A program made the translations under genes and the position numbers. The notes beneath the pieces were generated by a model that did no database searches, was not told the origin of the DNA, and saw only the letters and a list, made by a program, of their open reading frames with translations. From NCBI RefSeq assembly GCF_019063845.1, contig NZ_CP077683.1, positions 2,356,001-2,420,000 on the forward strand: a DNA stretch of 64,000 bases, given 5' to 3'. This stretch comes from Geomonas subterranea. Lineage in GTDB: Bacteria; Desulfobacterota; Desulfuromonadia; Geobacterales; Geobacteraceae. Positions 1 to 64,000 of this stretch are shown one piece after another. Within the stretch, counting starts at the first letter, position 1, and each line of letters starts with the position of its first letter.

Positions 1-1
1 C

Positions 2-436
2 GGCGACCGGCGCGAGCGCTTCGACAGCTATGCCCTCAGCGTTCTCCCCGACCTGATCCCCGGCAGTTCGCTGGGCGGAGTCTACACCGGCCTGGCTGGT
101 GCCGAAAGCGAATGGATCTTCGTATCTTCATGCGACCTCCCCTTCCCGAGCAAGGTGATCCTGCAGCACCTGTGCTCCCTCCGGGAAGGTTTCGACGCGG
201 TGGTGCCGAAGACCGGGCAGGGATATGAGCCCCTCTTCGCGCTCTACTCCCGGCGCTGCCTTGAACCGATCCGGGAACTCCTGGAGGGGGGCGAATGCTG
301 CGCCTACGCCTGGTACCCGAAGGCGAGGGTCAGGGAGGTGGGGCCCGAGGAAATCTCTCACCTCGACCCTGGGGGGATCGCCTTTTTGAATCTCAACACA
401 CCTGAAGACGTTATAAATACGGGAGGAATCATATGA
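2..436 (+). CDS. mobA: Molybdenum cofactor guanylyltransferase MobA, 5'-truncated by window edge
   Basis: C-terminal part of the enzyme that transfers GMP from GTP to molybdopterin to make the bis-MGD cofactor of molybdoenzymes. The frame is open from the first bases of the window. It shows the MobA features LGGVYTGL and SSCDLPF (the metal-binding Asp region of the nucleotidyltransferase fold), and later a region resembling the conserved FLNLNTPED motif near the end. The stop overlaps the mobB start by four bases (ATGA), so the two are translationally coupled. The N-terminal GTP-binding loop lies outside the window. Confidence 0.9.
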   Translation, partial: GDRRERFDSYALSVLPDLIPGSSLGGVYTGLAGAESEWIFVSSCDLPFPSKVILQHLCSLREGFDAVVPKTGQGYEPLFALYSRRCLEPIRELLEGGECCAYAWYPKARVREVGPEEISHLDPGGIAFLNLNTPEDVINTGGII

Positions 437-936
437 CGGTAAAGGCGGTATCTTTTGTGGCGAAATCGGGCACCGGCAAGACGACGCTGCTGGAGAAGGT
501 GATCGTCCACCTCAAAGAGCGCGGCTACAAGGTGGGGGTCATAAAGCATGACGCGCACCGTTTCGACATCGACCATCCCGGCAAGGACAGCCACCGGCTC
601 ACGGCGGCCGGCGCCGACACCATGCTGATCTCCTCGCCGGAAAAGCTCGCCATCGTCAAGAAGCACACCCAGTCTCCCCCGATCGAGGAGCTGATCGGGA
701 CGTACTTCGGCGACATGGACATCGTCGTCACCGAAGGGTTCAAGAAAAGCGGGATGCCCAAGATCGAGGTGAACCGGCAGGAGAGGAGCACCTCCTTGCT
801 CTGCCGCGGCGAGAACTACGATCCCACCCTGGTTGCGGTGGCCAGCGACGGCGAGCTCGACCTCGACGTCCCGGTGCTGGACCTGAACGATCCCTGCGCC
901 GTCGCGGACTTCATCGAGGAAACCTTTCTCCAGTAA
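433..936 (+). CDS. mobB: Molybdopterin-guanine dinucleotide biosynthesis protein MobB
   Basis: 167-residue P-loop GTPase that assists MobA in MGD synthesis. The Walker A motif GTGKTT lies near residues 13-18, followed by the family motifs VGVIKHD and DIDHPGKDSHR, and later VVTEGFKKS. Length matches stand-alone MobB proteins of about 165-175 residues. It overlaps mobA by four bases and ends just before a strong terminator, so mobAB is the end of a transcription unit entering from the left. Confidence 0.93.
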   Translation: MTVKAVSFVAKSGTGKTTLLEKVIVHLKERGYKVGVIKHDAHRFDIDHPGKDSHRLTAAGADTMLISSPEKLAIVKKHTQSPPIEELIGTYFGDMDIVVTEGFKKSGMPKIEVNRQERSTSLLCRGENYDPTLVAVASDGELDLDVPVLDLNDPCAVADFIEETFLQ

Positions 937-958
937 GCACCGTCGCCGAGCACACAAA

Positions 959-989
959 AAAGGCCCCGCCGGTTTCCGACGGGGCCTTT
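959..989 (+). terminator. Rho-independent terminator after mobAB
   Basis: A 14-base GC-rich stem with one mismatch (AAAGGCCCCG...CGGGGCCTTT) closes on a three-base loop. It starts about 20 bases after the mobB stop. Confidence 0.8.
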
Positions 990-1039
990 ACACTTCCGGC
1001 TTACCGCGCGTTTATATGAATCCCGCTAGTGCCAATGCA

Positions 1040-1074
1040 AAAACCCCGGCAGCCGCTCAGGCTACCGGGGTTTT
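1040..1074 (-). terminator. Terminator of tRNA-Gly (probably bidirectional)
   Basis: A long hairpin, AAAACCCCGG with AGCC on one side and the complement on the other around a five-base loop. It has A-runs and T-runs on both flanks. It lies 10 bases downstream of the tRNA-Gly 3' end on the minus strand and faces the mobAB terminator. Confidence 0.75.
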
Positions 1075-1084
1075 GTTAATTAAT

Positions 1085-1159
<75 letters not shown>

Positions 1160-1290
1160 TCAACAGAGATCCTGTTTATAGCAAAACAGCCCTTCCCCGT
1201 CAACCTCTTTTTTTAATGACATGAAAAATTTTGCTCCTTCAATGCACCGAATGTCGTATCATATCGCGCACCATCGGCTATACTCCTCAC

Positions 1291-1917
1291 ATGAGAAAAG
1301 ATGACAGGATACGCGGGATGATCGCCACCGAAGCTGCCCGGCTCATGTACGAGGACGGGGTCCGGGAGTACCGTGACGCGAAACGAAAGGCGGCCAAGCG
1401 GTTCGGCCCGGAGAAGGCACTCTCCCTGGGCTCCCACCTCCCGACCAACGCGGAGATCCACGAGGAACTCGCCCGCCTGATCGGGTCCCGGGAAGAGGAG
1501 GTCCTTCCTCAACGACTGCTGGGGCTGCGGGTAAGGGCCCTGTCGTACCTCGAACTGTTCGAGGAATTCTCCCCCTACCTGGTGGGGTCTGTCCTCTCCG
1601 GCGCGGTCACCGGGCGCAGCGACATCGACATCCATCTCTTCTCCGATTCCGTGGAAGCGGTGGAGAACCTTCTGCGGGAACGGGGTATCGAATTCGAGAC
1701 AGAAACGGTTCCCATCAGGAAAGGGGGCGTGATCAAGGATTACACGCACATCTATCTGGAGGAGCAGGGTATCGAGATCGAATGCTCGGTGTACCCCGAG
1801 GACGAGCGGCGTAACCGCACCATAAGCAGCATCACCGGCAGGCCGATGGAGCGGGCCGGGGCCGCACAATTAAGAAAGCTAATTTCAGCAACTGCCGCCA
1901 CAGCCAACCACGACTAA
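1291..1917 (+). CDS. Nucleotidyltransferase-fold protein of unknown substrate
   Basis: 208 residues from the ATG used here. The centre carries the polymerase-beta-type nucleotidyltransferase signature GSVLSGAVTGRSDIDIHLF (G-S...G-x-S-D-x-D), with a possible third acidic residue in IEIECSVYPED. An N-terminal helical segment (about residues 1-75) precedes the catalytic domain. This ATG has no clear ribosome site; a second ATG at 1318 and a longer frame from 1231 are alternatives. The gene stands alone between tRNA-Gly and the thioesterase. Whether it modifies a tRNA, a protein or a small molecule cannot be told from sequence. Confidence 0.7.
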   Translation: MRKDDRIRGMIATEAARLMYEDGVREYRDAKRKAAKRFGPEKALSLGSHLPTNAEIHEELARLIGSREEEVLPQRLLGLRVRALSYLELFEEFSPYLVGSVLSGAVTGRSDIDIHLFSDSVEAVENLLRERGIEFETETVPIRKGGVIKDYTHIYLEEQGIEIECSVYPEDERRNRTISSITGRPMERAGAAQLRKLISATAATANHD

Positions 1918-2012
1918 GGCCCCTGTGGCACAGGGGTCAAACGCCGGATGTGGGGCGTTCCAGCCGGCTTCGACCAGGCGCGCCGCCCAACACGGCAAAT
2001 AGAGGAGATTCC

Positions 2013-2447
2013 ATGGACAACCGAAAAGCGGAGCTCATCGAGACGCTGCTCCCTAAAGACACCAATTCTTACGGCAACATCTTCGGCGGCGTGATCATGA
2101 GCATCATGGACAAGACCGCCGGCGTGGTCTGCTGGCGTTATGCCCGCAAGCGGGTCGTCACCGCCTGCGCCCAGCGCATCACCTTCCACACCCCCATCAA
2201 CGTGGGCGAGGTCATCTACTCCCGCGCCACGATCATTTACGTGGGACGCACGTCCATGGAGGTCGAGGTGACGGTGGAGGCTGAGAACGTCACCGACTGC
2301 AACAGGCGCCTCGCCGCTAGCGGCGTCTTCACCATGGTGGCGGTCGACGAGAACTGGCATCCCGCACCGGTGCCCCAATGGCAGCCGGTGACCGAGGCCG
2401 AACTCGAAAAATGGCGCGAGGTTGAGAAAAGGAGAAAGAAGGAATGA
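2013..2447 (+). CDS. Acyl-CoA thioesterase, hotdog fold (YciA/BFIT type)
   Basis: 144 residues hydrolysing acyl-CoA thioesters. The start is fixed by a GAGGAG ribosome site 5 bases upstream of ATG; the longer upstream frame is not needed. Family features are the N-terminal LLPKDTNSYGNIFGG segment (hotdog helix entry, with N and GG typical of the family), MDKTAG with the catalytic Asp, and the R-ITFHTPINVGE strand. A charged tail follows. The stop overlaps the start of the lipoprotein gene by four bases. Confidence 0.88.
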   Translation: MDNRKAELIETLLPKDTNSYGNIFGGVIMSIMDKTAGVVCWRYARKRVVTACAQRITFHTPINVGEVIYSRATIIYVGRTSMEVEVTVEAENVTDCNRRLAASGVFTMVAVDENWHPAPVPQWQPVTEAELEKWREVEKRRKKE

Positions 2448-2653
2448 TGCTCCGGATGCTCCCTCTGCTGGCACTGCTGTTTCTGCCGGGGTGTGAAACG
2501 TTCAACGACGCGATGATCCGGTACATGCTGAAGGAGCCGGGGCTGAGCGGCAGGTTCAGCGATCAGATCAGGAACGGACTGCGGAAATGGGAAAAGACAC
2601 CGCCGGCGGCGCTGCCCAATGAGGCGCCCCCGCCATTTCTGGATCAGGGGTAG
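2444..2653 (+). CDS. Small predicted lipoprotein, function unknown
   Basis: 69 residues. A hydrophobic signal segment (residues 3-15) ends in the lipobox LPGC, so the mature chain would be lipid-anchored at Cys17 with only about 50 residues and a proline-rich tail. It overlaps the thioesterase stop by four bases, which suggests coupled translation. It overlaps the convergent gluQRS gene by ten bases at the 3' end. I recognise no family. Confidence 0.65.
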   Translation: MMLRMLPLLALLFLPGCETFNDAMIRYMLKEPGLSGRFSDQIRNGLRKWEKTPPAALPNEAPPPFLDQG

Positions 2654-3570
2654 ACGAAAGGCGCGGGGGTGCGGGGGATGGCCAGGAGGTCGAGGTGTAC
2701 GCTCCCCCATTCCAAAAGCTCGGACGGTGCGGCGTTTCGCAGCTCGGGCGGGGGGGCCTGCCCAAGGAAGCGGAGCGCGGCGAACAGCAGACTCCCCCCT
2801 TCCCGCTCCAGGTCGCGCCCGGCAGCGAGTGAAACCGCGTTGTCACGCTTGCTGAGCTTGGTGCCGTCGGGGCCGGTGACCAGCGGAAGATGGAAGTAGG
2901 AAGGCATGGGGAAACCAAAGATACGCTGCAGGTAGATCTGGCGGGGGGTCGAGGCCAGCAGGTCCGATCCCCGCACCACCTGGTTCACACCCGAGGCGGC
3001 ATCGTCGACCACCACGGCGAGATGGTAGGCGTAGGGACCATCGGCGCGATGGATGACGAAATCGCCGCAGGAAGCGGTCAGATGCTGGCTGTAGCGCCCC
3101 ATGATCCCGTCATCGAAGGAAATGACCTCGTCGTAGACCTTGACCCGCAGCGCCCTCTCCACCTTTTCGGGGGGCAGTCCGTCGCGGCACAGCCCGGGAT
3201 AGACCAGACCGTCTTCATGCGGGGCCGAAGCGATCTGGGCTATCTCGCTCCTGGTGCAGCCGCAGGCATAGGCGATGCCGCACCGCTGCAACTGCTCGGC
3301 GGCGGCCCGGTAATGCTCGGTGCGCCTGCTCTGATACAGGACTTCCCCGTCCCACTGAAAGCCCAGCTTCTCCAGGGTCGCAAGCATGTCGTCGGCGATT
3401 CCAGGGACCACGCGCGGCAGGTCCAGGTCCTCCATGCGTAGCAGCCACAACCCGCCAGCATGCTTCGCAATGAGGTAGCTTCCCAGCGCGGCGACCAGTG
3501 AACCCAGGTGCAAGGGGCCGGTTGGGGACGGCGCAAAGCGCCCGACTGTCTGAGGTTTATCTGTGACCAT
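2644..3570 (-). CDS. gluQRS: Glutamyl-Q tRNA(Asp) synthetase
   Basis: 308 residues, the normal size for this truncated GluRS paralogue that adds glutamate to queuosine at the wobble base of tRNA-Asp. The HIGH-type motif is in RFAPSPTGPLHLGSL near the N-terminus and the KMSKS-type motif is KLSKR. Cysteines in CGCTR and YPGLC form the usual zinc site. The anticodon-binding domain of full GluRS is absent. I chose the ATG at 3570 because AAGGTG sits just upstream and the protein then begins directly with the Rossmann fold; the frame itself extends further upstream. Confidence 0.92.
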   Translation of the reverse strand: MVTDKPQTVGRFAPSPTGPLHLGSLVAALGSYLIAKHAGGLWLLRMEDLDLPRVVPGIADDMLATLEKLGFQWDGEVLYQSRRTEHYRAAAEQLQRCGIAYACGCTRSEIAQIASAPHEDGLVYPGLCRDGLPPEKVERALRVKVYDEVISFDDGIMGRYSQHLTASCGDFVIHRADGPYAYHLAVVVDDAASGVNQVVRGSDLLASTPRQIYLQRIFGFPMPSYFHLPLVTGPDGTKLSKRDNAVSLAAGRDLEREGGSLLFAALRFLGQAPPPELRNAAPSELLEWGSVHLDLLAIPRTPAPFVYP

Positions 3571-3689
3571 GAGCACCTTGTTACCGTGGGCCATCAGCCA
3601 CGGAGCGTTTCCGAGGAACGACGTGCGCGACCCCATGTGAAGGTTTCTCCGAAGTCCTCAGATGTTCTCCGTGGCCAATGGTCCTGGTT

Positions 3690-4001
3690 TTAAAGGAAAG
3701 AGCAGCAGTAGTCCGAGACGGCGGTGACCTTGAGCTGGAAGCTGGAGTTTTCCGGCACCTCGAAGGCCTCCCCTCCCTTGATGGCGACCCAGTCCGGGGA
3801 ACCGGGGAGCAGCACGGTCATCTCGCCGGACATGATCTCCATAAGCTCGGCGGAACCGGTATTGAAAGTGTACTCGCCGGGCATCATGATACCCAGGGTC
3901 TTGCGGGACCCGTCGGCGAAGAAAATGGTACGGCTGGTCACGCCACCGTCGAAATAGACATTGGCCTCTTTGACGACCGTTACGTTGTTGAATTCAGACA
4001 C
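3690..4001 (-). CDS. ppnP: Pyrimidine/purine nucleoside phosphorylase, PpnP family
   Basis: 103-residue single cupin-fold enzyme that cleaves nucleosides with phosphate. The family pattern is visible along its whole length: [42 protein letters not shown] and [12 protein letters not shown]. It starts with GTG, five bases after a strong GAGGAGG. It is monocistronic, with an independent gene on each side. Confidence 0.9.
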
Positions 4002-4070
4002 ACTAACCTCCTCAAGGGTATGAAATCGGGCACGAACCCTGTATTACCAATTCCGGCCGCGAGGCCGTCT

Positions 4071-4418
4071 CTACTTTTCCCACTCGCCCCTCTCCCAACG
4101 TTCCAGGGCTGCCTGGGCACGGAACCCGATCAAACCCGGCTCTCCGGCGATCAGGGTGAGTCTCGCCACACAGGGTTCGGGAGCTTCCGGCATCGCGTAG
4201 ACGGCAACCATGCCGGCAACAACGGGATCGGGATCTTCAAGCAGAAGCAGCAACTCGGCCATTCCCCCTTCACGCTGCAAGGCGCGGTAAAAGCGGTCGA
4301 GATCGGCCACCTCCGCGGCGGCCACCTCTTCGGCCATAGCCTCCATGGCTTCGGCGTGGCGCGAGGCAGCCTTGGCAAACCACCCCACCAGCTTTTTTAC
4401 TTTCTCATGATGCTGCAA
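4071..4418 (-). CDS. DUF2019-like small helical protein
   Basis: 115 residues, mostly alpha-helical and Ala/Glu-rich. The segment LLLLEDPDPVVAGMVAVYAM followed by AQAALERWERGEW resembles DUF2019 proteins, which look like a short HEAT repeat pair. The start is TTG with GGGAGA six bases upstream. Function unknown; the family assignment is from memory of the pattern. About 280 bases of non-coding DNA separate it from glnA. Confidence 0.6.
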   Translation of the reverse strand: MQHHEKVKKLVGWFAKAASRHAEAMEAMAEEVAAAEVADLDRFYRALQREGGMAELLLLLEDPDPVVAGMVAVYAMPEAPEPCVARLTLIAGEPGLIGFRAQAALERWERGEWEK

Positions 4419-4641
4419 ACGATTTCTCCCAACGGGGACGGCCTAGCGCTGCGCGGAGCCGCAAGTGGGCAAGGTAACAGTTTTTATCAACGCCTTCAAG
4501 GATAAAGACCGGCGCGCCCCCCAAGCGTGAAGCGTCCCGGGTCATCGCATGGAACTGCCTGATTTCCCCATGCAGTGACAGTCATCGAGCCGGGCGGAGG
4601 TGCGCTCCTGGCAACCGAACCCGGTGCCGCCCAAAGACGCG

Positions 4642-4672
4642 AAAAAGGCGGGGATTCCCCCGCCTTTTTTTT
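4642..4672 (-). terminator. Terminator of the glnBA operon
   Basis: The hairpin GGCGGGG/CCCCGCC has A-runs and T-runs of five to eight bases on both sides, 24 bases after the glnA stop. It probably works in both directions. The rest of the 4419-4641 gap shows nothing I can name. Confidence 0.8.
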
Positions 4673-4695
4673 ACTGCCCGTGTGAGCTGAACTGC

Positions 4696-6108
4696 TTAGA
4701 TATCGAAGTATAGAGCGAACTCGAGCGGTACCGGACGCATGCGGACCGGGTTGATTTCGGCTTCGGTTTTGTACTCGATCCACTTGTCGATGACGTCCGG
4801 GGTGAAGACGTCGCCCTTGAGCAGGAAGTCGTGGTCTTCTTTGAGGGCGTTGAGCGCCTCCTCCAGGCTCCCCGGAGCGGACGGGATGGTGGAGAGCTCT
4901 TCCGGGGAAAGACCGTAGATGTCCTTGTCCAGCGGCTGGCCCGGATCGATCTTGTTCTCGATGCCGTCGAGGCCCGCCATCAGCATGGCGGCAAAGGCGA
5001 GGTAGCCGTTGCAGGACGGGTCCGGCGTACGGTACTCGATCCTCTTCGCCTTCGGGTTGGAGGAGAACATCGGGATGCGCAGCGAAGCGGAACGGTTACG
5101 GCTGGAGTAAGCCATGTTCACCGGAGCCTCGAAGCCCGGCACCAGACGCTTGTAGGAGTTGGTGGTCGGGTTGGTGAAGGCGCATAGGGCGCGGGCGTGC
5201 TTGATGATGCCGCCGATGTAGTACAGAGCCATCTGGGAAAGCCCGCCGTATTTGTCGCCGGCGAAGAGGTTGGTGCCGTCTTTCCACAGGGACATGTGGC
5301 AGTGCATGCCGGAGCCGTTGTCGCCGTAGAGCGGCTTGGGCATGAAGGTGACGGTCTTGCCGTTGCGGTTCGCTACGTTTTTGATGACGTACTTGAACCA
5401 CTGGAGCTGGTCAGCCATGTCGACCATCGAGGAGAAGCGCATGTCGATCTCGGCCTGGCCGCCGGTGGCGACTTCGTGGTGCTGGCACTCGACGCGGATG
5501 CCGACCTTCTGGAGCTCCATCACCATCTCGTTGCGGAGATCGTTCTGGGAGTCGGTCGGGGCAACCGGGAAGTAGCCTTCCTTGTGACGCGGCTTGTAGC
5601 CGAGGTTCGGGAACTCTTCACGGCCGGTGTTCCAGGCGCCCTCTACGGAGTCTACGGCGTAGAAGGAGGAGTTGGCGGTGGAGTCGTAACGGACGTCGTC
5701 GAAGATGAAGAACTCGGCTTCCGGCCCGAAGTATGCGGTGTCGGCGAGGCCGGTCGACTTGAGATAGTTCTCACCTTTTTTCGCGATGTTACGCGGGTCG
5801 CGGGAGTAGCTTTCCTTGGTGATCGGGTCGAAGATGTCGCAGATCAGGGAGAGGGTCGGGACCGCGGTGAAGGGATCCATTTTAGCGGTGGTCGGATCCG
5901 GTAGTATGATCATATCGGAAGCGTGAATCGGCTGCCAGCCACGGATGGAGGAGCCGTCGAAGCCCTGACCTTCCTCGAAGGTATCCTCGCCGAACTCGCT
6001 CATCGGCACGGTGAAGTGCTGCCAGATGCCGACGAAGTCCATGAATTTGAAATCGACCATCAGCACGCCGTTTTCTTTGGCAAACTCCACTACTTGTTTT
6101 GGTGTCAT
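4696..6108 (-). CDS. glnA: Glutamine synthetase type I
   Basis: 470 residues; makes glutamine from glutamate, ammonia and ATP in the cytoplasm. N-terminal beta-grasp domain with FDGSSIRGW; catalytic domain with [10 protein letters not shown], the [15 protein letters not shown] loop and NRSASLRIP. Tyr398 in DIYGLSPEE matches the adenylylated tyrosine of the E. coli enzyme, so control by an adenylyltransferase is likely. It lies 38 bases after glnB on the same strand and should be transcribed with it from the tandem promoters upstream of glnB. A second synthetase of type III (glnN) lies next door. Confidence 0.97.
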
Positions 6109-6146
6109 CTACTGTCTCCTTTCAAATTAAGTAAAGAATCAGCCAG

Positions 6147-6554
<408 letters not shown>

Positions 6555-6589
6555 TTAATAAACCGCGGATTGATGGTTAGTAACTCTAC

Positions 6590-6605
6590 TGCAATACTTC
6601 GGCCA
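6590..6605 (-). promoter_or_regulatory. Sigma-54-type promoter of glnBA
   Basis: Minus strand TGGCCG-AAGTA-TTGCA: GG and GC separated by ten bases, as in the -24/-12 consensus TGGCAC-N5-TTGCA, with two mismatches in the -24 element. It is about 105 bases upstream of the glnB start. The further upstream stretch to about 6800 shows no gene and no clear NtrC-type palindrome by eye. Confidence 0.6.
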
Positions 6606-6799
6606 ATCACAAGAAGGCCAGTACACACACGGTATTACGGCAACTTAAGCGGCCAACATCCTTACCGCGCACTGAAGGCGGCAAGACCGCTGCCTAAAAG
6701 TTGGGCAAGCGGGGTCGCCTATACTAATCCGGCGAGCACCTTACCTTATTAAGTGTTGTTGTTAAGACAGTCCTACTGATCGTGCCGGCTGTGGCAAAG
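6606..6799 (-). other. Non-coding stretch between glnN terminator and glnB promoters
   Basis: About 190 bases with no credible open frame. It would hold activator sites for the sigma-54-type promoter of glnB if that promoter is used. I see no recognisable RNA motif or mobile element remnant in it. Confidence 0.4.
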
Positions 6800-6829
6800 C
6801 TAAAATAGGAGCCCCGAAAGGGGCTCCTA
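6800..6829 (-). terminator. Terminator of glnN
   Basis: A perfect ten-base stem TAGGAGCCCC / GGGGCTCCTA with a GAAA (TTTC) loop, followed on the minus strand by TTTTAG. It lies 27 bases after the glnN stop. Confidence 0.75.
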
Positions 6830-6855
6830 CTTTCAGTCGGGCAAAGATTCAGGGG

Positions 6856-8943
6856 TTACAGGACGAACAGCATTTCCCTGTAGGTCGGCAGCGGCCAGTA
6901 TTTGGCAGCTATGATTTTCTCCAGCGCATCACCGGTGGTACGCAGCTCAAGCATCTTGGTGAATACGCTTTCTCTGAATGCGGCCGCCTGCTTATCGGCA
7001 TCGCCAATGGCAACGGCGTCTTCAAGCGCCTTCTCCAGCGCCTTGGTATTGGCGCTCATCGCGGCCAGCTTGTCGCTGAGTTCTTCCAGCAGTTCCTTCT
7101 GCGTCGAGACATCCAGTTTGCTGGACACGGCGGTAACAGCATTGATGGATGATGCCACGGTAGTCGCGTATTCAATGGCCGTAGGGATAATGCTGTGGTT
7201 GGCCATGTCGATCATGGTGAGCGCTTCGATGTTCAGGGTCTTGACGTACTGCTCGACCATGATTTCGTAACGTGCATGGACTTCTTTGTCGTTGAATACA
7301 TTGTGAGCAGCGAACACCTCGACCGCTTCCTTGGAGATCAGCTCCTTGAGCGCGTCAGGAGTGTTGGGGATGTTCGGCAGGCCGCGTTTCGCTGCTTCCT
7401 GAACCCACTCGTCGGAGTAGTTGTTGCCGTTAAAGATCACGCGCTGGTGCTTTTTCGCGGTTTCCTGAAGCAGCTTGTCGAGGTCGGCGTCGAAGTTGGT
7501 GGATTTCTCCAGCACGTCGGCGAATTCCTTCAATGCCTGGGCAATGATGGTGTTGATGATGATGTTGGGGCCCGAGATGGAGAAGGACGAACCGAGCATC
7601 CTGAATTCAAACTTGTTGCCGGTAAAGGCGAACGGGGAGGTCCTGTTCCTGTCGGTGGCGTCCTTGGGCAGCGAGGGAAGGGTATTTACGCCGATGTCCA
7701 TGTGACCGCTCAGGGAGGACGATTTCGTTACGCCCGCCACGATCTGGTCGATGATGTCGGCAAGCTGCTCGCCGAGGAAGACCGAGATGATCGCCGGAGG
7801 TGCTTCGTTGGCGCCCAGTCGATGGTCGTTGCCGGCGTTGGCGCAGGAGCAGCGCAGGAGCCCGGCAAAGGTGTCCACGGCTTTGATGGTTGCCATGAGG
7901 AAGGTCAGGAACTGGGCATTTTCATGGGGGGTGTGCCCCGGCTCAAGCAGGTTCTGCCCGTCGTTCGAGCTCATGGACCAGTTGTTGTGCTTGCCTGAAC
8001 CGTTGACGCCGGCAAACGGTTTCTCGTGCAGCAGGCAGACCATGTCGTGCCTGAGGGCGACACGCTTGAGGACTTCCATGACCATCTGGTTGTGGTCAGT
8101 GGCGATGTTGGTGTTTTCAAAAATCGGCGCGATTTCAAACTGTCCGGGCGCTACTTCGTTGTGCTGGGTTTTAGCGGTGACGCCGAGTTTCCACAGCTCT
8201 TCATTCACTTCCTTCATGTACGACAGCACTCTTTCCTTGATGCTGCCGAAGTAGTGGTCTTCCATTTCCTGCCCTTTCGAGGACATGGCGCCGAAAAGGG
8301 TTCTGCCGGCCATCATCAGGTCGGGTCTTTGCAGGTAGAAAGACTTGTCGACCAGGAAGTATTCCTGCTCGGCTCCGACAGTCGAGGTGACCCTGGTGAC
8401 ATCGGTATTGCCGAACAGCCTGAGAACACGCACTGCCTGCGTGGAAAGCGCTTCCATGGAACGAAGCAGAGGGACCTTCTTGTCCAGAGCCTCACCGGTG
8501 TAGGAGCAGAATGCGGTGGGGATACAGAGGGTGACGACGTCAGCCTCTTCTCTCAGGAAGGCAGGCGAGGTGCAGTCCCAGGCGGTATAGCCCCTGGCTT
8601 CAAAGGTGGCTCTCAAGCCGCCGCTCGGGAAAGAGGAGGCATCGGGCTCGCCCTTGACTAGCTCTTTACCGGAGAACTCCAGCAGTGCCCCGTTCTCGGT
8701 GGGCGAAAGGAAGGCGTCATGCTTTTCCGCGGTGATGCCGGTCATCGGCTGGAACCAATGAGTGAAGTGCGTAGCGCCTCTTTCAACGGCCCACTCTTTC
8801 ATTGCCGCTGCAACAACATCTGCAATGGAGGGATCCAGCGGCAGACCTTCGTCTATGGTTTTCTTGAGGTTCTTGAAAACAGCTTTCGGCAGCTTCTCTC
8901 TCATGACAGACTGGTTAAACACGTTTTGCCCGAACATCTCCAC
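6856..8943 (-). CDS. glnN: Glutamine synthetase type III
   Basis: 695 residues, the size of the large GSIII class and not of the 470-residue type I enzyme. It shares the GS catalytic core, including [25 protein letters not shown], the [11 protein letters not shown] loop and [16 protein letters not shown], but has the GSIII-specific N-terminal part ([16 protein letters not shown]) and a long helical C-terminal extension. No adenylylation tyrosine motif like that of GlnA was seen. The start is GTG with GGAGG seven bases upstream; an in-frame ATG lies two codons later. A sigma-54-type promoter lies 110 bases upstream. Confidence 0.95.
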
Positions 8944-9053
8944 GGTACAGCCTCCTTTTTGTGCAGCAGTGTCTAAAAAATAAGCAGCATGCTTATTGAG
9001 GGGATTGAGGTTCCAAGGACTTACGGAACCATTGAGCTCGATGTCCTAGCTGT

Positions 9054-9069
9054 AGCAAGAGAAGTGCCC
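9054..9069 (-). promoter_or_regulatory. Sigma-54-type promoter of glnN
   Basis: Minus strand GGGCAC-TTCTC-TTGCT: the -24 GG and -12 GC dinucleotides have exact ten-base spacing, and only the first base differs from TGGCAC-N5-TTGCT. It lies about 110 bases upstream of the glnN GTG. This suggests the type III synthetase is switched on under nitrogen limitation by an NtrC-type activator. Confidence 0.65.
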
Positions 9070-9326
9070 AGCGCACCCTACTCCTGATTAATATTTACAC
9101 ACCCCGTAGAACGACCGCAGGCGCGGCTGAGCTCTGGCCGCAGGCTCGCCCCCGGGCACCGGCAGTGCAGCCCCCTTGCACTTGCAGACGCTTCAGGGGC
9201 GGCGCCTGCCAGGTGATGAGCAGCGAAAGGGTAACCAGGTGCCACTTGCAAAGCGCCGGCAATCCTACTATAGTACGGGGGCTTCAGCGCGGGATCAGGC
9301 GGCCCAGGAGTTAGGGCGAAGGATTA
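9070..9326 (+). other. Non-coding region between glnN promoter and M23 peptidase gene
   Basis: About 250 bases with no credible gene. It should contain the activator-binding region for glnN on the minus strand and the promoter of the peptidase gene on the plus strand. A short frame at 9176-9472 is out of phase with the peptidase and has no family features. Confidence 0.4.
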
Positions 9327-10061
9327 ATGGTGAAGAAAAAGGCAGTCGCACTACGAGGGAACGGGACATCACGGCTGGCTGGCAGACTCCTGCCTGCAGC
9401 GGTGCTTTGCGCGCTCGCCGTCTCGCCGGCTCAGGCCGACTTTTTCCGCTACACCGACGAGAACGGCGTTGAGGTCTTCACCAACGCCCCTACCAACAGC
9501 GGGGCGGTCCGGGTGCTGCGCGAGGCAAAGAAGCCCAAGCAAAACACGAAGCTGCAGCAGCCGGCATCAGGGAAGGAGGCTCCGGACTTCTCCGGCATCG
9601 ATGCGAAACTTCCGGTACAGGGCGTTATCACCTCGGGGTACGGCATGCGGCACGACCCGATCGACGGCAGCCCGAGGCATCATAACGGGGTGGACATCGC
9701 GGTACCGACCGGCACCAGGGTAAAGGCGATCGCGGCAGGCAGGGTGGTAGAGAGCGGAGCGCGCGGCGGATACGGCAACCTGGTCACCATCCAGCATGCC
9801 GACGGCATGGTTTCCATGTACGGCCACAATTTCCAGCTCGAGGTCAGGGTGGGGGACCAGGTGGAGGCGGGGCAGACCGTGGCGCTGTCAGGATCGACCG
9901 GCAGATCGACTGGGCCCCACGTCCATTTCGAACTCTGGAAAAACGGCGTCAACGTGACGCGGAACTACCTCGACACCGGGGCCGGCATCCCCGAAGTCAC
10001 CGGCAGCATCAGAAGCTACCTGCACAAGGACGGCTCGCTGGTGTTCACCAACATGAACTAG
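9327..10061 (+). CDS. Secreted M23 metallopeptidase with N-terminal DUF4124 domain
   Basis: 244 residues. Signal peptide about 1-37 (Arg-rich start, hydrophobic core, cleavage near AQA). A DUF4124-like segment follows (FFRYTDENGVEVFTNAP, about 39-60), a linker, then the LytM/M23 domain from about residue 95. Zinc ligands are in HHNGVDI and HVHFELW. The family cleaves peptidoglycan cross-links or regulates other hydrolases in the periplasm. The active-site residues are complete, so it should be catalytic. The start follows AAGGA at short spacing. Confidence 0.88.
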   Translation: MVKKKAVALRGNGTSRLAGRLLPAAVLCALAVSPAQADFFRYTDENGVEVFTNAPTNSGAVRVLREAKKPKQNTKLQQPASGKEAPDFSGIDAKLPVQGVITSGYGMRHDPIDGSPRHHNGVDIAVPTGTRVKAIAAGRVVESGARGGYGNLVTIQHADGMVSMYGHNFQLEVRVGDQVEAGQTVALSGSTGRSTGPHVHFELWKNGVNVTRNYLDTGAGIPEVTGSIRSYLHKDGSLVFTNMN

Positions 10062-10089
10062 AAACGCAAAGCCGCAGCCTCTCCCTTTT

Positions 10090-12570
10090 TCACATCCTCT
10101 TTTTCACATGCCTGGTCGCGGGCGCGTTCCAGGGGTCGTCCGGCCAGGGATGCCTGGGGTAGCGACCTTTCAACTCCTTGCACACCTCCCTGTAGGCTCC
10201 GTTCCAGAAACTCTTCAGGTCGGCGGTAACCTGGATGGGGCGACGCGCCGGCGACAGAAGATGGATCAGCACCGGCACCCTCCCCCGCGCCAGCCGCGGC
10301 GTCTCGGCAAGCCCGAACATCTCCTGAAGCTTCACCGCCAGAAACGGTTCTCCCTCCGCCGGGTACTCGAGCGCCACGCGCGAACCGCTGGGAACCTGCA
10401 GGTGCGTGGGGGCCTCCCGTTCCACGAGCTGCTGCCGCCGGTAGTCGAGCAGAGACTTGAGCGGCTGCAGCAGGTCCACCTTGGCCAGTTGGGCCAGGGT
10501 CCGCACCCCCTGCAGGTAGGGAAGGAGCCACTGTGCAACGCTTTCCCTGAGCGCCTGGTCGGAGAGGTCGGGTAATTCCTCTTCGGGGAGCACCCGGGCC
10601 AGGAAGCGCACCCGGTTGCGATACTGGGCCGCCTGCTCGCTCCAGTTCAGCCCACCGATGCCCGCCCCGGAAACGATCCCCTGCAAAAGTGCCGCAGCTA
10701 TCTCTTCCTTCTCCGGAACCGCCGCCCGCTCGGAAAGCACCACCGCGCCCAGCCGTTCCTCGTCCCGGGCCACCACCCTCCCCTCACGCTCGTCCCAGAA
10801 CACCCTGCGCTCACGGGTGATGCTGTTCACGCATCCGGAGCGGATCGCCTCCAGGGAAACGGCGCTCGCCATGTGGATGTCCGCCTCGCCGCCCCCCCCC
10901 TCGACCTCGACCGCAACGATGAAGGGCTGCGCCCTGACGTTACTGCGCGGGGAGAGCTTGGCGCCGGTACCGTTGGCCATCAGGTAGCGCCCGGAGCCCG
11001 GACTCCTCTCACGCGCCACGCGGTCCGGGTAGGCCGTGAGGAGCAGTCGACCCACGGTGGCCGCGTCGGCATGGAGGGGGGTGTCCGCCGCCCCGAGGGC
11101 CCCGCGGAAGTAGGCGGCGAGCCGCTCCACCGTCCGCGCGCCCTGCGGGTCGCGCCGTTCGCCGACCGCGTCCAGCCGGTCCAACAGGTCGCTTTCAGAG
11201 ATGCTGCCGCTGCCGCGCGGCATGAGGTCCCGCTCGGAGAGGATGGCAGCCAGGGTGCAGGCGAGAGGGGCACAGCCGGCATCGAGAGAACCGATCAGCA
11301 TGGCGGCAAGGCGCGGGTGCATGGGGAGCGCCGCCATCCTGCGGCCGAGTCCGGTGATGGCGCCGCGCTGGTCGAGGGCGCCCAAGGAGCGCAGCAACGC
11401 GCGCCCCTCGGCGAGATGGGGAGCCGGAGGCTCGTCGAGAAAGCTCAGCGACGCGGGGTCGGCGACACCCCACTGCGCCAGGTCAAGCGCCAGGGGAGCC
11501 AGGTCGGAAACCTTGATCTCGGGCGGGGTGAAGGGAAGGAGGGTATTCTGGGTGTGCTCGCTCCAGAGACGGTAGCAGACACCGGGGGCGACCCTGCCGG
11601 CACGACCGGCACGCTGCTGGGCGGAGGCCGCCGAGATGCGCATGGTGTCGAGGCGATTCAGGCCGGTCGAGGGATCGTAACGGAGCTGGCGGGAGTAGCC
11701 GGTATCAACCACCACCCGCACCCCTTCAATGGTGAGGCTGGTCTCGGCTATGTTGGTGGCGAGCACCACCTTGCGGCGGTCTCCAGGGAGGATGGCCCGC
11801 TCCTGCGCCGCGAACGGGAGGTCCCCGTACAGGACCGCGATCATCACCTGAGAGCCGAGCAGCCCCTGCAGGATACCTTCGCAGCGCCTGATATCCCCAG
11901 CTCCCGGCAGGAAGACCAGGACGTCCCCTTCGGTCTCCGCCAGCGCCCTCATGACCCCGGCGCACGCCGTCTCAGCAAGCCTGGCCGTCGGCTCGCTCTT
12001 CAGGTAGCGCACCTCGACAGGGAAGTGCCGCCCCTCGCTCGTGATAAGCGGCGCATCTCCCAGCAGCCGGGCGACCGGCCCGGCGTCCAGGGTCGCCGAC
12101 ATCACCAGCAGGCGCAGCTCCTCGCGCAGCCCGAGCTGGACGTCGCGGCAAAGGGCAAGGGAGAGATCGCAGGTGAGGCTTCGTTCGTGGAATTCGTCGA
12201 AGATGACCGCCGCCACACCTTCCAGGACCGGGTCGCTCTGCAGCCGGCGGGCCAGGATCCCCTCGGTCACCACCTCGATCCGGGTCGCCTTGGAGACCTT
12301 ACGCTCGAAGCGGATGCTGTAGCCGACCGTCTTACCGACCTCCTCGCCCAGGCACTGCGCCATGTAGCGGGCGGCGTTCACGGCGGCCAGGCGACGCGGC
12401 TCCAGCATGATGATGCGGCCGCCGTCCAGGAAAGGCGCATCGAGCAGGGCAAGCGGCACCCGCGTGGTCTTCCCCGCCCCCGGAGGCGCCTGCAGCACGG
12501 CGACGTTGCGCTCTTGCAGCGCAGCGAGCAGGTCGGGGAGTATGGTGTCGATGGCGGCGGGTTTCAGCAT
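10090..12570 (-). CDS. hrpB: ATP-dependent RNA helicase HrpB
   Basis: 826 residues, normal for HrpB. DEAH-family helicase order is seen: Walker A PPGAGKTT (about 27-34), DEFHER in place of DEAH, MSATLD, then RAGRAGRVAPGVCYRLW in the second RecA domain. The helicase-associated domain and the HrpB-specific C-terminal region (YPRHPWPDDPWNAPAT) follow. The cellular role of HrpB is poorly known. It starts four bases after the HAD gene stop, so the two are co-transcribed. Confidence 0.94.
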   Translation of the reverse strand: MLKPAAIDTILPDLLAALQERNVAVLQAPPGAGKTTRVPLALLDAPFLDGGRIIMLEPRRLAAVNAARYMAQCLGEEVGKTVGYSIRFERKVSKATRIEVVTEGILARRLQSDPVLEGVAAVIFDEFHERSLTCDLSLALCRDVQLGLREELRLLVMSATLDAGPVARLLGDAPLITSEGRHFPVEVRYLKSEPTARLAETACAGVMRALAETEGDVLVFLPGAGDIRRCEGILQGLLGSQVMIAVLYGDLPFAAQERAILPGDRRKVVLATNIAETSLTIEGVRVVVDTGYSRQLRYDPSTGLNRLDTMRISAASAQQRAGRAGRVAPGVCYRLWSEHTQNTLLPFTPPEIKVSDLAPLALDLAQWGVADPASLSFLDEPPAPHLAEGRALLRSLGALDQRGAITGLGRRMAALPMHPRLAAMLIGSLDAGCAPLACTLAAILSERDLMPRGSGSISESDLLDRLDAVGERRDPQGARTVERLAAYFRGALGAADTPLHADAATVGRLLLTAYPDRVARERSPGSGRYLMANGTGAKLSPRSNVRAQPFIVAVEVEGGGGEADIHMASAVSLEAIRSGCVNSITRERRVFWDEREGRVVARDEERLGAVVLSERAAVPEKEEIAAALLQGIVSGAGIGGLNWSEQAAQYRNRVRFLARVLPEEELPDLSDQALRESVAQWLLPYLQGVRTLAQLAKVDLLQPLKSLLDYRRQQLVEREAPTHLQVPSGSRVALEYPAEGEPFLAVKLQEMFGLAETPRLARGRVPVLIHLLSPARRPIQVTADLKSFWNGAYREVCKELKGRYPRHPWPDDPWNAPATRHVKKRM

Positions 12571-12574
12571 GAGA

Positions 12575-13249
12575 TCAGACCAGCAGGCGCAGCCCCTCGA
12601 GGTCGATGCCGGAAAGGGAATTGACCACGCGGCAGGCGCCGGTCAGGCGCTCCCTCGGGTAGCTGTTGGTCACCGCAAGAACTTTTAGTCCGGCACCGGT
12701 CGCCGAGGCGATGCCTGCAGGCGTGTCCTCGACGGCGATCGTGCAAGCAGCGTCCACCTTGCCGGGGAAACGCTCCTGGAGCCGCTGCACGGCGAGGCGG
12801 TAACTTTCCGGATCGGGCTTGCTCGCCGCGACCTCGTCGGCGGTCACCTTGACATCGAAGGCTTCGGTCAGCCCCAGCTGGGCCAGGATCGGTTCGATGT
12901 CGCTTTTCAGGGCGCCGCTGCAAAGGGCGAGCGGGAGATTGCCGGAGATGGAGCGGATGAGTTCCACCACCCCCGGGTACGGCGCGACGCCGACGGAAAC
13001 GATATCCAGAAAGGCCTCCGCCTTCCCCTTGATGAGTTCCCTGAGCTCCGCGTCGGCGAGGGGACGGCCGTGCACCCGGAACGCCTCGCGGAAGGCGTCG
13101 CGGTCGTCGAACCCGATGTAGAGATCGAGGTACTCCTCCCAGGAATAGCCCAGGCCAAGCGGCACCAGCAGTTCCTGGAACGCCTTGTAGTGCAACGGCT
13201 CGGTGTCCACGATGATCCCGTCGAAATCGAAGATGACTGCGCTCAGCAT
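12575..13249 (-). CDS. HAD-family phosphatase, beta-phosphoglucomutase-like
   Basis: 224 residues from the ATG at 13249, which follows AGGAG at seven bases. HAD motif I is DFDGIIVD (nucleophile Asp and DxD), motif II is the LCSGAL serine region, the lysine is in VAASKPDPE, and motif IV is AVEDTPAGI. A helical cap sits between motifs I and II, as in subfamily I phosphatases. The substrate is not evident. First gene of a two-gene unit with hrpB. Confidence 0.85.
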   Translation of the reverse strand: MLSAVIFDFDGIIVDTEPLHYKAFQELLVPLGLGYSWEEYLDLYIGFDDRDAFREAFRVHGRPLADAELRELIKGKAEAFLDIVSVGVAPYPGVVELIRSISGNLPLALCSGALKSDIEPILAQLGLTEAFDVKVTADEVAASKPDPESYRLAVQRLQERFPGKVDAACTIAVEDTPAGIASATGAGLKVLAVTNSYPRERLTGACRVVNSLSGIDLEGLRLLV

Positions 13250-13329
13250 GCGAAGCTCCTTATATGAGTCCAACTGTTGCAAATTTTGTTCTTCCAGTGA
13301 TTGCGGCCGGAGCTACCCCGCCCGTCACA

Positions 13330-14226
13330 CTAGAACCTCCCCAGCAGGGCCAGAGCGGGCGCCCCCTCAATGGCCACCGGCGCCACGGTGACGCTTCCGG
13401 CGGGGGCAGAACGGTACCTGGTGACCGCGGCGCCGGCCAGTTCGCCGATGGCCGCCCCCAATATCACGTCGCTCGCCCAGTGCTTGGTCTGGTACACCCG
13501 CGAGAATCCGGCCAGGCTGGCGGCGGCATAGCAGGCGGCCTTGCCGTAGATGCTCTCCGTCTTGGCGGCGACGACATGGGCCAGGGCGAAGGAGCTCGCG
13601 GTGTGCATCGAGGGAAGAGAATCGTAGCCATCCTTGAACTGGAAGGGACGATAACTCGAGTTGCTGCCGGTCTGGTACGGGCGTCCCCGCCCGATGGCCC
13701 CTTTGAGCACGAAGGTGGCGCCGTCGGCGAGCAGCAGGGCCTCCCCCATCTCCTCGCCCAACTGCATGACCTTCACCTGGTCGGTGACGGCACCGGTGCC
13801 GTAGAAGGCGGCGGCGACGCCGAGGTGGAGCAGCGGGTTGCTGACAGTGTTGCCGGCATCCGTTATTCCCCTCATCACCCCGTGGTGTGAGCCGGCGAAC
13901 TCGTTCCGTATGTCCTCGTCAAAGAGGTAGGTAAGGCCGAAGAGACCGGCGGTCACGAAGGTCCCCGTGAGATAGGGATCCACAGGCCCCTTCAGAAACA
14001 GTTTCCCCTCCCCCGCGAAACGACCCGCCTCTTCCTTGATGGCGCTCACGCTGGTGAAGACGTTCTCGGCCGCCTGGAGCGGGGCGACCAGGGCCAATTG
14101 AAAAACGGCGATCAGGAGTAGAAGGGAAAATGAAAGAAGCGCGGGAGGGCAGGTAATGCTGAGGAAGCGGGATCGCGACTGCTGCACCGGGGAGGTTCTG
14201 CCTGAAACGGTCACTGTCTTGGTCAT
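13330..14226 (-). CDS. Membrane-associated PAP2-family phosphatase
   Basis: 298 residues. An N-terminal hydrophobic segment (about 30-52) acts as signal or anchor, followed by the type 2 phosphatidic acid phosphatase fold. All three catalytic signatures are present: KGAIGRGRP, PSMHTAS, and SRVYQTKHWASD. Likely substrates are lipid phosphates such as phosphatidate or undecaprenyl pyrophosphate. GGAGAAA lies five bases before ATG. Confidence 0.87.
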   Translation of the reverse strand: MTKTVTVSGRTSPVQQSRSRFLSITCPPALLSFSLLLLIAVFQLALVAPLQAAENVFTSVSAIKEEAGRFAGEGKLFLKGPVDPYLTGTFVTAGLFGLTYLFDEDIRNEFAGSHHGVMRGITDAGNTVSNPLLHLGVAAAFYGTGAVTDQVKVMQLGEEMGEALLLADGATFVLKGAIGRGRPYQTGSNSSYRPFQFKDGYDSLPSMHTASSFALAHVVAAKTESIYGKAACYAAASLAGFSRVYQTKHWASDVILGAAIGELAGAAVTRYRSAPAGSVTVAPVAIEGAPALALLGRF

Positions 14227-14324
14227 CGACTTTCTCCGTCCTGTTTCTATCTCACGTTAGAGCAACCTGTGGGGAGGGCGCGGCGACCACTGACGCTACG
14301 GCAGCCTGTTCCGCTGGCTCAGGT

Positions 14325-14360
14325 TAAAAAAAAACAGCGCCCTGCTTCTGGCGCTGTTTT
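14325..14360 (-). terminator. Terminator after the tRNA-Gln/tRNA-Glu pair
   Basis: Stem AACAGCGCC/GGCGCTGTT with an eight-base loop, followed on the minus strand by a run of nine T. It starts five bases after the tRNA-Glu 3' end. Confidence 0.85.
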
Positions 14361-14364
14361 AAGG

Positions 14365-14439
14365 TGGTGATCCCAAGGGGACTTGAACCCCTGTTACCGA
14401 CGTGAAAGGCCGGTGTCCTAACCACTAGACGATGGGACC
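14365..14439 (-). tRNA. tRNA-Glu (anticodon TTC)
   Basis: The reverse complement gives acceptor GGTCCCA/TGGGATC, a D-arm with CTAGTGGTTAGGA, the anticodon loop CTTTCAC, the T-loop GTTCAAG, and an encoded CCA. It is the second of two tandem tRNAs on the minus strand. Confidence 0.95.
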
Positions 14440-14477
14440 TAACTATGTTGCAGCTTGCAATGAAGCTGGGGATGGTA

Positions 14478-14551
14478 TGGCTGGGGTACAAGGATTCGAA
14501 CCTTGGATGACGGAGTCAGAGTCCGTTGCCTTACCGCTTGGCGATACCCCA
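14478..14551 (-). tRNA. tRNA-Gln (anticodon CTG)
   Basis: The reverse complement gives acceptor TGGGGTA/TACCCCA, D-loop AAGCGGTAAGG, anticodon stem-loop ACGGACTCTGACTCCGT with anticodon CTG, T-loop GTTCGAA, and an encoded CCA. It lies 38 bases upstream of tRNA-Glu. Confidence 0.94.
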
Positions 14552-14592
14552 TCGCGAGAGACCAGTTTAATACCAGAACAGTGCCGGCAAAG

Positions 14593-15147
14593 TCAAGCTT
14601 CTTTTTTCGCCCTTGCCGCCTCTGCGCCAGTTTCTATCGCCTTGACGTTGGCCGGGATGAACCTGTGGTTGCGCTCGGGGAGCGCCTGGGAGAGCGCCGA
14701 GACGAGGGAGGGGAGCTGCACCGCGCCGGTAAGGGCGACATAGGCCCCCACCGCCACCATGTTCACCATCCTGAGATCGCCCAGTTCGGTTGCTATCTCG
14801 TTCATGGGAACCGTCACGACCTGGATGTCGGTGCGGTTCAGGGCCGAGACGTCGACCAGCGAGGAGTTCACGATGAGAATGCCACCCGGGCGGACCCGGG
14901 CGCCGAAACGCTCCAGGGAGGCCTGGTTCAGCACCACCAGCACCGAGGGCTGCCCCACCACGGGCGAGCCGACCGCGCCGTCGGCGATCACCACCGTGCA
15001 GGTGGCCGAACCGCCCCGCTTCTCGACCCCGTAGGCGGGAAAGTAGCTTACATTTTTACCTTCATCTATCGCCGCATAGGAGAGCAGGTTGCCGGCCAGA
15101 AGGACACCCTGGCCACCGAACCCTGCTATCAAGACATCTTTACGCAT
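14593..15147 (-). CDS. korC: 2-oxoacid:ferredoxin oxidoreductase, gamma subunit (KorC-like)
   Basis: 184 residues of the gamma domain shared by pyruvate, 2-oxoglutarate and branched-chain 2-oxoacid:ferredoxin oxidoreductases. Signatures: IAGFGGQGVLLAGNLL at the start and PAYGVEKRGG. It is the last gene of the delta-alpha-beta-gamma operon and is separated from the beta gene by about 195 bases holding a repeat. The four-gene layout with a small ferredoxin fits the 2-oxoglutarate enzyme, but a 2-oxoisovalerate enzyme cannot be excluded from sequence alone. Confidence 0.85.
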   Translation of the reverse strand: MRKDVLIAGFGGQGVLLAGNLLSYAAIDEGKNVSYFPAYGVEKRGGSATCTVVIADGAVGSPVVGQPSVLVVLNQASLERFGARVRPGGILIVNSSLVDVSALNRTDIQVVTVPMNEIATELGDLRMVNMVAVGAYVALTGAVQLPSLVSALSQALPERNHRFIPANVKAIETGAEAARAKKEA

Positions 15148-15210
15148 CCGCGTCCCTCCGAACCTCGTTCAAGGTATGACATTCGTTCCGCGTTCTCATC
15201 TACTTCGCCA

Positions 15211-15254
15211 GGTCCCCCTCTCCCGCCGGGAGAGAATGGCCGCAGGCCGGGTGA
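15211..15254. repeat. Intergenic inverted repeat (CCCTCTCCC/GGGAGAG type)
   Basis: CTCTCCC-gcc-GGGAGAG, followed by GGCCGCAGGCC and GGGTGAGAGGG. It sits in the 195-base gap between korB and korC. A related motif lies at 42987-43015 between fabH and fabD. This looks like a dispersed REP-type element that can fold in RNA. Confidence 0.55.
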
Positions 15255-15342
15255 GAGGGAAGCCACGTGCAACTGCTTGGCCGATAGCAACGCCCTCGCC
15301 CCTTCCCCCCCTAAAGGTAGAGGAAGAGAAGGTCCCGCCCCC

Positions 15343-16080
15343 CTACTCTTCCTTCTTGAACACGCCCAGCGGGAAGTAGGGGATCATCTCCTCCCCGATC
15401 CTCGCATTGGCCTTGAGGGGGTTCATCCCCCAGTTGGTCGGGCAGGCGGACAACACTTCGACGAAGGAGAATCCCTTCCCCTGGGCCTGGTAGCCAAACG
15501 CCTCGCGGATCACCTTCTTGGCCTCCAGTACGTGCTTGGGTGAATCGACCGCGACCCGCGCGGAGTAGGCAACGCCACCCAGTTGAGCCAGCAGTTCCGC
15601 CATCCTTATGGGGGAGCCGTCCTTGGACTTGTCCCTGCCGTAGGGGGAGGTGGACGTCTTCTGCCCCACCAGGGTGGTCGGAGCCATCTGGCCGCCGGTC
15701 ATGCCGTAGGTGGTGTTGTTCACGAAGACGACGGTGATGTCCTCGCCGCGGTTGGCGGCGTGGATGATCTCGGCGGTGCCGATGGCGGCCAGGTCGCCGT
15801 CACCCTGGTAGGTGAAGACGAAGCTGCCGGGCTTGGCGCGCTTGACGCCCGTGGCCACGGCGGGAGCCCTGCCGTGAGGAGCCTCCACCACGTCGATATC
15901 GAAATAGCCGTACAGAAAGACGGAGCAGCCGACCGACGCGACACCTATGGTCTGTTCCTGCACCCCGTAAAGGTCCATGGCGTCGGCCACCAGCCGATGG
16001 ATGGTGCCGTGGTGGCAGCCGGGGCAGAAATGGGTCTGCACGTCCTTCAAACTTTGCGGTCTTTTGAAAACCTGTTGCAT
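15343..16080 (-). CDS. korB: 2-oxoacid:ferredoxin oxidoreductase, beta (thiamine-PP) subunit
   Basis: 245 residues. The thiamine diphosphate motif runs from GDGDLAAIG to [25 protein letters not shown] near the N-terminus and SVGCSVF carry the cysteines usual in KorB. The ATG at 16080 is preferred because GGGAAAGGGG lies about nine bases upstream; a TTG three codons earlier is possible. It lies 22 bases downstream of korA. Confidence 0.9.
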
Positions 16081-16102
16081 ATGGATCAACCCCTTTCCCG
16101 GC

Positions 16103-17173
16103 CTAGCGCGCCGTCTCGCCGTAGTTCTTCCTGATCACTTCGAGCAGCTCCTCCGGCGACGGGAGGGAGCCCGCTCCCGGCGGCCTGCCGTAGAAGGAGA
16201 CCTGGGCGGCTGCGCCTACGCTGAGACGGACGTCCTCGACCATCTGTCCGGTGTTGAGCTCGACGACCAGCACCTTGCCGGCCCGCCCCGCCGCTTCCTC
16301 CAGCGCCTTCTCGGGGAACGGGAACAGGGTGACCGGACGGAACAGCCCCACCTTCATCCCCTCCGCCCGCGCCATGGTCACGGCGGTGTGGGCGATCCTG
16401 GAGACGGAACCGAAGCCGACGACGATGAGGCGTGCGTCCGCGGTCTCGTACTCCTCCGAGATGCACTCCTTCTCCTTCATCACCTTGTACTTTGCGTGCA
16501 GGTGCCAGTTGTGGGCCTCGAGCTCGCCGTCACCCAGGAACAGGGACTTGACCACGCGCTGCTCCGCACCGCTCTTGCCGCGCACCGCCCATCCCTTGGC
16601 CGGGAGCTCGCGCACCGGGCGCGGGTTCGGAACGAGCGCCTCTTTCATCTGGCCGATCACGGAATCCCCCAGGAGCATGACCGGGGTGCGGTACAGGTCG
16701 GCGAGGTCGAAGGCGTGCATGGTGAGGTCGTACATCTCCTGCACCGAGTTGGGGGCGAGGACCGGGATGTGATAACCGCCGTGGCCGCCACCTTTCACGC
16801 ATTGGAAGTAGTCCGACTGGGAGGCGTCGATGCCGCCAAGCCCGGGACCGGAACGGGAGATGTTGATGATGACGCCGGGGAGCTCGGCTCCGGCCATGTA
16901 GGAGATCCCCTCCTGCTTCAGGGAGATGCCGGGGCTCGAGGAGGAGGTCATGGCGCGCACACCGGTGGCGGAGGCCCCAAGGAGCATGTTGATGGCCCCG
17001 ATCTCGCTCTCGGCCTGGATGAACTCGCCGTTCAGCCCGGGGAGCTCGCGCGAAAGGTATTCGGGAATATCGCTTTGCGGGGTGATGGGATAACCGAAGT
17101 AGTAGCGGCAGCCGGCTTCGACCGCGCCCATGGCGGCAGCCTCGTTACCCTTAACAAAAAGCCGTTTAGACAA
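16103..17173 (-). CDS. korA: 2-oxoacid:ferredoxin oxidoreductase, alpha subunit
   Basis: 356 residues from a TTG with GGAGGG four bases upstream, giving the usual start [17 protein letters not shown]. Domain I has [14 protein letters not shown] and [16 protein letters not shown]; a [11 protein letters not shown] segment and domain II ([15 protein letters not shown]) follow. It binds the 2-oxoacid and helps coenzyme A entry in the heterotetramer. In Geobacter-type organisms such enzymes feed reduced ferredoxin into the TCA cycle or biosynthesis. Confidence 0.9.
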
Positions 17174-17294
17174 TTGACCCTCCCACAGATCCTGCCGGCC
17201 GGGATGCACCCCGGGCAGTCGACGCGCTCAGGGCGATGCACCGCGCTCTGTCGATCTATCAGCAGGCAACACTTTTTCAGTGTGAACGAAGAAA

Positions 17295-17498
17295 TTACTT
17301 GAAGACAGTTATGGCAACATCGGGACAGATTTCGGCGCAGAGAGCGCAACCGGTGCACTGCTCCTGATTGGGAGCTTCAGCCGGTGCATAACCCTGGATA
17401 TTGACCTTTTCGCACAGCCTGATCAGCTTCTTCGGGCAAGCAATGGTGCAGATACCGCAACCTTTGCAACGCATTTCGTCTATTACAATTTTCCCCAT
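17295..17498 (-). CDS. korD: Ferredoxin-like delta subunit, two [4Fe-4S] clusters
   Basis: 67 residues with two classic CxxCxxCxxxCP motifs: CKGCGICTIACP and CTGCALCAEICP. It is the first gene of the operon, about 120 bases ahead of korA. Its likely role is to carry electrons from the catalytic subunits to ferredoxin. Stand-alone ferredoxin genes look the same, but the operon position supports the delta subunit. Confidence 0.88.
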   Translation of the reverse strand: MGKIVIDEMRCKGCGICTIACPKKLIRLCEKVNIQGYAPAEAPNQEQCTGCALCAEICPDVAITVFK

Positions 17499-17552
17499 GC
17501 CTAAGTCCCCTCATTGTCTCGCGGCCGCCTCCGGCCATGCAATCAGCGCTGG

Positions 17553-17582
17553 AAACTAGCAGAATTTTGTGAAGCCAGTCAA
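17553..17582 (-). promoter_or_regulatory. Candidate sigma-70 promoter of korDABC
   Basis: Minus strand TTGACT, 18 bases, TAGTTT, about 55 bases upstream of korD. The -35 is good, the -10 is moderate. The AT-rich stretch at 17580-17680 lies between this operon and the divergent MucR-like gene and could carry binding sites for that regulator. Confidence 0.4.
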
Positions 17583-17690
17583 CTTTTTTGTTTACACATG
17601 TGATTTATCCCTTGATTTTAAACCTGTGTATAGTTTAATAATATGCGTCTCATTTAACGCACCTTAAAAATATAAAAGGAGGAGCGAACA

Positions 17691-18197
17691 ATGGCATCAT
17701 CACTGCTCGAATTGACGGCAAGCATTGTCTCATCACATGCCTCGGTTACAGAGATGTCAGGCGACGATTTGCTTCTTGAGCTGCAGAAGGTGCATGGCGC
17801 CCTGCAGAAGCTAGAAGTGGAAACTGGCGAGGGGGTGGAACGGGGTGAGGGCAAAGGTCCGGCCGTCACCCTGAAGAAGGCCTTCCAGCCAGACCAGATA
17901 AGCTGCATGCTCTGCGGCAAGAGCGGCATGAAGACACTTGCGCGCCACCTGGCCCAGGTCCACGGGATAAAGCCCGGTGAATACCGCAAACAGTTCGGTA
18001 TCCCCAGCAACCAGGCCCTGACCGCAAAGAATTTCTCCGAGGCGCGCAGAAGGATGGCGCAGGAGAAGGGGCTTGCGGACAACCTCGCCAAGGCACGCGC
18101 CGTGCGGGCGGCAAAACTGGCCGCCAAGGGCGGTGCCGAAAAAAAGCCCGCGAAGACGCCGCGCGTGCCGAAACAAAAGCAGCAGATGAGCGCGTAG
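17691..18197 (+). CDS. MucR/Ros-family transcriptional regulator
   Basis: 168 residues. The N-terminus (LLELTASIVSSHAS) and the zinc-finger region match MucR proteins: C-x2-C-x9-H-x4-H in CMLCGKSGMKTLARHLAQVH, followed by GIKPGEYRKQFGIPSNQAL. A long Lys/Ala-rich C-terminal tail of about 45 residues is DNA-binding-like and longer than in rhizobial MucR. Such proteins bind AT-rich DNA, and the gene is preceded by an AT-rich stretch. It is divergent from korDABC. Confidence 0.88.
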   Translation: MASSLLELTASIVSSHASVTEMSGDDLLLELQKVHGALQKLEVETGEGVERGEGKGPAVTLKKAFQPDQISCMLCGKSGMKTLARHLAQVHGIKPGEYRKQFGIPSNQALTAKNFSEARRRMAQEKGLADNLAKARAVRAAKLAAKGGAEKKPAKTPRVPKQKQQMSA

Positions 18198-18323
18198 GAC
18201 AACATGTAATGATGCCTGTCTGCCTCCAGTGGGACGGTTCGGGCTTTCCGGAGTCGCCTCAGGACGATTCCGGAAGCTGCCCGGCCTGATCCCGCCCGAG
18301 TCGCAGTTTCAATATACCTATGA

Positions 18324-18350
18324 AAAAAGCCGCCCCAAAGGCGGCTTTTC
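18324..18350 (+). terminator. Terminator between the mucR-like gene and rluB (bidirectional)
   Basis: AAAAGCCGCC-CCAAA-GGCGGCTTTT with A-run and T-run flanks between two convergent genes. Confidence 0.8.
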
Positions 18351-18386
18351 TTCTGCTCCGTACCGGCCAAGGCGCCAGGTGATCTG

Positions 18387-19175
18387 TCATCTACGCGGCG
18401 TAACCTTCCGTCTCGCCACCACTCCCGTTTTCCTCGGGCCTCGCCCGGTGCCGGTGGGAACCGTTTTCCGCCGGAGTTTCGCCACCTCGTCGGCGGTGAG
18501 GTGCCTGAAGTCGCCCGGTTTCATGTCGCCGATCACGAGAAAGTCATAGCGCGACCTCTTCAGACGCACCACGTTCAGCCCGACGGCCTCGCACATGCGA
18601 CGCACCTGGCGGTAGCGTCCCTCGTGGATGGTGATGGATATCCAGGAGTTGTTCTCGCTTTCACTCACCGGAAGGACCTTGGCCGGCGCGGTCATGCCGT
18701 CCTCGAGTTTCACCCCCTCGGCAAGCCTCCGGATCTGCTCGGCCGAAACCTGCCCGCTCACCCGCACGAGATAACCCTTGTCCACCTCGTGGCTTGGGTG
18801 CATCAGCATGTTGGCGAAGGCCCCGTCGTTGGTCAAAAGCAACAGCCCTTCGGTGTTGTAGTCGAGGCGGCCGACGGGATAGACGCGCTCCTTGATCCCC
18901 TTCAGCAGATCGGTGACGATGGGGCGCCCTTCCGGGTCCTTCATGGTGGTCATGTAGCCGACCGGTTTGTAGAGGAGCAGGTAGACCCGCTGCTCGGTCA
19001 CGGTGATGGACTTGCCGTCCACGGTGATGGTATCGGTATCGGGGTCGGCCTTGGTCCCAAGTTCGGTGACCACGACGCCGTTGACGGCCACCCTCCCCGC
19101 GGCGATTATGGTTTCAGACTCGCGGCGCGAGGCGATTCCGGCCTGTGAAAGTATCTTCTGTAAACGCTCCTGCAT
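18387..19175 (-). CDS. rluB: 23S rRNA pseudouridine synthase, RsuA/RluB family
   Basis: 262 residues. An S4 RNA-binding domain at residues 1-60 (MQERLQKILSQAGIASRRES) is followed by the catalytic domain with GRLDYNTEGLLLLTNDG, which holds the catalytic Asp, and GRYRQVRRMCEAVG. A basic C-terminal tail of about 30 residues follows. RluB modifies helix 89 of 23S rRNA; RluE/RluF/RsuA relatives are alternatives, and size plus tail favour RluB. Confidence 0.87.
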   Translation of the reverse strand: MQERLQKILSQAGIASRRESETIIAAGRVAVNGVVVTELGTKADPDTDTITVDGKSITVTEQRVYLLLYKPVGYMTTMKDPEGRPIVTDLLKGIKERVYPVGRLDYNTEGLLLLTNDGAFANMLMHPSHEVDKGYLVRVSGQVSAEQIRRLAEGVKLEDGMTAPAKVLPVSESENNSWISITIHEGRYRQVRRMCEAVGLNVVRLKRSRYDFLVIGDMKPGDFRHLTADEVAKLRRKTVPTGTGRGPRKTGVVARRKVTPRR

Positions 19176-19413
19176 GTTAGCTCCTTACCTGGGTCTCCCC
19201 GGTTGACTGGACAAATGGTACTCATAGCATGGTGCTGTAGCAACCGCAAGTTTTAACCCCACCCCCGGCCGTCACTGTTGCTTCCAGTCAGCCCGCTTAT
19301 CGCGGATTCTTGATTATAGATTTTTAATAGCACTCTGATACCCTTCTTTGGTTCCGGTTCAGACATCTCCGTGTCGCATAACCGCGACTCAACCCTTATG
19401 AAGGAGGCTCCAC

Positions 19414-20385
19414 ATGACCAAGTCCTACAAAAGAGACGGTCAGCAGTATCTCTACTTCTCCCAGAAAACAGGCGACAGCGTGTGCGTCATGGACATCGGC
19501 AAAAACAAACCCAAGCTGGTTGAGACGATCAAGGTGGGTGTGCAGCCGGCAAGTCTGGTCACCAACAGGAGCAAGACGCGCCTCTACGTGATCAATAGAG
19601 GCTCAGACAGCGTCAGCATAGTAGACACGACGACCGCCCCCATGGAGACCGTGGCCACCCTGTCCCTGGGGGCGGTACCCTACGCGATAGCGGTCGACCC
19701 CGAACAGACGAGGGCTTTCGTCAGCTGCGGTCCCATGGACGCGGGAACCATCAAGATCATCGACCTCACCGTGAACCCGCCTGTACTGGTAAACACCACA
19801 CCAGTGCGCGGCCTGCTGTTCCACGGCATGGCGGTGTCGCCAGATAGCAAACGCCTGTTCGTGGCCGGCGGTCCCAAGGATGACACCATCAACGACAGCC
19901 TCTCGGTCTATGACATCACCGCCAGCGCACCGGTCCTGATCGCTACGGTAGAGGGTCAAAACGAGAGCCCCGAATTCGTCTACGTCAATCCGACGGGATC
20001 CTACGCCATCGCGAGTTTCAGGCAGGGGGGCATAAACGTCTTCGATGCGGCAGCCACCCCTCCGGTACTGCTGTCGACGGTGGGAAGCGGCGAGGTCAAC
20101 GGCTCCGCGCTCAGCCCGGATGGACACCTGCTGCTCATGGGGTACGCCGAACCTGCCGGGGGAGAGGGTAACTTTGCCATCTATGACGTTTCGTCCATCC
20201 CCCCCGGCACCGGCCTCTTCTTCACCAACGCCTACCCTCCCGGGCCGATGACCTTCAGCGCGGACGGGGCGCGGCTGTACATGATGAGCGGCAACGAGCT
20301 GGTGATGTTCGACATGACCATGCACCCTCCCCAGGTGACCGGCCATGTCGCCGTCACCGGACCAGCGGGGGGGATTACCATTTAG
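19414..20385 (+). CDS. YncE/YVTN-type beta-propeller protein
   Basis: 323 residues with about seven repeats of roughly 40-50 residues of the YVTN pattern (for example RLYVINRGSDSVSIVDT, AYAIAVDPEQTRAFVSC, HGMAVSPDSKRLFVAGG). No signal peptide or membrane segment is visible, which is unusual because many YncE-like proteins are exported. AAGGAGG lies six bases before ATG. Monocistronic; function unknown, perhaps a protein-binding scaffold. Confidence 0.75.
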   Translation: MTKSYKRDGQQYLYFSQKTGDSVCVMDIGKNKPKLVETIKVGVQPASLVTNRSKTRLYVINRGSDSVSIVDTTTAPMETVATLSLGAVPYAIAVDPEQTRAFVSCGPMDAGTIKIIDLTVNPPVLVNTTPVRGLLFHGMAVSPDSKRLFVAGGPKDDTINDSLSVYDITASAPVLIATVEGQNESPEFVYVNPTGSYAIASFRQGGINVFDAAATPPVLLSTVGSGEVNGSALSPDGHLLLMGYAEPAGGEGNFAIYDVSSIPPGTGLFFTNAYPPGPMTFSADGARLYMMSGNELVMFDMTMHPPQVTGHVAVTGPAGGITI

Positions 20386-20484
20386 AGTGGAGCGATTCTG
20401 GTTATTGCCTTGTTTCCGGCAACCTGATAAAAAGGTGGGCCGCCACCGGCGGGAGCAACGCCAGGAAACAAGGAGTAGAAGCAG

Positions 20485-21747
20485 ATGGATACCAGACAAC
20501 TCGCACTAAAAAAGAACAAGGCCGTTGCCGGCGCCCTATTGGTGGGTGCCGCCCTGCTTTTCATCGTGGCCCGGTTTAACCACGGCACCGGCCCCTGGGC
20601 CTGGGTCGCCGCCTTCGCGGAGGCAGCCATGGTCGGCGCTTTGGCGGACTGGTTCGCCGTCGTCGCCCTGTTCCGGCACCCGCTGGGGCTCCCCATCCCG
20701 CACACCGCCATCGTCGCGGAGAAGAAGGAGAGTATCGCCGACAACATGGGGCGGTTCATACAGGAGAAGTTTCTCGCCACCGAGGTGCTGGTGGAGCGGA
20801 TGCGGGAATTCGACCCCGCGAGGCACCTGTGCAACTACCTCCTTGACCGTGACAACGCCGCGGGACTGGCCAGGGGAATCACCCGCGTCATCTCTGAATC
20901 CATCGATTTTTTGGAGGACGAGCGTGTCAGCAAGGTGGTGAGCGCTGCGCTGGGGGATCGGATCGACAGGTTCGACGCGGCGACCTCGGCTGCGAACCTC
21001 TTCGATAGTCTGAGGAAGGATAGCAGGCATCAGGTGGTGCTCGACGAGCTCTTGAAGCGCCTGGGGGGCTGGCTGGCGACACCGGAGTCGCAGGAGAAGG
21101 TGGCAGTGGCCCTGGACAACTGGGTGGACGCGGAGTATCCGCTTTTGAGCAAGTTCATCCCGAACCGTCCCCAGTTCTCCCGGAACGCCGGTGAGAAGAT
21201 CGTCAAGAAGGTGAGCGGGTTCCTCGATGCAGTGAACGCGGACCCGACCCACGAGCTGCGGCACGAATTCGACCGGGCCGTGAGCGACTTCATCGTGAGG
21301 CTCAGGCACGACGAAGGGATGCGGGAAAAGGTAGCGGAGCTGAAGCGGGAACTGGTTGATAACCAGCAACTCTCCCACTACGCGAAGGGTTTGGTCAGCG
21401 ACCTGAAGAACTGGATGGTGCAGGACCTGGACCGGGAGCACTCGAGCATCCAGAAAAAGATCGCCGACGCGGCAGTGGCGCTGGGGAACACCCTTTCCCA
21501 ATGCGGCGAACTGGGGGATTCCATCAATGAGCACCTGGAAGGGGTGGTGAGAAAGTACGCGGGCGATCTGAGGAGCGGCCTTGCCAGACACATCTCCGGG
21601 ACCGTGAAGGAGTGGGAAAACGAGGAGTTCATCAACGAGATCGAGCTCAGCATCGGGTCCGATCTGCAGTTCATCAGGATGAACGGGACGCTGGTGGGCG
21701 GCATGATCGGTATCCTCCTGCACGCGGCGTCGCTGGTCATTGGATAG
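20485..21747 (+). CDS. DUF445-family membrane protein
   Basis: 420 residues. A hydrophobic segment at 14-31, a second at about 38-62 with the family hallmark ALADWFAVVALFRHPLGLPIPHTAI, a long helical soluble domain, and a C-terminal membrane segment (VGGMIGILLHAASLVIG). This matches DUF445 (YjiN-like). Function unknown; an inner-membrane protein with both ends in the membrane. AAGGAG lies upstream of the start. Confidence 0.85.
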   Translation: MDTRQLALKKNKAVAGALLVGAALLFIVARFNHGTGPWAWVAAFAEAAMVGALADWFAVVALFRHPLGLPIPHTAIVAEKKESIADNMGRFIQEKFLATEVLVERMREFDPARHLCNYLLDRDNAAGLARGITRVISESIDFLEDERVSKVVSAALGDRIDRFDAATSAANLFDSLRKDSRHQVVLDELLKRLGGWLATPESQEKVAVALDNWVDAEYPLLSKFIPNRPQFSRNAGEKIVKKVSGFLDAVNADPTHELRHEFDRAVSDFIVRLRHDEGMREKVAELKRELVDNQQLSHYAKGLVSDLKNWMVQDLDREHSSIQKKIADAAVALGNTLSQCGELGDSINEHLEGVVRKYAGDLRSGLARHISGTVKEWENEEFINEIELSIGSDLQFIRMNGTLVGGMIGILLHAASLVIG

Positions 21748-21852
21748 ATCCTTACTTCACCCTCGCTGTTCCTGCACATCGGATTCTGTTACTTTCTCTC
21801 AACTCCCTTAATCTTCTGTATGTTCCAGGGCGCGCGCAGCGCCCTGCCTTCC

Positions 21853-21887
21853 ACAAAAAAAAGAGGCGGGTTATGCACCCGCCTCTT
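21853..21887 (-). terminator. Terminator of the repeat lipoprotein gene
   Basis: Stem AAGAGGCGGGT/ACCCGCCTCTT with a five-base loop, followed on the minus strand by eight T. A second GC hairpin (21826-21848) lies just beyond. Confidence 0.8.
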
Positions 21888-21909
21888 CCACAGCAAATTT
21901 ATATGCCAA

Positions 21910-23625
21910 TTACGGTGTAACGGTTGGAGCGGCGAGCGTTACACTGACGCCCCTCTGGGAGGAGATTGCGCCCTCAGTGTCCTTGAGCCAGACATAAAGA
22001 GCCCTGGTTGTGGGGTTAGTGGAGATTATACTGCCGGTGAAGTCAAACTCGAGCGGCAGAGTCGGCAGGCCTGTGGTGAACGCAGTTGCAGCAGGCTTGG
22101 CACTGGTGGTGGTTACGGCATAGCCAGCGATGGTCCTGCCAGACTTGACCACGTACTCCAGTTGGTTGATCGAGGCTATATTGCCGGTGGCCGCACCGGT
22201 TGCAGTAAGTACAGTTATCTGCGGGCTATCGCTGACAACTACCGAACGTGCAGCGGACGGGGAATGACCAGCTGCGTCTCTGATCCAGGCATAGAGAGGT
22301 ACATTGTATCTTCCACCTGCCACCTGGGTGATTCCCGAGTCATAATCGAAAGTGGCGGATGTCGTTCCATTCACTGTATCCATGGTGTGCCAAGTAGCGC
22401 TTGCCGGGAAAGTGGGGCTCTCAGATATCGCGCACTCAAGGGTGCCGCCAACATACCCTTTACCTTGGATGGTGACCGGGATAGCGTTGCTATCCATCTG
22501 CACGGTGTAAGGAGCGACGAAGTTCGTGATCGCGGGGGAGTTGTTGAACACGATCTTCTGGTTGGTTACGCCGGCCACCTGTACAGACTCGTTATTTTTA
22601 AAATCCCTTGCCCATGCAAAGAGATAGACCGTACGATCTGTGTTATCCAGGGTGCCTTGGTAATCAAAGACAGGATTGGTAGTCCACACGGTTGGTGCCG
22701 GCGCTGACGCCGGATCCGGGTCTGTCGAGGTTGTAATCGCGTAATCCTTAACCCCACCATTGTCCGTTGCGTAGATGCTGATCCCTGCTACCGGCCCAGT
22801 GGTACCCACTTTTGTGCCAGGAACACTGAAGGCCTTGACGACCGGTTTCTGGGTGTCGGTCAGGTCGACACTGACGCTTGCAGTAACCGTAGGCACGCTA
22901 AGGGAAGCCGATGCCTCTTTGAAGAAGGCCCAGTTGCTCGCGGACTCACCTGCTTTCAGAAGGTCCGACTTCATGAAGAACTCTGCTTGAAAATAGAGGT
23001 TACTGGTGGCTTGGCTAACTGCCGGTGCTACTAATCCAGTGTGGGTAGTAGATGGCGTTGCAGCAAGGTGTTGCCGCCCCGGGAAAGCCGTGGTCCTGCT
23101 TGTCAGGGACCATGCATCCTGCAAGCCCTTCGCCGCAAGATCAGCTGCGGGAATGACACCCACGGTATAGACTTCCCCGGAAACGGTCGATGCAGGAGTC
23201 GTCATGGTGACAGCAACATCAGCCAAGGTCACTGCAGATATGGTGTTGGCACCATTAGCAATAACGGCATTGCTGGCGGACTTGCCATACTGCATCAGCA
23301 CGTTCGGGGTTCCGCCCTCGTAATAAACGGCTTCCACAGTGTAGGTGCCGACCGGCAAAACTACGGGGGCTACGGTTTCCCCGACAGCTCCGTCTACGAC
23401 CGCCCTGTAATGCGTATTAATCTCGTTGAGCACGACCCTGTACCGGCCAGGTTCAGTAGTGGGCAGGTTGGCAACCATCTTGGCTGCAGCCTGGCTCCTT
23501 GGCGCTTGTATCAGTTCAAGAGACAGCGTCCCTTTACCCGCTGCCGGTGTGTTTGCAGTAGTGCCGCCTCCGCCTCCGCAAGCTGCAAGCAACAGCATCA
23601 TGAAAAGCCAAAACAACTTCCTCAT
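21910..23625 (-). CDS. Large surface-type lipoprotein with three Ig-like repeats
   Basis: 571 residues. The lipobox LLAAC ends the signal peptide at Cys16, followed by a five-glycine spacer. The N-terminal half includes a GTYTVEAVYYEGG segment. Three related units of 90-105 residues then follow: about 272-375 (from PVVKAF), 376-472 (from PAITNF) and 473-571 (from PQITVL). Each has a core like VYLFAWARD, VPLYAWIRD or RALYVWLKD near its end. These are probably beta-sandwich repeats. GGAGGGA lies just before ATG. Function unknown; exposure on the outer membrane is inferred from the lipid anchor. Confidence 0.75.
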   Translation of the reverse strand: MRKLFWLFMMLLLAACGGGGGTTANTPAAGKGTLSLELIQAPRSQAAAKMVANLPTTEPGRYRVVLNEINTHYRAVVDGAVGETVAPVVLPVGTYTVEAVYYEGGTPNVLMQYGKSASNAVIANGANTISAVTLADVAVTMTTPASTVSGEVYTVGVIPAADLAAKGLQDAWSLTSRTTAFPGRQHLAATPSTTHTGLVAPAVSQATSNLYFQAEFFMKSDLLKAGESASNWAFFKEASASLSVPTVTASVSVDLTDTQKPVVKAFSVPGTKVGTTGPVAGISIYATDNGGVKDYAITTSTDPDPASAPAPTVWTTNPVFDYQGTLDNTDRTVYLFAWARDFKNNESVQVAGVTNQKIVFNNSPAITNFVAPYTVQMDSNAIPVTIQGKGYVGGTLECAISESPTFPASATWHTMDTVNGTTSATFDYDSGITQVAGGRYNVPLYAWIRDAAGHSPSAARSVVVSDSPQITVLTATGAATGNIASINQLEYVVKSGRTIAGYAVTTTSAKPAATAFTTGLPTLPLEFDFTGSIISTNPTTRALYVWLKDTEGAISSQRGVSVTLAAPTVTP

Positions 23626-23639
23626 AGACTCCCTCCTTT

Positions 23640-24255
23640 TAATTAGTTAATTCATAATATTAACAATTCAACCACAACACCAACCTTCCCCTTGAGCTTC
23701 ACCTCCTTCACTAATTAATAATCAAAAATCATAACAGACGTTCATCACATTGCTCTAACCAATGTACAGGACTTACTTTTGGGCAAAAGACAGTTCGAAA
23801 GAACTGTCTAAAAAAAATTACAGAGGACTACCATAAAAAACAGCACGTTGCAATATAACTAAAGATATACATTTAGCTATTCGAAAAAATATATTTCGCC
23901 TCTAAGAGAGATTCAAACAGAGGAGTCGCCATATCACAGCACGGGAACGTGATATAGCCATTCTTTAATGTTCCACTCCTGGCAACGCCCCGCCATATCA
24001 ACAGGTTAGTGATTGTGATCACAAACCGTGCAAGTATTATACGAGAAAATGACGTTGTGGTTAGAAGTGACCAATTGAAAACGTTGAAGTATCAGTACTG
24101 ACACAGCAGGGACATCTGGCTTGAGACTGGAGTAGCAGCAGGAGCTATAAAGCGTGGTAAATGTTCGGACAGCATGAAAGGCAAAGGCGGGTCATGAACC
24201 AGCCACCATGGCTGATTTAATTGTGCTTGCGCACCACGCGCCGTTCCAGGCGCGC
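23640..24255. other. AT-rich intergenic region with several inverted repeats
   Basis: About 600 bases without a credible gene and clearly richer in A/T than its flanks over 23640-23940. It contains GACAGTTC-gaaa-GAACTGTC (23789-23808), ATATCAC...GTGATAT (23931-23955) and the perfect palindrome TTGTGATCACAA (24013-24024), which resembles a CRP/FNR-type site. It is upstream of the lipoprotein gene and probably holds its promoter. No confident -35/-10 pair could be chosen. Confidence 0.5.
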
Positions 24256-24291
24256 AAAAAAAAGGGGGCATGGCCCCAAGGCCATGCCCCC
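24256..24291 (-). terminator. Terminator of the dnaE-accA unit
   Basis: Twelve-base stem GGGGGCATGGCC/GGCCATGCCCCC with a four-base loop, followed on the minus strand by eight T, 26 bases after the accA stop. Confidence 0.88.
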
Positions 24292-24317
24292 CTCTCTATA
24301 TATTCCGCTCTACCGTA

Positions 24318-25277
24318 TTACTCGGCGAAGCGGCTCATCTTTCTGAACTTCTGGTAGCGCAGCTCGATCAGCTCGTCAGCCGGGATCCCTTTCAGCTCCT
24401 TCAGGTTCCTGGAGAGCGCCTCGTGAAGGTTCTTCGCCATGGCCTCGTGATCGCGGTGCGCGCCGCCGGCCGGCTCGGGGACGATCTCGTCGATGACTTC
24501 GAGGTCCTTGATGTCCCTGGCGGTCAGCTTCAGCGCCTCGGCAGCCTGGGCACCCTTGGTGCCATCGGACCAGAGGATGGCGGCACACCCTTCCGGGGAG
24601 ATGACGGCGTAGACGGAGTGCTGCAACATGAGGATACGGTCGCCCACAGCGATGGCGAGCGCGCCGCCGGAGCCACCCTCGCCGGTGATCACGACGATGA
24701 TGGGCACGGTGAGACGGGACATTTCCCTCAGGTTACGGGCGATGGCCTCGGCCTGGCCGCGCTCCTCGGCGCCGATGCCGGGGAAGGCACCCGGGGTGTC
24801 GACGAAGGTGATGATGGGAAGCCTAAACCGCTCGGCCATTTCCATCAGGCGCAGCGCCTTTCTGTACCCTTCCGGATTGGGCATGCCGAAGTTGCGGAAC
24901 ACCTTCTCCTTGGTGTCGCGCCCCTTCTGGTGACCGATCACCATCACCGGCTCGCCGTCCAGCCTGGCGAGACCGCCCACGATGGCATGGTCGTCGCCGA
25001 AGTTGCGGTCGCCGTGGAGTTCCACGAACTCGGTGAAGATGAGGCTCAGGTAGTCAAGGGTGAAGGGACGGTTGATATGGCGGGCCACCTGGGCCGTTTG
25101 CCAGCGGGAAAGGTTGGCGAACATCTCCTCGCGCATCTCCGCGGCTTTCACCTCGAGTTTGGCGACCTCGGCAGAGAGATCGACCCCCTGGGTGGAAAAT
25201 GCAAGCAGTTCCTGGATCTTCTTGTCCAGTTCCGCCAGTGGCTTCTCAAAATCCAGATAGCTTTGCTGCAGTGCCAT
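24318..25277 (-). CDS. accA: Acetyl-CoA carboxylase carboxyltransferase subunit alpha
   Basis: 319 residues; with AccD it transfers CO2 from carboxybiotin to acetyl-CoA to form malonyl-CoA for fatty acid synthesis. Conserved segments are [49 protein letters not shown] and [16 protein letters not shown] lies eight bases upstream of ATG. It follows dnaE by about 50 bases and ends at a strong terminator, so the two are probably co-transcribed. Confidence 0.97.
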
Positions 25278-25328
25278 ATATCTCTATCTCCTTGCTTTCA
25301 AATAAAAATAACCGCAATCGTCCTGAGG

Positions 25329-28805
<3,477 letters not shown>

Positions 28806-29032
28806 AAATCCAAGGCCCTGGCAAAGATACGGGAACTGATTGAGTTGAAACAACAAAAGGAGCCCTTCTCTCTGCTGGCTCCAGTCGCTGTTGAGGACAT
28901 AATTGTAGCGGCCACATTTTGCACTAAGCGGGACTCTGTGTCAATGCGCAGTATCCGCAGGGGCTGATATTTTAGACACCACGTGCAGTGTCGGGACATA
29001 GTTCCGTCAGCGTTACCTGCCTAAAAATTTCG
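28806..29032. other. Non-coding region between dnaE and the CDGSH operon
   Basis: About 225 bases without a gene. It should hold the dnaE promoter on the minus strand; I could not pick one with confidence. Confidence 0.35.
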
Positions 29033-29061
29033 TTGACAAGGTGGCCATGTTAGTTCAATAT
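29033..29061 (+). promoter_or_regulatory. Sigma-70-type promoter of the CDGSH-pirin group
   Basis: TTGACA, 17 bases, CAATAT. The -35 is perfect. It would give a leader of about 155 bases before the CDGSH gene. The leader contains an eight-base inverted repeat, AATGGAGC (29112-29119) with GCTCCATT (29141-29148), whose role is unknown. Confidence 0.55.
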
Positions 29062-29224
29062 CGAATCATATGACATGAAGCCATACCGTCAGAGAGGGCA
29101 ACCCCAACCACAATGGAGCCACCTAAGCAGATTTGTTTGCGCTCCATTAGTTCAACATTAAATAAATTGATATTCAGTTCCCCATTCAGGGGGAAATACC
29201 AAAGAAACACAGGAGAAACAGCAA

Positions 29225-29461
29225 ATGAGCAATACCGCCCTCACACCGAACCAGCCTATCGTCGTAGAACTCGAAGCAGGTACCTACCACCGCTGTACCT
29301 GCGGCAAATCCTCCAGAATCCCCTTTTGCGACGGGGCACATGTCGGCTCGAACCATGCGCCAGTATCCTTCGAAGTGAAAGAAAAGCAGCAGGTTTACCT
29401 GTGCAACTGCGGCAAGACGGGCAACGCTCCCTACTGCGACGGCAGTTGCCGGAAGCAGTAA
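29225..29461 (+). CDS. Dual CDGSH-type iron-sulfur protein
   Basis: 78 residues with two CDGSH modules. The first is complete: C24, C26, C35 and H39 (CTCGKSS...CDGAH). The second has C60, C62 and C71, but the ligand histidine is replaced by cysteine at position 75 (CDGSC). CDGSH proteins bind [2Fe-2S] clusters with three Cys and one His and are thought to act in redox or cluster transfer. AGGAG lies nine bases upstream. It is followed closely by a small membrane protein and a pirin gene. Confidence 0.85.
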   Translation: MSNTALTPNQPIVVELEAGTYHRCTCGKSSRIPFCDGAHVGSNHAPVSFEVKEKQQVYLCNCGKTGNAPYCDGSCRKQ

Positions 29462-29492
29462 GAGGCTAAAAGGAAAAGGTGAGGTAGGAAAG

Positions 29493-29693
29493 ATGTCTTG
29501 CGTAAAGCAGATACTCAAAGTGACAGGGTGGGGCACCTTGCTGCTCGCCTTGGCGACCGGGGCATGGGTGGAATGGTCAGTACTGAAGAGCGGTGGGCTC
29601 TTATGGGGCTTGTTCTTTGGAGGTTTCACCATCCCGTTCGCACTTTTTGCTACCCTCGGGTTGCTACCGAAGGAGATATTCGCCCGGGACTAG
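29493..29693 (+). CDS. Small membrane protein, unknown
   Basis: 66 residues with two predicted membrane helices (about 10-26 and 34-57) joined by a short loop with TGAWVEWS. GAGGTAGGA lies just upstream of ATG. It sits 31 bases after the CDGSH gene and 35 before the pirin gene, so it is probably in the same operon. No family recognised. Confidence 0.6.
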   Translation: MSCVKQILKVTGWGTLLLALATGAWVEWSVLKSGGLLWGLFFGGFTIPFALFATLGLLPKEIFARD

Positions 29694-29728
29694 ACGGTGC
29701 GTAAAAGGCACCGGAGAGGAGAAAGACC

Positions 29729-30427
29729 ATGATCGCTATAAGAAGATCGGCTGACAGAGGCCACGCCGACCACGGCTGGCTCGACACTTACCACACCTTT
29801 TCCTTCGCAGACTACTACGACCCTCGCCACATGGGGTTCAGAAACCTGCGGGTCATTAACGAGGACCGCGTAAAGCCGGGCGTGGGCTTCCCCACCCATC
29901 CGCACCGGGACATGGAGATCATCTCGTACGTGCTGGAAGGCGCGCTCGCGCACCGCGACAGCATGGGAACCGGCTCCGTCATCCGTCCCGGCGACGTGCA
30001 ACGCATGAGTGCCGGCACCGGCATCACTCACAGCGAGTTCAACCACAGTAAGGACGCGCCGCTACACTTTTTCCAGATCTGGATTCTGCCGGAGCGTACC
30101 GGGATTGCCCCGGGCTACGAGCAGAAGTTTTTCCCCGACCAGGAAAAACGGGGGTGCCTGCGCATCGTCGCTTCGCCGGACGGTCGTGACGGTTCGGTCA
30201 CCATCAACCAGGATACGAGGCTATACGCAACGCTCCTGGACCCGGGCGAGGAGATCGTGCATCGCCTTCCGGCAGGACAGCATGCATGGGTGCAGGTGGC
30301 ACGGGGCAAGCTGCTCGTCAACGGCCATCTCTTGGAAGCAGGGGATGGTGCGGCGGTCAGCAACGAAGACCTGCTGCGCCTGACGGCGAAAGAAGCGGCC
30401 GAGGCGCTGGTGTTCGAACTGCCGTAA
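29729..30427 (+). CDS. Pirin-family protein (YhhW-like)
   Basis: 232 residues, two-cupin pirin fold. Conserved: TFSFADYYDPRHMGF, the metal ligands in THPHRDMEI and GTGITHSEFNHS, and GDVQRMSAG. YhhW has quercetinase activity in E. coli, but pirins have several proposed roles, so the substrate is open. GGAGAGGAG precedes the start. Last gene of the group, followed by a strong terminator. Confidence 0.88.
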   Translation: MIAIRRSADRGHADHGWLDTYHTFSFADYYDPRHMGFRNLRVINEDRVKPGVGFPTHPHRDMEIISYVLEGALAHRDSMGTGSVIRPGDVQRMSAGTGITHSEFNHSKDAPLHFFQIWILPERTGIAPGYEQKFFPDQEKRGCLRIVASPDGRDGSVTINQDTRLYATLLDPGEEIVHRLPAGQHAWVQVARGKLLVNGHLLEAGDGAAVSNEDLLRLTAKEAAEALVFELP

Positions 30428-30463
30428 GGGGTTGAGCAGATAAAAAGGGGGTAAAAAGGGGGT

Positions 30464-30512
30464 AAAAGGGGACAGGCTACTTTACGGAAAAGTAGCCTGT
30501 CCCCTTTTTTTT
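30464..30512 (+). terminator. Long terminator hairpin after the pirin gene (bidirectional)
   Basis: Stem AAAAGGGGACAGGCTACTTT paired with its near-complement around a short loop, then eight T. On the left side it is preceded by a run of the unit TAAAAAGGGGG. It lies between convergent pirin and hisS genes and would serve both. Confidence 0.8.
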
Positions 30513-30539
30513 CGACGAAGGCCGGGGGGAGGGAGAAGG

Positions 30540-31793
30540 CTAGGCCCCGCCGGTCATGGCAGCCTGGATGCTGGCAGCGTCGAGCGCCACGTCGTCCTGG
30601 GTGCCGCCATCCATGTTCTTGAGCGGCGCGGTGCCGCGGGTGATCTCGTCTCCGCCGATGATCAGCGTGAAGCGGGAATTGAACTTGTCGGCACGCCGCA
30701 TCTGGCTCTTCAGGCTCTTACCTTCGTAGTCGATTTCGACGGCAAGCCCCAGACGCTGCAGAGCGCTCATGAGGCGGAATGCTTCGGCGTGGGCTTCATC
30801 ACCCAGGGCGGCGATGAAGAGGTCCGGACGGCGCGAGAAATCCTTCTCGGCCAAAAGCAGCGCCACGCGCTCGACTCCCATGGCGAAGCCGATACCCGGA
30901 ATCTGCGGGCCGCCGATGGAGGAGATCAGGCCGTCGTAGCGGCCACCGGCGGCGACGGCGCTCTGGGCGCCCAGCATGGTGGTGACCATCTCGAAGGTGG
31001 TCCGGGTGTAGTAGTCGAGGCCGCGCACCATCCTCTGGTTGATGCTGTATGGTGTGCCGACCAGTTCCAGGTATTTCCTGGTCTTGTCAAAGTGGTCGCC
31101 ACACTCGGCGCAGAGATGATCCAACATGGAGGGGGCACCCTGGGTCGCCTCCTGGCAACCGGCGGACTTGCAATCCAGCGCGCGCAGCGGGTTCGTGTCG
31201 TAGCGCCGCTTGCAGTCGTCGCACAGCTTGTCGATGCGCTCCAGCAGGAACTTCTTGAGGGCATCGCGGTAGGCGGGACGGCAGCAGGGGCACCCCAGCG
31301 AGTTGATCTGCAGCGAAGGCTCCGTGAGCCCCAGTTCCTGGAAGAAATGGGTCAGCATGGTGAGCACCTGGGCGTCTACCGTGGGAGCGGCGACCCCGGT
31401 GATCTCGGCGCCGATCTGGTGAAACTGGCGGTAGCGCCCCTTCTGCGGGCGCTCGTAGCGAAACATCGGCCCCATGTAGTACAACCGCGCCACCGGGTCC
31501 AGGGCGTGCATCTTGTGCTCGACGTAGGCGCGCATCACCGACGCGGTCCCCTCCGGGCGCATGGTGACCTTGTTGCCACCCTTGTCTTCGAAGGAGTACA
31601 TCTCCTTTTCCACGATGTCGGTCGCGTCGCCGATGGAGCGGCAGAACAGCTCGGTCTTTTCCAGGATCGGGATCCTGATCTCCGAAAGTCCGTAAAGCTC
31701 GAAAACCCGGCGCGCCGTGGCCTCGATGTGCTGCCACTTCTCGACCTCGCCCGGGAGGATGTCGTTGAAACCCTTGATGCCGGTGATTGCCAC
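30540..31793 (-). CDS. hisS: Histidyl-tRNA synthetase
   Basis: 417 residues, class II synthetase. Motif 2 is FRYERPQKGRYRQFHQIG, the histidine-specific boxes are LDYYTRTTFE and GGRYDGL, and motif 3 is GFAMGVERV. The C-terminal anticodon-binding domain follows. It starts with GTG, eight bases after AGGAG. It lies about 185 bases downstream of the diguanylate cyclase gene. Confidence 0.96.
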   Translation of the reverse strand: MAITGIKGFNDILPGEVEKWQHIEATARRVFELYGLSEIRIPILEKTELFCRSIGDATDIVEKEMYSFEDKGGNKVTMRPEGTASVMRAYVEHKMHALDPVARLYYMGPMFRYERPQKGRYRQFHQIGAEITGVAAPTVDAQVLTMLTHFFQELGLTEPSLQINSLGCPCCRPAYRDALKKFLLERIDKLCDDCKRRYDTNPLRALDCKSAGCQEATQGAPSMLDHLCAECGDHFDKTRKYLELVGTPYSINQRMVRGLDYYTRTTFEMVTTMLGAQSAVAAGGRYDGLISSIGGPQIPGIGFAMGVERVALLLAEKDFSRRPDLFIAALGDEAHAEAFRLMSALQRLGLAVEIDYEGKSLKSQMRRADKFNSRFTLIIGGDEITRGTAPLKNMDGGTQDDVALDAASIQAAMTGGA

Positions 31794-31978
31794 GTTCGTG
31801 CTCTCCTTGCGTCAAAAAAAATAAAAACAACCGGGATACGGCCTCGGTATTTGCACGTCTGCCATACTGAGCAATACGCCTTTTCGTTCAGAGTCTCAGA
31901 ATACCCAGGCGAAAAAATAGCCGCAGCCCAAGCTGTGGCGATCTTTTCAGGCTTTCTGCTGCCAATCCCTGTCGTATA

Positions 31979-33358
31979 TCAGGGAGGGGTGATCAGCCTT
32001 TCGGCGTGGAAGGCCCGGTTCTTACCGGCGCTCTTGCCGCGATACATGGCCTGATCCGCCATCTCCAGCAGTTCGGCCTTGGTGGTGGCGTCATCGGGGG
32101 CACAGGCGTAGCCGAGACTGACGGTGAGTTTGATGGCGAGTCCGTCCGCCTTGGAGAAGGTATGCGCCTCGATGGTCTTCCTGATACGTTCGGCGACGAT
32201 GGCCGCCCCGTCCATACCGGTCTCCACCAGCACAATGGTGTACTCATCGCCGCCGTACCGGATTACAGCGTCGACATCGCGCACGCTCTTTCTCACCAGC
32301 GAGCCGACCTCGCGCAGCACGCGGCTGCCGATCAGGTGCCCGAAGTTGTCGTTTACCGACTTGAAAAGATCGATGTCGAGGAACAGGACGCCAAGGTTGG
32401 AGCCGTAACGCTCGCAGCGTTTCAGTTCCCGCTCCAGCACCACGTCGAGGTAGCGGTAATTGTACAGACCGGTCAGTTCGTCGATGTAAAGAAGGTCCTT
32501 CGCGATGTTGTAGCGTGCGGCGTTGTCCAGGGCAAGGGAGCCCTGGTCGAGCAGGAAGGAGATATGCTTGCGGTTGATTTCCTTGGGCAATACCGCCCCG
32601 GGATCGTTGAACAGGATGATCACGCCCTGCAGCTCGGACCGCTGCCGCAGGTAAAGGCACATGGCCTCGGTGACCTCACAGCCGAAATCTGCGTCATCGG
32701 GGAGGAAATCCCTCAGCAGCACCAGGTTCGCACTGCCGTCGTCGCGAAGGTCGCACTCGCTGATCACCGCCTGCCCCAGCAGGTGCGCGCTCAGCTCCTC
32801 TATTCCCTTCAGTTCACGCAGCGTGAGCTGGCCGTTGTCACTGAAATACCCCAGCGCACGGGTCACCCCCACTTCCTTCACCACCGCGTCGGTGAGCATG
32901 GAGTAGATGCGTTCCAGCTCCAGGCAGTTGGCGATGTTCTGGCTAACCTGAAACAGGTTGACCAGGCCCTTAAGCTCCAGGTTCTCATCGAGAAGCCTGC
33001 GCTGTTCCATGCAGTGCGCCACTATATGGCGGAACTCGTCCTGGTTGATGGGTTTTATGAGATAGTCGGTGGCGCCGTTTTTGAGGGCGTAGATGGCGGT
33101 TTCAACATTGGCGTGCCCGGTGACCATGATCACCGCGGTGGCAGGATCAAGCCTCTTCACCTCCGAGAGGATATCGAGCCCCGACACGTCACGCATCACC
33201 AGGTCGGTGACGACCAGGTGGTACCCTCCCTTACCGATCATTTCCAACGCCTCTTCTCCTGAGGCGGCCACTTCGACGGTATAGCCGTCTTCCTTGAGCA
33301 GGTCAGTGTAGACCTCCCGGAAAAAGCTGTCGTCTTCGACTAAAAGAATCCTTTCCAT
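31979..33358 (-). CDS. Response regulator diguanylate cyclase (REC - GAF-like - GGDEF)
   Basis: 459 residues from the ATG at 33358 with AGGAG nine bases upstream. Receiver domain 1-115 with the phospho-acceptor in VVTDLVM, plus MVTGHAN and the lysine in LIKP. A middle region of about 170 residues looks GAF-like. The GGDEF domain (about 295-450) has the variant GGDEY, preceded by the inhibitory-site motif RDVD at five residues. It should make cyclic di-GMP on phosphorylation. It lies between comEC and hisS on the same strand. Confidence 0.85.
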   Translation of the reverse strand: MERILLVEDDSFFREVYTDLLKEDGYTVEVAASGEEALEMIGKGGYHLVVTDLVMRDVSGLDILSEVKRLDPATAVIMVTGHANVETAIYALKNGATDYLIKPINQDEFRHIVAHCMEQRRLLDENLELKGLVNLFQVSQNIANCLELERIYSMLTDAVVKEVGVTRALGYFSDNGQLTLRELKGIEELSAHLLGQAVISECDLRDDGSANLVLLRDFLPDDADFGCEVTEAMCLYLRQRSELQGVIILFNDPGAVLPKEINRKHISFLLDQGSLALDNAARYNIAKDLLYIDELTGLYNYRYLDVVLERELKRCERYGSNLGVLFLDIDLFKSVNDNFGHLIGSRVLREVGSLVRKSVRDVDAVIRYGGDEYTIVLVETGMDGAAIVAERIRKTIEAHTFSKADGLAIKLTVSLGYACAPDDATTKAELLEMADQAMYRGKSAGKNRAFHAERLITPP

Positions 33359-33434
33359 ACAGCGGATCTCCTGGATCGTCGGGTTCATACAGGGGACAAT
33401 GCCAGCATAACCTAGCAGATAGGACTCTTCAGTG

Positions 33435-35792
33435 TCAATTAAAATGCCCCCAAAAAGTGGAGAATAAAACCGTACCGTCCGCTTTGCAAACCGCCTCGAC
33501 CGTTCCCTCAAGGTCGGTGCGGCAGGTCCTCGCTCCGTGCCGTTGCAGCCGGGCAAGCGTGGCCGGCGCCGGGAGATGGAACGCGTTCTGGTACCCCGCG
33601 GATATGACGGCGGTCTGCGGCTGCACGGCGGCGAGAAACTCGTCGCAGGAGGAATGCCGGCTGCCGTGGTGCGCTACCTTCAGTAAACCGCATGGTTGCA
33701 ACGCTCCCCGGTCAAGAAGCTCCCGTTCTTGCGTTGCGCCGATATCGCCGGTGAACAAAATGGAGGTCCTGCCGTAGGCGAGCCCGAATACCAGAGAGGT
33801 CGCGTTGGCGTCGGACCGCACCACCGTCCCGGCGACCGGCCACAGCGGCTGCAACAGCACGCCCCCCAGTCGCACGGGAGGGAGGTCCGCGCGAAGCTGC
33901 AACACCGGGATGTCGCGCGCGGTGACGACCCATTTCAACTGCTGCAGTTCGGGGGAAGCCATGGTCAGGGGGTGGATCAGAAGTTTGCCCACCTCGAAGT
34001 TCGCCGCCAGGTACAGCACCCCCTGCAGGTGGTCCGGGTGGCCGTGGGACAGTACCAGGTAGTCGATGCGCCGCACGGAGAGGGCCCGCAAGGCGGGGAG
34101 CAACAGGCGCGCCCCAACGCGGGTATCGGAGTCGGTGGCGTTACCGCCGCCGTCGACCAGCATCCACGTGCCGTCCGGCAGGTGCACCAAGGTGGCATCC
34201 CCCTGCCCCACGCTGAGGAAATATACCCGCATGGATCCGTCCGTGCCCTGCGCGGCCGGCACCGCACGCACCACCAGGGCTGCGAGGAGCGGCAAGGCGG
34301 CGGCGACACGCATGGGGTTGGACTTCAGGAAGGTGATCGCGCAGAGCACCAGGCACGCCAGCAGGAGGTCCAGGCGGTCCGGGAGGTAGCCTGTCAGCAC
34401 TGGCACCCGGGAGAGGTGCTCCACCACCTGGTCCGCCCAGCGCACCAGGATGGCGGCGAGGTGCAGCGGCAATTCGGCAGGCGCTTCCCAAAAACAACTC
34501 AAGACCAGCGCGCTGAAGCCGAGGACGACGGCGCCGTACCCCATGAGCGGGACCACCAGGAGATTGGCGACCAGGCCGATCAGCGACACACGCTGGAAGT
34601 AGTAGGCAACATGAACCAGAGTGGCCAGTATGGCGACCGCTGAGGCGATGCACAGCAGCAACACCCATAGCCCTACCCTCCCCGCCTTCCCCACGGGAGC
34701 GGCAATGGGCGGCGTCAGGGCGGACAGCCCCCAGATGGCCAGAAATGAAAGCTGGAAGGAAATATCGAAGAGCGTTTGCGGCGCGGCGAACAGGATGGCG
34801 CAGGCCGCGAGCATGATGGTGTGGATGGGGTCCACTTCGCGCTTCAGCCGCAGTGCCGCCACCACGACGCAGATCATGAGCACGCTGCGCAGGGTGGCGG
34901 GGGCCTGACCGGAGAGGAACAGGTAAAAGACCACCATCGGCAGGGACGCCAGCATCGCCAGGGGCGCAAGCTTTACGTGCAGCGCGAGCCACTCGGAGCG
35001 CCTGGCAAGATAATAGAGGAAATGACACAGGGACAAGAAAACGATGCCGACATGGAAGCCGGATATGGAGAGGATGTGGTTCACCCCGCTGCGGGCGAAA
35101 TCCTCCTGCAACCGCTCCGGCACGTCCCGTCTGTCACCAAGAAGCAGCGCCTTCAGGACTCCACCTTCAGCCCCCGGTTCGACCTGGGAGATGAATCCCC
35201 CGAGCCGTGCCGCAAGCAGGTCGATATCGTGGAGCCACCCCTTTCCCCCGCGAAGCAGCACCAGGTCCTCAGGCGTCAGCACGAATGCGGTGGCATGCAC
35301 CTGCTGGTAGGCCAGCCTCCGCACCAAGTCGGACTCCCCGGGTAGCCCCAGGTTGCGCGGCACCCTGATCCGAGACGTGAACCTTACCCTGTCGCCGGTA
35401 TGCAGCCCTACCCGACCTTCCTTTACGTACACCAGCAGGCGTCCCGACGCCGGCACCTCGCGGTCATCCACGCTCACCCGATCCACCTGTAGGTAAACCC
35501 TGCTCCCTCCCGACGCGGTCGGCTCGGGACGGCAGTCCAGCTCCCCATCGATCACTACCGGGCTGCCCGAGGCGAGCCGCTCCAGGGCGCAGTCGGGCCT
35601 CAGGTAAGGCTGCAGCGACAGCTGTCCCCAGACAAAGAAGAAAAGGGCAAGCGAGAGCAGGAAGGGGAACCGTGAACGAACCAGGCAGGCGGCCAGGGTC
35701 GTGGCAAGCGAGGCTGCCAGGCACCAAGCCGGCGGGAAGACATCAAGCAGGTGAGTGGTGGCCAAACCTGCGATTAACGCGGCTAGCGGCAC
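33435..35792 (-). CDS. comEC: DNA uptake channel ComEC/Rec2
   Basis: 785 residues from the GTG at 35792. N-terminal hydrophobic segments and an OB-like region, the competence domain with LLLGDRRDVPERLQEDFARSGVNHILSISG-type sequence around residues 218-245, many membrane helices, then a C-terminal metallo-beta-lactamase domain with HGHPDH. It forms the inner-membrane channel for single-stranded DNA. A better ribosome site (GGAGG) lies six bases upstream of an in-frame CTG at 35810, which would add six residues (LERPLL). No other competence gene is in the window. Confidence 0.9.
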   Translation of the reverse strand: MPLAALIAGLATTHLLDVFPPAWCLAASLATTLAACLVRSRFPFLLSLALFFFVWGQLSLQPYLRPDCALERLASGSPVVIDGELDCRPEPTASGGSRVYLQVDRVSVDDREVPASGRLLVYVKEGRVGLHTGDRVRFTSRIRVPRNLGLPGESDLVRRLAYQQVHATAFVLTPEDLVLLRGGKGWLHDIDLLAARLGGFISQVEPGAEGGVLKALLLGDRRDVPERLQEDFARSGVNHILSISGFHVGIVFLSLCHFLYYLARRSEWLALHVKLAPLAMLASLPMVVFYLFLSGQAPATLRSVLMICVVVAALRLKREVDPIHTIMLAACAILFAAPQTLFDISFQLSFLAIWGLSALTPPIAAPVGKAGRVGLWVLLLCIASAVAILATLVHVAYYFQRVSLIGLVANLLVVPLMGYGAVVLGFSALVLSCFWEAPAELPLHLAAILVRWADQVVEHLSRVPVLTGYLPDRLDLLLACLVLCAITFLKSNPMRVAAALPLLAALVVRAVPAAQGTDGSMRVYFLSVGQGDATLVHLPDGTWMLVDGGGNATDSDTRVGARLLLPALRALSVRRIDYLVLSHGHPDHLQGVLYLAANFEVGKLLIHPLTMASPELQQLKWVVTARDIPVLQLRADLPPVRLGGVLLQPLWPVAGTVVRSDANATSLVFGLAYGRTSILFTGDIGATQERELLDRGALQPCGLLKVAHHGSRHSSCDEFLAAVQPQTAVISAGYQNAFHLPAPATLARLQRHGARTCRTDLEGTVEAVCKADGTVLFSTFWGHFN

Positions 35793-36160
35793 CAGCAGAG
35801 GTCTCTCCAGATGTCACCTCCACGCTGCGGCATTGTGCTCGCCGTCACAAAAAGAGTTAAAAACAACACACGTTATAACAGACGGCAAGCCTTGCACAAC
35901 GCCCCCTGTGCATTCTCCAGCTGCTGTTCAGACTTCGCAACGCGCATAACAGTTCGTAATTTTTTACATTTTTCAACGATCCAGCCTTGCCTTGTGCAGG
36001 TTTAGCACAGATAACGGCGTTACGACCCCGCCGCGAGAACCATCCTGATGTACTAAAACATGATGTAATTTAAGGTACTTACATGGAAAGGATACTGCCG
36101 GTCGTTTTTGGTACGCCCGTTGAAGAATAGGAGGAAAACGGCAACTACCGGGAGGACATC
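35793..36160. other. Non-coding region between divergent comEC and the Fis-type gene
   Basis: About 350 bases, AT-richer from 35850 to 36000, with no credible gene. Promoters for both flanking genes should lie here, but none could be assigned with confidence. Confidence 0.35.
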
Positions 36161-36619
36161 ATGGCATACAGAGATCGCAGCACCAATGAAAGGTCTGGCT
36201 CTTACGCTTATACCATCATGGAAGTACGCCTCAGGAAAAAGGGAGCACCGGAGGGTACCAAGGACGACCTGCGCTTCATGACCGTGGACAGCCATTGGGA
36301 CACGCTGCGCTTCGTGCAGGACAACATGGACCAGTGCGTGGGGAACGTGGTGCGGCTTAAAAAGAGCGGCCCAACCGACAACCGCGGCGTGAACGAGAGC
36401 GCGGAACTGTTCCAGAAAAACCTGGAGCCCCTGGTATCGTCCCTGGCGGCAACCCAGGGCCAAGGCGTGATGGACAAGCTCTCCGCCTCGCTGAAGAAGG
36501 CGCTCCTGCTGATGGTGATGGAGCGTTATCAAAGCGACCGGGAGACGGCTTGCCGCGTGCTGGGCATCTCCCGCGAGAAACTGGAAAACGAACTGAAGCT
36601 CTGCGGCGTCGCACGGTAA
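36161..36619 (+). CDS. Orphan Fis-type helix-turn-helix protein
   Basis: 152 residues. The last 45 residues (ALLLMVMERYQSDRETACRV then LGISREKLENELK) match the Fis-type HTH found at the C-terminus of NtrC-like activators. There is no AAA+ or receiver domain; the N-terminal 100 residues are of unknown fold. GGGAGG lies four bases before ATG. It could be a nucleoid-associated or accessory DNA-binding protein. It ends two bases before the convergent radical SAM gene. Confidence 0.7.
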   Translation: MAYRDRSTNERSGSYAYTIMEVRLRKKGAPEGTKDDLRFMTVDSHWDTLRFVQDNMDQCVGNVVRLKKSGPTDNRGVNESAELFQKNLEPLVSSLAATQGQGVMDKLSASLKKALLLMVMERYQSDRETACRVLGISREKLENELKLCGVAR

Positions 36620-36621
36620 AG

Positions 36622-37506
36622 CTAGCAGTATTCCTCGTGATAGGAAGGGATCTCCGCGTACCAGCGGGGGTCCCTTTTTGCTTCCATGAGCGCGGCATCG
36701 ACCGTGTCGATGAGGCGCTGCCGGTCCTTCGGGTAGCTTCCCGCCAGATTGAGGAAATTTGAAACGTGGTTGGAGCGCAGGATGGTCCCCCGGGGCTCCA
36801 GCCGCTCGAGGAGCGCACGGGTTTCCAGCAGTATCTCGCCGTGGCTCAACGGCGCGATCAGCTTCAGGAACTCGTCGTTGTGACGCTGGAACATGGTGAG
36901 CAGGGAAAAGTACTCCGGCGACAGCACCGTGATCCACCGGGCGGTGGCAACAGCGTGCTCGGCGCTGCGTTCCCTTCCGGCCAGCCCGAGGATCGCGGTG
37001 ACGGAGAGCTTCATACCGGCAGCCATGGCTTTGCGGCACTGCTCCAGCATCCGGTCCGGCTCGAACCCCTTGTCGATCAGCCGCAGCGTTTCGGCGTCAC
37101 CGCTTTCCAGCCCGTAGTACAGGATACGGAGCTTCCTTGCCCGCAGGGCGGCCAGGTCATCGCCGCTTTTGAGATCGAGGCTGTTGGGCGAGGCGTAGGC
37201 TCCCACCCGGGTGAGTGCGGGAAAGACCGCATCGAGCTCGTCCAGTATCCGCTCCAGCCCCTCTTGTGGGTAGATCAGCGCGTCCCCGTCGGCCAGGAAG
37301 ACACGCCGCACCCCAGGACGGTAGCGCGGCGGGATGGACCTGATCTCCGCGAAGATCTCGTCCAGCGAGCGGACCCGGAACTGTTTCATCTTGTACATGC
37401 CGCAGAATTTGCACCGGTTCTGGGAGCACCCGATGGTGATCTGGAAGATGAGGCTGCCGGCCTCCGAGGGGGGGCGAAAGAGCGGTTCGTGGTAGTGGAA
37501 GAACAT
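36622..37506 (-). CDS. Radical SAM protein
   Basis: 294 residues from the ATG at 37506. The cluster-binding cysteines are in CSQNRCKFCGMY, spaced C-x4-C-x2-C, a variant seen in a subgroup of radical SAM proteins. Other features are LADGDALIYP, YGLESG (SAM-binding region) and SVTAILGLAGR. No B12-binding or extra Fe-S domain is visible. Substrate unknown. An upstream extension of 58 codons is open but lacks family features. Confidence 0.82.
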   Translation of the reverse strand: MFFHYHEPLFRPPSEAGSLIFQITIGCSQNRCKFCGMYKMKQFRVRSLDEIFAEIRSIPPRYRPGVRRVFLADGDALIYPQEGLERILDELDAVFPALTRVGAYASPNSLDLKSGDDLAALRARKLRILYYGLESGDAETLRLIDKGFEPDRMLEQCRKAMAAGMKLSVTAILGLAGRERSAEHAVATARWITVLSPEYFSLLTMFQRHNDEFLKLIAPLSHGEILLETRALLERLEPRGTILRSNHVSNFLNLAGSYPKDRQRLIDTVDAALMEAKRDPRWYAEIPSYHEEYC

Positions 37507-37681
37507 GCGGCGGTCCCCCAAGTGTGGCAATGCTGGAATTATGTCCCGGGCCGGTAATGTACCCGATAAACGGCCAAAGGGCAAATCCCACCTGTCCCCC
37601 TTCGCAAAGAGGGGGACGTAATGGCCTCGGCTGATCCCTCGGGCACAACCTTGGCTCCGGTATTCATCCTGGCCACACAAA

Positions 37682-37710
37682 AAAAGGGGACGATGACATC
37701 GTCCCCTTTT
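37682..37710 (-). terminator. Terminator of the fab-glyA operon
   Basis: AAAAGGGGACGATG-a/c-CATCGTCCCCTTTT hairpin followed on the minus strand by seven T, 24 bases after the glyA stop. Its AAAAGGGGAC arm resembles the terminator at 30464-30512. Confidence 0.85.
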
Positions 37711-37734
37711 CGTTACTACGGTAGCAGCCGCTCC

Positions 37735-38982
37735 CTACTTGAGGCGGTCGGCGTACATCGGGAAGCGCTTCATGAGCGCGTTGACCTGGGTCTTCACGGC
37801 GGCGAGCTTGGCCTCGTCCCCCACGTTGCCCAGTACCTCGGCGATGAACCCTGCCACCTGCTCCATCTCGGCTTCTTTCAGGCCGTGGCTGGTAGCCGCC
37901 GGGGTGCCGATGCGGATGCCGGAGGTGATGAACGGCGAGCGGGTGTCGAAGGGGATGCCGTTCTTGTTCACGGTGATGCCGGCGCGGTCGAGGGCCTCCT
38001 CGGCCACCTTGCCGGTCAGCTCGGTCTGGGAGAGATCGACCAGCATCAGGTGGTTGTCGGTCCCGCCGGAGGTGAGCTTGAAGCCGCGGCTCATGAGGCC
38101 TGCGGCGAGCGCCTGCGCGTTCTTCACGATCTGCTGCTGGTACTGCTTGAACTCCGGAGTGAGCGCCTCTTTGAAGGCGACGGCCTTGGCGGCGATGACG
38201 TGCATGAGCGGGCCGCCCTGGATGCCCGGGAAGATGTTGGAGTTCAGGGTCTTGGCCCAGTCCTCGCGGCACATGATCATGCCGCCGCGCGGTCCGCGCA
38301 GCGTCTTGTGGGTGGTGGTGGTCACGAACTCGGCGTAGGGGACCGGGCTCGGGTGCAGTCCAGCGGCGACCAGGCCGGCGATGTGGGCCATGTCCACCAT
38401 GACCACGGCGCCCACCTTGTCGGCGATGCGACGGAAGGCCTCGAAGTCGATGACGCGCGGGTACGCGGAGGCGCCCACCACGATCATCTTCGGTTTGTGC
38501 TCGACGGCGAGACGCTCGCACTCCTCGTAGTCGATGGTCTGGGTCTCCTGGGAGACGCCGTAGGGAACGATGTTGAACAGCTTCCCGGAGAAGTTGACCG
38601 GGGAGCCGTGGGTGAGGTGCCCGCCGTGGGCGAGGTTCATGCCCAGCACGGTGTCGCCCGGCTTCAGCACGGAGAAGTAGACCGCCATGTTGGCCTGCGA
38701 ACCGGAGTGCGGCTGGACATTGACGTGGTCGGCACCGAACAGTTCCTTGGCGCGCTCGATGGCGAGGTTCTCGACCTTGTCGACCTCGTGGCAGCCGCCG
38801 TAGTAACGCTTGCCGGGGTACCCCTCGGCGTACTTGTTGGTGAGGACCGAGCCCTGGGCCTCGAGCACCGCCTGGGATACGAAGTTCTCCGAGGCGATCA
38901 GTTCGAGGTTGTACTCCTGGCGCTCAGTCTCGTGCCTGATGACTTCCGCCACTGCCGGGTCGAATGTTTCAAGTACTGACAT
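37735..38982 (-). CDS. glyA: Serine hydroxymethyltransferase
   Basis: 415 residues; converts serine and tetrahydrofolate to glycine and methylene-tetrahydrofolate. PLP lysine in [14 protein letters not shown], and conserved [20 protein letters not shown] and [13 protein letters not shown] lies before ATG. It is the last gene of the fatty-acid operon, behind rpiB with a 125-base gap that holds a small hairpin. Confidence 0.97.
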
Positions 38983-39022
38983 GTCTGATTTCTCCTAGTC
39001 GAATTGCTGTTGAAATGAGAAA

Positions 39023-39043
39023 ACGGGACTCTGGGAGTCCCGT
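39023..39043 (-). terminator. Weak intercistronic hairpin between rpiB and glyA
   Basis: Perfect eight-base stem ACGGGACT/AGTCCCGT with a five-base loop, followed on the minus strand by TTTTCTC. The T-run is short, so it may attenuate or protect RNA and need not end transcription. Confidence 0.4.
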
Positions 39044-39106
39044 CTTTACTTCGATCGTTTTTCTTTCCAGTGCCGCTTTACCTTTGCGCTCGCTATGGTT
39101 ACCGCA

Positions 39107-39553
39107 TCATCCCTTGAGTTCGCGCTCCAGTTCGGCGATCTTGTCCAGGCGCTTCTGGTGCCTGCCCGCAGCGAACTCGGTGTCGAGCCAGGCCGCCACC
39201 ATCTCCCGGGCCGTCCCGGTCTCCAGGACGCGGCCGCCCAGGACCAGGATGTTGGCGTTGTTGTGCTCCTTGGCCATGGTCGCCATGAAGACATCGGTGG
39301 CCAGCGCCGCGCGGATGCCGGGGAACTTGTTGGCCACGATGGACATGCCGATGCCGGTGCCGCAGACCAGGATCCCCTTCTCGGCGCTCCCCTCGGAGAC
39401 GCGGCGCGAGACCGCTATCCCGAAGTCGGGGTAGTCGACGGAATCGCCGTTGTGGGTGCCGAGGTCTTCGCAGGGAAGGCCACGCTCTTCGAGCAGTTTC
39501 CTGATCTCGTTCTTCAGATCGAGGCCGCCGTGATCGCTACCGAGGACTATCAT
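39107..39553 (-). CDS. rpiB: Ribose-5-phosphate isomerase B
   Basis: 148 residues. RpiB/LacAB fold: MIVLGSDHGGLDLKNEI at the start, DLG-THNGDSVDYPDF, the catalytic CGTGIGMSIVANK segment and KEHNNANILVLGGR. It interconverts ribose-5-P and ribulose-5-P. It starts two bases after the fabF stop, and the upstream frame belongs to overlapping fabF. Confidence 0.95.
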   Translation of the reverse strand: MIVLGSDHGGLDLKNEIRKLLEERGLPCEDLGTHNGDSVDYPDFGIAVSRRVSEGSAEKGILVCGTGIGMSIVANKFPGIRAALATDVFMATMAKEHNNANILVLGGRVLETGTAREMVAAWLDTEFAAGRHQKRLDKIAELERELKG

Positions 39554-39555
39554 GC

Positions 39556-40788
39556 CTAGACCCTCTTGAAGAGCAGCGACGCGTTGGTGCCGCCGAAGCC
39601 GAACGAGTTGCTCATGGCGTACTCGAGCTTCGCCTCGCGCGCCGTGTTCGGCACATAGTCGAGGTCGCACTCGGGATCAGGATCGTTGTAGTTGATGGTC
39701 GGAGGAACCACCGAGTTCTGCATGGCCATCAGGGAGAAGACCGCCTCCACGCCGCCGGCGGCACCAAGGAGGTGGCCGGTCATCGACTTGGTGGAGGAGA
39801 CCATCAGCTTGGTGGCGTGATCGCCGAAGACGGTCTTGATCGCCGTGGTCTCGCCGACGTCCCCGAACGGGGTCGAGGTGCCGTGGGCGTTGATGTAGTC
39901 GACCTGCTCCGGGTTGATGCCAGCGGTGCGGAGCGCCATCTTCATGCAGCGCGCCGCCCCTTCGCCCCCCGGGGCGGGAGAGGTCAGGTGGTAGGCGTCG
40001 CCGGAGAGGCCGTAGCCCACGACTTCACCGTAGATCTTGGCGCCGCGGGCCTTGGCCGCCTCGTACTCCTCGAGCACCACGATGCCGGCTCCCTCCGAGA
40101 GGACGAAACCGTCCCTACCCTTGTCGAACGGGCGCGAGGCGCCAGCCGGGTTCTCGTTGTTGGTGGAAAGCGCCTTCATGACGGAGAAGCCGCCGATACC
40201 CAGGGGGGTCACGGTGGATTCGGTCCCCCCCGCGATCATGGCGTCGGCGTCGCCGCGCTGGATCATGTGGTAGGCGTCCCCGATGGAGTGGGTGCCGGTG
40301 GCGCAGGCGGAGACGGAAGAGACGTTCGGGCCTTTCGCCCCGTATTTTATGGAGATGTGCCCCGGAGCCAGGTTGATGATCAGCATCGGGATGAAGAACG
40401 GGGAGACCTTCTTGTACCCCCCCTCCAGCAGCGCGGAGTGGTAACGCTCGATGGCGGGCAGCCCCCCCAGGCCGGCGCCCACCAGGACGCCAACGCGCTC
40501 GGCGTTCTCCTCGGTGATCTGCAGACCGGAGTCCTCCATGGCGAAGTGAGCCGCGGCCAGCGCGTACTGGATGAAGAGATCCATCTTCTTGATCTCTTTC
40601 TTGTCGATGAAATCCTCAGCGACGAAGTCCTTAACCTCGCCAGCGATCCTCACCGGCAGGTCGGAGGCATCGAAACGGGTGATGGGAGCGATGCCGGACG
40701 TGCCGGACAGCAGTGCGTCCCAGTTCTTGCCGTTACCGGTCCCCAGCGGGGAGACCACGCCTACCCCCGTGACAACAACTCTTCTCAT
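39556..40788 (-). CDS. fabF: 3-oxoacyl-[ACP] synthase II
   Basis: 410 residues from ATG at 40788 (GGAG ten bases upstream). The condensing-enzyme triad is complete: Cys in [14 protein letters not shown], His in [11 protein letters not shown] and His in [11 protein letters not shown]. It elongates acyl-ACP with malonyl-ACP. It lies about 85 bases after acpP. Confidence 0.96.
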
Positions 40789-40872
40789 ACTCTGAACTCT
40801 CCTTAGGTACTGTTGACTCATGGCCGCCCGGAGGCGGCATGAAAAAGGGGAAGCATAACTCCCCCCTCTCTA

Positions 40873-41106
40873 CTAGGTGTGATCAGTGATGTAGTCGATT
40901 GCGTCCTGAACCGACTGGATCTTCTCGGCGTCCTCGTCGGAGATCTCGATTTCGAATTCCTCTTCAAGGGCCATCACCAGTTCCACGGTATCCAGGGAGT
41001 CGGCGCCCAGGTCATCCATGAAGGAGGACTCGTTGGTCACCTGAGCCTCGTCAACACCAAGCTGCTCAGCTACTATCTCTTTAATGCGTTTCTCGATCGA
41101 AGCCAT
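40873..41106 (-). CDS. acpP: Acyl carrier protein
   Basis: 77 residues, very acidic. The phosphopantetheine serine is Ser37 in [12 protein letters not shown]. The ATG follows GGAGG. It lies between fabG and fabF as in most fab clusters. Confidence 0.97.
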
Positions 41107-41243
41107 TCAATTACCTCCATTTGATTGTAACGTCATACGTTATTTGATTTGTTGTGCCCAAGACTGCTATTTCATAGCATGAAAAGTAGAATTTGCAAAA
41201 GGTATTTTTGGCGCTGAAAGTAAAAACAACACCGTTAGCCGGC

Positions 41244-41984
41244 TCACATGTACATGCCGCCATTCACCGAAAGAACATGCCCGGTGATGTAGGCCGCGGC
41301 GTCGGAAACGAGAAAGAGTACCGACCCGGCGATGTCGTCGGCGCTCCCCAGTCTCCCCATCGGGATCTGCTCCTGGAGCCCTTCCCGGGTCTTGTCGGAG
41401 AGTTCGGCGGTCATGTCGGTCTCGATGAAGCCGGGGGTGACCGCGTTGACCGTGACGTTCCTCCTGGCGAGTTCCCTGGCCACCGATTTGGTGAGGCCGA
41501 TCATGCCCGCCTTGGAGGCGCAGTAGTTCGCCTGGCCCGGGTTGCCCATCTCGCCCACGACGGAGGAGACGTTGACGATCCGGCCGTAGCGCGCCTTGGA
41601 CATGAGTTTCGCCGCCTCGCGGGTGCAGTTGAAGCACCCCTTGAGGTTCACGTCGAGTACCGCATCCCAGTCCTCCTCCTTCATCCTGAGGAGCAGGCCG
41701 TCCTTGGTGATCCCCGCGTTGTTGACTAGGATGTCGACCTTGCCGAAGGCCTCGACCGACTTCTTGAAGAGGTTCTCCACCTCGGCGACCACCGAGACGT
41801 CGACCTTGACCGCAAGGGCCTTGCCACCCGCTGCGACGATCTCGTCGGCGGTCTTGGCGGCGCCCTGCTCGCTGGTGGCGGTCACGACCACGGCAGCGCC
41901 CTCTTGCGCGAGTTTGAGGGCGATAGCCCTGCCGATGCCGCGGGAGGCGCCGGTTACGATTGCCACCTGTCCGTTCAGGCCCAT
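41244..41984 (-). CDS. fabG: 3-oxoacyl-[ACP] reductase
   Basis: 246 residues, short-chain dehydrogenase. NADPH motif TGASRGIG, NNAG, catalytic Ser in NVSSVVGEMG and Tyr-x3-Lys in YCASKAG, with NAVTPGFIETDMT after it. The ATG overlaps the fabD TAA by one base (TAATG), so translation is coupled. Confidence 0.96.
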   Translation of the reverse strand: MGLNGQVAIVTGASRGIGRAIALKLAQEGAAVVVTATSEQGAAKTADEIVAAGGKALAVKVDVSVVAEVENLFKKSVEAFGKVDILVNNAGITKDGLLLRMKEEDWDAVLDVNLKGCFNCTREAAKLMSKARYGRIVNVSSVVGEMGNPGQANYCASKAGMIGLTKSVARELARRNVTVNAVTPGFIETDMTAELSDKTREGLQEQIPMGRLGSADDIAGSVLFLVSDAAAYITGHVLSVNGGMYM

Positions 41985-42916
41985 TACGCCACCTCCGTGA
42001 TTGCTTTTACGCCAGCGGCGTCCTGCACGTTGCAGCAGGAGGCTTCCTTGTCGATCCTCTTCACGAGACCCGCCAGCACCTTGCCCGGGCCGATCTCGAC
42101 GAAGTTGGTGACGCCGGCGGCGACGATGTTCTGGATGATCTGCTCCCACAGGACCGGCGCGCAGACCTGCTCCACGAGGAGCGGCTTGACGCGGGCCGCG
42201 TCGGAGTTCGGCTTCGCCTCGACGTTGCTGACCACCGGGGCGGTCAGCGCGTTCACCTGCACCGCCTCGAGCGTCTGGGCCAGCCGGTCGGCGGCGGGCT
42301 TCATCAGCGCACAGTGGAAGGGTGCGGAGACCGGGAGGAGCATCGCCTTTCTGAAACCACGGGCCTTGGCGATTTCGATGGCGCGGTTAACGGCGCCGGT
42401 GTGCCCGGCGACGACGATCTGGCCGGGAGAGTTGAAGTTGGCCGGGGAGACCACCTCGCCCTGCGCGGCCTCGGCGCAGATTTCCTTGAGCACCTCCGCC
42501 TCGGCGCCGAGGATGGCGGCCATGGCCCCTACCCCGACCGGGACGGCGTCCTGCATGTAGCTGCCACGCGCCCTGACGGTCCTCAGCGCATCGGCGAAGT
42601 CGAGGGCGCCCGCGGCGACCAGCGCCGAGTATTCGCCCAGCGAGTGGCCGGCCACGAAGGAGGGAGCCAGCGGAGATTCCTCCCTGAGCACCCGGAATGC
42701 CGCGACACTGGCGGCCAGGATGGCGGGCTGGGTGTTCGCGGTGAGTTTCAGATCCTCCTCGGGCCCCTCGAAGCAGAGTTTCGAAAGGGAGAAGCCGAGC
42801 GCGTCATCGGCCTCCTCGAAAGCGACCTTGGCGGTCTTGAAGTTATCCGCCAGATCCTTCCCCATCCCGGCGTGCTGGGAACCCTGCCCCGGGAAGATGA
42901 ATGCATAGGATTGCAT
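41984..42916 (-). CDS. fabD: Malonyl-CoA:ACP transacylase
   Basis: 310 residues from the ATG at 42916, six bases after GAGG. FPGQGSQ at the N-terminus, nucleophile elbow GHSLGEYSAL, the second catalytic His in PVSAPFHCALM, and QVCAPVLWEQ. It loads malonyl groups on ACP. It overlaps fabG by one base. Confidence 0.96.
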   Translation of the reverse strand: MQSYAFIFPGQGSQHAGMGKDLADNFKTAKVAFEEADDALGFSLSKLCFEGPEEDLKLTANTQPAILAASVAAFRVLREESPLAPSFVAGHSLGEYSALVAAGALDFADALRTVRARGSYMQDAVPVGVGAMAAILGAEAEVLKEICAEAAQGEVVSPANFNSPGQIVVAGHTGAVNRAIEIAKARGFRKAMLLPVSAPFHCALMKPAADRLAQTLEAVQVNALTAPVVSNVEAKPNSDAARVKPLLVEQVCAPVLWEQIIQNIVAAGVTNFVEIGPGKVLAGLVKRIDKEASCCNVQDAAGVKAITEVA

Positions 42917-42986
42917 AGGTAACCTCTTTTCTTTAATTAACAACGCGGCTTGGACAGCTTGTCACAGCTGCCGGCGCCCTCACCCC

Positions 42987-43015
42987 TGCCCCTCTCCCGA
43001 AGGGCGAGGGGAGGC
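42987..43015. repeat. Inverted repeat between fabH and fabD
   Basis: CCCCTC...CCgaaGG...GAGGGG, preceded by CGCCCTCACCCCTG. It resembles the repeat at 15211-15254 and probably belongs to the same dispersed family. It sits just after the fabH stop inside the operon. Confidence 0.5.
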
Positions 43016-43018
43016 GTT

Positions 43019-43999
43019 TTACCAGCGCACCAGGGCGGAACCCCAGGTGAGGCCGCCGCCGAAGGCGTCGAGGAGCAGCAGGTCGCCTTCCTTGAGACGT
43101 CCGGCGCGCACCGCCTCGTCCAGCGCGATCGGGATCGACGCCGCCGAGGTGTTGCCGTAGCGGTCCAGGTTGACGAAGACCCGCTCGCCGGTGATGCCCA
43201 GGCGCTTGCCGACGGAGTCGACGATCCTCTGGTTGGCCTGGTGCGGGATGAAGAGCTTGACGTCGTCGGGGGTGAGCCCGTTGGCCTCGAGTGCCTCCAT
43301 GGCGACTTCGCCCATGGCGCGCACGGCCAGTTTGAACACTTCGTTCCCCTGCATGGTCAGGTAGACCAGCCCCTCGTCCACGTTCTTGTGGCTGGCGGGG
43401 TTGCGGCTGCCGGCGCCTTTCTGGTACAGGATCTCCCAGTAGTTGCCGTCGCTGTGCATGTGGGTGGAGAGGATGCCGTTCTCCCCTTCCTGCGCCTCGA
43501 GCACCACGGCGCCGGCGCCGTCGCCAAAGAGCAGGCAGGTGTTACGGTCGTTCCAGTCGACGATGCGGGAGAGCACCTCCGCGCCGATCACCAGGGCCTT
43601 CTTCACCTGTCCGGAGACGATGAACTTCTGGGCGGTGGAGAGGGCGTAGATGAAGCCGGAGCAGGCTGCGGAGAGGTCGAAGCAGAAGGCGTTGGTGGCC
43701 TTGAGGGCCTGCTGCACGATGCAGGCGGTGGCCGGGAACGGGAAGTCCGGGGTGAGGGTACCCACCACGATCAGGTCGATTTCCTCCGCCTTTACTCCGG
43801 CGGCCGCCAGCGCGCGCTCGGCGGCCGCGGTGGCGAAGGTCGAGGTGTATTCCCCCTCGGAGGCGATGCGGCGTTCGCGGATGCCGGTCCTGGTGACGAT
43901 CCACTCGTCGGTGGTGTCCACCATCTTCTCAAGGTCGAAATTGGTCAGCACTTTCTCCGGCACGGCGGAGCCGGTACCGGTGATTCTCGGTCTAATCAT
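43019..43999 (-). CDS. fabH: 3-oxoacyl-[ACP] synthase III
   Basis: 326 residues. Initiating condensing enzyme (acetyl-CoA or branched acyl-CoA with malonyl-ACP). Active Cys in [11 protein letters not shown], His in [10 protein letters not shown] and Asn in [11 protein letters not shown]. The start overlaps the plsX stop by four bases (ATGA). Confidence 0.96.
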
Positions 44000-45048
44000 G
44001 AAGCAACCCTTTCTGTGGCGTCCGGGTTTTGGCCGGTACGCTCGCGAGTCTCGCCGGGGAAGCTCTCGTTGAGCTTTTCGGCCATGCGGCCATTCACCCC
44101 TTTGAGTGCGTATTCATGGGCAAAGCGGATTGCGTTCTTGATAGCCTTGGTATTCGAGCCGCCGTGGCAGATCATCCCCACGCCGTTGATCCCAAGCAGA
44201 GGCGCACCGCCGTACTCGGCATAGTCTACGGTCTTCTTGAAATTGTTGAAAGCCTTGCGGCTTAGGAGGTAGCCGATCTGGGAGAGGAAGCTGCGCTTGA
44301 TCTCGGCCTTGAGCATCTTCCCCACAGCCTCGGCCAGCCCCTCGGAGAGTTTCAACGCCACGTTGCCGACGAAACCGTCGCAGACGACGACGTCCACCGA
44401 GCCGTTGAAGATGTCCCGGCCTTCCACGTAACCTATGTAGTTGATGGGCTTTTCGCGCAGGAGGACGCTGGTTTCGCGGGTGAGTTCGTTACCCTTGCTG
44501 TCCTCCTCCCCGTTGGAGAGCAGGCCAACCCTGGGCTTGTCGACCCCCATGACGAACTTGGCATACACTTCGCCCATGACGGCGAACTGAACCAGGTGGA
44601 TCGGCTTGCAGTCGACGTTGCCGCCGACATCGAGAACGAGGGTCTTGCCGGTAACGGTGGGAAAGAGTTGGGCGATCGCGGCGCGGTCGATACCCTTCAT
44701 CCTTTTCAGGACGAACATACCGGCCGCCATGGTGGCACCCGAATTGCCGGCGCTAACCACCGCGACGGCCTCGCCTCCCTTGACCAGCTCGAAGGCGACC
44801 CGGATGGAGGAGTCCTTCTTCTTGCGCACGGCGTCGGAGGCGGAGTCGTGCATGCCCACCACTTCCGAGGCGTGCCAGACTTCGATATCCAGCCCCTTGC
44901 AGTCGTGGCGGGCCAGCTCGGCCTGCACCTTTTCAACGTCGCCGACCAGAGTTACCGGGATGCCGAATTCTCTGGCGGCAGCTACTGCACCTTCTACTTC
45001 AACATGAGGGGCGTTGTCGCCCCCCATTACATCGACAGCAACTCTCAT
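43996..45048 (-). CDS. plsX: Phosphate acyltransferase PlsX
   Basis: 350 residues from the ATG at 45048. Starts [15 protein letters not shown], the signature of PlsX, which turns acyl-ACP into acyl-phosphate for phospholipid synthesis. Further features are [28 protein letters not shown] and [21 protein letters not shown] lies just upstream. It overlaps fabH by four bases. Confidence 0.95.
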
Positions 45049-45101
45049 ATTTCCCCTAGGGAGCGGATTCCGAACAGTCACGGCTTAGGTGAAACGAAAT
45101 C

Positions 45102-45284
45102 CTAGAGCTCTTCAGCCTTCAGCACCTGACGTCCCTTGTAGGTGCCGCAGGACGGGCAGACGCAATGCGGCAGCTTCGGGGCCTTGCACTGCGGGCAGGT
45201 CGAAACGGTGGGAGCGGTGAGGAAATCGTGCGCACGCCTCATGTTCTTGCGCGACTTGGAGGTCTTCTTCTTAGGTACAGCCAT
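45102..45284 (-). CDS. rpmF: 50S ribosomal protein L32
   Basis: 60 residues. [20 protein letters not shown] start and a zinc-ribbon with CPQC and CPSC, so this is the zinc-binding (C+) form. It lies between yceD and plsX, the standard bacterial arrangement. Confidence 0.97.
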
Positions 45285-45297
45285 GGTGTTCTCCTTT

Positions 45298-45834
45298 TTA
45301 CTTTTCTATCTTGATCTTCTTCAGGGCGGCCATCTTCAGATTTATCTCGCCGCGATCGCAGCCGCACTCTCCGGCGTTCAGGTCAGCTCCGCACTCGGGG
45401 CAAAGCCCGCGGCACGTCTCGCTGCATAACGGTTTGTAGGGTACTTCCAGCATGACCTGCTCGGCGATTTCGGGATCCATGTCGATCTCGTCGCCGCTAT
45501 AGGTGGCCGAGATGAGCTCCTCGTCGGAAAGCTCGACTTCCTCATCCAGATCCTCACCCTTGCTCTCGGTGTAGAAGATGGTGAACTCCGTGGAGATCGG
45601 GAAATCGTACTCGGTGAGACAGCGGGAGCAGGTGAGGCGGACCGCGCTCTCCACCTTCCCGGCGGCCCTGACATGGTCGTATTCCCAGATTGCTGCTACC
45701 TGGGCGTTGACCGGAGCGGTGAAGACACACTCGCCCGCTTTTTCCATCGCGACCAGGGCCGGGTAGTGTGTGGCAAGCTCCGACTCAGAGAGGTCGAGCT
45801 GCTTCTTTTTCACCTTGTCTATCTCTATCTTCAA
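45298..45834 (-). CDS. yceD: DUF177/YceD-family protein
   Basis: 178 residues. Cysteine pairs CSRC and [17 protein letters not shown] near residues 86-90 and 138-154 and an acidic middle are typical of the DUF177 family, linked in E. coli and plants to 23S rRNA accumulation. It comes first in the operon, 13 bases before rpmF, and directly follows a good promoter. Confidence 0.88.
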
Positions 45835-45865
45835 AGGAAGATCTCCCCCTTTTTCAAAGTTTCCC

Positions 45866-45893
45866 AGTATATAGATGGCGGTTTTTTTGTCAA
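45866..45893 (-). promoter_or_regulatory. Sigma-70-type promoter of the yceD-rpmF-plsX-fab operon
   Basis: Minus strand TTGACA, 16 bases, TATACT, about 30-60 bases before the yceD ATG. This is the best vegetative promoter match in the window and would drive a ten-gene unit down to glyA. Confidence 0.75.
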
Positions 45894-45984
45894 GGTAAAT
45901 CTAAAGAGAGCGGAGGGGCGTCAGGGAGGCTTTCAGCCACTGACAGAACCTCTCAAAAGCCCCCTCTTCGCGTCCTCCCGGACT

Positions 45985-46866
45985 CTACCAGCCGAGCCGG
46001 TAATCGACGCTCACGCCGCTGTCGGAATCGGACAACACGCCCAGCCGCTGGGCCGCGCTTTCCATCAGGTAGTCGATGGGGTGCCCCTTCTTTTTGGCGG
46101 GACGGATCAACCGCGGCTCCCCCTTGACGCCTCCCAGCCGGGCGGCCTCGTCGATGGCGTCCTGCATCGTGCCGATGCGGTCCACGAGCTTCAGGGCGAG
46201 AGCCTGCTCGCCGGAGAAGATCCTGCCGTCGGCGATGCTCCGCACCTGCGCCTCCGGAAGCCTCCTCCCCTGGGCCACGGCCTTCACGAACTGGCCGTGT
46301 GTGGAATCGATCACCCCCTGCAGCATCTCCTTTTCCTCGTCGGTCATGGTGCGCGAGGGGGACCCGGTATCCTTGAACTTGCCGGTCTTGATGGTGAAGG
46401 CCTTCATGCCGACCTTGTCCATCAGTCCCTCGAGGTTGGAGAACTTCATCAGCACCCCGATGCTTCCGGTGATGGTGCCGGGGTTCGCATAGATGAGGGT
46501 GGCCGGGGCCGAGACGTAGTAGCCGCCGGAGGCCGCCACGCTTCCCATCGAGACCACGACCTTCTTCGCCTTGGCCAGATCCCGCACCGCCGCGTAGATC
46601 TCCTGGGAGGGGCCGACCACCCCGCCGGGGGAATCCACACGGAACACCACGGCCTTCGCGTGCTCGTCCTTCTTCATGGCGCGCAGCTGGCGTATGATCT
46701 CCTGCCCGTCGACGATCACGCCTTTCAGTTCGACGATGCCGACCCCGTCTCCTCCGGCCAGCGTGTCACGGTCGCCGACCAGGGCCGTGACGACTGCGAC
46801 GCAGGCGGCGAACAGAATCAGGATTCCAAGGCAAAAGGCGGCGATCCACAGTAGCAGTTTCTTCAT
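45985..46866 (-). CDS. sppA: Signal peptide peptidase SppA (short form)
   Basis: 293 residues, the short 36K-type form. One N-terminal membrane anchor (5-29), then the crotonase-like protease domain. The nucleophile serine is about Ser113 in GSVAASGGYY, and the catalytic lysine lies in TGKFKDTGSPS near 163-165. It digests cleaved signal peptides in the inner membrane. Monocistronic. Confidence 0.92.
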   Translation of the reverse strand: MKKLLLWIAAFCLGILILFAACVAVVTALVGDRDTLAGGDGVGIVELKGVIVDGQEIIRQLRAMKKDEHAKAVVFRVDSPGGVVGPSQEIYAAVRDLAKAKKVVVSMGSVAASGGYYVSAPATLIYANPGTITGSIGVLMKFSNLEGLMDKVGMKAFTIKTGKFKDTGSPSRTMTDEEKEMLQGVIDSTHGQFVKAVAQGRRLPEAQVRSIADGRIFSGEQALALKLVDRIGTMQDAIDEAARLGGVKGEPRLIRPAKKKGHPIDYLMESAAQRLGVLSDSDSGVSVDYRLGW

Positions 46867-46901
46867 GACTCCTCCGTCTCTTCCATCTGCAGCCGTTTAC
46901 T

Positions 46902-47140
46902 GTAGGGGCGAATGATCATTCGCCCGTCTTTACCGCATCTGATTACCCCGGCGTCTCTCGCCATCGGCAGTGACCGAACGGTGCTGGGCAAATGTTTATT
47001 TGCCCCTACAACAGCTCAACCACCACGGGAACTATATATATACCAGGGGCGAATATCGTTCGCCCGGCCGCTGCTCACTGTCACGATGAAAGTGATGCAG
47101 CGGGATAATGAAACAAGGGCGAATGGTTATTCGCCCCTAC
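46902..47140. repeat. Four palindromic repeat copies (GGGCGAAT...ATTCGCCC)
   Basis: Copies at about 46904-46925, 46986-47009, 47046-47065 and 47117-47140. The first is a perfect 20-base palindrome; the second is the variant GGGCAAAT/ATTTGCCC. Copies 2 and 4 share a CCCTAC flank and copy 1 a GTAGGGG flank, so the full unit is about 26-30 bases. The region between sppA and the phosphodiesterase gene (46867-47343) holds nothing else I can name. Confidence 0.75.
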
Positions 47141-47343
47141 AGGATCAAACGTTTACAGCTTATTTTGCTTGTCTTTTGCCATTACTCTGTCCTATATCTG
47201 AACAGTAGAGACAGGACAAACCGGTAGGCGCAACGCCAACAACTCTACACTATGCAGGCGACTGCGCAAAAGCAAATATCACTTCAGGCGGACCCGTCGC
47301 TATGCCGTGTTCGCCTTCAAGAGATGCGGAACAAAGAGGCACT

Positions 47344-47808
47344 ATGAGAGTACTGGTAATCTCCGACAGCCACGGCAACTACGCCCATGCCTTCAAGGCG
47401 CATCAGCTTGCCGGTCCGGTCGATCACATCGTTCATCTCGGGGATGGCTGCGAGGACGCTCGCATGATGGAGGAAGTGCTGGAGGTGCCGGTACACCGGG
47501 TGGCGGGCAACTGCGACCTCGACAGGCAGGTACCGGCGGAACTCACGCTGGAGTTTGGGACGTGCCGGTTCCTGCTGACCCACGGCTATCGCCAGCAGGT
47601 GAAAAGCGGGCTGTCCCAGCTGATAGGAAGGGGAATGCAACTGGGGGCGTCGGTGGTGCTCTACGGCCATACCCACCACGCGGACGTCCGGTCGACGGAC
47701 GGGATGCTGCTGGTAAACCCGGGCGCACTGAAGGAGGGGCTACCCGGAACCTACGCCATCGTCACGGTCGAGGGAGACGCAGCCAGCGCCGAGATCTTCC
47801 CTCTCTAG
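47344..47808 (+). CDS. YfcE/MJ0936-type phosphodiesterase
   Basis: 154 residues from the ATG at 47344 with GAGG four bases upstream. Calcineurin-like fold with ISDSHGN, HLGDG, GNCD, LTHG and YGHTHH metal-binding motifs. Members hydrolyse phosphodiesters with manganese; the natural substrate is unclear. The last bases overlap the stop of the convergent gene. Confidence 0.9.
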   Translation: MRVLVISDSHGNYAHAFKAHQLAGPVDHIVHLGDGCEDARMMEEVLEVPVHRVAGNCDLDRQVPAELTLEFGTCRFLLTHGYRQQVKSGLSQLIGRGMQLGASVVLYGHTHHADVRSTDGMLLVNPGALKEGLPGTYAIVTVEGDAASAEIFPL

Positions 47809-48194
47809 CAACCGCAGCCGCAGTTGTGGCAGACCTTGCGGTTCTCCGCGTCCGGGGCGACGGTCTCCGGCGCGAAGGCGATGCGGTTCACCGCCCGCCT
47901 GATATCCTCCTGCAGGTCCAGTCGCGGACTCTGCCCGATCACGTGCCCCACGCAGACGTTGCTGATGCCGTCCGACGGCGAGGCGATGCGCACCGAATTC
48001 AAAAGGTCGCCGTAGCCGTTCACCTCGATCACCTGCCCCGGGTCCTCACCCAGTTCCAGGGTGATGCCGAAGCGCTCCAGTTCCTGGGCCAGCTCAGCGA
48101 AAAATATATCGAAGGTAAATCCTGTCAGTACCGCTTCCCACTCCGGCTTGCTCTTGCTACGTCCGTAGCAGGTCAATCTCATCTGTTTTGCCAT
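47805..48194 (-). CDS. Conserved-looking protein with Cys-rich C-terminus
   Basis: 129 residues, not recognised. The N-terminal part looks like a compact alpha/beta domain (LTCYGRSKSKPEW, FFAELAQELERFGITLELGED). The chain ends in CHNCGCGC, five cysteines or histidine within eight residues, a likely metal or Fe-S site. ATG at 48194. It overlaps the convergent phosphodiesterase stop by a few bases. Confidence 0.65.
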   Translation of the reverse strand: MAKQMRLTCYGRSKSKPEWEAVLTGFTFDIFFAELAQELERFGITLELGEDPGQVIEVNGYGDLLNSVRIASPSDGISNVCVGHVIGQSPRLDLQEDIRRAVNRIAFAPETVAPDAENRKVCHNCGCGC

Positions 48195-48307
48195 GCTGTG
48201 TTAACTCCTAAAACCAAGGGGCTAGGGGCTGGGGGCTGGTAACACCGCCCTTCCCTTCTCAACGCCTGTCCCTGTAATAAATCGTTCTCTCGTGGCAGCA
48301 GCCGACC

Positions 48308-48356
48308 AAGTCCCAAGTCCCAAGTCCCAAGTCCCAAGTCCCAAGTCCCAAGTCCG
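48308..48356. repeat. Tandem heptamer repeat AAGTCCC
   Basis: Six perfect copies of AAGTCCC and a seventh ending in G, followed by other C-rich short repeats (CCCCTGG, CTAGTCC). It lies in the 200-base gap between the Cys-rich protein and the response regulator genes. Copy number is likely to vary. Confidence 0.85.
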
Positions 48357-48394
48357 AAGCCCCTGGCCCCTGGCCTAGTCCCTAGTCCCTGCCC

Positions 48395-48781
48395 TTAACT
48401 CCCCGCCGCCTTTCTCTGCATGGAGCTGAAGATCATGTCCAGCACCGCCTTCTGCTTCGCCTCATACTTGTTCAAAACGGCCAGACAGGTCCCCATCGGA
48501 AACTGTTCGTGCAGATAGTCCGAGTCCCGCCCGGAAAGGATCACGATCCGGTTCTTGTCGATCCCCACCGACAGGGCGTAGCTGAAGATCTTGGACCCGT
48601 CAAGGGTTGGCATCTCCAGGTCCACCAGCAGGAGGTCGACTTTACCCTGCCTCAGTATGGTCAACGCCAGCAGCGGTTCGGTGCAGGTTATCACGTCCAA
48701 CAACGGGTAAAGCGCCTGTATCTTGTCCTTCAGCGCTCCCACGAAGGCCGCATCGTCATCAACGATCAGAATTTTTCCCAT
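48395..48781 (-). CDS. Single-domain response regulator
   Basis: 128 residues. Receiver domain with acidic pair VDDD, phospho-acceptor in LLLVDLEMP, the Ser/Thr switch in ILSGRDS and a Lys in LNKYE. The usual lysine-proline is not clear. No output domain. ATG at 48781 with AGG five bases upstream. It is the last gene of the conduit operon, 16 bases after the ABC_sub_bind gene. Confidence 0.82.
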   Translation of the reverse strand: MGKILIVDDDAAFVGALKDKIQALYPLLDVITCTEPLLALTILRQGKVDLLLVDLEMPTLDGSKIFSYALSVGIDKNRIVILSGRDSDYLHEQFPMGTCLAVLNKYEAKQKAVLDMIFSSMQRKAAGS

Positions 48782-48797
48782 CCATACCTCTATGTAT

Positions 48798-49715
48798 CTA
48801 TTTAAGCACCCGGGTCGCTGCGCTGAGCACCGGGAAGGGAACATTCAGGTCAAGCAGCCGCGCCGCTTTCATGTTCACGATCAGATCCACCCGCTTCGGC
48901 GTGGCCACCGGCAGGTGCGACGCTTTCTTCCCGCTCAGGATGCGGGCCACGTATTCGGCGGCGAGTTGCCCCTGCTCGACAGGGTCCGCCTCCAGCGAAA
49001 TGAGGGCCCCCTTGTGCGCCGCACCGGGCATTTGCGATATCACCGGGATCTTCAATTCGTTGCAGCGGTGAACGATCTTTTCGAAGGAACGGCTTCCCGC
49101 TGTGCATTCCGTGACATAGACACAGTCGACCCTGGTGGCGTAGAGGGTAGCGAGCGCCGTGTCCACCCCGGCAACAGAGGCGACGTTGGTTTCCACCAGC
49201 ACGATCCCCGACTGGGCCGCGATCTTGCGCGCCTCCTTGAGTTGCACCAGGGCACCTTCCTCGCGGCTGGCGCTGATGATGCCCAGGGTCTTGATCGGCT
49301 TGAGTTCCATGGCGGTCTTAATCAGCGTGACCAGGGGGACCTTGGAACTGACCCCGGCGCAGTTGCGGCCGCTGGAGGTCATGCTTCTTGCCACCCCCGT
49401 CTCGACCGGGCCGTACACATCTGCGAAAACGACCGGGATATCCTGCGCTTCACGCAGGGAGGCCAGCGCGGCGGAGGCGCCGTAGGCGACGATGACATCG
49501 GCGCCGATGGCGTTGAACTTTCTGACGCTGTTGGACCAAGAGATGAGGTCGGGGTTGGGGGTCTGCGTGATGACCTCGACGTTACTCTGATCGTACCCCT
49601 TCTGCACCAGTGCCTTGACGAACGCCCTGTGGGCGTCCCGGTAGCGCGGCAGGTCGCAGGTCAGCAGTGCAGCGACAAGTTTTCCGCCCGCACGGGAGTC
49701 CGATGCGGGGATCAC
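48798..49715 (-). CDS. ABC_sub_bind-type periplasmic binding protein
   Basis: 305 residues from the GTG at 49715. Type I periplasmic-binding fold as in PF04392: GADVIVAYGASAAL, VVFADVYGPV, SGRNCAGVSSKVPL and LGIISASREEGA. From the GTG there is no complete signal peptide, but the same frame continues upstream through IRSILLLLLLLCAV to a stop, with no ATG, GTG or TTG. An ATC at 49761-49763 lies six bases after AAGGGG and would start a normal signal peptide (KTLIRSILL...), giving 321 residues. No permease gene is nearby. Confidence 0.8.
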   Translation of the reverse strand: MIPASDSRAGGKLVAALLTCDLPRYRDAHRAFVKALVQKGYDQSNVEVITQTPNPDLISWSNSVRKFNAIGADVIVAYGASAALASLREAQDIPVVFADVYGPVETGVARSMTSSGRNCAGVSSKVPLVTLIKTAMELKPIKTLGIISASREEGALVQLKEARKIAAQSGIVLVETNVASVAGVDTALATLYATRVDCVYVTECTAGSRSFEKIVHRCNELKIPVISQMPGAAHKGALISLEADPVEQGQLAAEYVARILSGKKASHLPVATPKRVDLIVNMKAARLLDLNVPFPVLSAATRVLK

Positions 49716-49777
49716 CGCGCAAAGCAGTAGCAGCAGCAGTATGGAACGGATCAGTGTCTTGATACGCTACCCCTTGG

Positions 49778-52036
49778 TCACCACTTGGCCGCGAGGGCGG
49801 CGACGATGGCGTGGACGGTGCCGCTGTAGCTCTGGTACGCGGACTTGAGCTCGTTGTAGTCGTTGAACGTGTATTCCAGCGTGGTGGAAAGCGCGCTCGT
49901 GAAGCGGTATTCGCCGCGGGCGGAAAGCGAAGTGATCACGGTGTTTTGCGCGGTGATCTCCTTGATGCCGTCGGTACTGCTGGTGAGCGAAAAACTGGTG
50001 TCGCTCGGCGTGAAGGCGGCGGAGGATCTGATCTGCTGCGCCGCTACCGCGAGATCGCTTTTCTCGCTTAGCGTATAGTTGGCATTGACGCCGTAGACGT
50101 GGGACCTGCTGGAAAACTGGGAAGCGGCCTCGCTACCGACAACTACACCAGTGAAAAATACGCCCTGCTCGACCTCCTGGTGCAGGTACGAATAGTTGGC
50201 CCCTACAGTGAGTCCCCGGAACGGCACCCACCACGCACCGATGTTCGCGTTCTCGCTGTTGGTGCTCCGGGAGGTTATGGGAGCCAGGGAGAAGGAGAGC
50301 GGCTCGAAAGGATAGTTCACCAGGTACTTCCGCACCTCGTCGTTTTGATCACGGCGGAAGATGGCGTGGCTGGTGAGCCCCCAGCGGTTGTTGAGCGTGT
50401 AGGTCGCCAGCAGTTTCGCCTCGTGGCGGGTTTGGAAGGATGCACCGTAGGCAGGATGATCGGCGCTGGCATAGCTGTAGGTGGCACTGGTCCTCAATCC
50501 CTTCACGGGTCGATAGTAGGCCGACAGCGACCCGGTGTGGGTCGAGGTGCTCTCCGGCAATCCCCAGGTCATCTCCGTGGGGAGGTCGGTCACGTTGTTT
50601 CTGCTCAGGAAATCGCCGCGGTACTCGCCAACGAGCGCGAGATGCAGCGTGGGACGGTAGGAGATGGTGCCGGTTACCAGGTCGCGAGTGGTTTCAATGG
50701 GCGCTTTGGCGGCTATGACAGGATCAGCAAAAGCGGTGTTGTTGAGAGGATCGCGTTTGTTGTGGTCGATCTCCTGGCGCCGGTATTTGACAGCGAAACT
50801 GTACTCGCGGCTGGGTGTGTAGATCAGGTCTCCCGCGGCGTTTTGCAGGTAGCTCTTCATGTGACGGGCGCCGGTGGTGTCGGTCAACTCGGAGAGGTTC
50901 TCGCGCTGCTCGAAGCTGTACGAGCCGGAGCCGACCAAACCGCCCGCCAGGGAGGTATGCAGCTTGATGGTGTGGGAAAAGAAGCTGCTGTCGGGGTTTT
51001 CGTTGTGCTGCCGCGTCCCACCGGTGAAATCATCGGCGCCGTTGAAGCGGTGGCGCTCCTGGTAAAAGTCAACCGGTGTCGGCAGTCGGTCCTCGAAATA
51101 ACGCACCTTAAAGTCGTAGACCAGGTCGACCGGCCCCAGGTGGGAGTCGAGCCCCACGCGCCCTTCCTGGACCTGCTGGTCGACACCGCGGCGCTGGGCG
51201 TAGATGAAGTTGGTGGCACCCTCGAAGGCGGTATCGGCGAAGCGCTGCTGGATGGTCCCTTCTTTGACATAGCGCCAGTAGCCCAGGTTCACGTGCAGGG
51301 GAAAGTTGTGCAGCCGGTAGCGGAAGTCGGCCCGGTCCTGCACCACGCTCACCCCGTAGTTCGCCACCGGGTCCTGAACAGGTCTGTATTCTGCCAATGA
51401 AGTGCGGTCGTCAGTCCTGCCTGTTTCGAACTTTTGGGGAAACAGCAGCTCCCGGTCCAGGTTGTGGTACAGCGATTCCGTCCTGAGATGGAGGCGGTAG
51501 TCGCCCTTGTAGTCCATGAGCAGGTCGGCGTGGTAATCGTTCTCGTTCAGGTAGAAGCCTTCCAGCTCGAGGTTGGTGTCCTTCTCCATGTGCCGGTAGA
51601 AGAGCCCGCCGTTGCGGCTGGACTTGAGAAAGCCGTACTCCAGGGCGCGGCCGCGGTAGTCATCTCCGAAGACGAAGTTGTAGCCGAGCGAACCGCCCTT
51701 TTGCTCCAAGACCTCCACCTGGCGCTCGTCCTCCGGCAGCGGCGCTCCCTCGACGGGCGGCTGCGCAGCAGGTTCCTCGGCGGCCGGGGGGGGCGGCTCG
51801 ATGCCAACGGCAGGGGGCTGCTCCATTGTCGCGGGAAGGGTCTCGTCCGCGGGCTGCTCCTCGTTTGTGACGGTGCCGGCAGGTGCGTCGGCGGCGCCAT
51901 CCTTTTCCGCAGCGGCCGGGGCCTCCTGGCTCGCAGCCGGCACCGGCTCCAGGTCCGCGGCAGCCACGCCCCCGGCGGCCAGCAGCAGAAGCAGCAGAGG
52001 CGAGACGACGGTCGATATGAGGGGTTTTTCCACCAT
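49778..52036 (-). CDS. MtrB/PioB-like outer-membrane beta-barrel
   Basis: 752 residues. Signal peptide 1-27, then a Pro/Ala/Glu-rich linker to about residue 105, then alternating beta-strand pattern to the C-terminus, typical of the barrel that sheaths a multiheme cytochrome across the outer membrane. GSLGYNFVFGDDYRGRALEYG opens the barrel. The N-terminal CxxC of classical MtrB is not seen. GGAG lies four bases before ATG. The gene follows the cytochrome gene by 14 bases. Confidence 0.8.
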   Translation of the reverse strand: MVEKPLISTVVSPLLLLLLAAGGVAAADLEPVPAASQEAPAAAEKDGAADAPAGTVTNEEQPADETLPATMEQPPAVGIEPPPPAAEEPAAQPPVEGAPLPEDERQVEVLEQKGGSLGYNFVFGDDYRGRALEYGFLKSSRNGGLFYRHMEKDTNLELEGFYLNENDYHADLLMDYKGDYRLHLRTESLYHNLDRELLFPQKFETGRTDDRTSLAEYRPVQDPVANYGVSVVQDRADFRYRLHNFPLHVNLGYWRYVKEGTIQQRFADTAFEGATNFIYAQRRGVDQQVQEGRVGLDSHLGPVDLVYDFKVRYFEDRLPTPVDFYQERHRFNGADDFTGGTRQHNENPDSSFFSHTIKLHTSLAGGLVGSGSYSFEQRENLSELTDTTGARHMKSYLQNAAGDLIYTPSREYSFAVKYRRQEIDHNKRDPLNNTAFADPVIAAKAPIETTRDLVTGTISYRPTLHLALVGEYRGDFLSRNNVTDLPTEMTWGLPESTSTHTGSLSAYYRPVKGLRTSATYSYASADHPAYGASFQTRHEAKLLATYTLNNRWGLTSHAIFRRDQNDEVRKYLVNYPFEPLSFSLAPITSRSTNSENANIGAWWVPFRGLTVGANYSYLHQEVEQGVFFTGVVVGSEAASQFSSRSHVYGVNANYTLSEKSDLAVAAQQIRSSAAFTPSDTSFSLTSSTDGIKEITAQNTVITSLSARGEYRFTSALSTTLEYTFNDYNELKSAYQSYSGTVHAIVAALAAKW

Positions 52037-52050
52037 CCGGCTCCTTTCTG

Positions 52051-53052
52051 TTACTGGCGCAGCGTGCCCCTACCGGTGATGGCCGGAGAGGGGGTATCGG
52101 TGCCATGCACCTGGGAGTGACAGTCCGTGCAGCGGTTGACGAAGAGCTGCTTCAGCCCCGGCGTGTTGGTGGCGAGGTGCCCGGTGTGGCACTGCATGCA
52201 CAGAAACGGCATAGCCGCGTTCAGGAGGTGGTTGTTCACCGAGCCGTGCGGGGTGTGGCAGTTCATGCAGTTCTCGGTCACGTCGCCGTGCTCGAAGGCG
52301 AAGGGCCCCTGCTTCTCCATGTGGCACCTGGTGCAGGTTTCCTTGGAGGTGTTCCCCCGGAGCAGGCGGTCCTGGGTCGAGCCGTGCACCTCGTGGCAGT
52401 CCACGCAGAACATCTTCTTCTCCCGCAGCGGATGGTGCGAGAACAGGGAATTCTCCGCCTGCACCTCGGGGTGGCAGCTAAAGCACATCTCCGACATCTG
52501 CTGCCGGCTCACCTTCTGTTGAGGCCCCTGGTGCAGCTTGTGGCAGTCGAAGCAGCTGACGTCGTGCAGCGCGTGGGGACCTGCGTTCCAGTGGGAAAGC
52601 ACGGGGATCGACGCGGCGGAATGGCACTTCAGGCAGATCAGAGACTGGGCCTGGGGGGGGAGGTGCATGATGTCGAGGAAGGTCGAGGTGTCGCACTTCT
52701 TCTTGAGGCGGGTGTTCTCCTCGCGGTCATCCCCCAGGTGGGCGATGGCGAGGCTGCCGGGGCCATGGCACGATTCGCAGTTCACCAGCGGCAGGCCGGT
52801 CTCGGGCTTGATCTGCTCGCCGTGCACGCTGTGGCTGAAGTCGTCGGTGATCTTGTCGTGGGCGTGGCACTTGGAAACGCAGTTGCTGGTGCCGACGTAC
52901 TCGGCGTCGAGCCGCCCCACGATCATCTTCTCGTAGTCGCGGATGGGGAGGATGGGTTTGCTCTGCTTCAGTTCGGCGCAGGAAAGACAGAGAAGGGGTA
53001 AAAGCGCCATGAGGATGACGAGTTTGCCGCGGCGTGGAAGACGTGCTGCCAT
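52051..53052 (-). CDS. Multiheme c-type cytochrome, DmsE/MtrA-like
   Basis: 333 residues. N-terminal signal with cysteines at 22 and 25 (possible lipid anchor at Cys25; the lipobox CLSC is imperfect). Nine CxxCH heme motifs start at residues 92, 140, 167, 190, 216, 240, 262, 285 and 308, and a CX3CH at 58-63 could bind a tenth heme, giving a decaheme protein of MtrA type. It likely sits in the periplasm or inside the barrel encoded next. The ATG immediately follows the stop of the ABC ATPase gene (TAGATG). Confidence 0.88.
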   Translation of the reverse strand: MAARLPRRGKLVILMALLPLLCLSCAELKQSKPILPIRDYEKMIVGRLDAEYVGTSNCVSKCHAHDKITDDFSHSVHGEQIKPETGLPLVNCESCHGPGSLAIAHLGDDREENTRLKKKCDTSTFLDIMHLPPQAQSLICLKCHSAASIPVLSHWNAGPHALHDVSCFDCHKLHQGPQQKVSRQQMSEMCFSCHPEVQAENSLFSHHPLREKKMFCVDCHEVHGSTQDRLLRGNTSKETCTRCHMEKQGPFAFEHGDVTENCMNCHTPHGSVNNHLLNAAMPFLCMQCHTGHLATNTPGLKQLFVNRCTDCHSQVHGTDTPSPAITGRGTLRQ

Positions 53053-53886
53053 CTATTCCCCCCTTATCCCCTTGGTCGTGGTGTAGATGAAGCCGCGCAC
53101 GATCGGATTGTCGCTTTTCTTTATCTCGCGTGGCGTGCCGATCTCGACCACCGAGCCGCCGTGCATCATGGCGATCCGGTCCGAGATGTACAGCGCGAAG
53201 TTCAGGTCGTGGGTCACGATCACCGTGGTGTTCCTGGTGCTCTCCTTGAGCTTCAGGATGGTGTTCGCCAGCTCATCGGTGGTGACCGGGTCGAGCTCGG
53301 CGGTCGGCTCGTCGTACAGGATCAGGTCGGGGTTCATGGCCAACGACCGCGCGATGGCGACGCGCTTTTTCATCCCGCCGGAGAGTTCGGAGGTGCGCAG
53401 CTCCTCCTTCCCCACCAGCCCGACCATCTCCAGCTTCTGCTTTATGATCTCGCGGATCTGCTGCTCCTTGCAGACCCTCTTCTCGCGAAGCCACAGCCCC
53501 ACGTTCTCCCCCACCGTTAGCGAGTTGAACAGGGCCGAGGACTGGAACACCATGCTGTAGCGGTAATCGTGCGCCCCGGGGTTGGCACCCGCGCCGAAGA
53601 TGGGGAGATCGTCGATGTAGATCTCGCCGCTGTCCGGCGTTTCCAGCTTCACGATGTGTTTCAAAAGCACGCTTTTCCCGGTGCCGGAGGGACCGATGAT
53701 ACAGAAGGTTTCCCCCGCCTGGATCTCGAGGTTCACGTCCTTGAGCACGTGGTTGGGCCCGAAGGACTTGTTCAACTGTTCGATCCTGATGCCGACCCCC
53801 CTGGTGTCGTGCAGGTTGACCGGCTGCTGGCCGTTCTCTGAGTTAAAGAAAGAACCTGGGAGGCCGTGTTTAAGCTTCTCGAACAT
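53053..53886 (-). CDS. ABC transporter ATPase, MlaF-like
   Basis: 277 residues from the ATG at 53886 (AAGGAT upstream). After a variable 40-residue N-terminus come Walker A GPSGTGKSVLLKH, the Q-loop, LSGGMKKRVAIARSL signature, and Walker B LILYDEPTAELDPVTTDELA. The HDL switch is present. These features fit the MlaF group that drives lipid transport with MlaE and MlaD. Here no permease or MCE protein is adjacent. First gene of the conduit operon. Confidence 0.88.
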   Translation of the reverse strand: MFEKLKHGLPGSFFNSENGQQPVNLHDTRGVGIRIEQLNKSFGPNHVLKDVNLEIQAGETFCIIGPSGTGKSVLLKHIVKLETPDSGEIYIDDLPIFGAGANPGAHDYRYSMVFQSSALFNSLTVGENVGLWLREKRVCKEQQIREIIKQKLEMVGLVGKEELRTSELSGGMKKRVAIARSLAMNPDLILYDEPTAELDPVTTDELANTILKLKESTRNTTVIVTHDLNFALYISDRIAMMHGGSVVEIGTPREIKKSDNPIVRGFIYTTTKGIRGE

Positions 53887-53983
53887 CGGAATCCTTTTGA
53901 GAGCGAAGTGCCATGACGGCCACCGTGATACCACCGGCTTCGCCAGTAAATCCTGCCACCTGGCGTTGCAAAGAAGCGCGCAC

Positions 53984-54013
53984 ATACTACCAGAGTTGTG
54001 CGCCCGCTGGCAA
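53984..54013 (-). promoter_or_regulatory. Candidate sigma-70 promoter of the conduit operon
   Basis: Minus strand TTGCCA, 18 bases, TAGTAT, about 100 bases upstream of the ABC ATPase start and downstream of the small membrane protein gene. It suggests the five-gene conduit operon is transcribed separately from the histone-deacetylase group. Confidence 0.45.
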
Positions 54014-54069
54014 GGGGGAATATTTGAGGACACTTAACGTTTACACAATCTTGGCGTGGCCGGTCAGAG

Positions 54070-54504
54070 TCAGAAAAGATAGGGAGACGGGTTGTCGAAC
54101 TCCCGCCTCATCCTGAAGATGTACATGTTCATGAGTATAAGGGCGATTGAGGCGAGCAGCGTCGAGGACAGGAGGTCCCCTTCGGGGACGGGAGAGCCGG
54201 CCAGGCGGGCGTATTCGGCCGCGGGGATCAGGGAAAGGTTGACCCAGGCGTTGCAGATATCGACCAGGTTGTAACCGATCAGGAGCCACACGGTGAGCCG
54301 CTGCCGCTTGAGCACCCCGATCAGCAGATACAGCGAGATGAGGCTGTCGCCGAAGACGAAGCGCTGGGCGCTCGCCCCCTGGTAGAGGGTCCCCATGAAG
54401 GGGAAGGGGTTGCCGTAGCTGGCGAAACAGAGCATCAGCGAGAACGAGGTCAGCAGGACCAGGGGCCAGAGGGAGGCGGGGCGCCTGCCGCTATCAGCGG
54501 ACAT
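54070..54504 (-). CDS. Small integral membrane protein, unknown
   Basis: 144 residues from ATG at 54504, with up to four hydrophobic segments (about 14-36, 47-60, 72-88, 112-130). Not recognised. GGGGTG precedes the start at short spacing; a TTG nine codons earlier is possible. Last gene of the group that begins with the histone-deacetylase-like enzyme; 42 bases separate it from the CoA-binding gene. Confidence 0.55.
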   Translation of the reverse strand: MSADSGRRPASLWPLVLLTSFSLMLCFASYGNPFPFMGTLYQGASAQRFVFGDSLISLYLLIGVLKRQRLTVWLLIGYNLVDICNAWVNLSLIPAAEYARLAGSPVPEGDLLSSTLLASIALILMNMYIFRMRREFDNPSPYLF

Positions 54505-54546
54505 GGAGCACCCCGTCCTTTTGCCCTTCAAAGCGCGGCGACAGGC

Positions 54547-54951
54547 TCACCGTTTCACCGCCTTGACGTGCTCTTTCAGCATGCAGCGGTCCATCACCAC
54601 CTCGAGCCCCGCATCGCGGGCGCGCCGCGCGGCCTCCTCGTGGACCACCCCTTCCTGCAACCAGAGCACCTTGGCCCCCTTGGCGATCGCCTGCTCCACG
54701 ATCTCCGGCACGAACTCGGAACGGCGGAAGACATCGACGATCTCCACCGCCCCGGGGATCTCGGCAAGGGTCGGGTAGCTCTTCTCGCCAAAGACCTCGT
54801 CCACCGCCGGGTTCACGGGGATGATGCGGTAGCCGGCTCGCTTGAGATAGGCGGCGACCTCGTGGCTGGGCTTGCCGGAGTCGGGGGAAAGCCCCACCAC
54901 GGCGACGGTACGGTACCTGGTCAGTATTTCTTTGATGTCAGGAACTTGCAT
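54547..54951 (-). CDS. CoA-binding protein, YccU family
   Basis: 134 residues. Rossmann fold of the CoA-binding domain type: VAVVGLSPDSGKPSHEVAAYL, YRIIPVNPAVDEVFGEKSYP, VDVFRRSEFVPEIV and WLQEGVVHEEAA. Same fold as the N-terminal part of succinyl-CoA synthetase alpha. Biological role unclear. GGAGG lies six bases before ATG. It is 59 bases after the 31-residue gene. Confidence 0.87.
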   Translation of the reverse strand: MQVPDIKEILTRYRTVAVVGLSPDSGKPSHEVAAYLKRAGYRIIPVNPAVDEVFGEKSYPTLAEIPGAVEIVDVFRRSEFVPEIVEQAIAKGAKVLWLQEGVVHEEAARRARDAGLEVVMDRCMLKEHVKAVKR

Positions 54952-55010
54952 GAGCACCTCCCTTGATCGAGGGTGAGAAGCCGGCCGCGATCGCAAGCCG
55001 GCCACGTCCA

Positions 55011-55106
55011 TCACCGTTTGCGCATACCGCTCACGGCGACGAAGAAGAAGATTACCACCATCACGCCGGCGATGAAGATCCAATCTGCCGGGCTGAATCC
55101 GAACAT
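55011..55106 (-). CDS. 31-residue single-span membrane peptide
   Basis: Small open frame starting ATG at 55106 directly after a perfect AGGAGG at four bases. The sequence has an N-terminal FGFSPADW, a hydrophobic helix IFIAGVMVVIFFFVAV and a basic C-terminus GMRKR. It starts nine bases after the TPR gene stop, so it is coupled to it. The strong ribosome site and the clean membrane helix argue it is real. Function unknown. Confidence 0.7.
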   Translation of the reverse strand: MFGFSPADWIFIAGVMVVIFFFVAVSGMRKR

Positions 55107-55114
55107 AGTTCCTC

Positions 55115-56059
55115 CTACTGTTCCAGTTGCTGCAGTGTGGCCTTGGCCTCTTCGAACTCGGGGTTGATCTTCAGGGCCTGCCGCAGGTAAAAGCGAGCGT
55201 CGCCGGCGGCGCCCAGGTCCTTGCAGCAAAGCGCCAGCAGGTACGGGATCTCGGCCATCGGGAATTCGAGCGCGAACCAGGCGTCGGCCATCACGTCGTT
55301 GAGGATGGCGGTCGCCTCCTGGTACCCTCCGTCCTCACGCAGGGCCATGGCGCCCGCGATGGCCTCCAGGTAGTCCACGGCCGGGACCCGGGGCACCTCG
55401 CCCCGCTCGATCCGCTCCAGGCGCGCCCTCAGCTCGGCCTGGGCGGCCGCCTCGACCTGCGGCATCAGCGCACTCCAAAGCGACGCCGCCTTGTCGTACT
55501 TCCCCAGCAGGAACGACACTTCGGCCAGGGTGGTAAGGCAGCGGGGCTGGTCGCCCGCCAGTTCGCGCGCCCGGTCCAGGTACCCCTCCGCCTTGAAGAG
55601 GGTGACCGTGGAGAGGTGCAGCGCCGAGAAGCGGCAGGCCTGCTCCAAAAGGGTCGCCCCGATCTCCAGCGGGAAGTGCGCGTTCTCCGGTTCCATGAGG
55701 GCGAAGATGCGCAGCAGCTTCACGCGCCGCTCCAGGTAGGGAACCTCGACGTCCTTCTCGCCCAGCATCAGGATGTGGCTGGCCAGCTCCGAGACGTAAT
55801 GGGGATACCCCTTGAGCATCTCCGCGTAGAGTTCGCAGTAGCGGCAGCCGGGATCCGTGCGCAGGGCCTGGTACAGGCCGCGCCCGACGGCGTCATAGCC
55901 GGGAAGCTCCCCGTCAAGCGCCTTGTAGTCCTCATCCAGAAGCGGGACCGGCTCCGGCCCGATGGTGAAGGAAACCTTGCCGTCCAGCCCGGTCACCGTG
56001 GTGCCCGCCGGAGGACGGTAATAGGTAACGCCTGCGAGGGGGGTCATATCTCTTTCCAT
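55115..56059 (-). CDS. TPR-repeat protein, unknown
   Basis: 314 residues from the ATG at 56059 (AGGAG eight bases upstream). The C-terminal two-thirds is helical with TPR-like units, for example AEVSFLLGKYDKAASLWSAL, YQEATAILNDV and AGDARFYLRQALKINPEFEEA. The N-terminal 60 residues (TYYRPPAGTTVTGLDGKVSF) are not TPR and are of unknown fold. No signal peptide. It likely acts as a binding scaffold for the neighbouring proteins. Confidence 0.68.
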   Translation of the reverse strand: MERDMTPLAGVTYYRPPAGTTVTGLDGKVSFTIGPEPVPLLDEDYKALDGELPGYDAVGRGLYQALRTDPGCRYCELYAEMLKGYPHYVSELASHILMLGEKDVEVPYLERRVKLLRIFALMEPENAHFPLEIGATLLEQACRFSALHLSTVTLFKAEGYLDRARELAGDQPRCLTTLAEVSFLLGKYDKAASLWSALMPQVEAAAQAELRARLERIERGEVPRVPAVDYLEAIAGAMALREDGGYQEATAILNDVMADAWFALEFPMAEIPYLLALCCKDLGAAGDARFYLRQALKINPEFEEAKATLQQLEQ

Positions 56060-56079
56060 GAAACGCACTCCTTTTTCAG

Positions 56080-56886
56080 CTAACGCTCCCGTCCCGGAAA
56101 CGTGTTCACACCGGCGTGCACGCCGATGGTCTTGTAGATGCGCACCTCGTCCCAGGGTTCGTCGAGGATGCCGTCGTGGATGGCCCAACTGCGCCCCTGC
56201 ACCGTTTTTTCCATCCCGGGCCGCCTGAAGGGGGTGGAACCGTCCAGTCTCCGGTACAGCTCCCCGCCCGGGGCGAAACCTGCATCGATGTCCTGCATCA
56301 GCCTCTTGCCGACCACGTAATCGAAGCCGTACCCCTCGTAGCGGATCGCGTTGTCGTAGCTGAGCGGCTCCGCCACGATGAGCTGCATGCCAAGGCTCGC
56401 CACCAGGCGCTCGAGGAGCGGCAGGAACTCCCCGAACATCCTCAGGCCGCGCCGGGTCTGGTTCGGAAAGAGCCCCGCCTCCATGGCGCGCTGTTCTTCC
56501 GCGAGGTTGCGCCCCAGGGTGGCGAACATGTTGTTGCAACCCCGCTCGTCCATATCGACGTCGAAACGGGGCGCCCCCGGATCGGCTATGGTGCAGTAGG
56601 AGAGTTCCATCTGGCCGTGGTGCGTGTCGCACAGGTCCAGCACGAAGGCGGGATCGCGGTCGTCACGGCCGCGGCGCGCGACCAGGCGCAGGAAGCGGTG
56701 CCCCTGCGGGGCGATCACCTCGACGCTCCCTCCTCCCTCCCGGACCATGTCCCACAGGCGCCCGGGCAGAAGCTCACCGTAGATCGCCTCCTTTTCAGCC
56801 GCAGGCAACCGGTTGATGTCGTACAGGGAGAAGAGTTGCCTCCCCCCGCTGTCCCTCAATACCTCATGTCCGGTGTCGTTTGCCAT
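56080..56886 (-). CDS. Unrecognised protein overlapping the deacetylase gene
   Basis: 268 residues, cytoplasmic, no family recognised. The C-terminal part contains IRYEGYGFDYVVGKRLM, which faintly recalls an acetyltransferase-like segment but without a clear acetyl-CoA loop. Its start overlaps the end of the deacetylase gene by 23 bases, which points to tight coupling and shared function. It is followed by the TPR gene 20 bases later. Confidence 0.6.
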   Translation of the reverse strand: MANDTGHEVLRDSGGRQLFSLYDINRLPAAEKEAIYGELLPGRLWDMVREGGGSVEVIAPQGHRFLRLVARRGRDDRDPAFVLDLCDTHHGQMELSYCTIADPGAPRFDVDMDERGCNNMFATLGRNLAEEQRAMEAGLFPNQTRRGLRMFGEFLPLLERLVASLGMQLIVAEPLSYDNAIRYEGYGFDYVVGKRLMQDIDAGFAPGGELYRRLDGSTPFRRPGMEKTVQGRSWAIHDGILDEPWDEVRIYKTIGVHAGVNTFPGRER

Positions 56887-58021
56887 AGTCGCCGATCAGA
56901 ACCGGGAAGATGTGCTCGCGCACGTAGGCGATGCTTTTCTCCACCGCGTCGAGCGCCCGGTTGCGGTCGCCCTCCTCCGCCCAGTGCATGGCGTCGAGGA
57001 GCATCCGGTGCGGGTAGCCAAGCTGCGAGATCAATTCGACAAAGGGGGCCGGTAACCGCGGGGAAAGCTCCCGGTCGTTCATGATGCCCCAGGCGATGGT
57101 CCAGGCCCTGGCCACGTTCATCAGGTCGTACCCCCCGCCCCCCACCGCCACCCACGGGATCTCCAGGGCGCGCAGCTTTCTCATTATATAGGAGTAGGCG
57201 TGCGTGGTCACCTCCAGACGCGTGAGGGGATCGGTCCTGAAGGTATCGGCGCCGAGCTGGGTGAAGAGGACGTCGGGATCGAAGGCCGCGATCAGGGGGA
57301 AGGCCACCTCGTCGAAGGCCTTCATGAACAAAGCGTCGTCGGTGTGGGCCAGAAGGGGAAGGTTGACCGAATAGCCGCGTCCCGCCCCCTCCCCGGTCTC
57401 GTTCTCAAAACCCGTCCCCGGAAAGAAGTAGACGCCGCTCTCGTGCAGCGAGATGGTCAGCACCCGGTCGTCGCCGTAGAAGGCGTTCTGGACCCCGTCG
57501 CCATGGTGGGCATCCAGGTCCAGGTAGACGACCGTCTTCCCCTGCTCCAGGAGGTAGTTGATGGCGACCACTGCGTCGTTCAGGTAAGAGAAGCCGGAGG
57601 CGCGGGCGGCCTGGGCGTGGTGATACCCTCCCAGGGGGTTGAAGGCGGCCGCGAAACCTTCCTCGGCAACCAGTCGCGCCGCTTCCAGGGTCCCCGAGAC
57701 CCCCAGGCAGGCCCACTCGTAGACGCCGGGAAATACCGGGTTCTCGATGTCGCCAAGTCCGTAGCGGAAATCGGCCCTGGGCTCCCCCGCCGCGCTGAAT
57801 TCCCTCAGCCGCTCCAGGTATTCGGGGGAATGGGCGCCCAGCAATTGCGGCTCGCTCACCGGGCGGGGACTCACCTCCGTCATGGCCGGGAGGTTCAGCA
57901 GTCCGTAGGCCGCCATCAGGTCGCGCGCCAGGCGGTAGCGCTGCACCTTGAACGGGTGCTGCTCCCCGTAGCAGTACCCGGACAGGTCGGTACAGGCGAT
58001 GAGTGCGGTCTTGCGCGACAA
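56864..58021 (-). CDS. Histone-deacetylase-superfamily enzyme (AcuC-like)
   Basis: 385 residues from a TTG with GGAGG seven bases upstream. Arginase/deacetylase fold: GGYHHAQA with the active-site His pair, LDLDAHHGDGVQ with zinc Asp/His and GADTFRTDPL; the C-terminal GGGGYDL is intact. Relatives remove acetyl groups from acetyl-CoA synthetase, acetylpolyamines or similar; the substrate here is unknown. It is divergent from amtB and heads the group down to 54070. Confidence 0.9.
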   Translation of the reverse strand: MSRKTALIACTDLSGYCYGEQHPFKVQRYRLARDLMAAYGLLNLPAMTEVSPRPVSEPQLLGAHSPEYLERLREFSAAGEPRADFRYGLGDIENPVFPGVYEWACLGVSGTLEAARLVAEEGFAAAFNPLGGYHHAQAARASGFSYLNDAVVAINYLLEQGKTVVYLDLDAHHGDGVQNAFYGDDRVLTISLHESGVYFFPGTGFENETGEGAGRGYSVNLPLLAHTDDALFMKAFDEVAFPLIAAFDPDVLFTQLGADTFRTDPLTRLEVTTHAYSYIMRKLRALEIPWVAVGGGGYDLMNVARAWTIAWGIMNDRELSPRLPAPFVELISQLGYPHRMLLDAMHWAEEGDRNRALDAVEKSIAYVREHIFPVLIGDYGKRHRT

Positions 58022-58191
58022 CGGGCAACCTCCGGCTAAAGTGTGCACAAATTTACCTGCTGGCCGTTTACAGGTCAACCTTTAAATCCTGCCCACGCCT
58101 TAGGCATCGCTGCCTGTTTTCCGTGCAGATCTCAGCGACACTCTCATTAGCGAAAAAAGGCCACCGTTGTCATTTCAAGGGGATAGCCACT

Positions 58192-58207
58192 TGGCAGAGT
58201 GCTTGCT
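58192..58207 (+). promoter_or_regulatory. Sigma-54-type promoter of amtB
   Basis: TGGCAG-AGTGC-TTGCT: only one base differs from TGGCAC-N5-TTGCT, and GG/GC spacing is ten. It lies about 52 bases before the amtB ATG. It implies nitrogen-limitation control by an NtrC-type activator, with sites expected upstream in 58022-58180. Confidence 0.72.
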
Positions 58208-58259
58208 AGGGTGTGGCGTTCTCCAACGACGGGGAGCGAGATACCAACGGAGGTAGCAA

Positions 58260-59480
58260 ATGAACGGGATGTCGACGATGACGACACTGGCCAACAGCAG
58301 CGATGTACTTTTCCTGATGCTCGGCGCGGTCATGGTATTCGCCATGCACGCCGGATTCGCCTTTCTCGAAGTGGGAACGGTACGTCAGAAAAACCAGGTT
58401 AACGCCTTCGTGAAAATCCTGACCGACTGGTCGGTATCCACCGTGGTCTACTTCCTCATCGGTTTCCCCATCGCCTACGGCATCACCTTCCTCAAGCCGG
58501 TGAAGGAGCTCCTCGGGCCCAACCAGGGGTATGACATCACCCACTACTTCTTCCTGCTCTGCTTCGCAGCCTGCATCCCGGCCATCATCTCCGGCGGCAT
58601 CGCCGAGCGCGCCAAGTTCTGGCCCCAGGTGGTGGCGGGCGCCATATTCGCCGGGCTCACCTACCCCCTGTTCGAATCGCTCATCTGGGGGCAGAACTGC
58701 TCCGCGCTGCAGGGGATCTTCAAGCAGTTCGGCGGCGCCGAGTTCCACGACTACGCCGGTTCCGTCGTGGTGCACTCCATCGGCGGCTGGCTGGCACTCC
58801 CCGCCGTCCTGATCCTCGGGCCTCGCATGTCCCGCTACATCAAAGGGAAGTCCCACCCGATCCCGATCAGCAACATCCCCTTCCTGGCCCTGGGCTCATG
58901 GATCCTCGCTATCGGGTGGTTCGGCTTCAACGTGATGAGCGCCGGGCACCTGGACAAGATCTCCGGCATCGTCGCGGTCAACTCCCTGATGGCCATGGTG
59001 GGCGGGGTCCTGGCGGCCCTCATCGCCGGCAGAAACGACCCGGGCTTCGTGCACAACGGCGCACTCGCCGGCCTCATCGCCGTCTGCGCCGGCTCGGACA
59101 TCATGCATCCCGTCTTCGCCTTCGTCACCGGCGCCATCGCCTCGGTCATCTTCGTGTACGGCTTCCACATCGAGCAGGAGAAATTGAAGATAGACGACGT
59201 CCTCGGCGTCTGGCCGCTGCACGGGGTGATCGGCTCCTGGGGGGGGATCGCCGCCGGCATCTTCGGACACGAGGCGCTGGGCGGCCTGGGGGGCGTAACC
59301 TTCGTTTCCCAGCTCATGGGTTCGCTGTCGGCCATCGTCTTCGCCCTGGTCAACGGCTTCGTGGTCTACGGCATCCTCGCCAAAACCGTGGGGATCAGGC
59401 TGAGCCAGGAGGATGAATTCGCCGGCGCGGACATCTCCATCCACAGCATCGGCGCTTACCCGGAGCAGCATATCCGCTGA
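58260..59480 (+). CDS. amtB: Ammonium transporter
   Basis: 406 residues, about 11 membrane helices. The pore histidine pair is His172 (YAGSVVVHSIGG) and His321 (VWPLHGVIGSWGG), and the periplasmic recruitment region CIPAIISGGIAERAKF is present. No PII gene follows, unlike most amtB-glnK pairs; the nearest PII gene is glnB some 52 kb away. GGAGG lies upstream of ATG, and a strong sigma-54-type promoter precedes it. Confidence 0.96.
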   Translation: MNGMSTMTTLANSSDVLFLMLGAVMVFAMHAGFAFLEVGTVRQKNQVNAFVKILTDWSVSTVVYFLIGFPIAYGITFLKPVKELLGPNQGYDITHYFFLLCFAACIPAIISGGIAERAKFWPQVVAGAIFAGLTYPLFESLIWGQNCSALQGIFKQFGGAEFHDYAGSVVVHSIGGWLALPAVLILGPRMSRYIKGKSHPIPISNIPFLALGSWILAIGWFGFNVMSAGHLDKISGIVAVNSLMAMVGGVLAALIAGRNDPGFVHNGALAGLIAVCAGSDIMHPVFAFVTGAIASVIFVYGFHIEQEKLKIDDVLGVWPLHGVIGSWGGIAAGIFGHEALGGLGGVTFVSQLMGSLSAIVFALVNGFVVYGILAKTVGIRLSQEDEFAGADISIHSIGAYPEQHIR

Positions 59481-59502
59481 TCCACGACAAAGAGAGTTGC
59501 AA

Positions 59503-59536
59503 AAAAAAGAGGCCCCGAAACCCGGGGCCTCTTTTT
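59503..59536 (+). terminator. Terminator of amtB
   Basis: AAAAGAGGCCCCG/CGGGGCCTCTTTT hairpin with a short loop, followed by six T. It starts about 20 bases after the amtB stop. Confidence 0.9.
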
Positions 59537-59614
59537 TATTTTGTAATTTTCCGTGAAGAATGTATTATTTCCGATGTTAACAAATTCTCATTACACCAAA
59601 AGGCGTACCTTATC

Positions 59615-60460
59615 ATGAAGATACCCTTGGGACAGTTGCTGGTTCGCTCCGGCATCATAACGGTAAAGACACTGGACCGGGCCCTCGCGCGGCAGCAGAG
59701 CTGCAGCATGAGGCTTGGCGGTGTGCTCCTGGAAATGGGGGTGATTACCGATGAGGAACTGCTCGAGGCGCTGGGCCAGCAGTCGGGACTCGATACGGTG
59801 CAGAGAATCCCGCAAGATCACTTCTCGCCCGAGCTTCTGTCCCTGGTTCCGGGCGAACTCGCCCTGGCGAAGCAGGTGTTTCCGCTCAGGCAGCAGGACG
59901 GCGTGCTGATCGTCGCGGTGGAGGACCCGCTGGACAAAGAGGCGCTGGGGCAGCTGGAGCGCTGCAGCTCTCGGCGGATCGTCCAGCTGTTGGCCACTCC
60001 GGAAGAGATCCGCAACGCGGTGAAGCAGTACTACCGCCAGGCCCGGGCGCTGGCTCAAATGAAGATCCTGCTGGTGGACGACCCGGCGGCCGTGAACTGC
60101 GATGTGGAAGGGGCTCTCAAGAAGGAGGGATACCAGGTTTTCATCGCGCGGGACGGGGTTGAAGGGTTACGGATAGCCTTCTCGCAGAAGCCTGACCTGA
60201 TTCTTTGCGACGCCGGCGCGTCGAGGATGGACGGCTACGCCTTGATGCGTGCCGTCAAGGCCAATCCCGCCAGCGCGGGGACGCCGATGATCCTGCTCAC
60301 CTCCAAGGCGTCCCCGGAGGAGGAGCACCGCGCGCTCAAGGCGGGGTTCCACGATTTCATCGCCAAGCCGGTCATGACCCTCCGCGTGGTGTCGCGCGTG
60401 AAGCGCGCCTTTGAGATCATGGATAAGGGACGTGAGCCCCAGGCCGCTCCCCCGGCCTGA
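59615..60460 (+). CDS. MshEN domain fused to receiver domain
   Basis: 281 residues. An N-terminal MshEN (T2SSE N) domain: two 24-residue cyclic-di-GMP motifs at 4-27 (PLGQLLVRSG...LARQ) and 33-56 (RLGGVLLEMG...LGQQ), separated by five residues as in MshE. The first has P in place of the usual R. A full T2SSE-N fold runs to about 140. A receiver domain follows (150-270) with LVDD, the phospho-acceptor in LILCDAGASRMDG, LLTSK and AKP. There is no ATPase domain. It probably senses both cyclic di-GMP and phosphorylation. Confidence 0.82.
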   Translation: MKIPLGQLLVRSGIITVKTLDRALARQQSCSMRLGGVLLEMGVITDEELLEALGQQSGLDTVQRIPQDHFSPELLSLVPGELALAKQVFPLRQQDGVLIVAVEDPLDKEALGQLERCSSRRIVQLLATPEEIRNAVKQYYRQARALAQMKILLVDDPAAVNCDVEGALKKEGYQVFIARDGVEGLRIAFSQKPDLILCDAGASRMDGYALMRAVKANPASAGTPMILLTSKASPEEEHRALKAGFHDFIAKPVMTLRVVSRVKRAFEIMDKGREPQAAPPA

Positions 60461-60514
60461 AAGCGATCCACTCTGTGCACCCGGCAGCGCCTCGGGTTGC
60501 TGCCGGAGCCCTGC

Positions 60515-61816
60515 CTAACCTTTCCTCTTGCTGGTCAACTCGACCAGCGCGTCCGAAAAGATCCCCAAAGCCTCCTTCAGTTCCGCATCGCTCACATTCA
60601 GGGGGGGTATCAGACGGACCACGTTGCGTTTCAGGCCGCAGCCGATCAGGATCAACCCTTTCGCCAGGCACTCATCGATCAGGTTCTGGCAAAGCCTGCC
60701 GTCAGCAGCACCCACCTCGTCCACGAACTCCACGCCCACCATGCACCCCATTCCCCTGACCTCGCCGACGCTCGGGTTGTGCATGGCCACCTCCTGCAGG
60801 TAGGACATCATCCTGGCGCCAGTCACACGGGCCGCCTCCAGGAGCCCCTCTTCCTTGATCACCTGAAGGGTCGCGACCGCTGCCGCGCAGGAGACGGGAT
60901 TGCCTCCGAACGTGGAACCGTGGGAGGGGGAGTCCCATTTCGACATGAGCTCTCTGGAAGCCACCACCGCCCCCAGCGGCAAACCCGAAGCCACCGCTTT
61001 GGCGGTCACGATGATGTCCGGCTGTACCCCGGCATGTTCGCAGCAGAACCACTTCCCGGTCCGGCCGATTCCGGACTGCACCTCGTCAAAGACGAGGAGG
61101 ATGCCGTACTGGTCGCAGATCTTGCGTAGCCCTTTCAGGTACGTCCTTGGTGCCGGGTAGTAGCCCCCTTCACCCAGGAAAGGCTCGATGATGATGGCGG
61201 CGACCTCCTCGGGGGGAACCTGGCGCTGGAAGAGCCGGTCGATCTCCTCGAGGCATTTCCCGCCGCACGCCTCGGCGTTCATCCCGCACGAGCAGATGAA
61301 GCAGGCAGGATAGCTGACGTGGTACACGGAGGGGAGCAGCGGGTGGTAGCGCCGGCGGTACGCGGAGGAGCTGCTGGTAAGGGACAGGGCACCCATGGTG
61401 CGGCCGTGGAAGCCGCCTGTGCAGGCGATGATGGTCTGGCGACCACTGGTGTACCGCGTCAGTTTCAAGGCGCCCTCGACCGCCTCGGCACCCGAGTTGC
61501 CGAAGAAAAGCATGTCCAGCCCGTGGGGCGTGACCGAGGTCAGCTCCTCGGCAGCGGCGACCGTCGCTTCGCTGTAGTAGATGCCGCCGCCATGGAGGTA
61601 ATGGCCCACCTGACTGGTGACGGCCTCGATGACCTTGGGATGGTTGTGCCCAAGGTTCAGCACCGCGAGCCCGGAGGAGAAGTCAAGAAAGCGCCTGCCA
61701 TCTTTGGATACGACCTCGGTTCCCCTGCCGTGGGCGATGGTGATCGGGTAGTAGTGATGCGCCGGTGGCGCGATGACCGCCAATGCCCTTTGAACCAACC
61801 TGTCGTCTTCAGTCAT
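60515..61816 (-). CDS. Class III aminotransferase (GabT/ArgD-like)
   Basis: 433 residues, PLP-dependent. FSSGLAVLNLGHNHPKV, SGAEAVEGALKL, FHGRTMGAL, DEVQSGIGRTG, the PLP lysine in TAKAVASGLPLG and HGSTFGGNPV are all present. GabT, ArgD and related omega-aminotransferases share this pattern, so the substrate (4-aminobutyrate, acetylornithine or another amine) is not decided. Monocistronic and divergent from the PilZ gene. Confidence 0.85.
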   Translation of the reverse strand: MTEDDRLVQRALAVIAPPAHHYYPITIAHGRGTEVVSKDGRRFLDFSSGLAVLNLGHNHPKVIEAVTSQVGHYLHGGGIYYSEATVAAAEELTSVTPHGLDMLFFGNSGAEAVEGALKLTRYTSGRQTIIACTGGFHGRTMGALSLTSSSSAYRRRYHPLLPSVYHVSYPACFICSCGMNAEACGGKCLEEIDRLFQRQVPPEEVAAIIIEPFLGEGGYYPAPRTYLKGLRKICDQYGILLVFDEVQSGIGRTGKWFCCEHAGVQPDIIVTAKAVASGLPLGAVVASRELMSKWDSPSHGSTFGGNPVSCAAAVATLQVIKEEGLLEAARVTGARMMSYLQEVAMHNPSVGEVRGMGCMVGVEFVDEVGAADGRLCQNLIDECLAKGLILIGCGLKRNVVRLIPPLNVSDAELKEALGIFSDALVELTSKRKG

Positions 61817-61929
61817 GGTGCACCCCCTTACAAATCATTAACAACGGCACATGAAGACTAGATGATAGCAGAGTCATGAGGGTGCGCAAGGCGGGCGCTA
61901 ATCCCGCTGGAGAACTTTTTTCGCAGTTG

Positions 61930-61957
61930 TTGCAAACGAAAAAGATTAGACTACACT
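61930..61957 (+). promoter_or_regulatory. Candidate sigma-70 promoter of the PilZ gene
   Basis: TTGCAA, 16 bases, TACACT, about 57 bases before the PilZ ATG. The match is moderate. Confidence 0.45.
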
Positions 61958-62014
61958 AACGTCTGTGCCAAAACCGCCGGTCAAAAAACCAATGAAAGAC
62001 GCAAAGGAGGGGCG

Positions 62015-62287
62015 ATGTACAAGGAAAAAAGAAACTTCGCCAGACTGGCCTTACATGCGAAAGCGAACATTCACCAGGGGGATCGCACCATCGAGGGAGA
62101 GGTCGAAAACCTCAGTATGAAGGGGGTGTTCGTTACGGTGGCACGGAAGCTCGAACTTAACGATATGGTAGCCGTGACCATTTACCACACGCTGACCCCG
62201 CAAGTGCTCTGCGACTTGAAGGCGAAGGTGGTAAGGATCACCGACCAGGGGATGGGACTTCAATTTGAAAGGACCCTTCTCGACTGA
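62015..62287 (+). CDS. Stand-alone PilZ-domain protein
   Basis: 90 residues, single PilZ domain. The cyclic-di-GMP binding motifs are RxxxR (R6NFAR10) and NLSMKG (N-x-S-x-x-G). AAAGGAGGGG lies just before ATG. With the GGDEF and MshEN proteins in this window it suggests an active cyclic-di-GMP network. Target unknown. Confidence 0.88.
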   Translation: MYKEKRNFARLALHAKANIHQGDRTIEGEVENLSMKGVFVTVARKLELNDMVAVTIYHTLTPQVLCDLKAKVVRITDQGMGLQFERTLLD

Positions 62288-62296
62288 GAAGGGTCC
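62271..62296 (+). terminator. Hairpin overlapping the end of the PilZ gene
   Basis: Perfect 11-base stem GGACCCTTCTC/GAGAAGGGTCC with a four-base loop that includes part of the stop codon region. No good T-run follows, so termination would be weak. It also lies opposite the 3' end of hypE. Confidence 0.5.
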
Positions 62297-62344
62297 CAAA
62301 TATTCCTGCCACAAAGGGGGAGTTGGTCGAGGCCGTCCAAGACC

Positions 62345-63355
62345 TCAACAGATGCGGGGAAGCTGCTCACCCGCCAGCATCTCCACTCCCCTCACGCCTC
62401 CAACCATGGTTTCCATCTGAACCTTGCCGGCGGAGGTCCCGGTGACCTCGCCGATGATGGCGGCGTCCTTTCCCAGCGGGTGCCGGTGCATCACCGCCAG
62501 GGCCTCCTCGGCCCGGTCCGGCGCCACGAATGCCAGCAATTTCCCCTCGTTTGCCACGTAGAGCGGGTCGAGCCCGAGGATGGAGCATACCCCCTTGACC
62601 CCCGGGTTGATGGGGAGGCTCTTTTCATCCAGGGTGATGGTCACGCCGGACTGCAAGGCTATCTCCTTCAAGGTCGTTGCCACGCCGCCTCGGGTGGGGT
62701 CGCGCAGCACGTGCAGCGCGCTGCCCAGCGGCAAGAGGGTTGCCACCATCCCGTTCAGCGCGGCCGAATCCGTCTGGATGCCGCTGTCTATCTCCAGCCC
62801 CTCACGGGCCGAGAGAACCGCGATGCCGTGGTCGCCGATACAGCCGTTGACGATGATCTTGTCGCCCACGCATGCCGAGGCGCCGTCGATCTGCAGGTTG
62901 TGCTCTACGGCCCCGATCCCCGAGGTGTTGATGAAGATGCGGTCCCCCTTCCCTTTCGGTACCACCTTGGTGTCGCCGGTGACGATGGCGACCCCGGCGG
63001 CGTCCGCCGCTTCGCGCATCGAGGCGAGGATCCTGGAAAGTTCGGCCTTGGAAAAACCCTCCTCCAGGATGAAGCCGACCGAGAGGCACAAGGGGCGCGC
63101 CCCCATCATGGCAAGGTCGTTGACGGTGCCGTTGATGGCGAGGTCGCCGATGTTGCCGCCGGGGAAGAAGACCGGGTCGACCACGTAGGAGTCGGTGCTG
63201 AAGGCAAGCTTGATGCCGCCGATGTTGAGGAGGGCGGCGTCGTTTTGCCCGGCCACCGGCACGCTGGAGAGCTGCGGGATGATCAGCTCATCGAGGAGCT
63301 GGTGCGAAAGCCTCCCGCCGCTGCCGTGGCCCAGGAGGATGAGGTCGTTATTCAA
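62345..63355 (-). CDS. hypE: Hydrogenase maturation protein HypE
   Basis: 336 residues from TTG at 63355, six bases after GGAG; the frame continues further upstream but the family starts here. It belongs to the PurM-like ATP-binding superfamily: AFSTDSYVVDPVFFPGGNIG, INGTVNDLAMMGA and RDPTRGGVATTL. The C-terminus ends PRIC, the cysteine that carries the thiocarboxamide later turned into cyanide for the [NiFe] centre. It lies directly downstream of hypD. Confidence 0.94.
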   Translation of the reverse strand: MNNDLILLGHGSGGRLSHQLLDELIIPQLSSVPVAGQNDAALLNIGGIKLAFSTDSYVVDPVFFPGGNIGDLAINGTVNDLAMMGARPLCLSVGFILEEGFSKAELSRILASMREAADAAGVAIVTGDTKVVPKGKGDRIFINTSGIGAVEHNLQIDGASACVGDKIIVNGCIGDHGIAVLSAREGLEIDSGIQTDSAALNGMVATLLPLGSALHVLRDPTRGGVATTLKEIALQSGVTITLDEKSLPINPGVKGVCSILGLDPLYVANEGKLLAFVAPDRAEEALAVMHRHPLGKDAAIIGEVTGTSAGKVQMETMVGGVRGVEMLAGEQLPRIC

Positions 63356-63398
63356 GGGGTTCTCCTTTCTTTGTCTGACAGGTCTGACTTGAAATTTT

Positions 63399-64000
63399 CT
63401 AGCGCCCGTACTTGAAGGCGGCCGCGCAGGTCCCCTCGGAGGAGACCATGCAGGCGCCAACCGGGGACTCGGGGGTGCACTTGCCGCCGAAGAGGGGGCA
63501 GTCGAAGGGGGAAACCTTCCCCTTCAGTATCTCGCCGCACAGGCACCCCTTGTGCTCCTTGAGCTCCTCCACCTGCACCGGGATGGCCAGCTCCGCGTCG
63601 AAGCCGGCATACTTGTCGGCGATCCTCAGGCCGCTGCCGGGGAGCACGCCGATGCCGCGCCACGGGGCGTCAAAGGGGGTGAAGACGTCGGCCAGCATCG
63701 CCTGCGCCTTGGCGTTTCCTTCCCAGCGCACCACGCGCGAGTACTGGATCTCCACCTTGCTCTCGCCTGCCAGCGCCTGGCGCACCAGCAGTTCCACGCC
63801 CTGCAGCACGTCGGTCGGCTCGAAACCGGTCACCACGCAGGGGACCTTGTACTCCTCGCACAGGAAACGGTAGGCGTCGGCACCGATGATGGCGCTGACG
63901 TGAGCCGGGCAGATGTAGCCGTCAACCTGCAAATCAGGATCGGCGGAGAGGATGGCCATCGGCTGCGGCATGGTCTTGTGCGAGGCGAGCACGAAGTAGT
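63399..64000 (-). CDS. hypD: Hydrogenase maturation protein HypD, 5' part outside window
   Basis: About 200 C-terminal residues; the frame stays open to the window edge. The conserved Cys-rich end is present: GCLCGEILKG, FDCPLFGGKC and CMVSSEGTCAAA, which bind the [4Fe-4S] cluster used with HypC/HypE for cyanide transfer to iron. The stop lies 43 bases before the hypE start, so hypDE are co-transcribed. Confidence 0.93.
   Translation of the reverse strand, partial: YFVLASHKTMPQPMAILSADPDLQVDGYICPAHVSAIIGADAYRFLCEEYKVPCVVTGFEPTDVLQGVELLVRQALAGESKVEIQYSRVVRWEGNAKAQAMLADVFTPFDAPWRGIGVLPGSGLRIADKYAGFDAELAIPVQVEELKEHKGCLCGEILKGKVSPFDCPLFGGKCTPESPVGACMVSSEGTCAAAFKYGR

Follow-up and report, generated by a model that had tools for sequence, protein, structure and literature searches.

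What do an ABC ATPase without a neighbouring permease and an ABC-type periplasmic binding protein do in the same gene unit as a predicted outer-membrane electron conduit? This question is raised by five adjacent genes of Geomonas subterranea, which we studied in a 64-kb stretch of DNA (hereafter the window) and in related genomes. To our knowledge, it is an open question how electron conduits of the outer membrane come to be assembled and stay in a lipid bilayer that suits them, and the cargo of Mla-type systems other than that of E. coli is debated. On balance, we lean towards reading the locus as the conduit portion of an envelope operon that has come partly apart and in which lipid traffic and electron export would run together.

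Organization of the gene unit

The five genes share one strand, as the initial annotation had it; it is the minus strand. They encode an ABC ATPase of 277 aa (53053..53886), a c-type cytochrome of 333 aa (52051..53052), a predicted outer-membrane beta-barrel protein of 752 aa (49778..52036), a binding protein of the ABC_sub_bind (TrpX-type) family (48798..49763; hereafter SBP) and a receiver-only response regulator of 128 aa (48395..48781). The ATG of the cytochrome gene directly follows the TAG stop codon of the ATPase gene (a gap of 0 bases), 14 bases separate the cytochrome and barrel genes, and 16 bases separate the SBP and regulator genes. Between barrel and SBP the gap is 62 bases with a GTG start of the SBP, which yields the range of 0-62 bases first given for the unit, and 14 bases with the ATC at 49761-49763, which is the likely start and narrows that range to 0-16 bases. 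A transcription stop separating these genes had been named as a sign of chance linkage; a pattern scan found no minus-strand terminator-like site inside the five-gene unit, which is weak evidence, the counts of the scan being near chance (4 promoters against 1.8 expected, 8 terminators against 9.1 expected). The weak sigma-70-like promoter site 5' of the ATPase gene (53984..54013, minus strand; TTGCCA-18-TAGTAT, 9/12) is likewise near chance level.

The predicted electron conduit

The cytochrome belongs to the DmsE/MtrA family by its match to TIGR03508 (265.2 bits, cut-off 192.2), and its profile scores 191 bits against PDB entry 6r2q_A. It has nine CxxCH motifs and one CX3CH motif (C58-H63), in agreement with the nine or ten hemes first assigned to it, and a lipobox at Cys25, by which it is a predicted lipoprotein. 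The CX3CH motif is the first of the protein and a candidate tenth heme site, known from sequence; 112 of the relatives' 116 cytochrome rows, with fragments counted, have it too, and the heme motifs are invariant among 24 aligned relatives. The barrel contains no cysteine and has no Pfam match of its own, PF11854 (MtrB_PioB) included, while a PDB sequence search with its profile gave nothing useful. PF11854 is matched by 16 of 32 aligned barrel relatives (best 9.4e-12), the window barrel not being among them, and a CX2-4CH motif lies within the barrel itself in 34 of the 36 barrels from class members outside Geobacterales. The assignment of the two proteins as a DmsE/MtrA plus MtrB/PioB-type pair is supported by these comparisons, and we consider it quite probable that electrons cross the outer membrane through the predicted conduit.

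A porin combined with a multiheme cytochrome is also found in the Geobacter Pcc (OmbB-OmaB-OmcB), the Ext clusters and OmcK/GSU2204; a passage of PMC4245776 describes Pcc and Mtr proteins as phylogenetically unrelated. Identity with OmcK/GSU2204 or Pcc was rejected, as the matches to the GSU2203 and GSU2204 models are under cut-off: 236.7 against 325 for NF041028, and 105.8 bits against 350 for NF041027, the latter with the barrel.

A predicted MlaF and its probable distant permease

The ATPase matches PF00005. In a tree it stands among the MlaF proteins of the undivided gene runs described below (a 34-row group, SH-aLRT 93) and, together with canonical MlaF, apart from eight other ABC ATPases of its genome (98). 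In a comparison within that genome it scores 568 bits with the next best ABC ATPase at 163 bits, and a second close MlaF was not found there. Its score against the MlaF equivalog NF008809 (159.9) is under the NCBI cut-off of 441, and PDB sequence scores hardly separate the best matches (162.9) from amino-acid ABC ATPases (160.8), the two chains narrowly in the lead being, presumably, Acinetobacter MlaF. Orthology with the MlaF of the undivided runs is supported by tree and gene order, and most plausibly the protein is the MlaF of an MCE (Mla-type) lipid transporter of a distinct subtype.

The initial annotation had described an ATPase without a permease. This stands for the unit itself, but a permease is very probably encoded elsewhere: the genome has one PF02405 match (MlaE) in all, 0.49 Mb away and outside the window (TIGR00056: 233, cut-off 212.2), and beside it an MCE/MlaD protein (PF02470: 58.8 bits, cut-off 25.1). 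At this distant locus the order is WPR-MlaE-MlaD, MlaE and MlaD are 36 bases apart and there is no ATPase; six of eight further MlaE loci of the order show WPR-MlaE-MlaD without MlaF, and the other two MlaE alone. Judging from these sequence comparisons, it is highly probable that the ATPase is the MlaF serving the distant MlaE-MlaD. A further ORF of the genome has three MCE domains and is a possible second client. MlaA (PF04333) has two matches in the genome, away from the conduit locus, and MlaC (PF05494) has none, the control matching in E. coli and Caulobacter. For the WPR protein, PHROGs, Pfam, NCBIfam and PDB sequence searches gave nothing useful.

The binding protein

That the fourth gene encodes an ABC_sub_bind protein was borne out by its PF04392 match (138.6 bits); against the TrpX equivalog NF041285 it scores 135.5, with a cut-off of 390. 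The reading frame is open upstream of the GTG, and a signal-like peptide is intact behind the ATC. A cytoplasmic location was rejected, as the GTG start hides this peptide behind a non-standard start. The structure model has a mean pLDDT of 95.5, and the nearest solved relatives are the ABC_sub_bind proteins 3lkv, 6hni and 3lft, which we take to be binders of small ligands or aromatic amino acids. Where these share the motifs (T/S)DP(V/I) and DN, the window SBP has YGPV and EC; among 44 relatives the DN is mostly replaced by E-S/C, and 16 retain the D of the first motif. In an unrooted tree the Geobacterales proteins form a separate block, not inside the proteins of the undivided runs. A Pfam scan that covered the five genes and four genes around them found no permease beside the SBP.

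Conservation of the gene order

Among 35 loci of the same family (Geobacteraceae), the cytochrome adjoins the barrel in 34, the SBP adjoins the barrel in all 35, the ATPase is upstream in 34 and the regulator is present in 33. The locus that misses both the cytochrome adjacency and the ATPase (L068) ends at a contig edge; of the two that miss the regulator, one (L065) is cut and the other (L070) lacks it. Since flanking genes inside Geobacteraceae are as conserved as the unit itself, the comparisons that tell most are those with other families and with loci labelled Nitrospirota.

Eight other families of the class hold, at 14 loci, an undivided and co-directional run of MlaE-MlaF-MlaD-cytochrome-barrel-SBP, which TPR and WPR genes precede in 13; one run (L127) starts at MlaE, close to a contig end, and another (L132) has its MlaD split in two pieces. 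Measured from profile-match ends, the median gaps along the run are 43.5 (MlaE-MlaF), 1 (MlaF-MlaD), 184.5 (MlaD-cytochrome), 128.5 (cytochrome-barrel) and 69.5 bases (barrel-SBP). The window also has a TPR-repeat protein gene (55115..56080, minus strand; weak TPR matches), which corresponds to the gene that opens the undivided run in relatives, with two small genes between it and the ATPase gene.

The trio of cytochrome, barrel and SBP is more widespread than the Mla-containing run and extends to Nitrospirota-labelled genomes: of 111 loci that have room for an SBP next to the barrel, 102 have it there, including 9 of 11 Nitrospirota-labelled ones, and the Nitrospirota-labelled loci have the pair or the trio with Mla genes nearby in none of 15. 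Selection of the class loci was not random but went by matches to barrel and SBP; a further 17 loci were found through the cytochrome (from the best 80 of 349 records), and in these its adjacency to the barrel is given by choice because the cytochrome was the query.

In one family (f6), which split the run, the SBP accompanies either or both halves. Of 14 loci examined there at which an SBP copy stands apart from the conduit, 13 have it behind MlaE-MlaF-MlaD; these loci were taken from the secondary places listed and leave out at least three (G049, G064, G069). The seven f6 genomes with a conduit but no adjacent SBP all have such a copy. Nine loci examined in another family (f4) keep TPR, SBP and regulator without the conduit, two of them also the ATPase. 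Several genomes hold one half, Mla or conduit, without the other, and in one genus (g13, eight genomes) a barrel match is absent and WPR-MlaE-MlaD is still present in one genome. These gene orders support the view that the SBP is kept as a neighbour by the conduit pair as well as by the Mla genes. The linkage of conduit, MlaF and SBP is real; chance adjacency is rejected by its recurrence across families, and the suspicion that an MtrA/MtrB-type pair is kept together with an MlaF-like ATPase and a binding protein in relatives proved right.

The regulator (PF00072) has a different distribution. Its D54 and K105 are invariant among 13 aligned proteins, and it follows the SBP in two sets of Geobacterales loci (33 of 35; 24 of 27) and in none of 38 other class loci, for which reason it looks like a later addition to the unit. 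The receiver gene behind the signalling link first suggested is limited to Geobacterales. No histidine kinase was found by Pfam among the scanned neighbours of regulator or SBP.

Proposed role and alternatives

In the reading we favour, MlaF would hydrolyse ATP under the distant MlaE-MlaD and so drive the transport of phospholipids, or of some other lipid, between the inner and the outer membrane, while electrons would cross the outer membrane through the decaheme lipoprotein, with the barrel as its sheath. The SBP would act in the periplasm, most likely as a carrier or ligand-binding regulator of the Mla system in place of MlaC; that it serves this system at all has, from its sequence and neighbours, an even chance. 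Joint production could match the lipids around the conduit to the flow of electrons, or supply conduit assembly, and the receiver protein would probably tune the lipid-conduit system in Geobacterales. The initial suggestion of a link to lipid handling pointed in the right direction, given the MlaE-MlaF-MlaD run with the conduit in eight families; the coupling itself we infer, and we give functional coupling of lipid transport and predicted conduit a slightly better than even chance. Against the favoured reading count the genomes with one half only, the f4 loci and the Nitrospirota-labelled loci described above, the family-model and PDB scores of the ATPase, the separate Geobacterales block in the SBP tree, the three-MCE ORF as another possible client, the small ligands of the solved SBP relatives and the absence of a further ORF with two or more CxxCH from the window. 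This gene run of Geobacter-related soil and sediment bacteria would then suggest that outer-membrane lipid traffic and electron export run jointly. With the run kept in eight families and an apparently sole MlaF inside the conduit unit, the lipid-conduit question could be addressed by simple gene removals.

The most serious alternative, which we hold to be unlikely though worth weighing, is that a single event in an ancestor of Desulfuromonadia brought Mla genes and conduit trio together, and that slow operon decay has left them neighbours, each working alone. The conservation of unrelated flanks in Geobacteraceae, the occurrence of each half without the other and the restriction of the receiver gene to Geobacterales are all consistent with it, but the run has been kept in eight families outside the order, MlaF in Geobacterales has stayed by the conduit and not by MlaE-MlaD, and the f6 SBP goes with either or both halves.

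Clearly less probable is a dedicated role of the SBP as conduit partner: it would bind a small ligand, either redox-active or aromatic (a flavin, a quinone or a piece of humic matter), and dock on the cytochrome or report the ligand to the receiver protein, and the Mla genes would share no more than its promoter. Such a role would suit the trio without Mla genes in Nitrospirota-labelled loci, the ABC_sub_bind nature of the nearest solved relatives and the altered motifs of the SBP; it accords poorly with an SBP kept without the conduit in f4 and behind Mla genes in f6, and with the lack of a histidine kinase among the scanned genes next to regulator or SBP. A shade more doubtful again is that MlaE-MlaF-MlaD, WPR, SBP and conduit form one trans-envelope machine, in which the MCE transporter would carry a lipid-soluble redox carrier (a quinone, for instance) or a modified lipid to the outer membrane, where the conduit would charge or discharge it; if so, lipid transport and extracellular electron transfer would be one process. 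Finally, that a TrpXYZ-type amino-acid importer of the usual kind shed its permease and ended up next to the conduit, as the PF04392 and NF041285 matches of the SBP might suggest, is barely credible and was rejected on the sub-cut-off TrpX score, the changed DN motif and the grouping of the ATPase with MlaF.

Relation to known systems

MtrAB, MtoAB, PioAB and DmsEF likewise have a DmsE/MtrA-family decaheme cytochrome beside an MtrB/PioB-type barrel, whereas the present cytochrome, by prediction a lipoprotein, has CX3CH as its first motif, and the neighbours are MlaF and SBP. According to part of PMC4245776 (2014), an atypical heme motif had not been found in Mtr cytochromes to that date. Unlike MtrCAB, the unit has no extracellular MtrC/OmcA cytochrome in the window, since no other ORF there has two or more CxxCH motifs.

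Within Desulfuromonadia, sections of PMC12133095 (ISME J 2025) report an mtrAB pair of Desulfuromonas acetexigens that is expressed on an electrode, with mtrC elsewhere in the genome; the term 'ABC' is absent from its main text. This pair, with the accessions TRO83921.1 and TRO83920.1, and the conduit described here are probably of the same family, a candidate assignment. MtrAB of Desulfobacterota is thus known, and its linkage with Mla genes or SBP is not described among the matches listed for open-licence papers on conduits with Mla, MCE or binding-protein genes and on GSU2201-2205. The recently reported mtrAB gains a likely partner set, which includes a binding protein that Nitrospirota-labelled genomes likewise have next to the pair. 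An alphaproteobacterial NDUFA12-mlaD operon (PMC9226611) also places an MCE gene by a respiration-linked one that surfaced in a cathode-oxidation screen, but mlaD itself was non-essential there, the proteins are unrelated and the likeness is an analogy only.

With canonical Mla (MlaFEDB-MlaC-MlaA) the system has orthologues of MlaE, MlaF and MlaD in common, and it differs in its longer MlaD, its WPR and TPR neighbours and an SBP that replaces MlaC at the end of the run. At all 20 Mla loci from class genomes without a clear conduit (from the best MlaE matches listed; in 19 of the loci the genome has no barrel match, and in the remaining one, G059, the match is weak), MlaD matches are short and SBP, WPR and conduit are not near. 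At the one of these loci that was read out (L281), an MlaA-like and an MlaC-like protein follow the Mla genes, as judged by eye.

Gene layout of the unit

The five-gene unit described in the initial annotation stands: on the minus strand, an MlaF-type ATPase (53053-53886) is followed by a decaheme cytochrome (52051-53052), a barrel (49778-52036), the ABC_sub_bind protein (SBP), which begins near 49763 and extends to 48798, and finally a receiver-only regulator (48395-48781). The intergenic gaps are 0, 14, 14 and 16 bases, given an SBP start at the ATC at window 49761-49763 (minus strand), which precedes a signal-like peptide. While the close packing first reported is genuine, the upper figure of its 0-62 base range rests on a downstream GTG that would remove this peptide. 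No ATG, GTG or TTG lies ahead of the peptide in the window, and the start appears to be the ATC or a CTG after it; the ATC is conserved in ten close loci (L036-L045, with an additional TTG 13 codons further up in L041), and CTG occupies that position in L047-L049, L051 and L052. A pattern scan, whose terminator total was no higher than in shuffled sequence, placed no terminator-like site on the same strand inside the unit. Just past the regulator gene lies a 7-base tandem repeat (CCAAGTC, 8.3 copies, 48306-48363), and a 129-aa protein without Pfam match (47805-48194, minus strand) has a C-terminus, CHNCGCGC, identical in 33/33 homologues read from Geobacteraceae loci.

The predicted conduit and similar known systems

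The cytochrome, with 9 CxxCH motifs and one CX3CH, scores 265.2 bits against TIGR03508 (cut-off 192.2), and its profile matches PDB 6r2q_A with 191 bits. It adjoins the barrel in all 114 loci with room (34 from Geobacteraceae, 27 from two other Geobacterales families, 36 from the rest of the class, 15 labelled Nitrospirota and 2 RIFOXYD12 bins); the first 97 were located by the barrel (a few by the SBP). For the last 17 the search started from the cytochrome, which made the neighbour the thing tested there. The window barrel has no Pfam match, and MtrB_PioB matches were found in 16 of 32 aligned barrel relatives. The lipobox cysteine of the cytochrome is invariant in 24 aligned relatives, and its first heme motif is CX3CH rather than CxxCH, whereas Mtr cytochromes, according to the available text of a 2014 survey of Pcc clusters, had yielded no atypical motif by then (PMC4245776). 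The window holds no further ORF with at least two CxxCH motifs. A CX2-4CH motif also occurs within the barrel sequence in 34/36 barrels from the class outside Geobacterales (e.g., L106, L110, L128, L130, L137, L138) and in 0/35, 0/26, 0/12 and 0/2 of the other barrel sets, which suggests a heme on the barrel itself.

Such conduits are not new: mtrAB in Desulfobacterota was reported in 2025, expressed in D. acetexigens on an electrode; there mtrC lies elsewhere, and the word ABC is absent from the main text as available (PMC12133095). Likewise, the words ABC and transporter do not occur in the accessible part of the 2014 survey (PMC4245776), and a 2024 survey, as far as its available text goes, demanded at least 15 hemes per neighbourhood, a threshold which this unit alone would fail (PMC11475568). 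Among the matches listed in our literature search, none described a conduit linked to Mla genes or to an SBP. What is new is not the conduit itself, but that it is consistently linked to the SBP and to an MCE lipid transporter of a distinct kind.

The ATPase as part of a probable split transporter

Sequence similarity alone leaves the identity of the ATPase unsettled. It falls under the cut-off of every NCBIfam model, including MlaF (best 25 of 192 matched). Among PDB sequences it matches 7d06 (162.9 bits) and 6z5u (162.8 bits) best; both carry only the label ABC transporter ATP-binding protein, and we take them to be Acinetobacter MlaF; amino-acid ABC ATPases come next (160.8 and 159.7 bits), and chains named MlaF score lower (Pseudomonas 148.4, 6xbd 130.3 bits).

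Gene order and phylogeny settle the matter. Among 116 loci scanned with profiles, 14 (L106, L123, L126-L137; families f5, f8, f18, f19, f20, f22, f23, f24) have an undivided order, exemplified by L137, where TPR-WPR-MlaE-MlaF-MlaD-cytochrome-barrel-SBP share one strand. TPR and WPR open 13 of these runs (L127 opens with MlaE near a contig end), and MlaD is in two pieces in L132. In relatives outside Geobacterales the gene between ATPase and cytochrome encodes an MCE-domain protein (PF02470 in L137). In a tree of 51 ATPases, built by a quick method with midpoint root and long branches flagged, the window protein nests among MlaF of undivided runs (34-row group, SH-aLRT 93), and undivided-run and canonical MlaF together are separated from a further eight ABC ATPases encoded in the window genome (SH-aLRT 98). 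A search of that genome with the ATPase's own profile scored the unit ATPase at 568 bits and the next of 65 matches at 163.

We therefore favour the reading that the unit ATPase is MlaF and that the genes of its transporter have been split. The original description of an ATPase without permease is correct for the unit, which has no permease gene, but the genome's sole MlaE lies 487 kb away in a WPR-MlaE-MlaD cluster without ATPase (MlaE-MlaD gap, 36 bases), and its sole MlaF apparently sits inside the conduit unit. The genome also has two MlaA and, by PF05494, no MlaC. Across 62 Geobacterales loci, MlaF is the only one of the three Mla genes that occurs at the conduit (34/35 and 22/27), with MlaE and MlaD in none. 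Of eight further MlaE loci from the order, six read WPR-MlaE-MlaD and lack MlaF (five of these belong to genomes with a conduit, the sixth to G040, which has none); the remaining two, both family f4, have MlaE alone. A 569-aa ORF with three MCE domains in the window genome (G000:C1:1456625-1457680; L160-L162) may be another client that this single MlaF serves. WPR (L163:4977-6584; 535 aa, 495 aa in L137) adjoins MlaE in the conduit-linked subtype. It begins with a signal-like segment and is rich in repeats that contain WP; Pfam, NCBIfam and PHROGs gave no match, and its PDB sequence matches are at chance level.

Extent of the linkage

We compared 20 MlaE loci; in 19 cases the genome has no barrel match, and in the other the match is weak. 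Every locus has the order MlaE-MlaF-MlaD, the MlaD match being short, and the sequence covered (which in L292 stops directly behind MlaD) contains no conduit, SBP or WPR. This marks the conduit-linked Mla as a separate subtype. In L281, MlaA-like and MlaC-like proteins, judged by eye, lie downstream.

We infer that conduit and lipid transport may be mechanistically coupled. Nonetheless, neither half requires the other everywhere. Eight genomes of genus g13 gave no barrel match, and one of that genus (G040) retains WPR-MlaE-MlaD; conversely, none of the 15 Nitrospirota-labelled loci has Mla genes near the conduit. Nine loci examined in family f4 (L148-L156) have TPR, SBP and regulator (cut by the contig end in L151), and L148 and L156 the ATPase too, with neither cytochrome nor barrel at the locus and no barrel match in these nine genomes. 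Since the eight tested f4 SBPs fall inside conduit-bearing Geobacterales in the SBP tree, these conduit losses are secondary.

The binding protein

The SBP follows the barrel in 102/111 loci with room, including 9/11 Nitrospirota-labelled ones. Family f6 has seven conduits without it, and all 7/7 genomes carry an SBP after MlaE-MlaF-MlaD elsewhere; 13/14 off-conduit f6 copies examined are so placed (L145, L146, 11 of L269-L280), 12 with WPR (L279 has only TPR), as is the SBP of L143 (f25). Several genomes with a Mla-side SBP also keep one at the conduit (e.g., G054, G063, G051, G061, G065, G183). In the SBP tree (91 rows; root unknown, weak support at some joints, no placement for L143 and a long branch for L144), f6 conduit-side and most Mla-side copies form two groups, each joined to undivided-run proteins, and those of Geobacterales make up a separate block.

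The structure model of the SBP is of high confidence (pLDDT 95.5). Its closest solved relatives, 3lkv, 6hni and 3lft, are presumably aromatic amino-acid binders. Their (T/S)DP(V/I) and DN motifs are YGPV and EC in the window protein; of 44 relatives, 16 retain the D in the first motif, and DN is mostly E-S/C. Given these altered motifs, the ligand probably differs from that of the solved relatives. In the tree, two tandem SBP-like genes (L147:6037-7957) are placed at a distance from the SBP that is linked to the conduit.
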